This document shows, in pieces, positions 1 through 53,517 of a DNA stretch of 53,517 nt (the stretch's first letter is position 1; the number at the start of each line of letters is the position of its first letter). The translations under genes and the position numbers were made by a program. Location: positions 27,754 through 81,270 of the forward strand of contig JAALOD010000003.1 in NCBI GenBank assembly GCA_013372845.1, in the 5' to 3' direction. A model generated the notes under the pieces. That model ran no database searches. It worked only from the letters and a program-made list of their open reading frames with translations, and was not told the DNA's origin. Source of the DNA: Candidatus Udaeobacter sp. Its GTDB lineage: Bacteria > Verrucomicrobiota > Verrucomicrobiia > Chthoniobacterales > UBA10450.

Positions 1-33
1 TTTCCTGTAGGAAGTAAATAGAGTTTCTCAACA

Positions 34-1723
34 ATGCGACAAAATTCTCCCGTCCCTGTCTTCGGCCTGCTCTTGTGGCTGATATTCGCCAGCACGGGCC
101 GAGCTCAGGGTGGTGGTACCTGGCAAACACGGGCTCCGATGCCTCTGAGCCGACAGGAACTCGCGGCGGGGATACTAAATGGGAAGCTGTACGTCCTTGG
201 CGGTTACGATGCGAGTCGTGCCTCCACGGCCAATGTGCAGGTGTATAATCCTACCACAGACACGTGGACTTCGGCGCATCCGATTCCTTATCCGGTTAAT
301 CACAACGCCGCCGCTGTGGCGGGAGGAAATCTCTACAGTTTCGGTGCCGGAGCAGGCGAAGTGTTTCTTTACAATGCAAACAACAACTCGTGGGTTGCAC
401 GAGCTTCCAGCCATTATGTGTACAGCCAAACCGCGGCCGTCGGAGTGATCAACAATCAGATTTACGTTGCCGGCGGCACGGGTACTCCCAGCCAGCGCCA
501 GTTGGAGGTGTACGATCCGGTCTCGAACACTTGGACGATTAAGGCGCCCATGAGCGTTCCGCGCAATCACACCGGTGGCGGCGTGATCGATGGCAAATTT
601 TATGTTGTAGGTGGACGAGTCTCTGACAATGGACCACCAACGGCCGCCCTCGAGGTTTACAATCCGCAGACCAACAGCTGGTCCGGTCGTGCCGATGCCA
701 GCTGCCCGCGCCGGTATCGCGGCGGCGGTGGTGGATAACGAACTCTGGGTCTTCGGTGGGGAAGAACAGGATGGTTTGCATGGGGAAGTGGAAGTATATA
801 ATCCTGTCAGTAACACTTGGCGCCGCGAGCCCAACATGCCTTTACCGCGCCATGGGAGTTGGGCATCGGTTATCGGAAACAAAATCTATATCCCAGGTGG
901 CGGCGCCCGCGCAGGCTTGGCTCCTACGAATACAAACCAGATCTTTACCGTCGATGAATTACTTGACTCCGGAGCGGCTGCAGTGGCTGACTTTAACGCT
1001 GACGGACACCCGGACTGGGTGGTTCGTAATGCCGGAACGCGTCAGACGGCGATCTGGTATCTAAACAACAATGTCTTGGTCGGTGGCGCGTTGGGCCCGA
1101 CTCTTCCGGTCAGTTGGGGACTGAGAGGTGCAGCGGATTTCAATGGAGACATCCATCCGGATTATGGCTTGTTCAACTTAGCTAGTCGCCAAACCGCAAT
1201 CTGGTATTTGTCAGGGCCAACGTTCATTGGAAGCGCTTTTGGGCCGACTCCGCCCGGTGGCTGGGCGTTGGTGGCTATTGCTGATTTTAACGGCAACAAG
1301 AAGCCGGACTACGTCCTCTACAACGCTGGCACGCGTCAAACAGCAATCTGGTATCTGAGCAACAACATCTTCGTTAGCTCTGCATTCGGCCCAACTCTTC
1401 CTTCCGGTTGGGGACTGAGAGGTGTGGCGGATTTCAATGGCGACGGCCATCCTGATTACGCTTTGGTCAACTCCGCGACTCGCCAAACAGCAATTTGGTA
1501 TTTATCAGGGCCAACGTTTATCGGAAGCGCTTATGGGCCGACTCCGCCCGGCGGCTGGGCGTTCGTGGCTACCAAAGACTTTAATGCCAACGGAAAGCCG
1601 GACTATGTGCTTTACAACGCTGGTACGCGTCAAACAGCAATTTGGTATTTGAACAACAACGTTTTCGTCAGCGCCGCCTTCGGCCCAACTCTTCCAGCCG
1701 GTTGGAGCTTGATCGGGCCTTGA
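34..1723 (+). pseudogene. Kelch-repeat protein with C-terminal FG-GAP/VCBS-like repeats, split by an apparent frameshift near 693
   Basis: ORF 34..738 has kelch blades (GKLYVLGGYD, VYNPTTDTWT, NQIYVAGGTG). The next blade (PMPAARAGIAAAVVDNELWVFGGE) continues in the +1 frame of ORF 611..1723, which then carries about five TRQTAIWYL...GPTLP.GW...ADFNGDGHPDY repeats. Confidence 0.8.
985..1720 (+). repeat. Coding tandem repeat: about 49-aa units alternating A-B-A-B-A, higher-order period 294 bp
   Basis: tcagggccaacgtt(c/t)at(t/c)ggaagcgctt(t/a)tgggccgactccgcccgg(t/c)ggctgggcgtt starts at about 1211 and again at about 1505, an offset of 294 bp (98 codons). Confidence 0.85.
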
Positions 1724-1876
1724 GCTAGCTGGGCCAGATCTTTAATCGGCCGCTGGAAAGCGCAGGTGAGAACGCGGAAGTACCCCGCCTGGCGCTTTTC
1801 TGCTTGTGTCACTCCGCGTCTAGGTACGCTCTTGATCATTGATTTGCAGGAGAGCGAGTTTGCGAGACGATAGGCA

Positions 1877-4027
1877 ATGGCACGCGGGCTTTCGAAGCAG
1901 ACGCAAGGTCTCAGAGGCACGACTCAGCAAAGCGCGGCGACCTCCGAGCCGAAATCAAAGTCTGCCCAGCCGGCGAATTCTCGAATAACTTCTCTGGCTG
2001 CGGTACAGTTACTCTGCGCTGGGACCGTGTTTCTTGTCGCGCTCCTTCTTTATAGCTGGACGCTCGCGCCGACAGTTACCCTGACTGACAGCGGAGAGTT
2101 AATCGTAGTTGCTCGGAGTCTTGGGATCGCGCATCCACCGGGCGTTCCGTTATGGATCATTCTCGCCCATCTCGCATCGCTTGTGCCCTTTGGAAACGTC
2201 GCGCAACGGATCAATTTTTCGTCCGCGCTTTTCGCAGCGCTCGCTTGCGCAATGCTCACGTTAGTCGTGGCGGAGTTGATCATTACAGCGTCATATCTGG
2301 CTGCGGCGAAGCGACGAAAGAGAGACAACAAGAAAACCGAGGAATCGGGTATTACGCACCTTTTAGTGACTGCGCCCGCGCTGGGCGGGGGATTGCTCAT
2401 GGCGTTTTCCCGCACGCTTTGGTCGTATGCGACGATCGCCGAGGTCTACGCTCTGAATGCACTGCTGATTGTCATTATCTTCTTCCTGATGCTTCGGTGG
2501 CGCCGGCGCATCGTCGAAGACAGGATGCATATTTCGACGGCGTCGAACGCTGATCAAATCACGAGGCACGACGTTTTCCTTTATTCAGCCGCGCTGATAT
2601 TCGGCCTAGCCCTCGGCGGTCATCATGTCACTGTGGCGCTGACCCTTCCTGCCATCGCAGTCATTGTTTTTCGAACCCAGGGCGTGAGCTTTTTTACCAG
2701 CAGGCGGTTGGTTTATGCCGCGCTGATTTCAATTAGTGCTCTCGTCGCCGTTTATGCTTACCTGCCGCTTGCAGCCTCGCGCTCGCCTGTCATTAACTGG
2801 GGCCATCCGCGTTCGCTACAGGAAATATGGTGGCATCTGACGGGCCGCCAGTATCAGGTCTATTTCTCCTTTAAACCGGAGATAATGGGGGAACAGTTTG
2901 CTGAATTTTGCAGGATGGCACTGCGCGAATTCGGCTCTCAGTGGGTTCCTTTATCAGTCGTTCTGGCTTTCGCGGGTTTCGCTGATGCTTTCAAGCGAGA
3001 CCGTACGACTTTCTGGTTTCTCCTGACTATCGTGGTCGCCGATTTGGCTTACGCCCTCAGCTACGAAATTGCGGAAGACAAGGATGCGTACTATTTGCCC
3101 ACATTTATTTCGATAGCGATTGCCGCTGGTTTGGGCATTCGATGGTTGGTCCAAAGGGCCGTTTCCAAATCCTTACCGGGCGTGAAGCCATCTTTGGCAG
3201 CGGCAATTGCTGTTCTGGTTGTTTGCACGATCGCCCTCACGGCGAACTGGCCGTTTAATAATCGCAGGCGATACTTCATCGCGCACGACTATGTCGACAA
3301 TCTGCTCAACGCGATCGCGCCCAACGGGCTCCTGCTCACGCTCGATTGGCAAGTTGTGTCCCCCATGTTTTATGCGCAGGAGATCGAACAGGTTCGGCTG
3401 GACGTAAAAGTGGTGGACATCAATCTTCTACGGCGCTCGTGGTATTTCGATTATTTGAAACACGCTTATCCCGGCTTGATGGAGCGATCGCGCGAAAAGA
3501 TCGACGTATTTGTCGAAAATCTCAAAGAATGGGAGCGCGATCCCGGGGCCTTTGCCAGGAGTCCGGCGCTGACTCAAAGAATCAGCACAGCATTTTTAGA
3601 GATGATTCAATCAATGGTGACCAATGAAAGCAGGGTTGCGCCGGTTTACATGACGAACGATTTGATTTCCTCCGACTCAGTTAACGGCGAACTGACCAGA
3701 TGGCTTACGCAAAAATATCAACTGGTTCCACATGGGCTTGTCTTTAATCTCGCGGACGGTCAGGGCTTTCATGATTCGCCGGATGTGCGTCTGCAAATAC
3801 GCGGCCTTGCCGATGGGAAACTGCGATTCGGAAAAGGCGATCCCGTCAACGTGAAGGTACTGCCGGTCTATACGAACATGTTGATCAATCGCGGACGCTA
3901 TCTTGCTTTATTCGGTCAGCATGAACGTGCCATTGCTGCCTTCGAACAGGCGCTCGCGCTCAATCCGGACCTGGCCTTGGCGCGGCAGGGCCTCGCCGAA
4001 AGCGCCGAGAAAGCGCGGAGACCGTAG
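1877..4027 (+). CDS. DUF2723-family multi-TM protein (glycosyltransferase-like) with C-terminal TPR
   Basis: LYSWTLAPTVTLTDSGELIVVARSLGIAHPPGVPLWIILAHLASLVPFG is typical of DUF2723; many TM segments; TPR-like C-terminus (ALFGQHERAIAAFEQALALNPDLALARQGLAE). Confidence 0.85.
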   Translation: MARGLSKQTQGLRGTTQQSAATSEPKSKSAQPANSRITSLAAVQLLCAGTVFLVALLLYSWTLAPTVTLTDSGELIVVARSLGIAHPPGVPLWIILAHLASLVPFGNVAQRINFSSALFAALACAMLTLVVAELIITASYLAAAKRRKRDNKKTEESGITHLLVTAPALGGGLLMAFSRTLWSYATIAEVYALNALLIVIIFFLMLRWRRRIVEDRMHISTASNADQITRHDVFLYSAALIFGLALGGHHVTVALTLPAIAVIVFRTQGVSFFTSRRLVYAALISISALVAVYAYLPLAASRSPVINWGHPRSLQEIWWHLTGRQYQVYFSFKPEIMGEQFAEFCRMALREFGSQWVPLSVVLAFAGFADAFKRDRTTFWFLLTIVVADLAYALSYEIAEDKDAYYLPTFISIAIAAGLGIRWLVQRAVSKSLPGVKPSLAAAIAVLVVCTIALTANWPFNNRRRYFIAHDYVDNLLNAIAPNGLLLTLDWQVVSPMFYAQEIEQVRLDVKVVDINLLRRSWYFDYLKHAYPGLMERSREKIDVFVENLKEWERDPGAFARSPALTQRISTAFLEMIQSMVTNESRVAPVYMTNDLISSDSVNGELTRWLTQKYQLVPHGLVFNLADGQGFHDSPDVRLQIRGLADGKLRFGKGDPVNVKVLPVYTNMLINRGRYLALFGQHERAIAAFEQALALNPDLALARQGLAESAEKARRP

Positions 4028-4136
4028 CGCAGCCATCCTTTCGCCATTCGCTGACTCAAGCTTCGCTCCTAATTCGGACTTCCCATTTCCCGGCGTAGTC
4101 TTGCTTTGTTCGCACGAACCTTTTATATGCGCGGCA

Positions 4137-5531
4137 ATGAATCTCCTGACTTGTGATCGATGGGCGCGTCTTCTTCCGGCAATCCTGGCCTTGGCCATTG
4201 GAACGATTCCAATTCGGGCGGCTGACAATGCGATCGCCCTAAAAGCCAAACGCATATTCGACGGAAAATCGAAATCACTTGTTCCAAATGGCGTCGTTAT
4301 CGTTCAAAGCGATAGGATTGTCGATGTTGGCAGTAATCTGGCTGTACCAGGCGGCGCGCAGGTGATCGATCTGGGCGACGCCACGCTTGCGCCGGGATTC
4401 ATGGACGCACACACCCATTTAACGCTGGATTACTCCGGCGATTACAATGTGCGTCGACTGAAAGAGGTCGATCTAAACGTTTCCGAGCAGGCGATCATCG
4501 CAACTGTGCACGCCCGGGCCACTGTCGAAGCAGGATTCACTACAGTGCGCGATCTCGGAAGCCGCTTCGTCGGCAGCCGCGAGTTTGTCGATGTCGCCCT
4601 GCGCAATTCAATTAACAAAGGAGTCATCGTGGGTCCGCGCATGCTGGTTGCGACCAAGGGAATCGGCGCTACCGGCGGTCACTTCGATCCCACCAGCGGA
4701 TTTCGTGATTTCCTCTTTGGGCGCGAACCGGATTACACGGATGGAATCATTGATAGTCCAGACGACGCGCGGAAAGCCGTGCGATTCGAAGTCAAAAATG
4801 GCGCTGACGTGATTAAGGCTGCAGTCTCGGGTGGCGTCCTTTCGTTAGCAGACGAAGTGGATACTCCGCAATTAACGCCTGACGAAATGGCGGCGCTCGT
4901 TGATGAATCCCATCAGTTGCGAAAAAAGGTAGCGGTGCATTGTCACGGCGACGAAGCTGCCAGGGAAGCGATTGAGGCCGGCGTTGATTCTATTGAGCAC
5001 GGCTCATTTATGAAACCGGAAACGCTCACCCGGATGAAAAACAAGGGTGTCTTCCTGACGCCAACGCTTATGGCCACCGAATGGATCATGAGCAAACTGG
5101 AAAACTATCCGCCAGCATTGCAGGCAAAAGCCAAAGCGGCAGCAGCCGCGCGTTCGGATATGTTTCGCAACGCAGTGAAATTAGGAGTGAAGATTTCCTT
5201 TGGCACTGATGCCGCCGTTTTTCCACATGGTCAAAACGCGCGAGAGTTTAAGGTGATGGTCGATCTTGGGATGCAACCAATCGAAGCGCTAAGATCTGCA
5301 ACTGCCAATGATGCCGAGCTTCTCGGCATCGCGCAAAAAACTGGCACCTTGGAAAAAGGGAAACTTGCTGACGTCATTGCGATGCCAGGCGATCCGATTG
5401 CGGATATCACCGCAACCGAGCGGGTATTCTTTGTCATGAAAGAGGGAAAAATCATCAGGAACGGGCCGCCGACTGTCCACGCCGCTGCCAAAGAGACAGA
5501 CCCTGCAAACGTTGCTGCTCCAGTGGATTGA
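4137..5531 (+). CDS. Secreted amidohydrolase (imidazolonepropionase/Xaa-Pro dipeptidase-like)
   Basis: Signal-peptide-like MNLLTCDRWARLLPAILALAIGTIPIRA; motifs MDAHTHLTLD, VAVHCHGDEAAREAIEAGVDSIEHG, SFGTDAAVFPHG. Start moved from ORF 3903 to the in-frame ATG at 4137. Confidence 0.88.
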   Translation: MNLLTCDRWARLLPAILALAIGTIPIRAADNAIALKAKRIFDGKSKSLVPNGVVIVQSDRIVDVGSNLAVPGGAQVIDLGDATLAPGFMDAHTHLTLDYSGDYNVRRLKEVDLNVSEQAIIATVHARATVEAGFTTVRDLGSRFVGSREFVDVALRNSINKGVIVGPRMLVATKGIGATGGHFDPTSGFRDFLFGREPDYTDGIIDSPDDARKAVRFEVKNGADVIKAAVSGGVLSLADEVDTPQLTPDEMAALVDESHQLRKKVAVHCHGDEAAREAIEAGVDSIEHGSFMKPETLTRMKNKGVFLTPTLMATEWIMSKLENYPPALQAKAKAAAAARSDMFRNAVKLGVKISFGTDAAVFPHGQNAREFKVMVDLGMQPIEALRSATANDAELLGIAQKTGTLEKGKLADVIAMPGDPIADITATERVFFVMKEGKIIRNGPPTVHAAAKETDPANVAAPVD

Positions 5532-5595
5532 CGGGTCCGCACGGTCACGAGAGCAAGTTGATTTTGACAACGTGAGAATCGCCGCTAAATTTCCC

Positions 5596-5632
5596 AGCCG
5601 CCGCCGGTTTGGGCGGCTTAATATTTTGGCAG
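5596..5632 (+). terminator. Possible hairpin (GCCGCC...GGCGGC followed by TTAATATTTT) upstream of rplA
   Basis: gccgccgccggtttgggcggcttaatatttt between the amidohydrolase stop and rplA. Confidence 0.35.
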
Positions 5633-5682
5633 GAGCCCCGTGTTTCTCTTAAGAGACCGCGGCGATAGAACTGCAAACCAAC

Positions 5683-6384
5683 ATGCAAAGGAATCGAAGC
5701 AAACGTTATCGCGCAGCGGCGCAACAGGTAGATCGGGCAAAGGCTTATAGTCTTCATGAGGCCGTCTCGACGTTAAAAAAATTTCCGCCGACAAAGTTTG
5801 ATCAGACCGTGACCGTCTCATTGCGGCTTGGTGTTGATCCCAAGCAATCCGATCAAATGGTTCGCGGGACCTGTCCGCTTCCGCATGGCAGTGGCAAAAA
5901 AGTGCGGGTTCTGGTTTTTGCCGAGGGCGAGGCCGCACAGGCAGCCAGGGAAGCGGGCGCGGAGTTTGTTGGGATGAAAGATCTAATCCAGAAGTGTCAG
6001 GAAGGTTTTCAGGATTTTGATGTCGCGATTGCGACGCCGGCAGCGATGGCGGAGGTCCGCAAATTGGGGAAGGTACTCGGGCCGCGCGGACTGATGCCGA
6101 ATCCTCGTACTGGGACAGTAACGGACGACACAGCCAAAGCTGTGCAGGAAGTGAAAGCAGGCCGCGTGGAGTTTAAACTGGATAAAAACGGCAACGTGGC
6201 GGTGCCTGTTGGGAAATTTTCATTTGAGGAAGATGCTTTGGTGGAAAACGGAAACGCGGTAATTGATGCGGTCGTTCGAGCTCGTCCCGCCTCAGCGAAA
6301 GGGCGGTACCTTGAAGGCCTGACAATCAGTGCGACCATGTCTCCGGGAGTTCACGTTGATCCGGCACCGTATTTGAACGCGTAG
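5683..6384 (+). CDS. rplA: 50S ribosomal protein L1
   Basis: [33 protein letters not shown] motifs; followed by rplJ and rplL. Confidence 0.98.
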
Positions 6385-6411
6385 TTTTAGAGACGCAATA
6401 TCGAAAATAAA

Positions 6412-6945
6412 ATGACACCAGAAAAAGCCAGCGTCGTTTCCGACCTTTCCGAGAAGTTAAAACGCTCTCCTTTCGTGCTCGTAACCGACTACCAGCGGAT
6501 GAAGGTCGGCGATTTTAGTGAATTGCGGAACCGGCTGGCTCCAGCCGGCGCAGAAGTACACGTCGTAAAGAATAATTTCCTCAAACGCGCCATGACTGAT
6601 TCTGGTTTTCCTGATGCGGGCGAGAAGCTGACCGGTCAAACAGCCGTTGTTACTGGTGAGAACGATGTGGCGCCCGTGGCCAAAATTTTCAAGACGTTTG
6701 CGGCTGAATTCAAAGTCGCGTCGCTTAAGATTGGTTTTGTTGAGCGGGCTGTTCTTTCCGCCGCGGAATTGGAGAAGTTGGCGGATCTGCCGGCGCGCGA
6801 GATTTTGCAGGCGCAATTGCTCGGGCTACTCTTGTCTCCCGCAACACGCTTTGTGCGCCTGCTGAATGAACCAGGCTCTGCGTTGGCACGGCTATTGAAA
6901 GCGAAGGGAGAAAAGGAGGGCGCGGCCGCGCAAGCGACGGCGTAA
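6412..6945 (+). CDS. rplJ: 50S ribosomal protein L10
   Basis: VLVTDYQRMKVGDFSELRNRLAPAGAEVHVVKNNFLKRA; operon position. Confidence 0.97.
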   Translation: MTPEKASVVSDLSEKLKRSPFVLVTDYQRMKVGDFSELRNRLAPAGAEVHVVKNNFLKRAMTDSGFPDAGEKLTGQTAVVTGENDVAPVAKIFKTFAAEFKVASLKIGFVERAVLSAAELEKLADLPAREILQAQLLGLLLSPATRFVRLLNEPGSALARLLKAKGEKEGAAAQATA

Positions 6946-7002
6946 GATGGTTTTCCGCTCGCAATGGCGAGACGGGAAGTGAAACAAAAACTGTCCGGGC
7001 CA

Positions 7003-7040
7003 GTGGCTATTGGCCTTAATTTTCCGAAGGCTTTCGGAAG
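7003..7040 (+). promoter_or_regulatory. Two small inverted repeats upstream of rplL
   Basis: GGCCAgtggctatTGGCC and TTCCGAAggctTTCGGAA in the 117-nt rplJ-rplL gap. Confidence 0.35.
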
Positions 7041-7062
7041 CGGCAATTGGAGGAAATAAGAA

Positions 7063-7449
7063 ATGGCAGACACAGATAAATTGGTGGAGCAACTCAGCAG
7101 CCTGTCGGTGCTGGAGATTGCCGGGTTGGTCAAGCAACTGGAAGAAAAGTGGGGTGTAAGCGCAGCGGCCCCGGTGGCGATGGCGGCTGGTCCGGTCGCA
7201 GCGGGCGCAGCGGCAGCTCCGGCGGCGGAGGAGAAAACCACGTTTGACGTGATCTTGAAAGAGATGGGCTCGAACAAGATTGCTGTGATCAAGGAGGTTC
7301 GTGGCGCGGTGCCGGGACTTGGCCTCGCGGAAGCCAAGGCGCTTGTGGAAGGCGCCCCCAAGACAATCAAGGAAGGGGTGACAAAGGAAGAGGCGGACGA
7401 GATCAAGAAAAAAATCGAGGCCGCCGGTGCGAAGGTTGAAATTAAATAG
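7063..7449 (+). CDS. rplL: 50S ribosomal protein L7/L12
   Basis: Ala-rich hinge and [72 protein letters not shown]. Confidence 0.98.
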
Positions 7450-7497
7450 TGCGACAACTCGCTAAGTCGGGATTGTTTGGTTCCTATCAGTGACTGA

Positions 7498-7524
7498 GGC
7501 GGATGAGTCTATAGACCGTCCGCC
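7498..7524 (+). promoter_or_regulatory. Inverted repeat between rplL and rpoB (possible attenuator)
   Basis: GGCGGAtgaGTCTATAGACcgTCCGCC: 6-bp outer arms plus inner palindrome GTCTATAGAC, 49 nt after the rplL stop and about 250 nt before rpoB. Confidence 0.5.
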
Positions 7525-7772
7525 GCAGATTTTCCTTGCGGAGCGGAAATTTCAGACTAATATCTTATTCTGGTTAGAGGCAGGCAGAACTTATTTTTAA
7601 CCCGGCGCTCAACGGCAAAGCACAAGAAAGGCAGCAAAACTGCGGTGAATTTGACAAACCGCTGTTTTGGATGCATTTTTGCGCCCTTCGCTCGTTACTG
7701 AGCCCTTAAATCTTGCCCGTTTCGTCCCCGATTGGGGTGGACGTTGCGAGGCTAACTCTTGGCTAGTAGTTT

Positions 7773-10700
7773 ATGTCGGAACGTATTTACTTTGGAAGCA
7801 TCAAGGAAGGGATCGAACCACCGAATCTAATTGAGGTTCAGGCAAACTCGTACGTTGATTTCCTTCAGAAAGACGTCCCTTTTTCCAAGCGGAAAAATCA
7901 GGGACTGCAGGCTGTTTTCAAAGAGGTCTTTCCAATCGAGAGCTACGACGAGAAAGCGGTGCTCGATTTCAGTCACTATGAGATTGGCGAGCCCAAATTA
8001 GGCGCGTTGGAGGCGCAGCGGGAAGGACAGACCTACAGCGCGCCATTGCATGTCACGTTCCAATTGCGCGAAGAAAAAGGCACGAAGGAAGAGAAAGTTT
8101 ATATGGGCGAAATCCCACTGATGACTCCGCAGGGGACTTTCGTCATTAACGGCGCGGAGCGCGTAGTAGTAAGCCAATTGCACCGCTCTCCGGGGATCGC
8201 TTTTGAATCCACCGTCCACGTAAACGGCAAGGTCCTCTACAGTTTCCGGATTATTCCAGATCGGGGGTCATGGATTGAGGTCCAATTTGATACGGCTGAC
8301 CTTCTTTACATTTATCTCGATCGACGCAAGCGGCGTCGGAAGTTTCTTGCCACTACATTCCTTCGCGCCCTTGGCTACGGATCCGACGAAGACGTCATCA
8401 AACTTTTTTACAACATCGAGACCCTGAAGCTGAGCGAGAAACTCGACGAAGAGAAGCTGGCTACGAAAGTGCTGACTGCGGAGATCCGCGACGGCGATGT
8501 GACGGTGGCGCGGGCGTTCGAACCCCTTACCCTGGCGACCGTGCGCCAGATCATGGCGCTCAAAATTCACGAAGTGAAAGTGATCGACATCGCCAACGAT
8601 GACACCATCGTGAAGGCGCTTCGAAAAGACCCCGCGCACGACCAGGAAGAAGCGCTCAAGGATATTTACCGGCGTCTTCGCCCTGGCGATCCGCCGACTG
8701 TCGCCAATGCGCGTGCTTTGCTAAAAAGGCTCTTCTTCGATCCGAAGAAATACGACCTCGGGCGGGTGGGCCGTTACAAGATTAATCAAAAGCTTGGGAT
8801 CAACGTTGATTCTACCGAGCGGATTTTGACGGACAAGGATTTTATCGCTGCGATCAAATACCTGATCAATCTTCGACGGGGCGAAGGTACCCTCGATGAT
8901 ATTGATCATCTGGGCAGCCGCCGTGTGCGCACCGTTGGTGAATTACTGGCGAACCAGTGCCGAGTCGGTCTTGCTCGCACGGAGCGCCTGGTCAAGGAGC
9001 GCATGACTCTGTTCGATATCAATGTCGACGGCATGACGCCCCAGAAGCTGATCAATCCAAAGGCGCTTAGTGCGGTCATCCGCGATTTTTTTGGCCGGTC
9101 ACAGCTGTCGCAGTTCATGGATCAAACGAATCCACTCGCAGAGTTAACGCACAAGCGTCGTTTGTCTGCTCTTGGGCCGGGTGGCCTCAGCCGGGAACGT
9201 GCCGGGTTCGAGGTGCGCGACGTTCATCCGTCTCATTACGGGCGCATTTGTCCCATTGAGACACCGGAAGGACCAAACATCGGCTTGATTAGCTCGATGA
9301 GCACTTTCGCGCGCATCAATGAGTTTGGTTTCATCGAGACACCGTATCGCAAAGTGGAAAAGGGCCGCGTGACGGATCAGATCGAATATCTTACTGCTGA
9401 TCGCGAAGAGAATTTTCTCGTTGCGCAAGCTAATGCGCCTGTTGACGGACGTGGACATTTCACGGGTGAGAAAGTATCCGTGCGCTACCGCGGTGACTTT
9501 CTGGAAGTCGAGCCCTCCAAGGTGAATTACATGGACGTCTCGCCGAAACAGCTTGTATCAGTGGCGGCGGGCCTTATTCCGTTCCTCGAACACGACGACG
9601 CAAACCGGGCGCTGATGGGCTCTAATATGCAACGCCAGGGCGTTCCTCTCGTCGTTTCAGAGACGCCGCTCGTGGGCACGGGCCTGGAAGAGAAAGTGGC
9701 GCGAGACTCTCACGCGGTTGTTCTGGCAGCCGACAGCGGCAAGGTCGCTTCGGTTTCGGCAGACCAAATCATCGTCACGAAGGATGGCCATCTTCCCGAA
9801 AGCAAGAAGAAGCTCAAGACCGATCCGGAGGCTGGGATTCACGTTTATGAGCTCCGCAAATTTATGCGGTCAAATGCCGGCACGTGCGTGAACCAGAAAC
9901 CGATTGTACGCAGGGGTCAGCACGTGAAACGCGGTCAAGTCATCGCCGACGGTCCAAACACCGATCACGGCGAACTGGCTCTGGGGCGCAATGTGCTCGT
10001 CGCGTTCATGCCTTGGAATGGATACAACTTCGAGGATGCCATTATGATCTCGGAGAAAGTGGTCAAAGAAGACATCTACACGTCCATCCACATCGATGAA
10101 TTCGAGATCGGTGCGCGTGATACCAAGCTCGGACCAGAGGAAATTACGCGCGACATTCCCAACGTCAGCGAAGAGGCGCTGCGCAACCTGGGACCTGATG
10201 GGGTTGTGCGTGTAGGCGCGGAAGTGAAGCCGGGCGACATTCTTGTTGGGAAGATTACGCCGAAGAGTGAAACCGAATTGGCGCCGGAAGAGCGCCTGTT
10301 GCGTGCAATTTTTGGCGAGAAAGCAGCGGACGTAAAAGACACGTCGCTTACCGTTCCCTCAGGGACTTACGGAATTGTGATGGATGTAAAGGTCTCGTCC
10401 CGTCGCGAAGTTTCGCGGGAAAAACTGACCCCGGCGGAAACCAGACGACAACTCAAAACCATCAGCGAAGAACATAAGCGCAAGAAAGACGGACTGATCG
10501 AGCAACTGACGGATTCACTTTCAAACGTTTTACTCGGCGAAAAAGTTCCTCTGGATGTCGTAAACGCCAAGAACGGTGAGATCATCATTCCAGCCAATCG
10601 CAAGATCACCAAAACGCTCTTGCGCAAGCTGGCGACGGCCTACGATCACATCGAGATCGATCCGAGTCCGATCCGCAATAAGATTCGCGAAATCATTGGC

Positions 10701-11567
10701 GCCTACGAGCAGAAGTTCTCGGAGCTCGAACTCGAACGCGACCGCGCGATGGACCGGGTGGAAAGCGGTGACGATATCGACCCGGGAATCATCAAACAGG
10801 TCAAGGTTTACATCGCAAGCAAGCGCAAACTGAGCGTGGGCGATAAGATGGCCGGTCGCCACGGAAATAAAGGCGTTGTCGCCCGCATCGTGCCCGAAGA
10901 AGACATGCCTTTCCTGGCAGATGGCACGCCGGTTGAAATTGTGCTTAACCCCTTGGGCGTACCGAGCCGCATGAACGTGGGACAAGTTCTCGAAACACAC
11001 CTGGGCGTTGCCGCCAAGGCGCTGGGATTCAAAGTCGCGACTCCGGTGTTCGACGGAATTAAGGAGAAACAGATTCGCGAGTATTTGCACGATGCCCGGA
11101 AGAAGGAGGGATTCACTTGGGTGCAGGAAAGCGGCAAGGCAAAGCTTTTCGACGGACGGACCGGCGATCCTTTCGATCAGGAGGTCGTCGTTGGCTACAT
11201 CTATATGATGAAGCTCGGGCACCTGGTGGCAGACAAGATTCACGCTCGTGCGGTTGGACCGTATTCGCTCGTCACTCAACAGCCGCTCGGCGGTAAGGCG
11301 CAATACGGTGGCCAGCGTTTTGGTGAAATGGAAGTGTGGGCGCTGGAAGCGTACGGAGCTGCCTATACTTTGCAGGAACTGCTCACCGTTAAATCCGATG
11401 ACGTGCAAGGACGGACCCGGATTTATGAGTCGATCGTCAAGGGCGATAACTCGCTTGAAGCGGGTACACCTGAATCTTTCAACGTTCTCATCAAGGAAAT
11501 GCAGAGCCTGGGCCTCGACGTGAAGGTCGGTGGCCAGGCGCCTACCTTTCTAGAGAGCGTCGCATAA
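7773..11567 (+). CDS. rpoB: DNA-directed RNA polymerase subunit beta
   Basis: [92 protein letters not shown]. Confidence 0.99.
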
Positions 11568-11597
11568 TTTTTAAGTTGTAAATTATTTGGAAAAAAC

Positions 11598-14500
11598 ATG
11601 AACGAACATTCCTGGCGTGAGTTAGTGGGCGAGGAACGCCCCGTGGGTTTTGATCAAGTCGCAATTGGCGTCGCGTCGAGTGACACGATGCGCTCGTGGA
11701 GCAAAGGCGAAGTCAAAAATCCCGAGACAATCAATTACCGGACGTTTAAACCGGAGAAGGGCGGTCTTTTCTGTGAACGCATTTTTGGTCCCACGCGCGA
11801 TTGGGAGTGCTCATGCGGAAAATACAAGCGGATTAAACATAAGGGCGTCATCTGCGACCGGTGCGGCGTGGAGGTTACGCTGGCTCGCGTCCGTCGCGAA
11901 CGGATGGGGCACATCGAATTAGCTGTGCCTGTCTCGCACATCTGGTTTTACAAATGCATGCCCTCTCGTATCGGGCTTATGCTTGATATGAGCGCACGCC
12001 AGCTCGAGCGCGTCATTTATTACGAGGACTACATCGTCATCGATCCGGGCAAGACGCCGTTGCAGAAGACGCAACTGCTGAACGAAGTTGAATACCGCGA
12101 GGCGCAGGAGCAATACGGGGAGGATTTCGTTGCCGGCATGGGCGCCGAAGCAATCAGAAAACTTCTGGCCGAGATCGATCTCAACAAGCTCAACAAGGAG
12201 CTTGAGAAAGCAATGGCCGCCACCAAGAGCAAACAGATTCGCAAGAAACTGGCGAAGCGTCTCAAGCTCATCCAGGGCTTCCAAAATTCGCACGCGCGTC
12301 CCGAATGGATGATTCTGGATGTATTGCCGGTTATTCCGCCGGATTTACGGCCCCTCGTTCCTCTCGAAGGCGGACGTTTCGCGACCTCAGATCTGAACGA
12401 TCTTTATCGCCGGGTTATTAACCGTAACAACCGGTTGAAAAACCTGCTCATGCTCAAGACGCCGGATGTCATCATTCGCAATGAAAAGCGAATGTTGCAG
12501 GAAGCGGTGGACGCTTTGTTCGACAACGGCCGACATGGGCGGGCTGTAACTGGCGCCGGCAATCGGCCTCTCAAGTCACTGAGCGACATGCTCAAGGGCA
12601 AGGGTGGACGTTTCCGTCAAAATCTGCTTGGCAAACGCGTGGATTACTCAGGCCGCTCTGTAATTGTGATCGGTCCGGAGCTGAAGCTGCAGCAATGCGG
12701 ATTGCCGAAGAAGATGGCGCTTGTGCTTTTCGAACCATTCATCATTCGCCGGCTTAAAGACCTTGGCTACGTGCATACCGTGCGCAGCGCGAAAAAGATG
12801 ATCGAGCGCCAGACGCCGGAGGTGTGGGACATTCTCGATGAAGTGACCAAGGGTCATCCGGTGTTGCTCAATCGCGCGCCCACTTTGCACCGATTGTCCA
12901 TTCAGGCTTTTGAACCTCAATTGATCGAGGGCGAAGCCATTCGCATTCATCCGCTGGTTTGCACTGCTTATAATGCGGACTTCGACGGCGACCAGATGGC
13001 TGTGCATGTGCCGCTCTCGGTGGAAGCCCAGATGGAGGCGCGCATGCTGATGCTCGCGCCGAATAACATTTTTTCTCCTTCCAGCGGAAAGCCGATTACC
13101 ACGCCTTCTCAAGACATCACGCTGGGCTGCTACTATCTCACCCAAAACCCGCGCGGTGTAGGCAAGGATGGACAGCGGCTCCCACTCTTCGCCGATGCAG
13201 CCGAAGTGGAATTTGCGATGGCAGAGCGAAGCATTCACACGCACGACCGCATCCGGATTAAGAACCCCGATTTCGGTAAGCAAACAATCTACGGAAACGC
13301 AGAGGCCAGAACGATCGAAACCACTGCAGGCCGTGTCATTTTCAATGAGATTTGGCCCAAACAGCTTGGATTTTTCAACAAACCCGCGGGCAAGAAGCAA
13401 CTTAGCGATATTATCTGGCGCTGTTATCAAATCGCGGGACCGGCAGAGACTGTCGTCACTCTGGACAAATTAAAGGAACTCGGTTTTGCCGAGGCAACCA
13501 AAGCTGGCATCTCAATTGGAATTTCGGACATGATCATTCCGAAAGAGAAAGAGACCGAGCTGGAAAACGCCTATAAGCAGATTCGACAGGTTGAGCAGCA
13601 ATATCGCAAGGGCATCATCACCGATGGTGAGCGCTACAACAAGATCATCGACATCTGGACGCACGCCGGTGATGAGATTTCCAGCGCGATGTTTCGCACT
13701 TTGGAACACAACGACGGCCGTAAGGAGTTGAATCCGGTCTTCTTGATGGTCGATTCCGGCTCACGCGGCAACCGCCAGCAGGTTCGTCAGCTCGCAGGCA
13801 TGCGAGGTTTGATGGCCAAACCTTCGGGCGAAATCATTGAGCGGCCGATCACATCGAACTTCCGCGAGGGGTTGAGCGTGCTCGAGTACTTTATTTCTAC
13901 TCACGGCGCTCGAAAAGGTCTTGCGGACACGGCGCTGAAGACTGCCGACTCCGGATATCTAACGCGAAAACTGGTCGATGCTGCTCAGGACGTGATCATC
14001 AACGAAGCGGACTGCGGGACTGTAAACGGCATCGTAGTGCGCTCGATTTACGAGGGCGACGAGGAAGTAGTAGATCTCGGCCAGCGCATAATCGGACGTG
14101 TAAGTTGCGAAACCATCGCTGATCCAGTGGATAAAAAGAAGAAGATCGTCAAAGCGAATCAGTTGATTGATGAAAAGATCGCGGCGGAGCTTCAGCGCGT
14201 TGGCGTGGAGAGCTTGAAGATTCGTTCGGTTCTTACCTGCGAGTGCGGCCGAGGCGTGTGCGCGATGTGTTATGGGCGCAACCTGGCTACGGGCCAGTTC
14301 GTTAAGCTTGGCGAAGCAGTAGGCATTATTGCGGCCCAATCGATTGGCGAGCCGGGAACGCAGTTGACGATGCGCACATTCCACATTGGCGGCACGGCCA
14401 GCCAGACTTTCAAGCAACCGATCATCAAGGCCAAGAACGACGGCACGGTGCGCTTCAATGACCTGAGGACTGTCCAGGCACTCGACGGTAGTTGGATCGC

Positions 14501-15716
14501 GTTGAACAAGAACGGCTCAATCAGCGTGCACAATGCAGAAGGCCGCGAACTCGAACGCTACAACGTGGTGATCGGCTCAATGATTTCTAAAGGCGACGGA
14601 ACCGAGGTAAAAAAGGGTGAGACCTTCGTTCAATGGGACCCCTACAACGTGCCGATTCTCACCGACAAGAGTGGCAAGATCGAGTTCCGCGACATGATCG
14701 CGGGTGTCACGATCAAACGCGACGTCGATGAGGCGACGGGCCTGATGGGCACCGTTATCATTGAGCACAAGGAAGATTTGCACCCACAAATTGTTATCGT
14801 GGATGACAAGAAGGAAGTGCTCGCCAGCTACTCCATCCCGGCCGGCGCTCACGTCATCGTGGAAGAAGGTCAAAAGGTGCGAGCTGGCGCATTGCTGGCA
14901 AAGACACCGCGGAAAGTCGCGAAGACCAAAGACATCACCGGAGGTTTGCCACGCGTGGCCGAATTATTCGAAGCGCGCCGGCCGAAGGACGCGGCTGAGA
15001 TTGCCAAGATCGATGGCGTGGTTGAGATGGGTGGCACTGTCCGCGGAAAACGACGCTTGATTTTGAAGGACCCCGACACCGGAGCCGAGGAAGAACACCT
15101 GATCCCGCTTACCAAACACATTATCGTGTTTAAGGGCGACTTCGTGAAGAAAGGTCAGCAACTTACCGAAGGCCCTGTAGTACCTCACGAAATTCTCGAG
15201 GTCTGCGGACCGCAGGATTTGCAGGAGCACCTGGTCAACGAAGTCCAGGAGGTATATCGGCTACAGGGCGTGGAGATTAACGACAAGCATATCGAAATCA
15301 TCGTGCGCCAGATGTTGCGCAAGGTGAAGATCACCGATCCTGGCGATACGTCGTTGCTCTGGGGTGATCAGGTCGACAAACTCGACTTCGAAGACGAAAA
15401 CAAGAAGGTGGTCGAGAAAGGTGGCAAGCCGGCAGAAGCCGTTCCCGTCCTACTCGGCATCACGAAGGCTTCACTCGAAACGGACAGCTTTATTTCCGCT
15501 GCCTCGTTCCAAGATACGACTCGCGTTCTTACGGAGGCGGCTACACTGGGTAAGGTCGATAAACTGCGCGGCTTCAAGGAAAACGTGATTATGGGTCACT
15601 TGATTCCCGCCGGCACCGGTTTCCCTGAGCACCGCGAGATTAAGCTGGTGGAAAAAGGTGAGCCGATCGGCGCACCGGTAATGGAAGAAGCCGAGGCGCA
15701 GCCGGCCATCGGGTGA
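11598..15716 (+). CDS. rpoC: DNA-directed RNA polymerase subunit beta'
   Basis: [61 protein letters not shown]. Confidence 0.99.
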
Positions 15717-15719
15717 CAG

Positions 15720-15854
15720 TTGTAGGGTGTCTGTGTCGGGCGCCATCTAACGGATTGGCGTTTCACAGAATGGAGCCGGCGGGAGCCGAGCGACATAGAC
15801 GGGAAGCCCCGACCGGGTGAGGGAGCTGGCGCGAGCGAATCAAACGCCCTACAA
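15720..15854. repeat. Palindromic interspersed element (family 1, TTGTAGGG...CCCTACAA), 135 bp
   Basis: Left end TTGTAGGGTGTCTGTGTCGGGCGCC; right end, reversed, TTGTAGGGCGTTTGATTCGCTCGCGCC. The left end matches the half-copy at 40094..40118. Confidence 0.75.
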
Positions 15855-15862
15855 TTTGCCTG

Positions 15863-16408
15863 ATGTCGATCGTCACTAAGACAGGCGACAAAGGCGAAAC
15901 GTCCCTGATGTACGGCCATCGCGTCTCGAAGAGCGATGCGCGCGTCGATGCTTACGGCTGTGTGGATGAGCTGACTGCTGCGCTTGGTTTGGCTCGATCC
16001 ATTGCGACCGATACATTCATTTCTGACGAAATCTTCGCCGCACAAAAAGATTTGGTTGTCGTTATGGGAGAACTGGCAACCGCTCCGAGCGATAGGGAGC
16101 GTTTCGCAAAAGATGGCTTTCACATCACCACGTCGGCGATAGTCGACCGCATCACAGCGGTGATTAACGAACTTGAGAAAGACAAATCGCTTTATCCGAA
16201 GGACTGGGTGATTCCTGGGGGAACACGCGTTTCCGCGGCTCTCGATTTTGCTCGCACAACATGCCGTCGCGCCGAGCGACACATCGCTGCGTTCAGTACC
16301 AGTGACGCAGAATTCAATGGTGAGATTTTGCGTTACCTGAATCGTCTTTCCGATCTCTGCTGGGTCCTCGCCAGATACGTCGAGAAAGATTCGCGGAATT
16401 CCGGTTAG
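15863..16408 (+). CDS. PduO-type ATP:cob(I)alamin adenosyltransferase
   Basis: MSIVTKTGDKGETSLMYGHRVSKSDARVDAYGCVDELTAALGLARS ... PGGTRVSAALDFARTTCRRAERH ... LRYLNRLSDLCWVLARY. Confidence 0.95.
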   Translation: MSIVTKTGDKGETSLMYGHRVSKSDARVDAYGCVDELTAALGLARSIATDTFISDEIFAAQKDLVVVMGELATAPSDRERFAKDGFHITTSAIVDRITAVINELEKDKSLYPKDWVIPGGTRVSAALDFARTTCRRAERHIAAFSTSDAEFNGEILRYLNRLSDLCWVLARYVEKDSRNSG

Positions 16409-16512
16409 CGGCGCGTTGCTGCGACACGCCCCGGATTGCGCTGCAATCCAGCGTCAAAAATTGGCAACTCCCCGGCAGCGGAAGTCATCGCTTGTTGGTA
16501 GAAATGCCGGCG

Positions 16513-17281
16513 ATGAAGATCAGAATCACATTAATCGCAGCAATTTCATTTTGTCTTTCCATTGTCCGCGCCGACGAAGCAATCTTCGCCTGGACTTACA
16601 CCACCGATTTGCTTCCCAAAGGCCGGTGGGAATTTGAGCAATGGATGACCGCGCGCTGGGAAAAAGAGCACGGCATCTACAATGTCTTCGATTTTCGCGA
16701 AGAGCTCGAGTATGGCGTGACAGATAATCTTCAGATCGCGCTCTACTTGAATCATCATTACGTTAACGCGGATGACGATGTTCCGGCGGAGGACCCAAAA
16801 CATCCTGGTCGCCGATTGCCGGGAGTGTACGAGACCGGCGGCGAGGATGTCCACGCCGGCCACGATCCATCCACGCCATTCGACAGTTATCACTTCGAAT
16901 CAGTTCCTTTGGGCGTTAAACGTCAACTACGAACTCCAATTCGAAAAGGAGGCTGACGGCAGCTACGAGCGCGACGGCATGTTCGAATGGTTCACCGGGC
17001 TTTCTTACCGGTTTGTGCGCAATTGGTCAGGAGGTTTGGAATTTTGGAATCATCACGAATTCGCCGATGCCACCGTCCACGAGCATTCAGCTTACTTTGT
17101 CGGACCGACTATTCATTATGGCGGCGAACGCTGGTGGGCCACCCTGGGATTCCTTCATCAGTTACCAATCGGGCAGGCGTTCAGTCAGGATAACAAGGAG
17201 TTTGCCGTGCACGACGGTTACATCTTTGGCGATGAGCACGAAAAATATTGCGTGCGGGTTCGAATAGGGTTTAATTTTTGA
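16513..17281 (+). pseudogene. Outer-membrane beta-barrel-like protein (DUF6662-like), frameshift and probable internal deletion near 16905
   Basis: Frame 1: ADEAIFAWTYTTDLLPKGRWEFEQWMTARWEKEHGIYNVFDFREELEYGVTDNLQIALYLNHHY...FDSYHFESV. Then frame 2: LWALNVNYELQFEKE...EWFTGLSYRFVRNWSGGLEFWNHHEF...YFVGPTIHYGGERWWATLGFLHQLP...GDEHEKYCVRVRIGFNF. Confidence 0.72.
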
Positions 17282-17365
17282 CCTTATCGCAATCCGACAT
17301 CAAAAATAGCAACGCTCCGGCAGCGCATTGCTGAAGTCGGTGCCAGAGATCGAAGCGGTGAAGGT

Positions 17366-17390
17366 GCAGCGTCTTGACGCTGCTTTTCTT
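17366..17390 (+). terminator. Hairpin plus T-tract (intrinsic-terminator-like) directly before the FMN-binding gene
   Basis: GCAGCGT CTTG ACGCTGC followed by TTTTCTT; next gene ATG at 17392. Confidence 0.6.
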
Positions 17391-17391
17391 G

Positions 17392-17916
17392 ATGAAATCC
17401 GAATTGGTCTTCGTAGCACTTCCAATCTCCGCAATCGTAGCGCCCTCGGCTTTTGCCGTTCAATATCTCAGCGTCGATCAGGCCCAAAAGGCAATCTTTC
17501 CTGGTAAATCCTTCACAGCCGCGCCGGTTAAACTGACCGCGGCGCAACGCAAGGCCATCGAACAGGCAAGCGGTGTTCGCGTGTTGAAAGATGAGCAACC
17601 CGTCTGGCGGGTCGGAGCCGGCGGGTGGTTCATTGTCGATGAAGTAGTCGGGAAACATGAATTCATTACATATGCGGTTGGCTTGAACTCGGATGGATCG
17701 GTCAAGCAGATTGAAATCATGGACTATCGCGAAACCTATGGTGGCCAGATTCGAGATCAAAAGTGGCGTGCCCAATTTGTCGGGAAGAACGGCAGATCGA
17801 CTCTCAAACTCGATAGCGATATCAAGAACATCAGTGGAGCGACTTTGAGTTGTCGGCACATCACTGACGGGGTTAAACGCCTCGTGGCATTTTATGAGAT
17901 CGCCCTCAAGCATTGA
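17392..17916 (+). CDS. FMN-binding domain protein (covalent flavinylation substrate)
   Basis: Signal-peptide-like N-terminus; KNISGATLSCRHITDGVKRLV contains the S-G-A-T motif of FMN_bind domains; followed by apbE. Confidence 0.82.
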   Translation: MKSELVFVALPISAIVAPSAFAVQYLSVDQAQKAIFPGKSFTAAPVKLTAAQRKAIEQASGVRVLKDEQPVWRVGAGGWFIVDEVVGKHEFITYAVGLNSDGSVKQIEIMDYRETYGGQIRDQKWRAQFVGKNGRSTLKLDSDIKNISGATLSCRHITDGVKRLVAFYEIALKH

Positions 17917-18804
17917 AGTGCGGCGGTGTCGTCCGCTGCTGGGCACATTTGTCGAAATCACGGCGCGTGGACGCGACGAAAGATTACTCGCTCGCGGAAT
18001 CGAAGCTGGATTCGCTGCGATTGCGACGGTGCATCGCCTAATGAGCTTTCACGACCGCTTAAGTGATGTCTCGCGCATGAATCGGGACGCGTTTCCAAAA
18101 GGTGTGAACGTGCATCCGTGGACCTGGCAGGTCATGAAGGCATCAAAGCGGTTTGCCGAAGAGAGCCACGGCACGTTCGATATTACGGTCGCTCCATGGC
18201 TCACCAAATGGAATTATCTTCCTCGTCGCGGTTATAAGTTTAGTCCAACCGCCAGCTCGGTGACATTTTTCTTCGACGAAACTACGAGGTCTTTTTCCGC
18301 CGGGGCTTGATTGTAGATCTTGGAGGGATCGCGAAGGGTTTTGCAGTCGATCGCGCAGTCGATGCGTTGAAGGAGAATGGAATTGAGTGCGGACTCGTAA
18401 ATGCCGGCGGCGACCTAAGAACATTTGGGCTGGCATCGCAGCTTATTCATCTGCGACATCCCACAGATCCGACGCGCGTTGCCGGAGCGGTGCAGCTGCG
18501 CGAGCGTGCCATGGCGACTTCGGCAATCTATTTTGAGCGTCGAAAATATCGCGGCAAATATGTGGGCCCATTGCTCGACGGGCGAACCGGTCAATCTTCG
18601 CGTGACCTAATCAGCGTGAGTGTGGCGGCTGCGGAATGCATGGTAGCAGATGCATTGACGAAAATCGTCTTCGCACTGCGCGAAAAAGCCGCGGGTTTGC
18701 TGGTGCAGTGTCGGGCGGATGCATTGTTGCTTGAGCGCGGAGGGGCGCCATCATGGATGTTTCACTCATCATGCGACACCCGCGACCGGATTCGATTCGA
18801 TTGA
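17894..18804 (+). pseudogene. apbE: FAD:protein FMN transferase ApbE, frameshifted near 18281
   Basis: ORF 17894..18310 has LLGTFVEITARG, LMSFHDRLSDVSRMNRDA, GTFDITVAPW. Restoring one nt near 18281 gives EVFFRRGLIVDLGGIAKGFAVDRAVDALKENGIECGLVNAGGDLRTFG from ORF 18307..18804. Confidence 0.85.
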
Positions 18805-19308
18805 AGCGCTCGCAGAGATATTTTCTCTACGCGGTATTGGCCCTGGTTTTCTGGAGCGGAGTGGCGTGGGCGTATTGGAATTACCTTCGATCGCCTGAGG
18901 ATTTTCAGACAAACGCGAAATCCTGGGCAATGAAAATCCATGGCGCTGCCGCGATGGCGATTCTTGTACTGATCGGCATGCTCTTGAACGGTCATGTGAG
19001 ATTCGCATGGCGTGTGCGCCGCAATCGAGCAAACGGCTCGATTTTTCTGAGTGCGTTCGCCGTTTTAACCATCACCGGTTACGGCCTTTATTATGCCGGT
19101 GGCGAAAGCCTGCGTGCGTGGACGAGGCCTGGCGTTGCCGATTTTGCTGTTGATCCACATCTTTCTGGGAAGGAGGACACGCCCTACGGTTCAATCCTCA
19201 ATGAGGTCACGCTTTGCGTCTCGGGGCGTCGAGGATCGTCCCAACGCGGCAGTTAATGAGGGCAGTAACAGCGCTGAATTTCAGGTTGCGCATCGACGCG
19301 GGCTGTAG
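18753..19308 (+). pseudogene. Small multi-TM membrane protein (DUF4405/cytochrome b-like), disrupted near 19120
   Basis: SQRYFLYAVLALVFWSGVAWAYWNYL..., MKIHGAAAMAILVLIGMLLNGHVRFAWRVRRNRANG..., YGLYYAGGESLRAWT; the final TM (GLALPILLLIHIFLGRRTR) lies in the next frame. Confidence 0.55.
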
Positions 19309-19355
19309 CATCTTCATCGTCCCGCTCTGGAGTTCCCCCTCGCGGATTTTCTCCT

Positions 19356-20087
19356 ATGGCAGATACCACAGAATTAGTACCTGAACTTTTGGAAGCTGGT
19401 GTTCATTTTGGACATCAGACGAAGCGTTGGAATCCGAAGATGAAGCCCTTCATCTTTGAGCAGCGCAATCAGATTTACATCATCAATTTGGATGAAACCG
19501 TGCTTCAGCTTCGGCGGGCCACGGAGTTTCTCCAGGAAGTAACGCGCCGTGGAGGCAGGATTTTATTCGTTGGTTGCAAGAAACAGGCACAGGAAGCGAT
19601 AAAAGAGGCTGCGCTTGCTTGTGGTCAATTTTACGTGAATCAGCGTTGGCTGGGCGGCACATTGACCAATCTCACGACCATTCGCAAAAGCATTGGACGG
19701 CTGAGATACATCGAACAGATCGAGCAATCCCCCGAATACAAAAAGATGGGCAAGCAGGAGCTGGCTGCTCTTAATCGTGAAGCGGCAAAGCTTCGGCGCA
19801 ATCTCGACGGGATAATTGAGATGTCGCAATTGCCCGACACGCTTGTGGTAATCGATACGATTCGCGAACAAAACGCCGTGAACGAAGCCCGACGCCTTGG
19901 GATTCCAGTAGTTGCCATCGTGGACACGAACGCAGATCCAGACATCATCGATTACCCAATCGCGGGCAACGATGATGCGATACGAGCCATTCGCGTAATT
20001 TTGCAGAAGCTCGTCGATGCAATTGTCTCGGCTAGCAACGAAGCGCGCATCCGCGAGCAAGTCGAAATGGCTGGCGTCTCAGCGTAA
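19356..20087 (+). CDS. rpsB: 30S ribosomal protein S2
   Basis: ELLEAGVHFGHQTKRWNPKMKPFIFEQRNQIYIINLDET; DTNADPDIIDYPIAGNDDAIRAI. Confidence 0.99.
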   Translation: MADTTELVPELLEAGVHFGHQTKRWNPKMKPFIFEQRNQIYIINLDETVLQLRRATEFLQEVTRRGGRILFVGCKKQAQEAIKEAALACGQFYVNQRWLGGTLTNLTTIRKSIGRLRYIEQIEQSPEYKKMGKQELAALNREAAKLRRNLDGIIEMSQLPDTLVVIDTIREQNAVNEARRLGIPVVAIVDTNADPDIIDYPIAGNDDAIRAIRVILQKLVDAIVSASNEARIREQVEMAGVSA

Positions 20088-20160
20088 CCAGTCGAGCTGA
20101 TAGCCGATGGTTGATAGTTAATCGACACTGGATTCCACTTTCAACGCTCTAATCACTTTA

Positions 20161-20778
20161 ATGAAAACAACGGCCGAAATTGATCCTCAACTAGTTAAGC
20201 AGCTCCGCGAAAAAACCAACGCGGGGTTTATGGACTGCAAGCGCGCTCTCGTGGAGAGCGGCGGCAATCTGGAGAAAGCGGAGGCGATTTTGCGGACCAA
20301 AGGAATTGCCAGCGCTGGAAAGAAGGCTTCGCGTGCAACGAAAGAAGGTGTCGTTGCTTCTTATATTCACCTGCAAGGGAAAGTTGGCGTGCTCGTAGAG
20401 GTGAATTGTGAGACCGACTTCGTGGCGAGGAACGAGAATTTTCGCGAGTTCGTGAAGGACATCACCCTTCATATTGCAGCGGCCCACCCGCTTTATGTCA
20501 GCCGCGCTGATGTGCCGGGCAATCTTATCGAAGCTGAGCGCGAAATTTACAAGGCCCAGGTCAAGGGCAAACCGGAGAATGTTGCCGACAAAATTGTCGA
20601 AGGAAAACTCGAGAAATTCTACAGCACGGTTTGCTTGCTCGAACAAGGGTTCATTAAAAATCCCGATGCGACCGTCAGGGACTTGCTCAATGGCAAGATT
20701 TCGGAACTGGGTGAAAACATCGTCATCCGCCGTTTCGTTCGCTATCTTGTCGGCGAGGCGCTGCCAAGCGAAGCGTAG
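20161..20778 (+). CDS. tsf: Elongation factor Ts
   Basis: LVKQLREKTNAGFMDCKRALVESGGNLEKAEAILRTKG; GKVGVLVEVNCETDFVARNENF. Confidence 0.98.
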   Translation: MKTTAEIDPQLVKQLREKTNAGFMDCKRALVESGGNLEKAEAILRTKGIASAGKKASRATKEGVVASYIHLQGKVGVLVEVNCETDFVARNENFREFVKDITLHIAAAHPLYVSRADVPGNLIEAEREIYKAQVKGKPENVADKIVEGKLEKFYSTVCLLEQGFIKNPDATVRDLLNGKISELGENIVIRRFVRYLVGEALPSEA

Positions 20779-20888
20779 GTTTTGTAACGGCATTCGCCGC
20801 AGCGAACGCCGGATATGAAAATAGGCGCTCGCGAGTCGCTGTACAACGTCGCGTGCAGGTCGCCGATCTGCAGTTAAGTTACAGCGGA

Positions 20889-22616
20889 ATGGGACTGGCC
20901 GAATACAAGCGGAAACGCGACTTCAAGAAAACAGTTGAGCCGGCCGGGGGCAAACCGTTACCGCGAAGAGTCAAAGGGGCGTCGCGTTTTGTTATTCAAA
21001 AACACGCAGCACGCCGTTTGCACTATGACTTTCGCCTGGAGATGGAGGGTGTGCTGAAATCGTGGGCATTACCGAAAGGGCTCCCTTGGAAGCGAGGTGA
21101 GAAACACCTGGCCGTAGAAGTGGAAGATCATCCAATCGAATACGAGCAGTTCGAAGGCATTATTCCCGAGGGGCAATACGGCGGCGGCACCGTGATGGTG
21201 TGGGACTGTGGTAATTATCGCGTCTATGGCGAGCAGCCGGCGAAATCGTTGCGCGAAGGCAAGCTCCATCTCGTTCTCGACGGCGAAAAAGCAAAAGGCG
21301 AATGGACCCTGGTCCGGATTCGGGGTCGTGATGATGCCAAGAATCAGTGGTTGATCCTGAAAACAGGAGATGGCGCGAAGCCGATATCGAAAAAAATGGA
21401 AGACCGTTCGGTGAAAACTGGACGCACCATGCAGCAAATCGCAAAAGATCGCGATGCCCAGTGGGAGTCCGGTCGCGAAGCAGACGAGAGTCCCACATCC
21501 CAATTCAAAGCACGGATTCGTGCCGCATCAAAAAAAAAAGAAAAGGATGAGGTTGTAGGGCAGACGCGTCGCCTGCCGGTCGCGACGCGGGGCAACCCGC
21601 CTCAGGCGGGTCGCCCTACAATGGCAGCCCTGCCAGATTTGCACTCGGCAAAGGCTCGTTTCATCGAACCGATGAAAGCGAAGCTGGTTGAGGAACCACC
21701 AGCGACGGGCGATTGGATTTATGAGCTTAAGTTTGACGGCATCCGCCTGATCGGAGTCAAAAGGGACGACAAAGTTTCACTGCTATCGCGAAATGAAAAC
21801 GAATTGAGTAAGCGATTCCCCGAGATCGTAGAAGCGATAAAAACTTTGCCGGCGCGCGAATGCGTAATCGATGGCGAAGTGGTTGCGCTCGACGAGGAGG
21901 GACGGTCTTCTTTTCAACTGTTGCAAGCGCGCGAGATGGAAGGACGAAAGAGTCCTGTTTATTTTTATGCATTCGATCTACTCCAGCTTGACGGCAAAAG
22001 CCTGCTTTCACTGCCATTGGAGGCGCGCAAGAACGTTCTCGAAAAGCTCTGCGGCGGCGCGGGCGATCCCATTCGTTATTCGGGTGCGATTGGCGGGGAC
22101 GCACAACGGCTGCTCGAAGAAGTGAAGCGACGCGGTCTCGAGGGAATCATCGGCAAACAACGTAACTCTGTTTACGAACCTGGACGCAGAAGCGGTGCGT
22201 GGATCAAGCTTAAATGCGTTAGTGAACAGGAATTCGTCATCGGCGGATACACTCCGCCGCAAGGATCACGCAAATATTTCGGCGCAATTCTGGTTGGCTA
22301 CTATGAGAACAAAAAGCTCGTTTTTGCCGGGAAAGTCGGCACTGGGTTCACTGCAAAATCGTTGTCGATGCTCTACAAGAAATTCCAAAAGGAAGCACGC
22401 GACGATTGCCCGTTTGTCGATTTACCATCAAAGCAAAATGGGCAATGGGTACAGGACATCACGCCCTCGATGATGCGGAAAATGCATTGGGTAAATCCGG
22501 TTTTCGTTTGTGAAATTAAATTCGCCGAGTGGACGCGAGACAAAAAATTGCGTGCGCCGGTCTTCCTCGGGTTGCGGGAAGATAAGAAGCCGGGCGAGGT
22601 TGTCCGGGAGGGTTAA
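20889..22616 (+). CDS. ligD: LigD-type 3'-phosphoesterase plus ATP-dependent DNA ligase (no polymerase domain)
   Basis: FVIQKHAARRLHYDFRLEMEGVLKSWALPKGLP (PE domain); YELKFDGIRLIGVK (ligase KxDG nucleotidylation motif), EGIIGKQRNSVYEPGRRSGAWIKLK. Start ATG at 20889 preferred over 20853. Confidence 0.93.
   Translation: MGLAEYKRKRDFKKTVEPAGGKPLPRRVKGASRFVIQKHAARRLHYDFRLEMEGVLKSWALPKGLPWKRGEKHLAVEVEDHPIEYEQFEGIIPEGQYGGGTVMVWDCGNYRVYGEQPAKSLREGKLHLVLDGEKAKGEWTLVRIRGRDDAKNQWLILKTGDGAKPISKKMEDRSVKTGRTMQQIAKDRDAQWESGREADESPTSQFKARIRAASKKKEKDEVVGQTRRLPVATRGNPPQAGRPTMAALPDLHSAKARFIEPMKAKLVEEPPATGDWIYELKFDGIRLIGVKRDDKVSLLSRNENELSKRFPEIVEAIKTLPARECVIDGEVVALDEEGRSSFQLLQAREMEGRKSPVYFYAFDLLQLDGKSLLSLPLEARKNVLEKLCGGAGDPIRYSGAIGGDAQRLLEEVKRRGLEGIIGKQRNSVYEPGRRSGAWIKLKCVSEQEFVIGGYTPPQGSRKYFGAILVGYYENKKLVFAGKVGTGFTAKSLSMLYKKFQKEARDDCPFVDLPSKQNGQWVQDITPSMMRKMHWVNPVFVCEIKFAEWTRDKKLRAPVFLGLREDKKPGEVVREG
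21553..21621. repeat. 69-bp palindromic element of family 1 inserted in frame in ligD
   Basis: TTGTAGGGC...GCCCTACAA termini; internal hairpins CGCGTCGC/GCGACGCG and ACCCGCC-TCA-GGCGGGT; length 69 = 23 codons, translated as VVGQTRRLPVATRGNPPQAGRPTM. Confidence 0.88.
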
Positions 22617-22700
22617 GGGGTAGTGGACGGGTAGCCTTGACCTGCCAGGGCTGGCGCGGGAATTTTCGATAGTTCTTTTTAGGGAGGGTTTGGGATTTTT

Positions 22701-23756
22701 ATGCGAATCGCTCAGGTCGCGCCGCTTTACGAAAGCGTTCCGCCGAAATATTACGGAGGAACCGAACGGGTGGTGTCGTACCTCACCGAGGAATTGGTTC
22801 GCCAGGGTCACGAGGTGACCCTCTTTGCAAGCGGAGATTCGGAAACCAAGGCTCGACTCGTCGCGGCATGCCGGCGTTCATTGCGTCTCGACAAGCACTG
22901 CATAGATCAACTGGCGCACCACAGTGTCATGCTTGAACGAGTATTCCAACAGGCCTCAGAATTCGATATCGTCCATTTTCACGTTGACTATCTGCACTTT
23001 TCCATGAGTCGCCGTCAGCAGATAACACATGTGACGACGTTGCACGGGCGGCTCGATATTCCGGACCTTTTTCCTCTCTACCAGGAGTTTCGAGACATGC
23101 CGGTTATCTCGATCTCGAATGTACAGAGAGAGCCTTTACCCTGGGCAAACTGGCAGGCCACCGTTTATCACGGATTGCCGGCTGACCTGTATCGGTTCCG
23201 AGCCCAGCCGGGAAGTTATCTTGCCTTTCTGGGGCGGATTTCGCCTGAAAAACGGGTGGACCGGGCAATCGAAATTGCCAAGCGGGTCCAGATTCCGCTT
23301 AAAATTGCTGCCAAAGTAGATCGCGTGGACAAGAAGTATTTCAAAAGCGCGATCGAGCCATTACTCTGTGACTCGCTGGTCGAGGTTGTCGGCGAGATCG
23401 GCGACAGCGAGAAGGATGAGTTCCTGGGAAACGCTTATGCTCTGCTGTTGCCTATCGACTGGCCAGAGCCATTTGGGCTGGTGATGATTGAAGCCATGGC
23501 CTGCGGCACGCCGGTGATCGCGTACTGCGGAGGAGCAGTCCCCGAGATAATGGAAGAAGGTCATACCGGCTTCATCGTAGAAGAACTGGAAGGTGCGGTA
23601 GAAGCAGCGCGCCGGATTCCGAAGCTCAGCCGAAAACGTTGTCGGGAAGTCTTCGAGCGGCGCTTCACTGCCACTCGAATGGCCAATGACTACCTGCGGG
23701 TGTACGAGCGGTTAATTAATCGCAACCAAGACGAGCCGTTGGAGGCGCGCGCATAA
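22701..23756 (+). CDS. Glycosyltransferase family 4
   Basis: MRIAQVAPLYESVPPKYYGGTERVVSYLTEELVRQGHEVTLFASGDS; LGRISPEKRVDRAIEIAKRV; PEPFGLVMIEAMACGTPVIAYCGGAVPEIMEEGHTGFIVE. Confidence 0.93.
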   Translation: MRIAQVAPLYESVPPKYYGGTERVVSYLTEELVRQGHEVTLFASGDSETKARLVAACRRSLRLDKHCIDQLAHHSVMLERVFQQASEFDIVHFHVDYLHFSMSRRQQITHVTTLHGRLDIPDLFPLYQEFRDMPVISISNVQREPLPWANWQATVYHGLPADLYRFRAQPGSYLAFLGRISPEKRVDRAIEIAKRVQIPLKIAAKVDRVDKKYFKSAIEPLLCDSLVEVVGEIGDSEKDEFLGNAYALLLPIDWPEPFGLVMIEAMACGTPVIAYCGGAVPEIMEEGHTGFIVEELEGAVEAARRIPKLSRKRCREVFERRFTATRMANDYLRVYERLINRNQDEPLEARA

Positions 23757-25933
23757 TGGCTAAGGAAGTCATTCGCATCCGGGACGAGTTTTACATTCGC
23801 TCGTCGTCTCATCGCATCGACGTCCGCACCCGGGTTCTGAAGCAAGGAGATACGTTCGCGGTCTTCGACCGATTCGGCGACATCGAGCCATTCGGCACTG
23901 GTGAGCTTGGGGTATACTACCAAGATACTCGATTCTTGTGCCGGCTGACTCTAATGCTGGGAAAGGATCGTCCTCTTTTGCTGAGCTCTACCATTCGAGA
24001 GGACAACGCCGTTCTGGCGGTGGATGCCACCAACGCCGATGTGTGGCGCAATGGCGAGATAGTAATTCTCCAGGGAACACTCCACGTCTTCCGTTCAAAG
24101 ATACTCTGGGAGAAAACATGTCACGAGCGACTTCGAATCCATAACTACGGGCGTACGGCTGTTGAATTTTCGTTCTCAGTCGAATTCGATGCTGATTTCG
24201 CTGACATCTTCGAGGTGCGAGGTGTTAGGCGGGAACGCCGCGGCCAGCGGATACCGACACAGCTTGTTCAGGATGGGCTGGTGCTCGCGTATCATGGATT
24301 GGATGACTGTATCCGCCGGACGCGAATCGTCTTCGATCCGCCACCCACGCGGTTGAGCGAGTCAGCGGCCACCTACCAAATTCGGTTGGGACCCGGCGAG
24401 GCGGCCAGTTACCGCTGGGCGATTCTCTGCGAAGTCGGTGCCGATTCCCAGTGCGAGGTCAAGCCTTGTTACGAAAAGGTCGTCCAGGAGGCGGCGAGCG
24501 CGCTGGAATCGGCACACGTGCGAGAGCCTCAGATTTTTGCGTCAAACGAACAGTTCAATGATTGGCTGAATCGCTCCATTGCCGATCTCCATATGATGCG
24601 GACCGAAACCTCGTATGGACCGTATCCTTACGCTGGCGTTCCCTGGTTCAGCACGGAATTCGGACGAGACGGAATTATTACCGCGCTCCAGTGCATGTCG
24701 TTTGATCCCAGTCTCGCGCGCGGTGTCCTCGCGTACCTGGCTGCTACGCAAGCGGACACGGAGAATCCCGCGCAAGATGCGCAACCGGGCAAGGTGCTGC
24801 ACGAGACACGCGCCGGCGAGATGGCTGCATTAGGCGAAGTTCCGTTCAAGCGTTACTACGGCACCATTGACGCAACACCACTTTTCATCATGCTTGCCGG
24901 TGCGTACTACACGCGTACGGGGGACCGCGCGTTCGTTGAGTCTATTTGGCCGAACGTCGAGCGCGCGCTGGCATGGATCGATCATTATGGCGACGTCGAT
25001 GGCGACGGCTTCGTGGAATATGCTCGCAGGTCGAAACTCGGTCTCATCCATCAAGGTTGGAAGGACTCTCACGATGCGATTTTCCACGCCGACGGCACGT
25101 CCGCTGAAGGACCAATCGCTCTGTGCGAAGTGCAAGGCTACGTTTACGCTGCCAAGGTGGCGGCGGCCAAATTGGCTAAGCTCTTCGGCGATGATGCACA
25201 GGCGCGCGATTTGTCGAAGCAGGCGAAAACCCTGTCCCGACGATTCGAAGAGACCTTCTGGTGTGACGAACTTTCCACATACGCGCTTGCGCTCGATGGC
25301 AGAAAGCAACCCTGCAAGGTGCGAACGTCGAACGCAGGCCACTGTCTTTTTGCTGGTATCGCTACCCAGGAGCATGCCCGTCGCGTGGCGGCGACGCTCA
25401 CAGATGAAGCATCCTTCTCCGGTTGGGGAATTCGGACGGTCGCTACGAGCGAGGCGCGTTACAATCCGATGTCGTATCACAACGGATCCGTCTGGCCACA
25501 TGACAACTCGTTAATCGCCGCCGGGTTCGCACGCTATGACCTTAGGGAATCGACAGCGACCGTCCTTGCCGGCTTGCTCGATGCGAGCCTGTTTCTCGAT
25601 CTGCATCGTCTCCCCGAACTGTTTTGCGGTTTTCCGAGACGTCCTGGCGAGGCGCCGACGCTTTATCCTGTAGCGTGTGCTCCGCAATCCTGGGCATCGG
25701 GCGCGGTGTTTCTTCTGCTCGAAGCTTGCCTGGGCCTGAACGTGTCGGCTCCGGAACGAAGGGTGACGTTCTCAAAGCCAATCTTACCACGTTTCCTCCA
25801 GCAGGTGACGATCCGCGGATTGAAGGTAGGAGACGCGCGCGTGGATCTTTTGCTGACCAGACACGACGAAGGCGATGTAGGCGTCAATGTCCTACACCGC
25901 GAGGGAGCGCTGGACGTCGTTGTCCTCAAGTAG
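23756..25933 (+). CDS. Amylo-alpha-1,6-glucosidase / glycogen-debranching-type protein
   Basis: FGDIEPFGTGELGVYYQDTRFLCRLTL; ETSYGPYPYAGVPWFSTEFGRDGIITALQ; NPMSYHNGSVWPHDNSLIAAG. Start overlaps the upstream stop (TAATG). Confidence 0.92.
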   Translation: MAKEVIRIRDEFYIRSSSHRIDVRTRVLKQGDTFAVFDRFGDIEPFGTGELGVYYQDTRFLCRLTLMLGKDRPLLLSSTIREDNAVLAVDATNADVWRNGEIVILQGTLHVFRSKILWEKTCHERLRIHNYGRTAVEFSFSVEFDADFADIFEVRGVRRERRGQRIPTQLVQDGLVLAYHGLDDCIRRTRIVFDPPPTRLSESAATYQIRLGPGEAASYRWAILCEVGADSQCEVKPCYEKVVQEAASALESAHVREPQIFASNEQFNDWLNRSIADLHMMRTETSYGPYPYAGVPWFSTEFGRDGIITALQCMSFDPSLARGVLAYLAATQADTENPAQDAQPGKVLHETRAGEMAALGEVPFKRYYGTIDATPLFIMLAGAYYTRTGDRAFVESIWPNVERALAWIDHYGDVDGDGFVEYARRSKLGLIHQGWKDSHDAIFHADGTSAEGPIALCEVQGYVYAAKVAAAKLAKLFGDDAQARDLSKQAKTLSRRFEETFWCDELSTYALALDGRKQPCKVRTSNAGHCLFAGIATQEHARRVAATLTDEASFSGWGIRTVATSEARYNPMSYHNGSVWPHDNSLIAAGFARYDLRESTATVLAGLLDASLFLDLHRLPELFCGFPRRPGEAPTLYPVACAPQSWASGAVFLLLEACLGLNVSAPERRVTFSKPILPRFLQQVTIRGLKVGDARVDLLLTRHDEGDVGVNVLHREGALDVVVLK

Positions 25934-25986
25934 TCGCGTTTTTGAATTGCGCTTGTTCGCAGAACGCACGCAAATATGGTGTGCAA

Positions 25987-26310
25987 GTGAAAGCAAAGGT
26001 CATCGTCATGCCGAAGGCTGCGGTGCTCGATCCTCAGGGTAATGCGGTGCGTGATGCCATGCAGCACCTGGGGATGCCGGAAGTCCGCAGTGTTAGAATC
26101 GGGAAATACATGGAGATCGATATCGATGGGCAAAACAGTGATCTCGATAAGCGATTGCGCGGTCTCTGTCGCGATTTGCTGTCGAATCCAGTGATTGAAG
26201 ACTACGAACTGCAAGACGTTGGTGTGGGAGATCGGGAGAAAACGCCTAACACTGAAGGTCCAACGTCGAGGGCTCAATTAAAGAAGCCAAAGACGAAGAA
26301 GCCGAGATGA
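25987..26310 (+). CDS. purS: Phosphoribosylformylglycinamidine synthase subunit PurS
   Basis: (V)KAKVIVMPKAAVLDPQGNAVRDAMQHLGMPEVRSVRIGKYMEIDIDG...LCRDLLSNPVIEDYEL in the frame of ORF 25624; GTG start at 25981 or 25987; adjacent to purQ. Confidence 0.88.
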   Translation: MKAKVIVMPKAAVLDPQGNAVRDAMQHLGMPEVRSVRIGKYMEIDIDGQNSDLDKRLRGLCRDLLSNPVIEDYELQDVGVGDREKTPNTEGPTSRAQLKKPKTKKPR

Positions 26311-26489
26311 AAGCGCTGCGATATTTTTTCTGCGTTGTGTTGCCACCCCTTGCAGTGCTTTTGACAGGTCGAATCGCCAGTTTTTTTCTCAGCCTCATTT
26401 TAACCTTACTGGGTTGGATTCCGGGGGTTATTCACGCGTGCCTGGTCGTCAATGATTATCACGCAGAGCAGCGTGCCGCCGCGCGCTGA
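26307..26489 (+). CDS. YqaE/Pmp3 family membrane protein
   Basis: 60-aa two-TM protein MKALRYFFCVVLPPLAVLLTGRIASFFLSLILTLLGWIPGVIHACLVVNDY; ATGA overlap with the purS stop. Confidence 0.85.
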   Translation: MKALRYFFCVVLPPLAVLLTGRIASFFLSLILTLLGWIPGVIHACLVVNDYHAEQRAAAR

Positions 26490-26496
26490 AACCGAG

Positions 26497-27231
26497 ATGA
26501 GATTCGCGGTTATTCAGTTCCCCGGCTCAAATTGCGATCAGGATTGCCTCGCGGCGATCAATGGACTCGACGGATTGCACGCCGAGTACGTCTGGCACAA
26601 GGAAACCTCGCTGGACGATTTTGACGCAGTTGTGTTGCCCGGTGGATTTGCTTACGGCGATTACCTGCGCTGCGGCGCTATTGCGCGTTTTTCGCCGATC
26701 ATGAAAGCGGTCATTCGTGATGCGCACGCCGGCAAGCTCGTTCTCGGGACGTGTAACGGGTTTCAGGTTTTGTGCGAAGCCGGCCTGTTGCCGGGTGCGC
26801 TGGTTCGAAATCGTTCGCTGCGTTTCGTATGCGACATGGTTACGACTCGCGTCGAAGTCGATGACTCGCCATTCACACACGGTTGTCCGAAGGGTTCACT
26901 TCTTCGATTGCCAGTGGCGCACGGCGAAGGCTGTTTTTTTGCGGACGCGGCGACGTTGCAAGAGCTCAACGCAAATCAACAAGTGATTCTGCGCTACTCC
27001 GATAGCGAGGGTCGCGTTGTGCCGGAAGCAAATCCAAATGGGTCGATTGAAAACATCGCCGGTATCTGCAATCGCGAGCGAAACGTCTTCGGACTCATGC
27101 CTCATCCTGATCGCGCGTCAGACGCGCGGCTTGGCAGTATGGATGGTGCGAAGATCTTCCGGTCAATGGTGCAAACCATCAGCGCGAATGGTGCGACCGA
27201 GAGATCGGAGCATGTGAAGCGCGTCGCGTGA
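26497..27231 (+). CDS. purQ: Phosphoribosylformylglycinamidine synthase subunit PurQ
   Basis: [80 protein letters not shown]. Confidence 0.97.
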
Positions 27232-27878
27232 GTCTCTTTATCACCGGGACGGATACGGGTGTAGGCAAGACCTATACCGCGGCCCGACTTTTGCATTTGT
27301 TGCGGGCATCGGGCACGTCCTGTGCCGGGATGAAACCGATCTGCTGTGGAGACCGTCGAGATGCAGAATTTCTACTGGCGGCTGGTAGTGACGGCTTGAC
27401 GATCGACGACATTAATCCGGTTTGGTTGAAAACGCCTGCAGCACCCTTCGTTGGTAGCCTGATGGAGAAAGTGGACATCGATATCGATCATATCCTCGCT
27501 GCCTTTCATTCTCTTCAGAACCGGGTTGAACACGTCGTCGTGGAAGGGACAGGCGGCTGGATGGTGCCGATTCATCGCAATTATTTCGTCAGCGATCTGG
27601 CTGCTGCGATGAAGGTGCCGGTCCTGGCGGTTGCATACAACCGGCTCGGTTGCCTGAATCACGCGGTTCTCACTGTGCAAAACATTCGCGGCCACGGATT
27701 GCGCTGTGTAGGGCTTGTATTAAATAGCGCTCAGGAAACAGGCGACATAGCCGCTCTGACCAATGCGGATATTCTCAAGAAAATTCTCGACGTTCCTTTG
27801 CTTTGCGGACTAGGGGAAAACCTTACCGAATTGCCCGCTGATTGGCGATTCATGTTTGATTCGACGTTCGGCTCGTAG
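27228..27878 (+). CDS. bioD: Dethiobiotin synthetase
   Basis: LFITGTDTGVGKTYTAARLL; VEGTGGWMVPIHRNYFVSDLAAAMKVPVLAVAYNRLGCLNHAVLTVQNI; GTG start overlapping the purQ stop. Confidence 0.94.
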   Translation: MSLFITGTDTGVGKTYTAARLLHLLRASGTSCAGMKPICCGDRRDAEFLLAAGSDGLTIDDINPVWLKTPAAPFVGSLMEKVDIDIDHILAAFHSLQNRVEHVVVEGTGGWMVPIHRNYFVSDLAAAMKVPVLAVAYNRLGCLNHAVLTVQNIRGHGLRCVGLVLNSAQETGDIAALTNADILKKILDVPLLCGLGENLTELPADWRFMFDSTFGS

Positions 27879-28004
27879 CGTGTCACGTCGATACAGGGTT
27901 GTAAAAAAACTGAACACATTTCGCGGGCCCTGTATGCGATCCCACTAGGAAAACGAGAATGGCATCCCTGTTGCTGCCTTTATGCACAACAAACGCTTAT
28001 TTTT

Positions 28005-28481
28005 ATGCTCTTACAAAAAACCTTACACATGAGCCAGCCGGTAGCAGAATGCAAGGCTCGTCTGGCCAGTATCCAATCATATCGGCGGCAGTTCTTAATG
28101 GTCACGCGGGCTACTGTGACGTCGTCCAAGACGGTCGATTTCAGCTTTCGCGGTCCGCTCGGCTTTGAGGCACACACAGTCCTGCTCTCGGTCGAGAGCG
28201 ATTCGCCCGATGAGTATGCGTTTGAGTCGGTAGGCGGAAATATCACGCTAATGGGCATTGTTGATTTCGCCGAGATTCGGCCAAACTGCACTGAAGTTAC
28301 TCTGGCGGTTCATTACGAGATTAAGAACAAGCTGTTTGCCTGGCTGGATCGGCGCTTGCATTTCGTGGATAGTTTTGTGACGGCCGAACTGCGCAGTATT
28401 CGTGCGCACTTCGAAGGAATCGCAGCCAGCTACCTCGAGCATTCGCGCGTTCTGCCCATGTTCCAGACGGCTACTGCCTGA
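28005..28481 (+). CDS. Conserved hypothetical, SRPBCC-like
   Basis: 158-aa ORF; likely start MSQPVAECKARLASIQ; no firm family recognised. Confidence 0.55.
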   Translation: MLLQKTLHMSQPVAECKARLASIQSYRRQFLMVTRATVTSSKTVDFSFRGPLGFEAHTVLLSVESDSPDEYAFESVGGNITLMGIVDFAEIRPNCTEVTLAVHYEIKNKLFAWLDRRLHFVDSFVTAELRSIRAHFEGIAASYLEHSRVLPMFQTATA

Positions 28482-28539
28482 CAAAGTGAACCGAAGAACC
28501 GCGAAGGCGACGTTCTTCCAGCTCTACGTGTCTGAGGGA

Positions 28540-29724
28540 TCAGCGGACTCGCACCGCGTGTTTTCTATCCAGGCGAAGAGTCTGACCCGGCTTAAGGCTC
28601 ACTGTCGCCTTTGGGTCGCGAATTTTCGCTCCGTCGATTTCTACGCTTCCCTGTTTGATCAGTCGCGAGACTTCGCTGTGTGATTTTTCCAGGTTGAATA
28701 CTTCTCGATAAACTTTCGAGACGAGCGCGACGGCCACCAGTCCGTCCCCTAAAGTCGCTGAAAATGCAGGAAGATCGGCATGTTCCAAATCGCGTTTGCT
28801 AAACCGAGTGTTCCACTCATCGAGCGTCTTTTGGGCGGCAGCCAGCGAGTGATAAGTTCGCACGATTTCGAACGCGAGTTGCTTCTTGGCTTCGAGCGGA
28901 TGCATGTCAGCTGGCGGAGTATTTCCAAGGAGCAATCCATAATAGCGCGCCATCAAATCGTCTGAAATGCTCATCAGTTTCCCGAACATCTCCGCGGCAG
29001 GTTCTTTAATTGCGACGAAGTTGCCGAGGCTCTTGCTCATTTTCTTGGAGCCATCCAATCCCTCGAGAATTGGGAGTAGAAAAACGACCTGCTGCGGCAG
29101 ACCTTCCTCTTTTTGAAAATCGCGTCCGATTAAGATGTTGAAAAGCTGGTCCGTTCCTCCGAGCTCGACATCGGCCTTTACCATTACGGAATCCCAGCCC
29201 TGCATGATTGGATATTGAATTTCGTGGGCGCGAATCGATTGCTGGTTATCGATCCGCGTTTTGAAATCTTCGCGCTGCAACATTTGCTGCAACGTCACGC
29301 GACTGTTGAGTCGAATAACATCTTCAAACGACATGGCTCGAAACCAGTCGCCATTGCACACGGTTTCCGTCCGCGCGGGATCGAGAATTTTAAAGGCCTG
29401 CTCACGGTAAGTCGCCGCGTTCGCCTGCACTTCACTGCGCGTTAACTGCGGCCGCGTCACAGACCGACCACTCGGGTCACCGATCATTCCAGTGAAATCG
29501 CCGATGATGAGAATTGCCTGGTGACCCAGGTCTTGGAACTGCCGCAGTTTTCGCAAAACAATGGTGTGCCCAAGGTGAATATCGGAGGTGGTTGGATCGA
29601 CACCTAATTTCACCCGCAACGGCCGGCCGAGGGCGAGTTTTTCACGCAATTCGTTTTCGTTGATGATTTGCGTCGCGCCTTTGCTTAACAACGCGAGAGC
29701 TTCATCCGGCTGCATGATCAACAA
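28540..29724 (-). CDS. tyrS: Tyrosyl-tRNA synthetase
   Basis: LRVKLGVDPTTSDIHLGHTIVLRKLRQFQDLGHQAILIIGDFTGMIGDPSGRS; LEGLDGSKKMSKSLGN (KMSKS); C-terminal S4-like domain. Confidence 0.98.
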   Translation of the reverse strand: MLIMQPDEALALLSKGATQIINENELREKLALGRPLRVKLGVDPTTSDIHLGHTIVLRKLRQFQDLGHQAILIIGDFTGMIGDPSGRSVTRPQLTRSEVQANAATYREQAFKILDPARTETVCNGDWFRAMSFEDVIRLNSRVTLQQMLQREDFKTRIDNQQSIRAHEIQYPIMQGWDSVMVKADVELGGTDQLFNILIGRDFQKEEGLPQQVVFLLPILEGLDGSKKMSKSLGNFVAIKEPAAEMFGKLMSISDDLMARYYGLLLGNTPPADMHPLEAKKQLAFEIVRTYHSLAAAQKTLDEWNTRFSKRDLEHADLPAFSATLGDGLVAVALVSKVYREVFNLEKSHSEVSRLIKQGSVEIDGAKIRDPKATVSLKPGQTLRLDRKHAVRVR

Positions 29725-29744
29725 TAGCGCGGCCAGCCTGCGCG

Positions 29745-30299
29745 CTACTTGTTTTTGTTCAACAACTCACGCACCTGGTCGATCGTGAGCGGCCCGTTTT
29801 GCCGGTTGAGCGACTTTTGGCTTTTACCCTGATCCAGAAAAGGCCGGTTCTCAGCGTATGCGCGGCTGGCAACCTTTTTGTCGGATTGAGGTGCGTCGCG
29901 GGCACTGCGGGCCGTTTGCGTTGTATAAGCAGATCGAGAATTTCCCACTGCTTGCTGCGATGAGTTTTCAAACGCGCTGCGATTGCCGTGGTAAGGCCGC
30001 GAACTGAATTGCCGCGTCGAAAATCCAGGTGTCCTCGAAAACGTTTTCGAATTCGGTTTTTTCTCCACGTAAAATGTGCCGACGCTTGCCTTTTTGTTTA
30101 TCGATGTGCCATCAGCGATGAATTTTTTCTTCTGCTCGGTGCTTTGCAGAGTCATGTCGGGCCTCAGCAGACGATCGACCAGCTTCCGCTCTTGATCCTG
30201 AGCGCGAGGCGGAAGCAGCAGCCAGGAGCAGCACCGAGAGTTGTCAGCAATTTTCCCACGAGGCGAGGCTGCCGAAATTACGATGCGTTTGTAAAGCAA
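29745..30299 (-). CDS. Hypothetical protein
   Basis: 184-aa ORF directly upstream of tyrS; Gln/Ser/Arg-rich middle, [11 protein letters not shown] end; start uncertain. Confidence 0.45.
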
Positions 30300-30390
30300 A
30301 TTTGGCGATGCGTTGGCAGGGCGCTACGCCGATACTCCCGAGATTCGTCTTTTTATTGTTTTCCTCGACACTCTCGGAAATAATGGGCGC

Positions 30391-30599
30391 ATGTCTGATC
30401 ATGTTTACAAAAAGATTGAGGTGGTTGGTTCCTCACCCAACGGATTTGAAGAGGCGATAAAAAACGCCCTGGCGCGCGCTGAAAAGACCGTCCACAACAT
30501 GCGCTGGTTTGAGGTGACCGAGACCCGCGGAGACGTCGAGAACGGCAAAGTCGGTCACTGGCAGGTGACGCTCAAGATCGGGTTCACGCTGAGGAGTAA
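30391..30599 (+). pseudogene. Dodecin, apparent 1-nt deletion at the 3' end
   Basis: [67 protein letters not shown]. One extra G would give FTLEE-stop at 30597..30599; as written, the ORF runs to 30693 with an unrelated tail. Confidence 0.8.
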
Positions 30600-30668
30600 T
30601 CTTACTGGCGCTTGTATCAAATCGCAGGTCCTGAGACGGGCACCCGCCTCAGCAGCGCTTCTACAACA

Positions 30669-30948
30669 TCATTTTTCTTCCTGGGCCGCCTGACAGAGCT
30701 TCGCGGCACCGTAGATCAGAATCGCAGGTCTTAATGCCACGACGAGCAATCGAAAGAGTCCGCCCACGATTCGGCCCAGCGGCAGCCGGTTCAAAATGCC
30801 CGGCCACAAATGCACACAGAAGTGACTGCGCCGGTCTTTCGCGAACGTAATCCTCAGTCTCGCTGAGAGTTGTCTCGACCTGTTCTTTCACCCAATGCAG
30901 TCCGCGTTCCGGAAATTCGGCAGCAACTTCGGCAGATGAGCGATTCAT
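30669..30948 (-). pseudogene. DUF883/ElaB-like protein, frameshifted near 30798
   Basis: MNRSSAEVAAEF...WVKEQVETTLSETEDYVRERPAQSLLCAFVAG in the ORF frame; the hydrophobic C-terminus [42 protein letters not shown] is in another frame. Confidence 0.7.
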
Positions 30949-30995
30949 TTCGTTAATGATTCGAATTTTGATCCTGTCCTGCGCGCATCGACCTG

Positions 30996-31907
30996 TCAAC
31001 GCAAGGTTAGCCAAATCGAGCTGGCGCCTGTGTCTGGCGGGAAATCAGGCGGTGGAGGCGATCGATGAAACGTCCCGGCGCGGCGCGCTGCCTTGAGTCC
31101 GTAACGAGCCATGACTTCCAGCGCATGCTCACGCAATGTGGCGCAATTGGTGGACACCAGAACACGGCTGTTTCGCTCTGTTAGTTCGAGGGAAGCGACG
31201 AGCAACTTTTCGAAATCGTTTTCAACGTGAAAGGTTTTTCCTCCGGGCGAACGCGAAAAAGTTGGCGGATCAAGAATAATGACATCAAACTTCTCACCCT
31301 TGCGTGCTAGCCGCGGCAATACCGTCATCACGTCGTCAGCGATGAAGCGATGGCCCATTGTCGCAAGCTTGTTCAACGCAAAACTCTCGCGTCCGCGTGC
31401 CAGAGATTTCTTGGAAAGGTCGATATTGAGGGTCGTTGCGCCCACATAGGCCGCACTCACCGAAAAAGAGCAGGTGTAGGCGAAGCAGTTCAACAGCCGC
31501 TTGGGTGCAATGCGACGGACATAGCTGCGATTTTCTCTCTGATCGGGAAACAAGCCCACAGAGAAGCCCGCACCGAAGTCGATCCCAAATTTCAAACGTC
31601 GCTCGGTAGCGATCGTCTGTAGATTTTCAGTCGGGTCACCACATATCAGCCGCGGCGGTTCGCGTTGTTCGCTTTTTCGAGGGACGAAGCGAGCGAAAAT
31701 GCGTCCAAAGTTGAAAAGGGTGCCACTTGCCCACTCCCTTAATTCCTGAATGAGCCGCTCGCGGACCAGGACTCTCTTAAACGAGATGAGGATGTCGCGC
31801 CCGAACCGTTCTACCCAGCCATCCTCCATCGTGCAGAGTCTGTGCGCGTCCGTTCCCTCGGCTTGGAAGTCCCGAAACAAGCTTGCATCAATCCAGCCAG
31901 GATTCAT
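30996..31907 (-). CDS. Class I SAM-dependent rRNA methyltransferase, RlmI/RlmK-like
   Basis: FGIDFGAGFSVGLFPDQRENR, LLNCFAYTCSFSVSAAYVGATTLNIDLSKKSLARGRESFALN, FDVIILDPPTFSRS. Confidence 0.85.
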   Translation of the reverse strand: MNPGWIDASLFRDFQAEGTDAHRLCTMEDGWVERFGRDILISFKRVLVRERLIQELREWASGTLFNFGRIFARFVPRKSEQREPPRLICGDPTENLQTIATERRLKFGIDFGAGFSVGLFPDQRENRSYVRRIAPKRLLNCFAYTCSFSVSAAYVGATTLNIDLSKKSLARGRESFALNKLATMGHRFIADDVMTVLPRLARKGEKFDVIILDPPTFSRSPGGKTFHVENDFEKLLVASLELTERNSRVLVSTNCATLREHALEVMARYGLKAARRAGTFHRSPPPPDFPPDTGASSIWLTLR

Positions 31908-32002
31908 TTCCGTCAGCCGTATCCAAGGGCATACTTCCGATGCGGCATGGCCTAAGGGACCGGTTGCCGCTGAAGCTGGGCGTCGCTACACTCCGTCTCC
32001 GA

Positions 32003-32902
32003 ATGCAGCAAGTTACCGTCCGCGTTCCGGCGAGCACCTCAAATCTCGGTCCTGGTTTCGATTGCCTCGGTGTCGCGCTGCGCATTTATAACAGCGTAAC
32101 AGTTACTAGCGGTCGATCGCCGGAACAACCCCACCCGCAAATTGTCTCACAGGCGGCCGGGCGATTTTTCAAACGGGCCCGTCGCCGCGTGTTTCCGTTT
32201 TCCTCTTCAATCGTCGAAGAAATTCCCCGGTCGCGAGGTCTGGGTGGCAGCGCAACCATTCGCCTTGGCATTTTGCATGGGCTCAACCGGCTCAGCGGCG
32301 ATCCGCTCGACCGATTCGCGTTATTCCGATTATGCGCTGAGTTGGAAGGTCATCCTGATAACGCTGCGCCGGCGACCTTCGGCGGTTTTACGGTGGTGGT
32401 AGGTTCGTCGCTTCGCGCCGACCGGTTGGCGCAGCGCGGCGTCCCTGCGTTTCAGCGCTTTGAAGTTTCGTCGCAGTTGTATTTCGTTTTACTGGTTCCG
32501 GAGCTTGAAATTCGAACTTCGATAGCACGAAAGCTCCTGCCATCCAAAATTTCGCATGCCGAAGCGGTTGAGAATTGTGGAAACGCGTGTGCAATTACTG
32601 CGGCCTTCGCTTCAAAAAACTACAAGAACCTTCGGGGCGCATTCGGCGATTTCATTCATCAGCCGTTTCGCGCAAAACTGATACCCTTTCTTCCCGGCGT
32701 CATCACTGCGGCCGAAAAAGCGGGCGCGCTTGGCGCCTTCCTTAGCGGCAGTGGCTCGACAATCTGCGCCATTACGTTGCAACATCCAGATCGGGTCGCT
32801 GTGGCTATGAAGCGCGCTACGCGGGTGAGACCTGCCCGGACGATCGTCACCCGCGCCGATAATCGCGGCGGGCAAATTTTAAATCTGAAATCTAAGATTT
32901 AA
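32003..32902 (+). CDS. thrB: Homoserine kinase
   Basis: VTVRVPASTSNLGPGFDCLGVALRIYN; IPRSRGLGGSATIRLGILHGLN; GHPDNAAPATFGGFTVV; start chosen at MQQVTVRVPAS. Confidence 0.92.
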   Translation: MQQVTVRVPASTSNLGPGFDCLGVALRIYNSVTVTSGRSPEQPHPQIVSQAAGRFFKRARRRVFPFSSSIVEEIPRSRGLGGSATIRLGILHGLNRLSGDPLDRFALFRLCAELEGHPDNAAPATFGGFTVVVGSSLRADRLAQRGVPAFQRFEVSSQLYFVLLVPELEIRTSIARKLLPSKISHAEAVENCGNACAITAAFASKNYKNLRGAFGDFIHQPFRAKLIPFLPGVITAAEKAGALGAFLSGSGSTICAITLQHPDRVAVAMKRATRVRPARTIVTRADNRGGQILNLKSKI

Positions 32903-32904
32903 GA
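32881..32904 (+). repeat. Heptad/inverted short repeat overlapping the thrB stop
   Basis: aaatctg-aaatcta-agattta-agat; the thrB TAA lies in the third unit. Confidence 0.45.
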
Positions 32905-32911
32905 TCACCCA

Positions 32912-34102
32912 ATGGGCCGGCGGCTTGAAAACCTAGAGCAGTTTGGAATCGACGTTGTGCTCGAACGCCGTCATGGCGTTCGCGCCTCGATTTTACGCGG
33001 AATCCTCTACGCGCTCTCCTTCGCTTACGACCGGATCGTGCAGCTACGGCTCTATTTTTACCGGAAAAGAATTTTTCGCGAGCGGGCGCTTGGCGTTCTG
33101 GTGATCAGCGTGGGCAACCTGACGGTCGGAGGCACGGGCAAGACGCCGATCGTCGAAAAAATTGCTCGCGCGCTGCAAACAGGCGGGCGCCGAGTGGCAA
33201 TTCTGAGTCGCGGTTACAAAAGCATGCCGCGCAAACGAAGCTTGCTAAGTCGGCTGTACAATAGAAATCCCGATCCTCCACGCATTGTTTCGGACGGTGC
33301 ATCGCTTTTGCTGGATTCACGTACGGCCGGTGATGAGCCTTACATGCTCGCGCATAACTTGAAGAACGTGATTGTCCTCGTGGACAAAGACCGCGTCAAA
33401 AGTGGTCTGGTCGCGATCGACAAATGGAAGGTTGATACGCTGCTGCTGGATGACGGTTTGCAGTATCTCCATCTCAAACATCGCCTGGACATCGTTCTTG
33501 TGGATCGGCAAGCCCCATTTGGTAATGAATTCCTTCTTCCTCGAGGCACGCTGCGCGAGGCGCCGCGAAATCTGAGGCGTGCCAGCTACATCTTTATCAC
33601 CAAAAACACCGGCGAACCGAATGATGCCCTGGTGAAGCGCATTCGCCGCTACAATCGCACCGCCGAGATTATCGAATGCGCGCATAAGCCGCTGTACCTG
33701 CAGAATGTCTTCACCGGCGAAAAAGTGCCACTGGAACGCTTGCGTGATGCTTACATCGGCTCAATCAGTGCCATCGCTGCGCCGGAAAGTTTTGAAGCCG
33801 CATTGGCAAAGCTCGGCGCGCATGTCGATCTGGCCACCCGTTACATTGATCATCATTACTATTCCGAAGCGGAGCTAATCAGTTTCATCAAACGTTGTAT
33901 TCGGCGCGACTTGGAGATGATTGTGACAACAGAAAAGGATTCGGTGCGCATGCCGCGTTTGCCCGAGGGCGAAATGAAGGTGCCCATTTTTTTCTTGCGG
34001 GTGGAGATTGAGATCCTCAGCGGCCACGAAAGCTGGGAGCATTGCGTGGCGCGCATTTGCAAACCGCAGCCTGTGATCCCGCCTGAGCGGTTCTTTGCCT
34101 GA
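32912..34102 (+). CDS. lpxK: Tetraacyldisaccharide 4'-kinase
   Basis: [70 protein letters not shown]. Confidence 0.95.
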
Positions 34103-34113
34103 AAGCCAATTCA

Positions 34114-34148
34114 GCGTTGGACGTTGGGCGTTGAGCGTTGGACGTTGC
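34114..34148 (+). repeat. Heptanucleotide tandem repeat, 5 units (RCGTTGR-like)
   Basis: gcgttgg acgttgg gcgttga gcgttgg acgttgc, 10 nt before the ligD-pol ATG. Confidence 0.85.
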
Positions 34149-34157
34149 CCTTTCAAC

Positions 34158-35075
34158 ATGCCCCAAAAAGCCGAGCTAGTTGTCGAAGATCGTAAGATTC
34201 AGGTATCGAATCTCGACAAGGTGCTATATCCGAAAGCGGGCTTCGCAAAAGGGCAGGTGATCGACTACTACATCCGCATCGCGCCAGTCCTTTTGCCACA
34301 TCTAAGGGATCGTCCGCTCACGATGAAGCGGTACCCTGACGGCGTTGATGGGCAATTTTTCTACGAAAAGAATTGCCCATCGCATCGGCCTAAGTGGGTT
34401 CAGACGGCGAAAGTCTGGAGCGAGGGAAACCAGCGGATCATGCATTATTGCCTCGCCAATGATTTGCCGACGCTTGTATGGGCCGCCAACCTCGCCGACC
34501 TCGAGCTGCACACGTCGCTGTCCCGCAAAGACGATATAGCGCGTCCGACGATGATGGTTTTTGACCTCGACCCTGGCGCTCCGGCCGACATCGTCCAATG
34601 CTGCCAGGTGGGGCTATGGCTCCGCGATTTGTTAGGCAAAATGAAACTGAAATCGTTTGCCAAAACGAGCGGATCGAAGGGATTGCAGGTCTACGTGCCG
34701 CTGAATACGTCGGTGACCTACGATCAAACCAAGGATTTGTCGCGCTCCCTCGCCCAGTATCTGGAGCGTGAACATCGCGATCGAGTCACCTCCAACATGT
34801 CCAAGGCAGTACGGAAAGGCAAAGTGTTCGTGGATTGGAGCCAGAACGACGAACACAAAACGACGATCTGCGTCTATTCCCTTCGTGCCAGGGAAGAACC
34901 GACAGTTTCAACTCCCGTCAGATGGACTGAAGTTGAAAACTGTCTGAAAAAGAAAAAGGCAGAGCTTTTGAGATTCCGCTCCGATCAAGTTTGCGCCCGC
35001 GTCGAAAAACTCGGCGACCTCTTCGAGCCGGTCGAGAAACTGAAACAAAAACTGCCGAAGAAGTGGAATGTATGA
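34158..35075 (+). CDS. Stand-alone LigD polymerase (primase-like) domain protein
   Basis: VSNLDKVLYPKAGFAKGQVIDYYIRIAPVLLPHLRDRPLTMKRYPDGVDGQFFYEKNCPSHRPKW; MMVFDLDPGAPAD; FAKTSGSKGLQVYVPL. Confidence 0.94.
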   Translation: MPQKAELVVEDRKIQVSNLDKVLYPKAGFAKGQVIDYYIRIAPVLLPHLRDRPLTMKRYPDGVDGQFFYEKNCPSHRPKWVQTAKVWSEGNQRIMHYCLANDLPTLVWAANLADLELHTSLSRKDDIARPTMMVFDLDPGAPADIVQCCQVGLWLRDLLGKMKLKSFAKTSGSKGLQVYVPLNTSVTYDQTKDLSRSLAQYLEREHRDRVTSNMSKAVRKGKVFVDWSQNDEHKTTICVYSLRAREEPTVSTPVRWTEVENCLKKKKAELLRFRSDQVCARVEKLGDLFEPVEKLKQKLPKKWNV

Positions 35076-35112
35076 TGTAATCGGTACGGAAAGAGTAGAA
35101 GGCATCTCACAA

Positions 35113-35201
35113 TGTCATTCTGAGCGAATCGAAGAATCTCGGATTAAATCCCGCTCGATCCACCGCTGAAATAAAGATGTTTCGCTTCGCTCAACATGAC
35201 A
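35113..35201. repeat. Palindromic element, family 2 (TGTCATTCTGAGCGAA...), 89 bp
   Basis: TGTCATTCTGAGCGAATCGAAGAATCTC...GATGTTTCGCTTCGCTCAACATGACA; related ends at 36010..36088 and 51468..51495. Confidence 0.85.
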
Positions 35202-35231
35202 GCGCCATTTATGAGATGACTTTTAGCGAGT

Positions 35232-35486
35232 ATGAACAATCACATATGGTTCGATGCGATTGGATGGACGGGAGCCGCCCTGCTCTTGGTGGCTTACGCA
35301 ATGGTTTCCTCTAAGAAATTGGAGGTGGACTCAACTGCTTACCAACTCCTCAACATCATCGGCAGCGTTTTCTTGGTCGCGAACACGATCTTTTATCGGG
35401 CTTATCCTTCGTCTTTTGTGAACGTGATTTGGGCTGGGATAGCTATTTTTTCAATCGCGACTAGAAGGCGACTCTCGTCAGGATAA
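35232..35486 (+). CDS. Small membrane protein, CBU_0592-like
   Basis: IGWTGAALLLVAYAMVSSKKLEVDSTAYQLLNIIGSVFLVANTIFYRAYPSSFVNVIWAGIAIFSI. Confidence 0.65.
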   Translation: MNNHIWFDAIGWTGAALLLVAYAMVSSKKLEVDSTAYQLLNIIGSVFLVANTIFYRAYPSSFVNVIWAGIAIFSIATRRRLSSG

Positions 35487-35503
35487 ATTGGAAATTCTTC
35501 CCC

Positions 35504-36004
35504 ATGCGCAAAGCCAATCTGAAAGACATTCCGGAGCAGGAACGAAAATCGCCGAAGGGAAAGTTTGGGCGATTCATGAAACATATTTCCATTGCGCTTG
35601 GGCGCGAGCCGGAGTCGCTCGATCTGTCCAAACGCCATCCGTTTGATCTGACCTTAGTGCGAATTCCCAAAGGCAAATTCCTTTGTCCCTATCACGCGCA
35701 TGCGGCTGAATCGGAGCTCTACCTGGTCCTGTCTGGCCGTGGCAACGTGCGCGACAAGGACGGGACCACCCAGGTTGGACCCGGCGATGCATTCTTATTT
35801 CAGCCAGGGGAGGCACATCAGCTTTGGAACGCGGGCGATGAGGACTTTGTTTATTACGTGATCGCCGATAATCCGCGCAGCGGCGGCACGACGGGTGATT
35901 CCTGTTATTATCCCGAAAGCGGAAAGTGGGCAGTGACAACAGATGGCCGGGAAGAAGTCGTCGTGAAAGGGACGGAGACTGATTATTTCGATGGCGAAGA
36001 GTAG
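35504..36004 (+). CDS. Cupin-domain protein (paralogue A)
   Basis: SLDLSKRHPFDLTLVRIPKGKFLCPYHAHAAESELYLVLSGRGNVRDKDGTTQVGPGDAFLFQPGEAHQL. Confidence 0.88.
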   Translation: MRKANLKDIPEQERKSPKGKFGRFMKHISIALGREPESLDLSKRHPFDLTLVRIPKGKFLCPYHAHAAESELYLVLSGRGNVRDKDGTTQVGPGDAFLFQPGEAHQLWNAGDEDFVYYVIADNPRSGGTTGDSCYYPESGKWAVTTDGREEVVVKGTETDYFDGEE

Positions 36005-36009
36005 TGATC

Positions 36010-36088
36010 GTCATGTCCAGGGCAAGTCGAGACATCTCGCCCATTGCGAAGAGGCGACCAGAGATTCCTCCACTCGGTCGGGATGACA
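36010..36088. repeat. Palindromic element, family 2, between tandem cupin genes
   Basis: gtcatgtccagggcaagtcgagacatctc ... gagattcctccactcggtcgggatgaca. Confidence 0.8.
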
Positions 36089-36098
36089 AAAGACTGAA

Positions 36099-36587
36099 AT
36101 GCGCAAAGTAAATCTAAACGAAATCAAGGAAGAAGCATGGCAGTCGGCCGGCGGAAAATACGCTGCGTCGTTCAAAGGAATTTCGGAAGCACTCGGACGC
36201 GAACCGACCTCACTTGATCTGTCCAAGCGTCATCCATTTGACTTGGAATGGAATCGAGTGCCTCCCGGGAAAGCAAATTTTCCCTATCACGCGCATTCGG
36301 CACAATGGGAGCTTTATTTGGTAATCTCTGGAAAAGGGAGCGTGCGTCACAAGGATGGTACAACTGAGATTGGGCCTGGAGACGCGTTCATTTTCGGGCC
36401 TGATGAACCGCATCAACTTAGCAACCTCGGTCAGGAAGACTTCATTTATTACGTGATTGCTGATAATCCCATCGGCGAATCGTTCTACTATCCGGATAGT
36501 GGAAAGTGGAAGGTGAACCGGTCGTCGGCGGGAGATCGGGTGTTCATTAAGAGCGAAGAAACTGATTATTTCGAGGGCGAAGAATGA
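36099..36587 (+). CDS. Cupin-domain protein (paralogue B)
   Basis: Same architecture as 35504..36004 (SLDLSKRHPFDLEWNRVPPGKANFPYHAHSAQWELYLVISGKGSVRHKDGTTEIGPGDAFIFGPDEPHQL...ETDYFEGEE). Confidence 0.88.
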   Translation: MRKVNLNEIKEEAWQSAGGKYAASFKGISEALGREPTSLDLSKRHPFDLEWNRVPPGKANFPYHAHSAQWELYLVISGKGSVRHKDGTTEIGPGDAFIFGPDEPHQLSNLGQEDFIYYVIADNPIGESFYYPDSGKWKVNRSSAGDRVFIKSEETDYFEGEE

Positions 36588-36721
36588 TGTCGTGACGCAG
36601 ACAATCATGTCTGCGTTTTTAGAGCTCGCAGGTTCGCCGCGGGACGAGTGCGTCCGGCTGCCGGACAGGATTGCCTGCTTCACCGCGTGCGCTGTTTGGT
36701 CTCTGCGTTTAAGGTCATATC

Positions 36722-37108
36722 ATGGATTCCAACAAATCGCGGAAAGAGTTCCAGTACAAGACATATCTGAACATTTTGCATGGACCGCTCGAACTAATCG
36801 ATGTGCAAAAACTGGCCGATGCTTCCACGGACAAATGGTACAACCAGACGCTTTGCAAGGTGAACGACTCGGTGGTCAGGCTGGCGGTGATCCAAGGCGA
36901 ATATCATTGGCACGAACACAAAGATATCGATGAATTCTTTTTCGTTCTCGACGGACACTTCCTCATCGATCTTGAAGATCGCGTCGTCGACCTGGCGCCG
37001 AGAGAGGGCTTCGTTGTTCCCAAAGGCGTGCGACACCGCACGCGCGCGCCTGAACGCACCGTGATCCTGATGGTTGAACGTGCGGACATTGTTCCTACCG
37101 GCGACTAA
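36722..37108 (+). CDS. Cupin-domain protein (distinct, mannose-6-phosphate-isomerase-like)
   Basis: LAVIQGEYHWHEHKDIDEFFFVLDGHFLIDLEDRVVDLAPREGFVVPKGVRHRTRAPERTVILMVE. Confidence 0.88.
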   Translation: MDSNKSRKEFQYKTYLNILHGPLELIDVQKLADASTDKWYNQTLCKVNDSVVRLAVIQGEYHWHEHKDIDEFFFVLDGHFLIDLEDRVVDLAPREGFVVPKGVRHRTRAPERTVILMVERADIVPTGD

Positions 37109-37122
37109 ATGCGCCGAAGGCA

Positions 37123-37578
37123 GTGAAAATCATTTCGGGCGGACAGACGGGTGTGGATCGCGCAGCGCTGGATGTTGCGCTAAAACATGGAATCGAGTCC
37201 GGGGGTTGGTGTCCAACTGGACGTCTTGATGAATTCGGCAGGATTCCAGATCGTTATCCAGTGAGGGAGTTGGAAAGCGGCGGTTTCACCGAGCGAACCT
37301 TGCAGAACGTCAAAGACTCCGATGGGACCGTCGTCATTTATCCTGGCAAGTTAACTGGCGGCACGGAGCAAACGGTCCAATTTTGCGTTGGGCAACAACG
37401 CCCGCATTTGCTCGTCGATGCGTCCAGAGTTTCCAGTGAAGATGCCGCCAGATTGATCGGCGAGTTTGTCCCTAAGAACAAGATTGATGTCCTTAACGTG
37501 GCTGGCCCGCGTCAAAGTGAATGGCCGCATGGATATGATTACGCGTATCGCGTCTTAGATATCTTTTGTCGTGGCTAA
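37123..37578 (+). CDS. Putative molybdenum carrier / SLOG-like Rossmann protein
   Basis: MKIISGGQTGVDRAALDVALKHGIESGGWCPTGRLDEFGRIPDRYPVRE; DGTVVIYPGKLTGGTEQTV. Confidence 0.85.
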   Translation: MKIISGGQTGVDRAALDVALKHGIESGGWCPTGRLDEFGRIPDRYPVRELESGGFTERTLQNVKDSDGTVVIYPGKLTGGTEQTVQFCVGQQRPHLLVDASRVSSEDAARLIGEFVPKNKIDVLNVAGPRQSEWPHGYDYAYRVLDIFCRG

Positions 37579-37585
37579 ACGCATA

Positions 37586-37634
37586 GCCTTCCGACAGGCT
37601 GCCGGAAAGAGACAGGCTGGCAGCCTGTGCCCCC
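37586..37634. repeat. Palindromic element (family 3) in a convergent intergenic gap
   Basis: TTCCGacaggctgcCGGAA and perfect odd palindrome ACAGGCTG-G-CAGCCTGT (37612..37628) between stops at 37578 (+) and 37643 (-). Confidence 0.65.
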
Positions 37635-37642
37635 GGAATAAA

Positions 37643-38935
37643 TCACTCGTAGCGCAGCGCTTTCACCGGATCGAGCCGTGCGGCGAAATATGCGGGAATC
37701 AAAGCGGCAATTGAGCAAATAAAAAACGCGCTGATACAAATGATGGCGACATCTCTTGGGATGACTTCCGCCGGAATTGCCGAAAATTGATAAACTTCGC
37801 GCGGGAAGATTTCGATGTGCAATGTGCTTGCAAGCCACTGGCTGAACTCGTTGCGATAACGGATCAAAGTCATTCCGAGTCCTAGTCCTGTCAGAGTTCC
37901 AAAGAGACCAACGATCGTTCCCTGTCCAAGGAAAACCCAGATGACCTGCGCAATGTTCGCCCCGAGGGCTTTCATGATTCCAATCTCGCGCCGCTTTTGC
38001 ACTGTCACCGTGATGAGCGTGCTCATGATTCCAAAGGCTGCGACGACCACGATGAAGAACAGCAGGAAAAACATTACGCTGCGTTCAAGTCGCACAGCTT
38101 CGAAAAATTGGTGGTTCATGTCAATCCAGGTCTGCGCGTATTCGGGAGGTTGGAGAAATTGTCCTATCGCCTGTTTTACCCGCTCGGCGCTGTACGGGTT
38201 GTCGGTTCTGACGGTGATGCCGTGCAACCCGTCTCCCAGCCCATATAACTCCTGGCCTACATAGACCGGCACGAGCAGAAACTCGGAATCGTGCAGGTAA
38301 TGTCCGGTCTCAAAGATACCGGTGACAGTTAATTCTTTCGGCAGGATGACCTCGCGCAATTGGTCGATCGCCTTCTTTTCTTCGTCTCCCGTCGCATTCT
38401 CCAGTTTTTTGATGCCATCGAGAATCTGGCCAAGATTGCCCGGCGAATAGACCGTGATCTTGTCACCGACGCTTGCCTGCAGTTTGCGGGCGAGCTCAAT
38501 CCCGAGAACGGTCGAATCACCTTCCAGGTCGAGCTTGCCGTACTTGATGAATTTTCTCAGCGGAATGACCTTCTCTTCCTGGGCGGGATCGACGCCGCGA
38601 ATCATGGGTGCGACTCGTCGGTTTTGAAATTCGACGATCACCGGTCCCTGGATGTAGGGAGCCGTCGCAACCACGCCCGGCGTGTTGTCGATCTTTGTTT
38701 TGAGCGTTCGCCAGTCGCGCAAGACGTCTTCCGTGCTCACCAAAACGTGCGCATCGAAATCGATCACCTTTTGGCGCAGCTCGCGATCAAACCCGGTCAT
38801 GACAGAAATGACGAGGATCAGCACTGTCACACCGAGCATCACGCCCAGGACCGAAATGAGTGTGATGATCGAGAGAAACGTGCGCTTCGGTTTCAAGTAC
38901 CGCAGCGCCAGGAAAAGGCTAAACGGAAGGTTCAA
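37643..38935 (-). CDS. LolC/LolE-type ABC transporter permease
   Basis: FSLFLALRYLKPKRTFLSIITLISVLGVMLGVTVLILVISVMTGFDRELRQKVI; C-terminal FtsX domain RREIGIMKALGANIAQVIWVFLGQGTIVGLFGTLTGLGLG. Confidence 0.93.
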   Translation of the reverse strand: MNLPFSLFLALRYLKPKRTFLSIITLISVLGVMLGVTVLILVISVMTGFDRELRQKVIDFDAHVLVSTEDVLRDWRTLKTKIDNTPGVVATAPYIQGPVIVEFQNRRVAPMIRGVDPAQEEKVIPLRKFIKYGKLDLEGDSTVLGIELARKLQASVGDKITVYSPGNLGQILDGIKKLENATGDEEKKAIDQLREVILPKELTVTGIFETGHYLHDSEFLLVPVYVGQELYGLGDGLHGITVRTDNPYSAERVKQAIGQFLQPPEYAQTWIDMNHQFFEAVRLERSVMFFLLFFIVVVAAFGIMSTLITVTVQKRREIGIMKALGANIAQVIWVFLGQGTIVGLFGTLTGLGLGMTLIRYRNEFSQWLASTLHIEIFPREVYQFSAIPAEVIPRDVAIICISAFFICSIAALIPAYFAARLDPVKALRYE

Positions 38936-38982
38936 TTCGGGATTAGCGTGGCGGCAAACTTAGTCGAATTCAACCGCGCGCT

Positions 38983-39345
38983 CTATTCGGAAAGGGCGTA
39001 CGCTTTCAGTTCTTCCAGCGTGACGAACTCGAGCGCGGAGGCGTGCGTTGCTTCAAGATCAACGGGAGCCACGCGGTTGTGATCCAGTGCACTTTTCCAG
39101 CGAGTCACGCATACGCACCATTTATCGCCTGGCTTCAATCCGGGAAAACCCCATTCCGGATGCGGCGTGACAAGGTCGTTTCCGTCAAGCACAGAGAAAT
39201 CGAGAAATTCCTGCGTCACTTTCACGCAGACCGTATGAAGCCCGATATCCTCAGGTCCGGTGCGGCAAAACCCGTCTCGATAAAATCCGGTCATCGGATC
39301 GCGACAACAACATTTCAGCTCGGTTCCAAGAACATTCGTGGGCAT
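38983..39345 (-). CDS. DUF2237 family protein
   Basis: MPTNVLGTELKCCCRDPMTGFYRDGFCRTGPEDIGLHTVCVKVTQEFLDFS...GLKPGDKWCVCVTRWKSA. Confidence 0.88.
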   Translation of the reverse strand: MPTNVLGTELKCCCRDPMTGFYRDGFCRTGPEDIGLHTVCVKVTQEFLDFSVLDGNDLVTPHPEWGFPGLKPGDKWCVCVTRWKSALDHNRVAPVDLEATHASALEFVTLEELKAYALSE

Positions 39346-39417
39346 AAAGTAAATGATCAGTAGTATTCAACGAACGCTAACAATCGACGAGCGCAAATAC
39401 ATTGGCCCGAGACATCA

Positions 39418-39466
39418 AAGGCGATGCGAGGACGCATCGCACTCCTAAAGCACTTTCGTGCGAAAA
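39418..39466. repeat. Half-copy of the GCGATGCG-AGGA-CGCATCGC palindromic family
   Basis: AAAGGCGATGCGAGGACGCATCGCACTCCTAAAGCACTTTCGTGCGAAAA; near-identical to 50419..50468. Confidence 0.85.
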
Positions 39467-39480
39467 CCACACGGGAAATC

Positions 39481-39542
39481 GTAGCGGCGGCCGTGCCGAC
39501 CGCACGGGTTTCGTCTTTGCAGCCGACAGGCCTGCCGCTATA
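39481..39542. repeat. Inverted-repeat element with GTAGCGGC...GCCGCTAT ends
   Basis: gtagcggcggccgtgccgac ... gccgacaggcctgccgctata; TAGCGGC motif shared with 41830..41870 and 49637..49647. Confidence 0.6.
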
Positions 39543-39562
39543 AAAGAAATTGTCAGTGCCTT

Positions 39563-40102
39563 GTGTCTCGCCGAATCGTTATTGCTTACTGGCTCATTCC
39601 AAGTGAGCCGGCACGCAGTTATTTCCAAAGTCTCATTAACGATCTCGCGCAACGATACGACGCACCTGTGTTCGAGTCACATGTGACGGTCCACGTCGGA
39701 GCGAAATGCACGGATGGTGTTGAAGGAGTGCTTTCAGAAGCTGCACGAGGCTGCGAACGAATCGTGCTCCAGGCGCTCGAGGTCAATGGGTCCTCTGAGT
39801 TTACTAAAACACTTTTCGTGCGGTTCGCAGTGACCACGCAATTGCAGCGGCTTAATCAAAGCATTCGTATCGCGGCGCAAAATTCGTCTGATTACCAGCT
39901 AAGTCCGCACTTGAGCCTCCTCTATAAAACGATCTCGACTCAGGATCGACACCTGCTGACGCATTCCATTGACGTGCCATTTCCTGAAGTAACGTTTGAC
40001 TCGTTGAAAGCTGTCCGATGTGTTTCACCCACACAAAGCCGCGCCGATGTGGAAGCATGGCGCGTGGTGGCTGAGAAACCGCTCGGATCGATTGGCGCCT
40101 GA
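39563..40102 (+). CDS. 2H phosphoesterase superfamily (2'-5' RNA ligase/cyclic phosphodiesterase-like)
   Basis: Two HxTx-like motifs: FESHVTVHVG and LSPHLSLLYK. Confidence 0.8.
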   Translation: MSRRIVIAYWLIPSEPARSYFQSLINDLAQRYDAPVFESHVTVHVGAKCTDGVEGVLSEAARGCERIVLQALEVNGSSEFTKTLFVRFAVTTQLQRLNQSIRIAAQNSSDYQLSPHLSLLYKTISTQDRHLLTHSIDVPFPEVTFDSLKAVRCVSPTQSRADVEAWRVVAEKPLGSIGA

Positions 40103-40118
40103 CACAGACGCCCTACAA
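40094..40118. repeat. Half-copy of family 1 element (reverse)
   Basis: Reverse complement TTGTAGGGCGTCTGTGTCAGGCGCC versus TTGTAGGGTGTCTGTGTCGGGCGCC at 15720. Confidence 0.85.
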
Positions 40119-40832
40119 TTCGACGACACGGTAAGGCTTGCCGGTTTTGCGAAGCGCCGGCGCAGAGACGTTGTAAACGGGAATGCCGGTCGAAGTCTTA
40201 CCATCGAGAATGCCGTTGTGGGCGTGCCCGTGAAACACTGCGTTAACGCGGAACCGATTAATCGGCTCTTCCAATCGGCTGGAACCAAGGAAGGCAAAAA
40301 TTTCGGGATATTCCCCTTTCAACGTGGCACGGATAGGAGAGTAATGTAGTAGTACGATTCGCCGTTCTGTTTGTAGTTTCGACAGCGCCTGTTCCAGCCG
40401 GACAGCGTGTCTGATTGATTCCTGCACAAATTGTTTAATGAGCGGTTCGCCTCACGCGTTCAGCATTCGCCGGCCGAAACCACCCCCGAAACCGGCGATG
40501 CCTGCGAAGCCGACTCCTGCGACTTCGATGGCTTCGCCGTCAAGCATGTTGACGCCTGCCTCATCAAGAACCTTGCAGACTAATTCCGCTTGTCCCGATT
40601 CGAAGTCGTGATTACCCAGCACTGCGAGCATCGGGATTTTCACGGCAGCGCGAATGTCGGCGACGAGTGCCTCCGCTTCCTCTGGGAGTCCATAATCCGT
40701 GAGGTCGCCACAAAGCAGCAAGATATCGGCATTGCCTGAAATCTCGGCAAACGCTTCATGTAACGTGCCACGCGAGTGCTTGCCGTAATGAAGGTCCGCG
40801 GTCGCGGCGATTCGTAGCGCGCGCTTAGCCAT
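40113..40832 (-). pseudogene. Metallophosphoesterase with in-frame TGA at 40452..40454
   Basis: RIAATADLHYGKHSRG, LLLCGDLTDYG, MLAVLGNHDFESGQ, then MLNA-stop-GEPLIKQFVQESIRHAVRLEQALSKL...IVLLHYSPI...VFHGHAHNG in the same frame. Confidence 0.9.
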
Positions 40833-40966
40833 CTTTCTTGAGAAACGTAATCACTGGCGTCTACGGTCGCTTTTTGGAGGGCGGAGCTCTGCGACGCTTG
40901 ATGCGCAGCCTCGAGGGAGCTCGCCCCTCCATGCGCGCGTTCTGCGTCTTGATTGCGTTATGATGG

Positions 40967-41785
40967 GTGATGACTGCAAAGAGAGCAGCGGCCCGGAAAG
41001 AGAAAGGTAAAGCCAATCGCCTTCATCGCAAATCGGTGGTCGCATTGCAGGATGCGGGCATTCCGTTTTTGATTGGCGGCGCGTACGTGGTGGAGGTTTA
41101 CACAGGCGTTTCGCGTCAGACAAAAGATTTCGATTTATATCTGCGGCCGCAACATATCGATTTGGCTCTCGATGCACTCAAGCGCGCGGGGTACGAGACG
41201 GCAAAAACGTTTCCGCATTGGCTCGCCAAAGCGGAACGCGGCCGGGATTGCATTGATCTGATTTTTCGCGCCGGCAACGGATTGTGCGAAGTGGACGATT
41301 CATGGTTTGAGCGGGCGCATAACAGCAAGTTTCTCGACTTGCGGGTGAAGCTCTGTGCGCCAGAGGAAATGATTTGGATGAAGGCGTACATCATGGAACG
41401 CGAACGGTTCGATGGCGCCGACATCGCGCACATTCTTCAAAGCTGGGCAGAGAGACTCGATTGGCCGCATCTGGTTCGCCGCTTTGGTCCGGACTGGCGC
41501 GTTTTGCTCAGTCATTTGGTGTTGTTCGGTTATATTTATCCGGGCGAACGCGGCAAAATCCCGACCGAGATTATGGATGATCTGATCGCGCGATTGCAAA
41601 GCGAGAAGCGCACTGCCGTAGCCAACCGCATCTGTAACGTCACGTTGCTCTCGCGAAAGCAATATCTTCTGGACATTCGGGAACGGGGATTTCGCGATGC
41701 TAGGTTGGAGGCACGTGTCCATATGAACGCGAAGGATATTGCGCATTGGACAAGGGCGATCGCGAAAGAGGAAAGCGCGCGGTGA
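40967..41785 (+). CDS. Nucleotidyltransferase family protein
   Basis: ALQDAGIPFLIGGAYVVEVYTGVSRQTKDFDLYLRPQHIDLALDALKRAGYET (G-G-..-D-x-D NTase signature); LCAPEEMIWMKAYIMERERFDGADIAHIL. Confidence 0.8.
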   Translation: MMTAKRAAARKEKGKANRLHRKSVVALQDAGIPFLIGGAYVVEVYTGVSRQTKDFDLYLRPQHIDLALDALKRAGYETAKTFPHWLAKAERGRDCIDLIFRAGNGLCEVDDSWFERAHNSKFLDLRVKLCAPEEMIWMKAYIMERERFDGADIAHILQSWAERLDWPHLVRRFGPDWRVLLSHLVLFGYIYPGERGKIPTEIMDDLIARLQSEKRTAVANRICNVTLLSRKQYLLDIRERGFRDARLEARVHMNAKDIAHWTRAIAKEESAR

Positions 41786-41829
41786 ACAAAATCACGGTCT
41801 CCATGAGACGGGTGACGCGCGTGTTGCAA

Positions 41830-41870
41830 GCGACGTCCGCGTCGCGCTTCGCACAGCGAAGCCGCTACAG
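41830..41870. repeat. Short structured repeat (CTGTAGCGGC...) supplying the stop codon of the downstream-ending TPR gene
   Basis: Reverse complement CTGTAGCGGCTTCGCTGTGCGAAGCGCGACGCGGACGTCGC; hairpins CTTCGC-TGT-GCGAAG and GCGAC/GTCGC. Confidence 0.6.
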
Positions 41871-43724
41871 TAACGGCTGCGGTGTTGATGCCGGCTTTGG
41901 ACTTGACTGAGCGGGAACGGGTGAAGACGCTGGCGACGGAGCCGCAGATGCGCTGGAGATTTTCGTTCTTGCTTCCTCGAGTACGGTTTTTTCCTCCGGG
42001 TAAATTCCGTGGTCCGCCGCGTCGACGTAATCCTTTGCTGCGTCGATTTGGCTTGCATCGGCCAGCATCAATACCGTGTAAACCGCTGCATGCGGATCGC
42101 GTAATTGGTCGGCTGGCAATCCTTGAATAATGGCAAGAGCGTCCGGGCTTCGGCCCAGGCGATAAAGAGAGAACGCGTAAGTTACGGCGCAATTGACCTC
42201 GTTTGGCGCGCGATCATACGCCTCCTTGGCGAGAGCATGTGAGCGTTCGATATTTCGCTCGAGATTGAGGCCGAGTCGCGCGAGATCTGCTGTAATCGGC
42301 GCCTCGTTAGGAGAGCTTTCGTGCAGACGCTGGAGGACATCATAAAGTTTCCCGGTGTCATTGTCTCCGCGATAAAGCCGGCGAAGGGCGTCGAGTGCCT
42401 CGCGGCGCAAAGGCGGATTTTCTGCGACGCGGTGCCATAGTCGTTCGGATTCATTCTCCAGCTCCCATTTCGACGCGAGACGCGCGAGGACAAGTTCGCG
42501 CTCGGGTCGGTCGTTCGTCGATTGTTCTGCGGCGCCCCACCGCTTGTCGAATTCGTCCGGAGCGTCTTCTCGCGATTGGCGTATGGCAATTGCCTGATAT
42601 GCAACACGCAGGTAGTCGGATTCGCCCCACATTCCCTTGCGGGTCCATCGTTTCAATCGCGTCCAATTCTTCGCTTTAGCGTACGCGTCTGCCACGGCAA
42701 CAGCGGCTGGCGGCGCATTCAGTTTCTCTGCCGGAAGCTTCTCTACCCACTTCACAACCTCGTCGGTAAGTTCATTTCGATTCATCCATTCTATGAGTGA
42801 TGCGAGATCGGATGGATTTTTTGCTGCAAAAGGTTTTACTCGTTCCAGCGACACGTGGAATTTTTTCTCATCGAGCTTCCGATAAAAATTCAGGCAGAGA
42901 AGATAATCGCCAAAGGTAAGCTCCGGAGACATCTGGAGCTGTTGCGCGAAGTTATCCGCTGCTGAGAGGTCATTGCGTCCCACAGCATCATTAAGCAGCG
43001 CGCGTACCGCGCCCGTCCGATACGGGGCGAGCTTGCTGAGTCGCTCGAGATTTTCGCGCGCGTTTGCCTTCTTTTGTGCGTCGCTGGAATGGATTTGCAG
43101 CGCCGCGAGATTGAACTGGTAGAGATCGTTCTTAGGTTCTTTCTTTACTGCGGCGGCGAATTGTTCTTCTTGTTCGGCAAAATTTCCTTCCGCAGACGCC
43201 AGCCAGCCTGCGACAACGTGAAAGGCGGCCCTGTCACGATCATTGGCAGGAATTTGATCGAGCGCTTTTCGTGCAAGATCTAGCTTTCCAAAGCGGAGCG
43301 CCGCGGAAACGAGATTAAGCTGACTGTCCGGATCTTTTGGACGCAAGCGCGCGATTTGTTCGCGCCACGAAATCGCCTCTTCGAGATTTTGTTTCTCTGC
43401 TGCTTCTGCTAGTACGTAGAGGGCCGGCAGAGAATCGGGATGTTGTGCCACGAGCTCTCGCGCGGTCTGCGTTGCTTCAGTAAATCTTCCCTGCTGCAGC
43501 ATGGAACCGGCTTGTTGTAGCAAGCGGGTTTGATGCCAGTTCGCATATAGTTTTAAACCATATCTGAAAAAAAGCGCGCAGAGCAGAATGGCGATTGCCA
43601 TCCCAGCGGCTACAAGGGCGAGACGGGCTGGCCAAACCTGTCGTTGAATGAAAGACTCCAGACCAGAGAGCGATTGGCGAACTCTTCTATATCCAGCCTC
43701 TTCGGTTCGTTCCGCGATTTTCAT
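41865..43724 (-). CDS. TPR-repeat protein with N-terminal TM
   Basis: LVAAGMAIAILLCALFFRYGLKLYANWHQ; QAGSMLQQGRFTEATQTARELVAQHPDSLPALYVLAEAAE and further TPRs. Confidence 0.85.
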   Translation of the reverse strand: MKIAERTEEAGYRRVRQSLSGLESFIQRQVWPARLALVAAGMAIAILLCALFFRYGLKLYANWHQTRLLQQAGSMLQQGRFTEATQTARELVAQHPDSLPALYVLAEAAEKQNLEEAISWREQIARLRPKDPDSQLNLVSAALRFGKLDLARKALDQIPANDRDRAAFHVVAGWLASAEGNFAEQEEQFAAAVKKEPKNDLYQFNLAALQIHSSDAQKKANARENLERLSKLAPYRTGAVRALLNDAVGRNDLSAADNFAQQLQMSPELTFGDYLLCLNFYRKLDEKKFHVSLERVKPFAAKNPSDLASLIEWMNRNELTDEVVKWVEKLPAEKLNAPPAAVAVADAYAKAKNWTRLKRWTRKGMWGESDYLRVAYQAIAIRQSREDAPDEFDKRWGAAEQSTNDRPERELVLARLASKWELENESERLWHRVAENPPLRREALDALRRLYRGDNDTGKLYDVLQRLHESSPNEAPITADLARLGLNLERNIERSHALAKEAYDRAPNEVNCAVTYAFSLYRLGRSPDALAIIQGLPADQLRDPHAAVYTVLMLADASQIDAAKDYVDAADHGIYPEEKTVLEEARTKISSASAAPSPASSPVPAQSSPKPASTPQPLL

Positions 43725-43787
43725 GTTGTCTCTTGAGGCGCAACGATTCGCTTCTTCTTTCCCATCGCACCGTGCCGACCACCGAGG

Positions 43788-45158
43788 CTAAGAACGAGTC
43801 ACTACCTCTGTTTCTTCAACTACAGGAATTGATTTAACCGAGTCCTCGATCTTTTCCCTCAAACGCCGGCCCCAAACGTATCGTCCCAGCAACACCTTAA
43901 CGGTGGCCGTAAGCGGCACGGCAAGAAGGGGACCGATTACTCCGCCAATGATCAAACCCCAGACAAAGATCGATACGATCACCGTCATCGGATGCAATCC
44001 AACGTAATTCCCAACGATTCGCGGGGCGTAAAATATCCCTTCCAGATTTTGTATTGCGATGAAAATGCCGGTCACAATGAGCGGATGCGTCCAATCGCCC
44101 CATTGGAAAGCGGCAATCAGAACGGCCGGCACCCAGCAGATGATGATCCCGATGTAGGGAATCATGGTAAGGACCACCACCATGGCTCCAATCACCGGCG
44201 CAAAATTGAGGCCAAATACTGTCAGCGTCGTGCCGATGAGTATGCCATCGACGAGACACACCAGCAGTTGGCCGCGGAAATAGGCGGTCACGTACGAATT
44301 GATCTGCGATAATACTTCCGCCACTTCGTCTCGAAGAGGAGATGCCCGCAGAGGCAGATATTCCTTCCAGTGCTGCTCGATCCGCGGTTTCTCATTCAGT
44401 AGAAAGAATAGATAGATCGGCACCAAGATCAGACTGAGCAAAAAACCTGTGACGCCAAGAAAGCCGCCAATACTTTTCTTAAGGATATCCCAGAACTTTT
44501 CCATCAGTGTTGGAAGCGCCTGCTGCAAATTAGGCATTTGCTTTTCCACGTACGCCTGAATGCGCTGGCGTTCGGCGGTGGTCAGCTTTGGCTGGCTCGA
44601 CGCGATTGTTTCGGCCGCAGGCGGAGTTCCAGACGCTTTTGGGCTGGGGGAGGCAATCGGTTGCGCATGAGGAGAAGCGGATGGCACCGGTCCGATTAGC
44701 CAGTTTGCAAAACTTGTGGATGCAGATTTTCCGCGCCCGCCGCCAAGAAAGCCGAACGTTTGATCGAATCGATAGATTAGATCTACAACGTAGTCGCGGG
44801 CTCGTTCGGTATAAGCAGGGACTTGCCGGGCGAAATTCGCACTTTGTATCGAGATGGTCGGAATAAGCCACGCGGCCAATCCACCGAGGGCGAAAAAAGC
44901 GATGGCAAAAAGCAGAGCAACCGCCTTGGTGCGACTGAGCGTTCCCCGAGACATTTTCGTCACCAGCGGGTCCAGCAGATAAGTCAGAATCACTGCCATG
45001 GCCACCGGGATCAGGATCGGTTGGAGAAAACTAACGATATTGGCGCTGGCCCAAATCACCGTGCCGATGATCAGGATGAGAAGAACCACACAGAAGGCCG
45101 TGAGCGCCGCCCACATCATCTTGCGCTGCCACGGTGTGGGATAATCGCTCATGTTCAT
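43788..45158 (-). CDS. AI-2E family transporter (PerM-like)
   Basis: NIVSFLQPILIPVAMAVILTYLLDPLVTKMSR; GVTGFLLSLILVPIYLFFLLNEKPRIEQHW; VVVLTMIPYIGIIICWVPAVLIAAFQ. Start taken at MNMSDYPTPW to avoid overlap with the next gene. Confidence 0.9.
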   Translation of the reverse strand: MNMSDYPTPWQRKMMWAALTAFCVVLLILIIGTVIWASANIVSFLQPILIPVAMAVILTYLLDPLVTKMSRGTLSRTKAVALLFAIAFFALGGLAAWLIPTISIQSANFARQVPAYTERARDYVVDLIYRFDQTFGFLGGGRGKSASTSFANWLIGPVPSASPHAQPIASPSPKASGTPPAAETIASSQPKLTTAERQRIQAYVEKQMPNLQQALPTLMEKFWDILKKSIGGFLGVTGFLLSLILVPIYLFFLLNEKPRIEQHWKEYLPLRASPLRDEVAEVLSQINSYVTAYFRGQLLVCLVDGILIGTTLTVFGLNFAPVIGAMVVVLTMIPYIGIIICWVPAVLIAAFQWGDWTHPLIVTGIFIAIQNLEGIFYAPRIVGNYVGLHPMTVIVSIFVWGLIIGGVIGPLLAVPLTATVKVLLGRYVWGRRLREKIEDSVKSIPVVEETEVVTRS

Positions 45159-45175
45159 TGCGAGAACGCCGCGGG

Positions 45176-47020
45176 TCACTGGGTTGGATTCGTCTTTGTT
45201 GGTGGTCCGTTGCCGATTGGTGCCTTGGTTCTTTCGATCTTGTTTGCCAGGTTCTTGTTTTTTGGATCGAGGGCCAGCGCTTTTTGCCATGATTCCAGCG
45301 CTTCAGAAGTTCGATTCAATTTGAAATACGCGTCACCAATATGTTCGAAGATGACCGGATCATCGTGGTCCGCAGTCTTTGCCGCACTGAGCAGATTGTT
45401 CAAAGCTTGGTCAAATTTACCCTTCCGGAACTCGACCCAACCGAGGCTATCGAGATAGGATGCATTATTTGGTTCCATCTCGAGTGCGCGTTTAATCATC
45501 GTTTCGGCCTCATCCAGGTTCATGTTGTGATCGGCCCACATATAGCCGAGATAATTGCAGGCTTCCGCCGAGTTCGCCGGATCGAGCGCGATTGATTTGC
45601 GGAGGAGATCGGCTGCTTTTTCGTACAGACCTGCCTGTTCTGCCGTCGCGCCATAGTTGAAATAGAACCTCGCGTTCGCGATGTCATTGTCCTGGTCGAG
45701 TTGCGCTTCGTGCAATGCCTCCTCAAACGTGGCCACTGCCTGCTGGGTCTGTTTCGCTTCGCTTTGGGCAATGGCCAGATAGTAAACGATCTCCGGCGCG
45801 CCCAGAAAGCGGCGCCGGGCTTCTGTCAGCAATGTGACGGCGCGATCTGCATTCTTCAAAGGTCCAAGGAACAGTTCTGCCAGATGCAAATACGTCCCCA
45901 CATGATTTGGATTAATCAGAAGGCTTTGCTCATAATTTGCGGCTACTTTTGCAAAGGTCGCTTTTGCTTCGTCGACTTTCTTTGCGCGTTGGAGGGATCG
46001 CGCTTCATCATCCAGCACCTGAGCCAGCAAGTCGTAGGGTTGATACTTTTCGGGATGCTCCTTGATGATTTGCTCGAGCATCTCAATTGCTTTACCCCGC
46101 TGATTCGTGAGGATAAAACCGGTTGCTAGTTTCTCTCGCGCGTTTGCATCGTCCGGTTGCAGCTCTAGAACGTGCAGATAAAGCGGAATTGCTTCTTTCA
46201 ATTGTTGAGAGGCCGCATAGTAGTCGGCGACATCCTTTAGGATCACAGGGTCGTCGCCGGCGTGTTCGGCTGCTTTCCTGAAAATTTCGTTGGTCCTTTT
46301 CAGTTCGTCGGGTTTCGGCTGTGAATCGGACTTGAAAAGAACCGCCACGTAAAGTTTGCCGAGCCGCAGCCAAAAGCTGGCGTCGTTACTGGGAACCTTT
46401 GTGGCGCGATCCAGAACCTCTAGCGCCTTCTTCTCTTGTCCCGCTGCAACTTCGATTTCTACCAGACGCTGGTAACCTTCGATGTCCCCTGAATTCAGAG
46501 TGATGGCGCGGTTGGCGTAATCGATGGCCTGATCGGTTTTCTTCAGATATTTCGCATAAATGTATGCCAGCTGCTGATACGGGTCGGCATCCTTTGGATT
46601 TGCCTTGATTGCATCCTTCAATACGTCAATCGCCTGTGGAAAATCCTCCTGCTCTATCAGCAACGCCGCCACGCGCGAGGCGAGTTGCGATTGGCCGGGA
46701 TCGACATTCAACACTTTGCGATACGCCTCCAGCGCGCGATCCGTCTCGCCATTTTCCTCGAGAGACATTCCTTCGACAAAATGCGTCAGCGCATCCGCCT
46801 TGTGTGCGCCTTCCAAACGTAGTGCAAGGTCGGCAGCCGGCTTGGAATTGGATGAATCATCCTGGCCACCAGTCTTTTTAGTTGCCGACGAAGCCCGAGT
46901 TTTTGGCAATGAACTTTTCTGTTTTTGGCTAGCCGCGGCGCTTGTCGCGATGAGGAAGAGCAGCGTAAAAAAAAGGCACCAGCACGGCGAAATTCCCCAA
47001 CTCTTCTTCTGATGCCTCAC
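45176..47020 (-). CDS. Secreted TPR-repeat protein
   Basis: Signal-like CWCLFFTLLFLIATSAAASQ; about 10 TPR-like units (ALEAYRKVLNVDPGQSQLA, PYQQLAYIYAKYLKKTDQAIDYANRAI). Confidence 0.9.
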   Translation of the reverse strand: MRHQKKSWGISPCWCLFFTLLFLIATSAAASQKQKSSLPKTRASSATKKTGGQDDSSNSKPAADLALRLEGAHKADALTHFVEGMSLEENGETDRALEAYRKVLNVDPGQSQLASRVAALLIEQEDFPQAIDVLKDAIKANPKDADPYQQLAYIYAKYLKKTDQAIDYANRAITLNSGDIEGYQRLVEIEVAAGQEKKALEVLDRATKVPSNDASFWLRLGKLYVAVLFKSDSQPKPDELKRTNEIFRKAAEHAGDDPVILKDVADYYAASQQLKEAIPLYLHVLELQPDDANAREKLATGFILTNQRGKAIEMLEQIIKEHPEKYQPYDLLAQVLDDEARSLQRAKKVDEAKATFAKVAANYEQSLLINPNHVGTYLHLAELFLGPLKNADRAVTLLTEARRRFLGAPEIVYYLAIAQSEAKQTQQAVATFEEALHEAQLDQDNDIANARFYFNYGATAEQAGLYEKAADLLRKSIALDPANSAEACNYLGYMWADHNMNLDEAETMIKRALEMEPNNASYLDSLGWVEFRKGKFDQALNNLLSAAKTADHDDPVIFEHIGDAYFKLNRTSEALESWQKALALDPKNKNLANKIERTKAPIGNGPPTKTNPTQ

Positions 47021-47148
47021 GCTTTTAATGTTAGTCTCCGGCGAAACCTCCGCAAACCAGCCCCGAAAGCTTTCAGGGCTATGGCCTGGCAGGCAGTTCT
47101 TGTTTGAGTTGGGAATTGGGCGTTCTCCGGAAACGCCTTCGCCGCGCG

Positions 47149-47253
47149 CTACGCCTTATACCTGAGGCGCTTCTTGTGCCGATTCGCTTTCATGCGCTTG
47201 CGGCGCTTATGCTTGGCAATTTTCGCTTTGCGTCTTTTCTTAAGAGAGCCCAT
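47149..47253 (-). CDS. AURKAIP1/COX24-domain-like 34-aa basic protein
   Basis: Translated by hand from the reverse strand: MGSLKKRRKAKIAKHKRRKRMKANRHKKRLRYKA-stop; 19 of 34 residues are K/R; absent from the ORF track because of length. Confidence 0.8.
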   Translation of the reverse strand: MGSLKKRRKAKIAKHKRRKRMKANRHKKRLRYKA

Positions 47254-47281
47254 TCAGATTTTCAGATTCGCGAGTGCTGAT

Positions 47282-47920
47282 TCAACCATCTAATTCGATG
47301 CCCTGCAACTTACTTCTTTGCGATGGGATCAAACGCTCGTTGTCACGGTCGAAGCGCTGTTTTACATGCTTCAGCGCTTGCTGCGTGCACCAGCGCTGAT
47401 ATCGCAAACTGAAAACTCCCCTTCCTAGCCGTGAAAGCCAATGTGCGGGCTCCGAGTGCGTGTGGACGACAAACAAGACTTCTCCAGCACGCTCCTCAAA
47501 ATAGAACTCCGATACGCCGCGCTCCAAATGCCCGGCGAGCGTCTCATAAGCAAAACCGAGCTTACTCGGCTCGCCGATGAGCGCCCAGATGCGCACAGCA
47601 AACTCTGCACAAATACCGAAGCCAATAGGAGGCATAACAGCGCGCTGCACAATTATGTCTCCAATCCGCATCGTTCTTCTCTCGCGAATCCACTGTGCTT
47701 CTGCGCGCATGAGGAAGCGCGGGAAGATGTTATAAGCGAATAGAAAATCGGTGCGAAAAGAGCTAAGAGATCCAAAATGACCTAGCGAAATTTCACTGGT
47801 CTTTTCCGGAAGTGTTGCTGCGCGCGAAAAGTTGGGGGAAAGGTTCTGCGCTTCCTCGAATGTTAAGCTTGGCCCGAGTGAGCAGGGGACTAGCTTCATC
47901 GCGGTTATATCTAACAACAA
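47282..47920 (-). CDS. DUF1990-like protein
   Basis: VQRAVMPPIGFGICAEFAVRIWALIGEPSKLGFAYETLAGHLERGVSEFYFEERAGEVLFVVHTHSEPAHWLSRLGR. Confidence 0.7.
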   Translation of the reverse strand: MLLDITAMKLVPCSLGPSLTFEEAQNLSPNFSRAATLPEKTSEISLGHFGSLSSFRTDFLFAYNIFPRFLMRAEAQWIRERRTMRIGDIIVQRAVMPPIGFGICAEFAVRIWALIGEPSKLGFAYETLAGHLERGVSEFYFEERAGEVLFVVHTHSEPAHWLSRLGRGVFSLRYQRWCTQQALKHVKQRFDRDNERLIPSQRSKLQGIELDG

Positions 47921-47949
47921 TCAGCTCGAGGTTCGCTGTCTAAATCCAA

Positions 47950-49629
47950 TCATTTCTTAAACATCTCATCTCGCTTTGCCTTAAACTCGCTCCCGGGTTT
48001 CCATTCCGGAAATTTGTCGCCGTTGGCAACCTGATAACCAACTTCGAATAAGAGGTCGACATCCTGCACGGCGCCAGAAAGATCCCAGTTTGGATCAACT
48101 TCGTCGGAAACCTGATGATAATGGTGCGCAGTGTAATCGTCTTTCTTTTCCTGGCCGAAATTTGCCGGTTTCCCGACGAAATCCTTTCCGCCGCCAGTGT
48201 AGAGCGAGGGCACACCGCGCTTGGTAAATTCGAAATGATCGGCGCGGTAAAAACTACCTTTCTCCGGCTGACTGTTGGGTTTCATCTCTCGACCATTGCG
48301 TTTCGCGGCTGCCGCTAATAAGTCGTCGAGCGTTGAATTGTTGTTACTGAGGTCTTCGATGTCGCGGGTTTTCCCCCACGGATTCACGGTGTCGATGTTG
48401 ATGTCGGCCAGGGTTTTTTCCAGCGGATACAGCGGATGCAGGGCATAAAATTTCGCGCCGAGCAATCCTGCTTCTTCAGCAGTCGTGGCCATGAATAAAA
48501 CCGAGCGTTTCGGCGGTGGATTCAATTTTGTGAATGCGGCCGCGAGCTGGATAACCGATGCAACGCCCGATGCGTTATCGATGGCCCCGTTAGAAATCTG
48601 GTCGCCCTGCAATTCGGGATGACGCCCGAGGTGGTCCCAGTGCGCCGTGTAAATTACATATTCGTCGCGCAATTTCGGATCGCTTCCATCGAGTTTACCG
48701 ATCACATTGTGCGACTTGAACGAGCGAAGCTGTTGTTTGATGTCGATCTTCGCTTTGGCTTTCAGCGTCACTGGCCGGAACTCTTTCGTGATTGCCGATT
48801 TCTTCAGCGCATCAAAATCCTGACCACAAGCGTCCAGCAATTTCTTCGCGCCATCGAGAGTGATCCAACAGCGTGCTTCCACGGCGTCCGCGTTTTTATT
48901 TGGTGAATCAATCTCGTAGTTCTCCTTCGCCCAGCTCGTTTTCACGACCGAGTACGGATAGCCTGCCGACCCAGTCTCGTGAATAATCACCGCGGCCGCA
49001 GCCCCTTTTTGTGCGGCGATCTCGTATTTGTAAGTCCAGCGGCCGTAGTAGGTCATCGCTTTTCCCTTAAACATTTTCTGATCGAGTTTTGATGGATCTT
49101 TCGGATCGGGAATTGGGGGATCGCCGATCAGCATCAGCAGCGTTTTGCCGTGAACATCAACGTTTTTGTAATCGTCCCAGCCATATTCCGGCGCGACGAC
49201 GCCGTATCCGACAAAGACCACATCCGAATTGTCGATCTTGATTTCCGGTTGGAGACGCGCTGATGACGCGATGAAATCGTCAGGATACGTAAGGTCGGTG
49301 GTTTTATCGCCAACAGTGAACGACATCGTTGGTTCGCTCTTTATCCCAGCCAACGGAATTTCCTGTGTGTAAGTCCCGTCCGGATTTCCCGGCTTCAACC
49401 CGATCTGTTTGAACTGGTCGCTGATGTATTTAACTGAAAGCTCTTCGCCTTTTGTCCCCGGTGCGCGCCCTTCGAATTCATCCGACGCAAGAACCTTGAT
49501 ATGTGCGAGCAAACCATCTGGCGTGATCGCTTCCAGTGCCGGTTCCAATCGCAACGCTAATTCATCGACAGCGAAAACCGAAGTTGCAGCGGTAAGAAAA
49601 ACTGCGATCAACCAACCCGAAATTTTCAT
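47950..49629 (-). CDS. M28 family metallopeptidase with PA domain
   Basis: Signal peptide MKISGWLIAVFLTAATSVFA; VIYTAHWDHLGRHPELQGDQISNGAIDNASGVASVIQLAAAF; MATTAEEAGLLGAKFYALHP. Confidence 0.93.
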   Translation of the reverse strand: MKISGWLIAVFLTAATSVFAVDELALRLEPALEAITPDGLLAHIKVLASDEFEGRAPGTKGEELSVKYISDQFKQIGLKPGNPDGTYTQEIPLAGIKSEPTMSFTVGDKTTDLTYPDDFIASSARLQPEIKIDNSDVVFVGYGVVAPEYGWDDYKNVDVHGKTLLMLIGDPPIPDPKDPSKLDQKMFKGKAMTYYGRWTYKYEIAAQKGAAAAVIIHETGSAGYPYSVVKTSWAKENYEIDSPNKNADAVEARCWITLDGAKKLLDACGQDFDALKKSAITKEFRPVTLKAKAKIDIKQQLRSFKSHNVIGKLDGSDPKLRDEYVIYTAHWDHLGRHPELQGDQISNGAIDNASGVASVIQLAAAFTKLNPPPKRSVLFMATTAEEAGLLGAKFYALHPLYPLEKTLADINIDTVNPWGKTRDIEDLSNNNSTLDDLLAAAAKRNGREMKPNSQPEKGSFYRADHFEFTKRGVPSLYTGGGKDFVGKPANFGQEKKDDYTAHHYHQVSDEVDPNWDLSGAVQDVDLLFEVGYQVANGDKFPEWKPGSEFKAKRDEMFKK

Positions 49630-49678
49630 GCTCTTTCTGTAGCGGCTCTCTCTGAACGTCGCAAACGTTGTGAGTGCG

Positions 49679-50395
49679 TCAGTCGCGACAGCGCTCGAAA
49701 ACGAATTGCACGCGGGGATTCGTGGGAGATGGAGGCGTTGTCTCGTCAAACGCTGTGCACGCGAGTAACTGGCTTAAGCCAACCGATTCTGCCATCGAAA
49801 TCATTCGCGCGGGCGTGAACAATTGCCATTCAAAATTGTCTTCTCCACCGTCCGGATAATCCAGGTGCACAAACAGCCGATCTTCCTCTGCGTACTTGGT
49901 TTCTCGAACTACTCCGCCAGGTGTCTTGAACTCATATCGGCCCTGATGAATCATAAAAAACTCGGCGCTCCATAGGTCCAGGATAACACGACCGCCTTCG
50001 CGAACTCCGTCAGCTAATCGTCCTAACACCTCTCGATTTGTTGTCGCATCGAAGTAGCCAAAGCTCTGAGACATGATTATCGCAACATCGAACTTGCCGG
50101 GATCTGGCCGGTAATCGCGAACATCCGCGTTCACGTAGCTCGGGCCGGCAGCTAGCGCCCGAGCTTTCGCGATTGCATCAGCGTCACGATCAAGCCCAAT
50201 CACTGAGTAACCGTGCTTCGCGAGCGCCCGGGCATGTCGTCCCATGCCGCAACACACATCTGCAATTTTGCGGAAACCGGGCAGAGGAGCACAGCGGCAG
50301 ACGAACGCTGCTTCTTGCATCGTACGAGCCTCGCTGATGTTGACGTGGAAGAAGTCAAACCAACGATGGGAATACGTATTCGCCTCTGCGTGCAT
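49679..50395 (-). CDS. Class I SAM-dependent methyltransferase
   Basis: IADVCCGMGRHARALAKHGYSVIGLDRDADAIAKARA; FDVAIIMSQSFGYFD. Start taken at MHAEANTYSHRWFDFFH; the ORF extension to 50488 reads into a repeat. Confidence 0.88.
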   Translation of the reverse strand: MHAEANTYSHRWFDFFHVNISEARTMQEAAFVCRCAPLPGFRKIADVCCGMGRHARALAKHGYSVIGLDRDADAIAKARALAAGPSYVNADVRDYRPDPGKFDVAIIMSQSFGYFDATTNREVLGRLADGVREGGRVILDLWSAEFFMIHQGRYEFKTPGGVVRETKYAEEDRLFVHLDYPDGGEDNFEWQLFTPARMISMAESVGLSQLLACTAFDETTPPSPTNPRVQFVFERCRD

Positions 50396-50418
50396 AATTA
50401 CGGTGCTGCTGAGACAAT

Positions 50419-50532
50419 AAAGCGATGCGAGGACGCATCGCACTCCGAAAGCACTACGTGCGAAAATTGCGACGGACGCCGATCCCATTTCGCGAGGGCT
50501 TTAGGAGTGCGGACGCGTCCTCGCGTCGCTTT
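50419..50532. repeat. 114-bp palindromic (MITE/REP-pair-like) element with about 35-bp terminal inverted repeats
   Basis: Left AAAGCGATGCGAGGACGCATCGCACTCCGAAAGC; right reversed AAAGCGACGCGAGGACGCGTCCGCACTCCTAAAGC. Internal hairpin GCGATGCG-AGGA-CGCATCGC. Confidence 0.9.
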
Positions 50533-50573
50533 GGCGTCGTGCCACTAGTATTGCGCAATATCCACAAGCGCCG

Positions 50574-51002
50574 TCAGATTCTTTTCTCGCGCTGAATAAA
50601 CCACTCAAACTTTGCTGAAAGCGTATGCGCACCGAGTTCGTCGTAGACTTCTACTCTAATTGAAATCACCGAACGGCTTTTCGAAGAAAGCTCCGCATCG
50701 AGCCGAGCGAGAGCTTCTGGTGCTGCACTCGCAGTGGACACGATGCTGCCATTCGCAGGCTTGCGGAACTTTGCCTCCACACGTCGCACCACCGGAAAAA
50801 GATCATCAGAGGAAGCAAAATGTTTGAGCAAAAACTCGCCGCTGGAAGCCTCGGCGAGCGCCAGCTGAGCGCCTGCGTGAACTGTGCCGACATGATTCAG
50901 ATACTGGTTGCCTGATGGCAGTTCTAGGAGATGCGCAGAATCGCTGGCCGGGTGGATGCCCAGGAGGCAATTGAAGGGCAATTCAGTGACGCTGATTTTC
51001 AC
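50574..51002 (-). CDS. Hotdog-fold thioesterase-like (DUF4442/PaaI-like)
   Basis: HLLELPSGNQYLNHVGTVHAGAQLALAEASSGEFLLKHFA; VRRVEAKFRKPANGSIVSTASA. Confidence 0.72.
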   Translation of the reverse strand: MKISVTELPFNCLLGIHPASDSAHLLELPSGNQYLNHVGTVHAGAQLALAEASSGEFLLKHFASSDDLFPVVRRVEAKFRKPANGSIVSTASAAPEALARLDAELSSKSRSVISIRVEVYDELGAHTLSAKFEWFIQREKRI

Positions 51003-51008
51003 ACAGTG

Positions 51009-51479
51009 CTATGCCTTTACCGACGGCGCAGTGAGCCAAGCTTGAATCTTTTCCAACGTCTCATCTCTATTCATGTCGAGAATTGGCTTGCGAAAAGTTA
51101 GCCGTGCCCAATCCATCAATTGCGGTCCCGAAATCTCGGTCTCGTGCGGGTGAGCAGCAAAATATTTCGCGACTAGCCATCCTGTCTTGGGAAAAAGATG
51201 AAAGTGAACGGTGCGCGTTTCCTCCGAAAATAAAGTGCAGTAAACTCGCTGTGGCTGAACGACTGCTTCGATTGCAGCTGTGACTATAGCCAACGTCGGC
51301 CCGAGCGTTGCTATTGTTGCTGAATTCATCTGCGACAGCGATTCGACAGCCTGTCTTGGTGTGGCGATCAAATAACCTGGGACGTAGCAGTTGCTGCACG
51401 CTTCTATGATAAAGTGCTCATTGGCCAGAACTGCCGAGTGGCTTTTCGTTTGCCCAGCGGGGTTTGTGAGATCCCTCAC
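51009..51479 (-). CDS. HIT-like domain protein (variant histidine motif)
   Basis: ANEHFIIEACSNCYVPGYLIATPRQAVESLSQM; TRTVHFHLFPKTGW. N-terminal residues overlap a repeat, so the start is uncertain. Confidence 0.6.
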   Translation of the reverse strand: MRDLTNPAGQTKSHSAVLANEHFIIEACSNCYVPGYLIATPRQAVESLSQMNSATIATLGPTLAIVTAAIEAVVQPQRVYCTLFSEETRTVHFHLFPKTGWLVAKYFAAHPHETEISGPQLMDWARLTFRKPILDMNRDETLEKIQAWLTAPSVKA

Positions 51480-51495
51480 TTGGTTCGGGATGACA
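51468..51495. repeat. Half-copy of palindromic family 2
   Basis: Reverse complement TGTCATCCCGAACCAAGTGAGGGATCTC, compare TGTCATTCTGAGCGAATCGAAGAATCTC at 35113. Confidence 0.8.
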
Positions 51496-51503
51496 GGGTA
51501 GCG

Positions 51504-53517
51504 TTAGCGACCTTCGTGCGATGGTCCCAAGGGAGCTTTATTTTTCTCCTGTGCACCGATACCGATTTTTTTCAGGAATGGCTGGATCGATTGTTTACGG
51601 CCCAGGTACTTCTCGATTGAAACGTTTACGTCACGCGAATCGCCCGGCTCGTAGATTTCGTGGCGTAATTTCATGCCCGCTTGTTTGTCGAGGTAACCGT
51701 CCTTTGCCTTTTCGAAGACTGTTGCCATGTCAGCGGCGATTGCATCGGCCCATGCGTACCCATAATAGCCGGCATCATACCCATTCAGATGTCCGAAGTA
51801 GGAAACGAATGTTGTGCTCGGATCGATCGGCAGGAAGACTTTTTCAAGAATCGGATTTGAAGTTGCCACGCAATCGTAAGGCATGTCTTCGGCGTGGTGA
51901 TCGTGCAACGCGAGGTCGAGCGACGCGAAGGCGAACTGGCGTCGATAAAAAACACCGGCATTCGCAAGCTTGGCGTCATTCATTTTTTTGATTATTTCCG
52001 CTGGAATTTTCTTCGATGGATCGCGGTAGTCGGCCGCAAACGTGTCGAGCACTTTCTTGTCCCAGACCCAGTTTTGCAGCATCTGCGACGGCGCCTCCAC
52101 GAAATCACCCGGCACATGCGTTCCGGCAAAACGGCCGTACTTCGCGCGAGTGAGAATCGAATGCAGAGCGTGACCGAATTCGTGGAACAAAGTCTCGACC
52201 TCCTGGTGCGTCATCAAAGACGGCTTGTCTCCCGCCGGAGGCGAAAAGTTGCAAAGCAAGGCGACAGTTGGCCGCTGGTATTTTCCATCCGGCAACAATT
52301 TGCCGCTGATGATTTCGAATTGTGCGAAGTGATTGAATTTTCCTTCGCGCGGAAACATATCGAGATAAAACATCCCGAGCGGTTCGCCCGTGGCGGAATC
52401 GGTCACCATGTAAAGCTGGAGATATTCGATCCATTTGTAAGGTGCGGCGATCTTCTCGAATTTCAGACTAAAGATGCTCTGATAAATATTGAACATGCCG
52501 TCGAGCACTTTTTGGAACGGGAAAAATGCGCGCAACGCTTCCTTATCAACGGCGTACTTTTGTTTGTCCCGCTGGTTGGCATAATAGCGCCAGTCCCACA
52601 CCTCGATTTTGGCGTTGGGGTCATTCGTTTCAGCGGCCTTCAGCTTTTGTAATTCCGCCACTTCGCTTTCAAACTTGGGCTGAATTCCGGTGACCAGATC
52701 GCTAATGTACTTCTCGGCGTTCGCACCAGTCTTGGCCATTTTGACTTCGGTCTGATAGTCGTCCCACGATTTGTAACCGAGCCGCAGCGCAATCTTGTTC
52801 CGAAGCGCGAGCATTTGGTTGAGAACGAGAACGTTTGCATCCTTGGCGAGCGTCTCGCGAATGACGTAAAGCTGCTTGCGCGTCGCTTCGCTCTTAGCGT
52901 TTTCCTCGACGGTATTGAATTGCCAGGTGACATTTGCCATCACTGTGTAGGCATCGTCTCCTGCCCTGATGCCGGGTGAAGCGAAAAAACTTTCCGGCAG
53001 TCCATTCAAATCGGCCTTGGTGAAGATCACCGGCGCGTTGGCCTTCACAATGTTTGTGTCGAAGTCAGTGCCGAGTTTAGACAACTCCTTCCGCAACTGC
53101 TCAACCTCTTTGCGCTGATCCGGCGGAAGGTCTAGTCCGGCGCGGCGATAATCGCGCAATGTTTCATTCAGCAGTTTTTCGTCTTCCCCCGAAAGCCTCG
53201 GGTGCGTATCAGCAAAAGCCTTGATTGCCTTGTAAACGTCCTCACGGTAATCAATGCCGACGGCCCAATCTTGAAAGGCTTTTATCGCGTTCTCGGCAGC
53301 GGCGCGCATTTCTGGATTCGTGTTTGTCTCTTTGATGATTGTGGCCCTGTTCGCCGCAAGTCCAGCCTGGTAGGTGAGATCATCGAGCGCGACGACCGTG
53401 CTCTTAAACGTAACTTTTTTCAGATCCTGCGAGCCGATTTGATCCAGCGCCTTGTTCGCCTTTGCGATGGCATCGTTCATCATCGCCTCGACCGCTTTTG
53501 GCGTTTGCTCCCAATCG
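51504..53517 (-). CDS. M3 family oligopeptidase, 5' end beyond the window
   Basis: ETLFHEFGHALHSILTRAKYGRFAGTHVPGDFVEAPSQMLQNW (HExxH). Reading frame stays open to the window edge (DWEQTPKAVEAMMNDAI). Confidence 0.95.
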   Translation of the reverse strand, partial: DWEQTPKAVEAMMNDAIAKANKALDQIGSQDLKKVTFKSTVVALDDLTYQAGLAANRATIIKETNTNPEMRAAAENAIKAFQDWAVGIDYREDVYKAIKAFADTHPRLSGEDEKLLNETLRDYRRAGLDLPPDQRKEVEQLRKELSKLGTDFDTNIVKANAPVIFTKADLNGLPESFFASPGIRAGDDAYTVMANVTWQFNTVEENAKSEATRKQLYVIRETLAKDANVLVLNQMLALRNKIALRLGYKSWDDYQTEVKMAKTGANAEKYISDLVTGIQPKFESEVAELQKLKAAETNDPNAKIEVWDWRYYANQRDKQKYAVDKEALRAFFPFQKVLDGMFNIYQSIFSLKFEKIAAPYKWIEYLQLYMVTDSATGEPLGMFYLDMFPREGKFNHFAQFEIISGKLLPDGKYQRPTVALLCNFSPPAGDKPSLMTHQEVETLFHEFGHALHSILTRAKYGRFAGTHVPGDFVEAPSQMLQNWVWDKKVLDTFAADYRDPSKKIPAEIIKKMNDAKLANAGVFYRRQFAFASLDLALHDHHAEDMPYDCVATSNPILEKVFLPIDPSTTFVSYFGHLNGYDAGYYGYAWADAIAADMATVFEKAKDGYLDKQAGMKLRHEIYEPGDSRDVNVSIEKYLGRKQSIQPFLKKIGIGAQEKNKAPLGPSHEGR

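Follow-up and report, generated by a model that had tools for sequence, protein, structure and literature searches.

A GTAG-tagged palindromic element read in frame within the linker of a verrucomicrobial LigD-type DNA ligase

The window analyzed here, a stretch of 53,517 nucleotides from the genome of a Candidatus Udaeobacter sp., contains a LigD-type gene in which a 3'-phosphoesterase domain and an ATP-dependent DNA ligase domain are joined by a linker, and a 69-bp palindromic segment is located within this linker (Table 1). In the preliminary description, which was made from the sequence alone, the sequence, length, and boundaries of this segment had been given correctly. Its proposed placement between the phosphoesterase domain and the ligase domain agrees with the Pfam assignments, and it indeed comprises 23 codons without a stop in the frame used, within an intact open reading frame. 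In an AlphaFold2 model based on 23 aligned sequences, residues 207–256 had pLDDT values below 50, and this part of the linker is thus predicted to be disordered.

Table 1. Positions of the features in the window (nucleotides, or residues of the LigD-type protein).
Feature	Position	Strand	Remarks
Type B REP, inverted pair	15720..15854	.	between genes; shares only the GTAGGGC head with type A
LigD-type gene	20853..22616	+	587 aa; ORF intact
3'-Phosphoesterase domain	residues 49-155		Pfam LigD_N
Linker	residues about 176-285		
ATP-dependent DNA ligase domain	residues about 285-578		
A10 run, codons TCA AAA AAA AAA GAA	21530..21539	+	conserved A9 tract of LigD linkers; candidate slippage site
Type A REPIN, 69 bp, in frame	21553..21621	+	encodes VVGQTRRLPVATRGNPPQAGRPTM (residues 234-257)
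Left REP: GTAG and hairpin GGCAGACGCGTCGCCTGCC	21555..21577	+	1 mismatch to the genomic consensus GGCAGGCGC.TCGCCTGCC
TAG of the left GTAG tag	21556..21558	+	stop 5 codons beyond the tract in the frame that is one A short
Right REP, inverted: GTAG and hairpin GGCGACCCGCCTGAGGCGGGTTGCC	21591..21619	-	
Type B REP, single	40094..40118	-	between converging genes; shares only the GTAGGGC head with type A

The 69-bp segment is a REP doublet (REPIN) with GTAG tags. Its two units are inverted relative to each other, and in each of them a short imperfect palindrome has the tetranucleotide GTAG at its foot. The inverted pair folds into one hairpin, the outer stem of which is formed by the two boundaries of the element, TTGTAGGGC/GCCCTACAA. 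The folding energy as single-stranded DNA was −26.2 kcal/mol (z −4.5; 0 of 200 shuffled sequences as good), with the proposed three-way junction as the fold, and the folding energy as RNA was −40.7 (z −3.7), again with none of 200 shuffles as good. REPINs have been described as two inverted REPs with a spacer that together form a hairpin, and as being distributed in extragenic space (PMC3116915). The window element shares the inverted pair, as well as the RAYT flanking described below, but differs in being coding. An extragenic location is typical of REPINs, not exclusive to them, and the coding position does not exclude membership because GTAG REPs inside genes have been documented (PMC3733652).

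The element was surveyed in 719 kb of this 3.22 Mb genome. The sequence TGTAGGGC occurs five times in the window, compared with 0.56 expected occurrences. The consensus of the type A element, derived from the other copies in this genome, is TTGTAGGGCAGGCGC.TCGCCTGCC; it gave 13 matches in the 719 kb and none with the reversed pattern as a control, and additional type A copies are present in the rest of the genome. Type A REPs were also found across the family, with weak matches in some of the genomes. For all element types together, 62 matches at 49 loci were obtained, again with none in the reversed control, and 38 of the 49 loci are outside of called genes, though 85.5% of the sequence is coding. 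The element is numerous and dispersed in this genome, and the proposal that it belongs to a set of dispersed mobile palindromes is supported by these other REP copies. The proposal that the elements at 15720..15854 and 40094..40118 carry the same terminal motif and form one mobile family with it held only for the shared GTAGGGC head; these two sites have a different hairpin, of the GGCGTCTGTGTCAGACGCC type (type B), which rules out a single family for the three sites. A type D match inside a gene at 32424–32449 had five mismatches and was taken as a chance match.

A RAYT-like gene of this genome (L034, contig C52) has two type A REPs on its upstream side, at 34 and 71 nt, and two on its downstream side, at 5 and 79 nt. 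The encoded protein of 145 aa has plainly recognizable HuH (PDHLH) and YIQENPVRAGLV motifs and scores 21.9 bits with Y1_Tnp, slightly short of the Pfam cut-off of 23. Similarly, type C REPs flank a RAYT-like reading frame in L213. Two more RAYT-like genes of this genome (L031 and L033) are flanked by other GTAG palindromes (GTAGCCACGGCCC... and GTAGCGGTGCTTG...).

The segment had been likened to the Rickettsia palindromic elements (RPEs), which have a length of about 150 bp, or are shorter with a CGTC tag, and are inserted in frame into conserved genes (summarized in PMC10969869 and PMC3733652); these elements were known before the in-gene GTAG REPs (PMC10969869). The likeness applies insofar as the window element is a dispersed palindrome that lies in an intact gene and is read in frame as part of the linker, and as such palindromes are present in LigD and in other conserved genes. 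In addition, as in RPEs, one reading frame is used in different hosts, namely VVGQxxRLP in LigD and in Mfd. Membership in the RPE family did not hold. Neither of the RPE hallmarks, a CGTC tag or the RPE-1-like length of about 150 bp, is found in the 69-bp element, and its GTAG tag, its length, and its RAYT link rule out membership; the RPEs, as described in the available parts of these two sources, are reported without a RAYT link. The comparison is therefore an analogy, and the earlier interpretation, which is partly supported, was right in spirit and wrong in family.

To compare the linkers, 66 LigD homologues of this verrucomicrobial family were used, from about 80 genomes that were sampled for this one gene. 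Among the named organisms in the genome collection, the closest relatives are Verrucomicrobia from soil, one of them a Candidatus Udaeobacter MAG. Protein matches to the window LigD were found in all 35 genomes of the genus (only weak ones in G025), and 43 of the 48 other genomes of the family match with E ≤ 1e-100. Instead of a conserved non-repeat linker throughout, the relatives have the same insert, other palindromes, or none. Those at 94, 84, and 81% identity carry the type A insert, eroded to varying degrees, while others have an element of type C (GGTAGGGCGCGACCGCCGGGCGCGCC...CCCTACC), type D (GGTAGGGACGCCGCGCTGCGGCGTCC), or type E (CTGTCATTCCGAGCGAAGTCGAGGAATCCC...CAGGATGACAG; without the GTAG tag) at the same spot, and in the linker of L169, a type C REPIN is nested in a type A half element. 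Altogether, at least four unrelated palindrome families occupy this spot across the 66 homologues, nearly always in frame, with the reservations that element calls in degraded linkers are uncertain and that some of the consensus 3' ends were derived from the LigD copies themselves. Nearly all linkers have a length that is a multiple of three, the exceptions being L054, L156, L157, and L158. Linkers free of any element are common; they are too diverged to reveal the exact insertion junction, and a clean empty site was not found among them. Insertion of the RAYT/IS200 type is not expected to leave a target-site duplication. Elements of types C, D, and E occur as repeats dispersed through 35, 33, and 35 of the 35 genomes of the genus, respectively, with no matches in the reversed-pattern controls. 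For the type E palindrome (TGTCATTCCGAGCGAAG...), which was present in all 35, no transposase was identified, and no paper matching it by sequence was found in the literature searched.

On a LigD tree built from the two flanking domains of 66 rows, with the linker left out, the linker state changed at least 22 times, or at least 14 times when only strong calls were considered, numbers that do not separate gain from loss. For example, the sister rows L130 and L140, which are joined with a support of 100, carry a type C and a type E element, respectively. Between seven close pairs, 18, 23, and 29 substitutions were observed at codon positions 1, 2, and 3, and this near-even spread indicates that the insert peptide is under weak constraint.

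In-frame inserts were not confined to LigD. In the 719 kb, convincing cases were found in LigD, in the RID domain of Mfd, in a cysteine desulfurase, and in a linker that joins acyltransferase and hydrolase-like parts; genic matches in doubtful ORFs (L197, L211, L237, and others) were not counted. The Mfd insert (L005, C74:7211-7281 of this genome) is a type A REPIN inside the RID (CarD-like) domain, and it is read as VVGQAPRLP, as in LigD. A type E palindrome is present in frame at the same site of the cysteine desulfurase in two species (C78:20004-20032 of this genome, and L223) and encodes the peptide VIPSxVEESx...DPSxPKAFGAQDD. Relatives within the genus have in-frame type E or C elements in Obg, Ffh, aspartyl-tRNA synthetase, and a carboxyltransferase (L228, L217, L202, and L203). 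Related proteins of about 480–510 aa (C63:20731-20756 of this genome, and L199) have an in-frame type C REP near residues 70–90, and the C63 protein matched no Pfam family.

Elements of this kind are already known. Di Nocera et al. (2013; PMC3733652) described in-frame GTAG REPs inside genes, many of them DNA repair genes, with dimers encoding 20–30 residues; the verrucomicrobium Opitutus terrae had the most in-gene GTAG REPs, including one in a DNA ligase. In the same study, the recB genes of two Xanthomonas species were reported to carry different REPs at nearly the same site, flexible linkers were suggested as tolerant sites, and an adaptive role of REPs in repair genes was raised as speculation. 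The window element resembles this set in its GTAG tag, its short hairpins, and its in-frame position in a conserved gene. It differs from the set as described there in that the LigD linker has been filled in series by no fewer than four families, of which one lacks GTAG, beside a conserved A9 tract.

We consider it very probable that the disordered LigD linker received a REPIN, an element type that RAYT (Y1 tyrosine) transposases disperse, and that this insert was kept in frame, was tolerated, and is now decaying. The insert would have survived as 23 linker codons because a length that is a multiple of three, together with an open frame, keeps the protein fused; it would then have decayed under little constraint at the protein level, and in related species, other REP families and one palindrome without GTAG would have filled the tolerant linker anew. 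We infer that a RAYT moved the LigD copy and that tolerance, not benefit, explains the recurrence. The repeated refilling of one site of a DNA repair gene, as well as the numerous REPs in repair genes described in PMC3733652, might instead point to selection of the insert for a change of LigD activity or of linker length. Such an adaptive capture appears improbable in view of the unrelated peptides that the different elements encode, the almost even distribution of substitutions over the codon positions, the frequency of element-free linkers, and the inserts in proteins outside of DNA repair. Many elements are located 0–15 nt downstream of the A9 tract, as would be expected if REPINs targeted the A tract as a preferred insertion site. 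However, the mean longest A/T run near the REPs of the genome was 3.31, compared with 3.28 at random positions, runs of at least six were absent near the REPs compared with 3% at random positions, the type E element without GTAG occupies the same site, and elements are also present in linkers without the tract (L134, L138), so that targeting is very unlikely. Linkers could also pass from one species to another by recombination of ligD alleles, with no new transposition, in which case few insertion events would be required. Related lineages do share element families, but distinct families with distinct boundaries at the same site, including the nested element of L169, argue against such an exchange, and local sources exist because nearly every genome contains dispersed copies of each family. 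We therefore regard allele exchange as an unlikely origin of the linker types.

More speculatively, LigD may be a dual-product gene that makes use of RNA polymerase slippage on the A9 tract, which would be an added layer to REPIN insertion and not a strict rival of it. Messenger RNAs with 9 (or 9+3n) A residues would give the fusion of phosphoesterase and ligase, and the others would stop early and give the phosphoesterase alone. The sequence past the tract would otherwise be free, so that mobile palindromes could build up in it, and one of the stops would often be the TAG within the GTAG tag. There is a precedent in dnaX of Thermus thermophilus, in which slippage on a sense-strand A9 gives a longer and a shorter protein, the full product results from 9 or 9+3n A residues, and a stop is near in the other frames (Baranov et al., PMC1088944). 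LigD shares this layout, a conserved in-frame A9 run with nearby stops in the slipped frames; slippage is established for dnaX, and for LigD it is suggested by the sequence. Within the 719 kb, the A10 run of the window gene is the only A/T run of at least 9 nt inside a called gene. An A9 or A10 run is present in 45 of 65 linkers of the family and directly precedes the inserts; the rest of this region turns over freely, and about 20 of the 65 lack the run. The lysine codons of the tract are AAA in 40 of 40 and 43 of 47 cases, compared with a mean of 61% (range 34–84%) at 35 other conserved lysine columns. The run lengths spike at nine outside of the family, too, where 12 of 64 linkers have A9 or A10 (A9, n = 11; A8, n = 1; A7, n = 2), among them linkers of Bacteroidota, Acidobacteria, and another verrucomicrobium, and one of the acidobacterial genes has only 23% AAA. 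The tract-bearing linkers are found among L115–L144 and L155–L190 and in L049, L063, L067, L068, L079, L082, L094, L096, L097, L100, L104, and L114, a listing that covers A9 (A10) tracts in three phyla. The spelling AAAAAAAAA for KKK was found at 1 of 59 non-ligase sites (about 11 expected), compared with 54 of 117 in ligase ORFs (Fisher p 3e-11, with no correction for the relatedness of the sequences).

The stops in the two slipped frames follow the tract at medians of 4 and 5 codons, compared with 21 and 15 in the ligase domain, and both are within 6 codons in 18 of 40 linkers, compared with 1.9 for codon-shuffled linkers. In most genes with a type A element, the stop in the frame that is one A short is the TAG of the GTAG tag, and the close stops are thus in part a by-product of the in-frame tag. 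In addition, three genes (L054, L157, and L158) have a templated A10, for which only the reading with nine A residues gives the fusion, though such variants could be assembly errors. It should be noted that the sequences are related, so the counts overstate independence, and that ribosomal frameshifting would predict much the same. Tentatively, the LigD of several phyla may thus use A9 slippage to yield a fused ligase and a phosphoesterase-only protein, and in soil Verrucomicrobia the mobile REPs, which would have landed past the tract again and again, may serve as the linker in the long product and provide the stop codon in the short one. No paper on slippage in LigD was found in the literature searched, and this reading is the part of the present work most worth testing.

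Although the kind of element has been published, including the case in an Opitutus DNA ligase (PMC3733652), three aspects appear to be new with respect to the literature searched, namely that one joint has been filled in series by no fewer than four families, that the elements of these soil bacteria are assigned to a RAYT-linked type, and that LigD carries the A9 tract. The LigD linker provides a replicated series of mobile DNA turning into protein, in which unrelated palindromes have entered one joint of one enzyme many times, and element-free and element-bearing relatives can be compared within the same lineages. The Rickettsia observation now also applies to core proteins and to soil bacteria with a free-living lifestyle. 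In addition, the A9 tract may bear on the question of whether bacteria make two proteins from LigD, a main enzyme of end joining.

In L156, one base is lost beside the tract. This gene, as well as L054, L157, and L158, is frameshifted yet open on both sides, and the four are candidates for slippage-tolerant alleles or, alternatively, for assembly errors.
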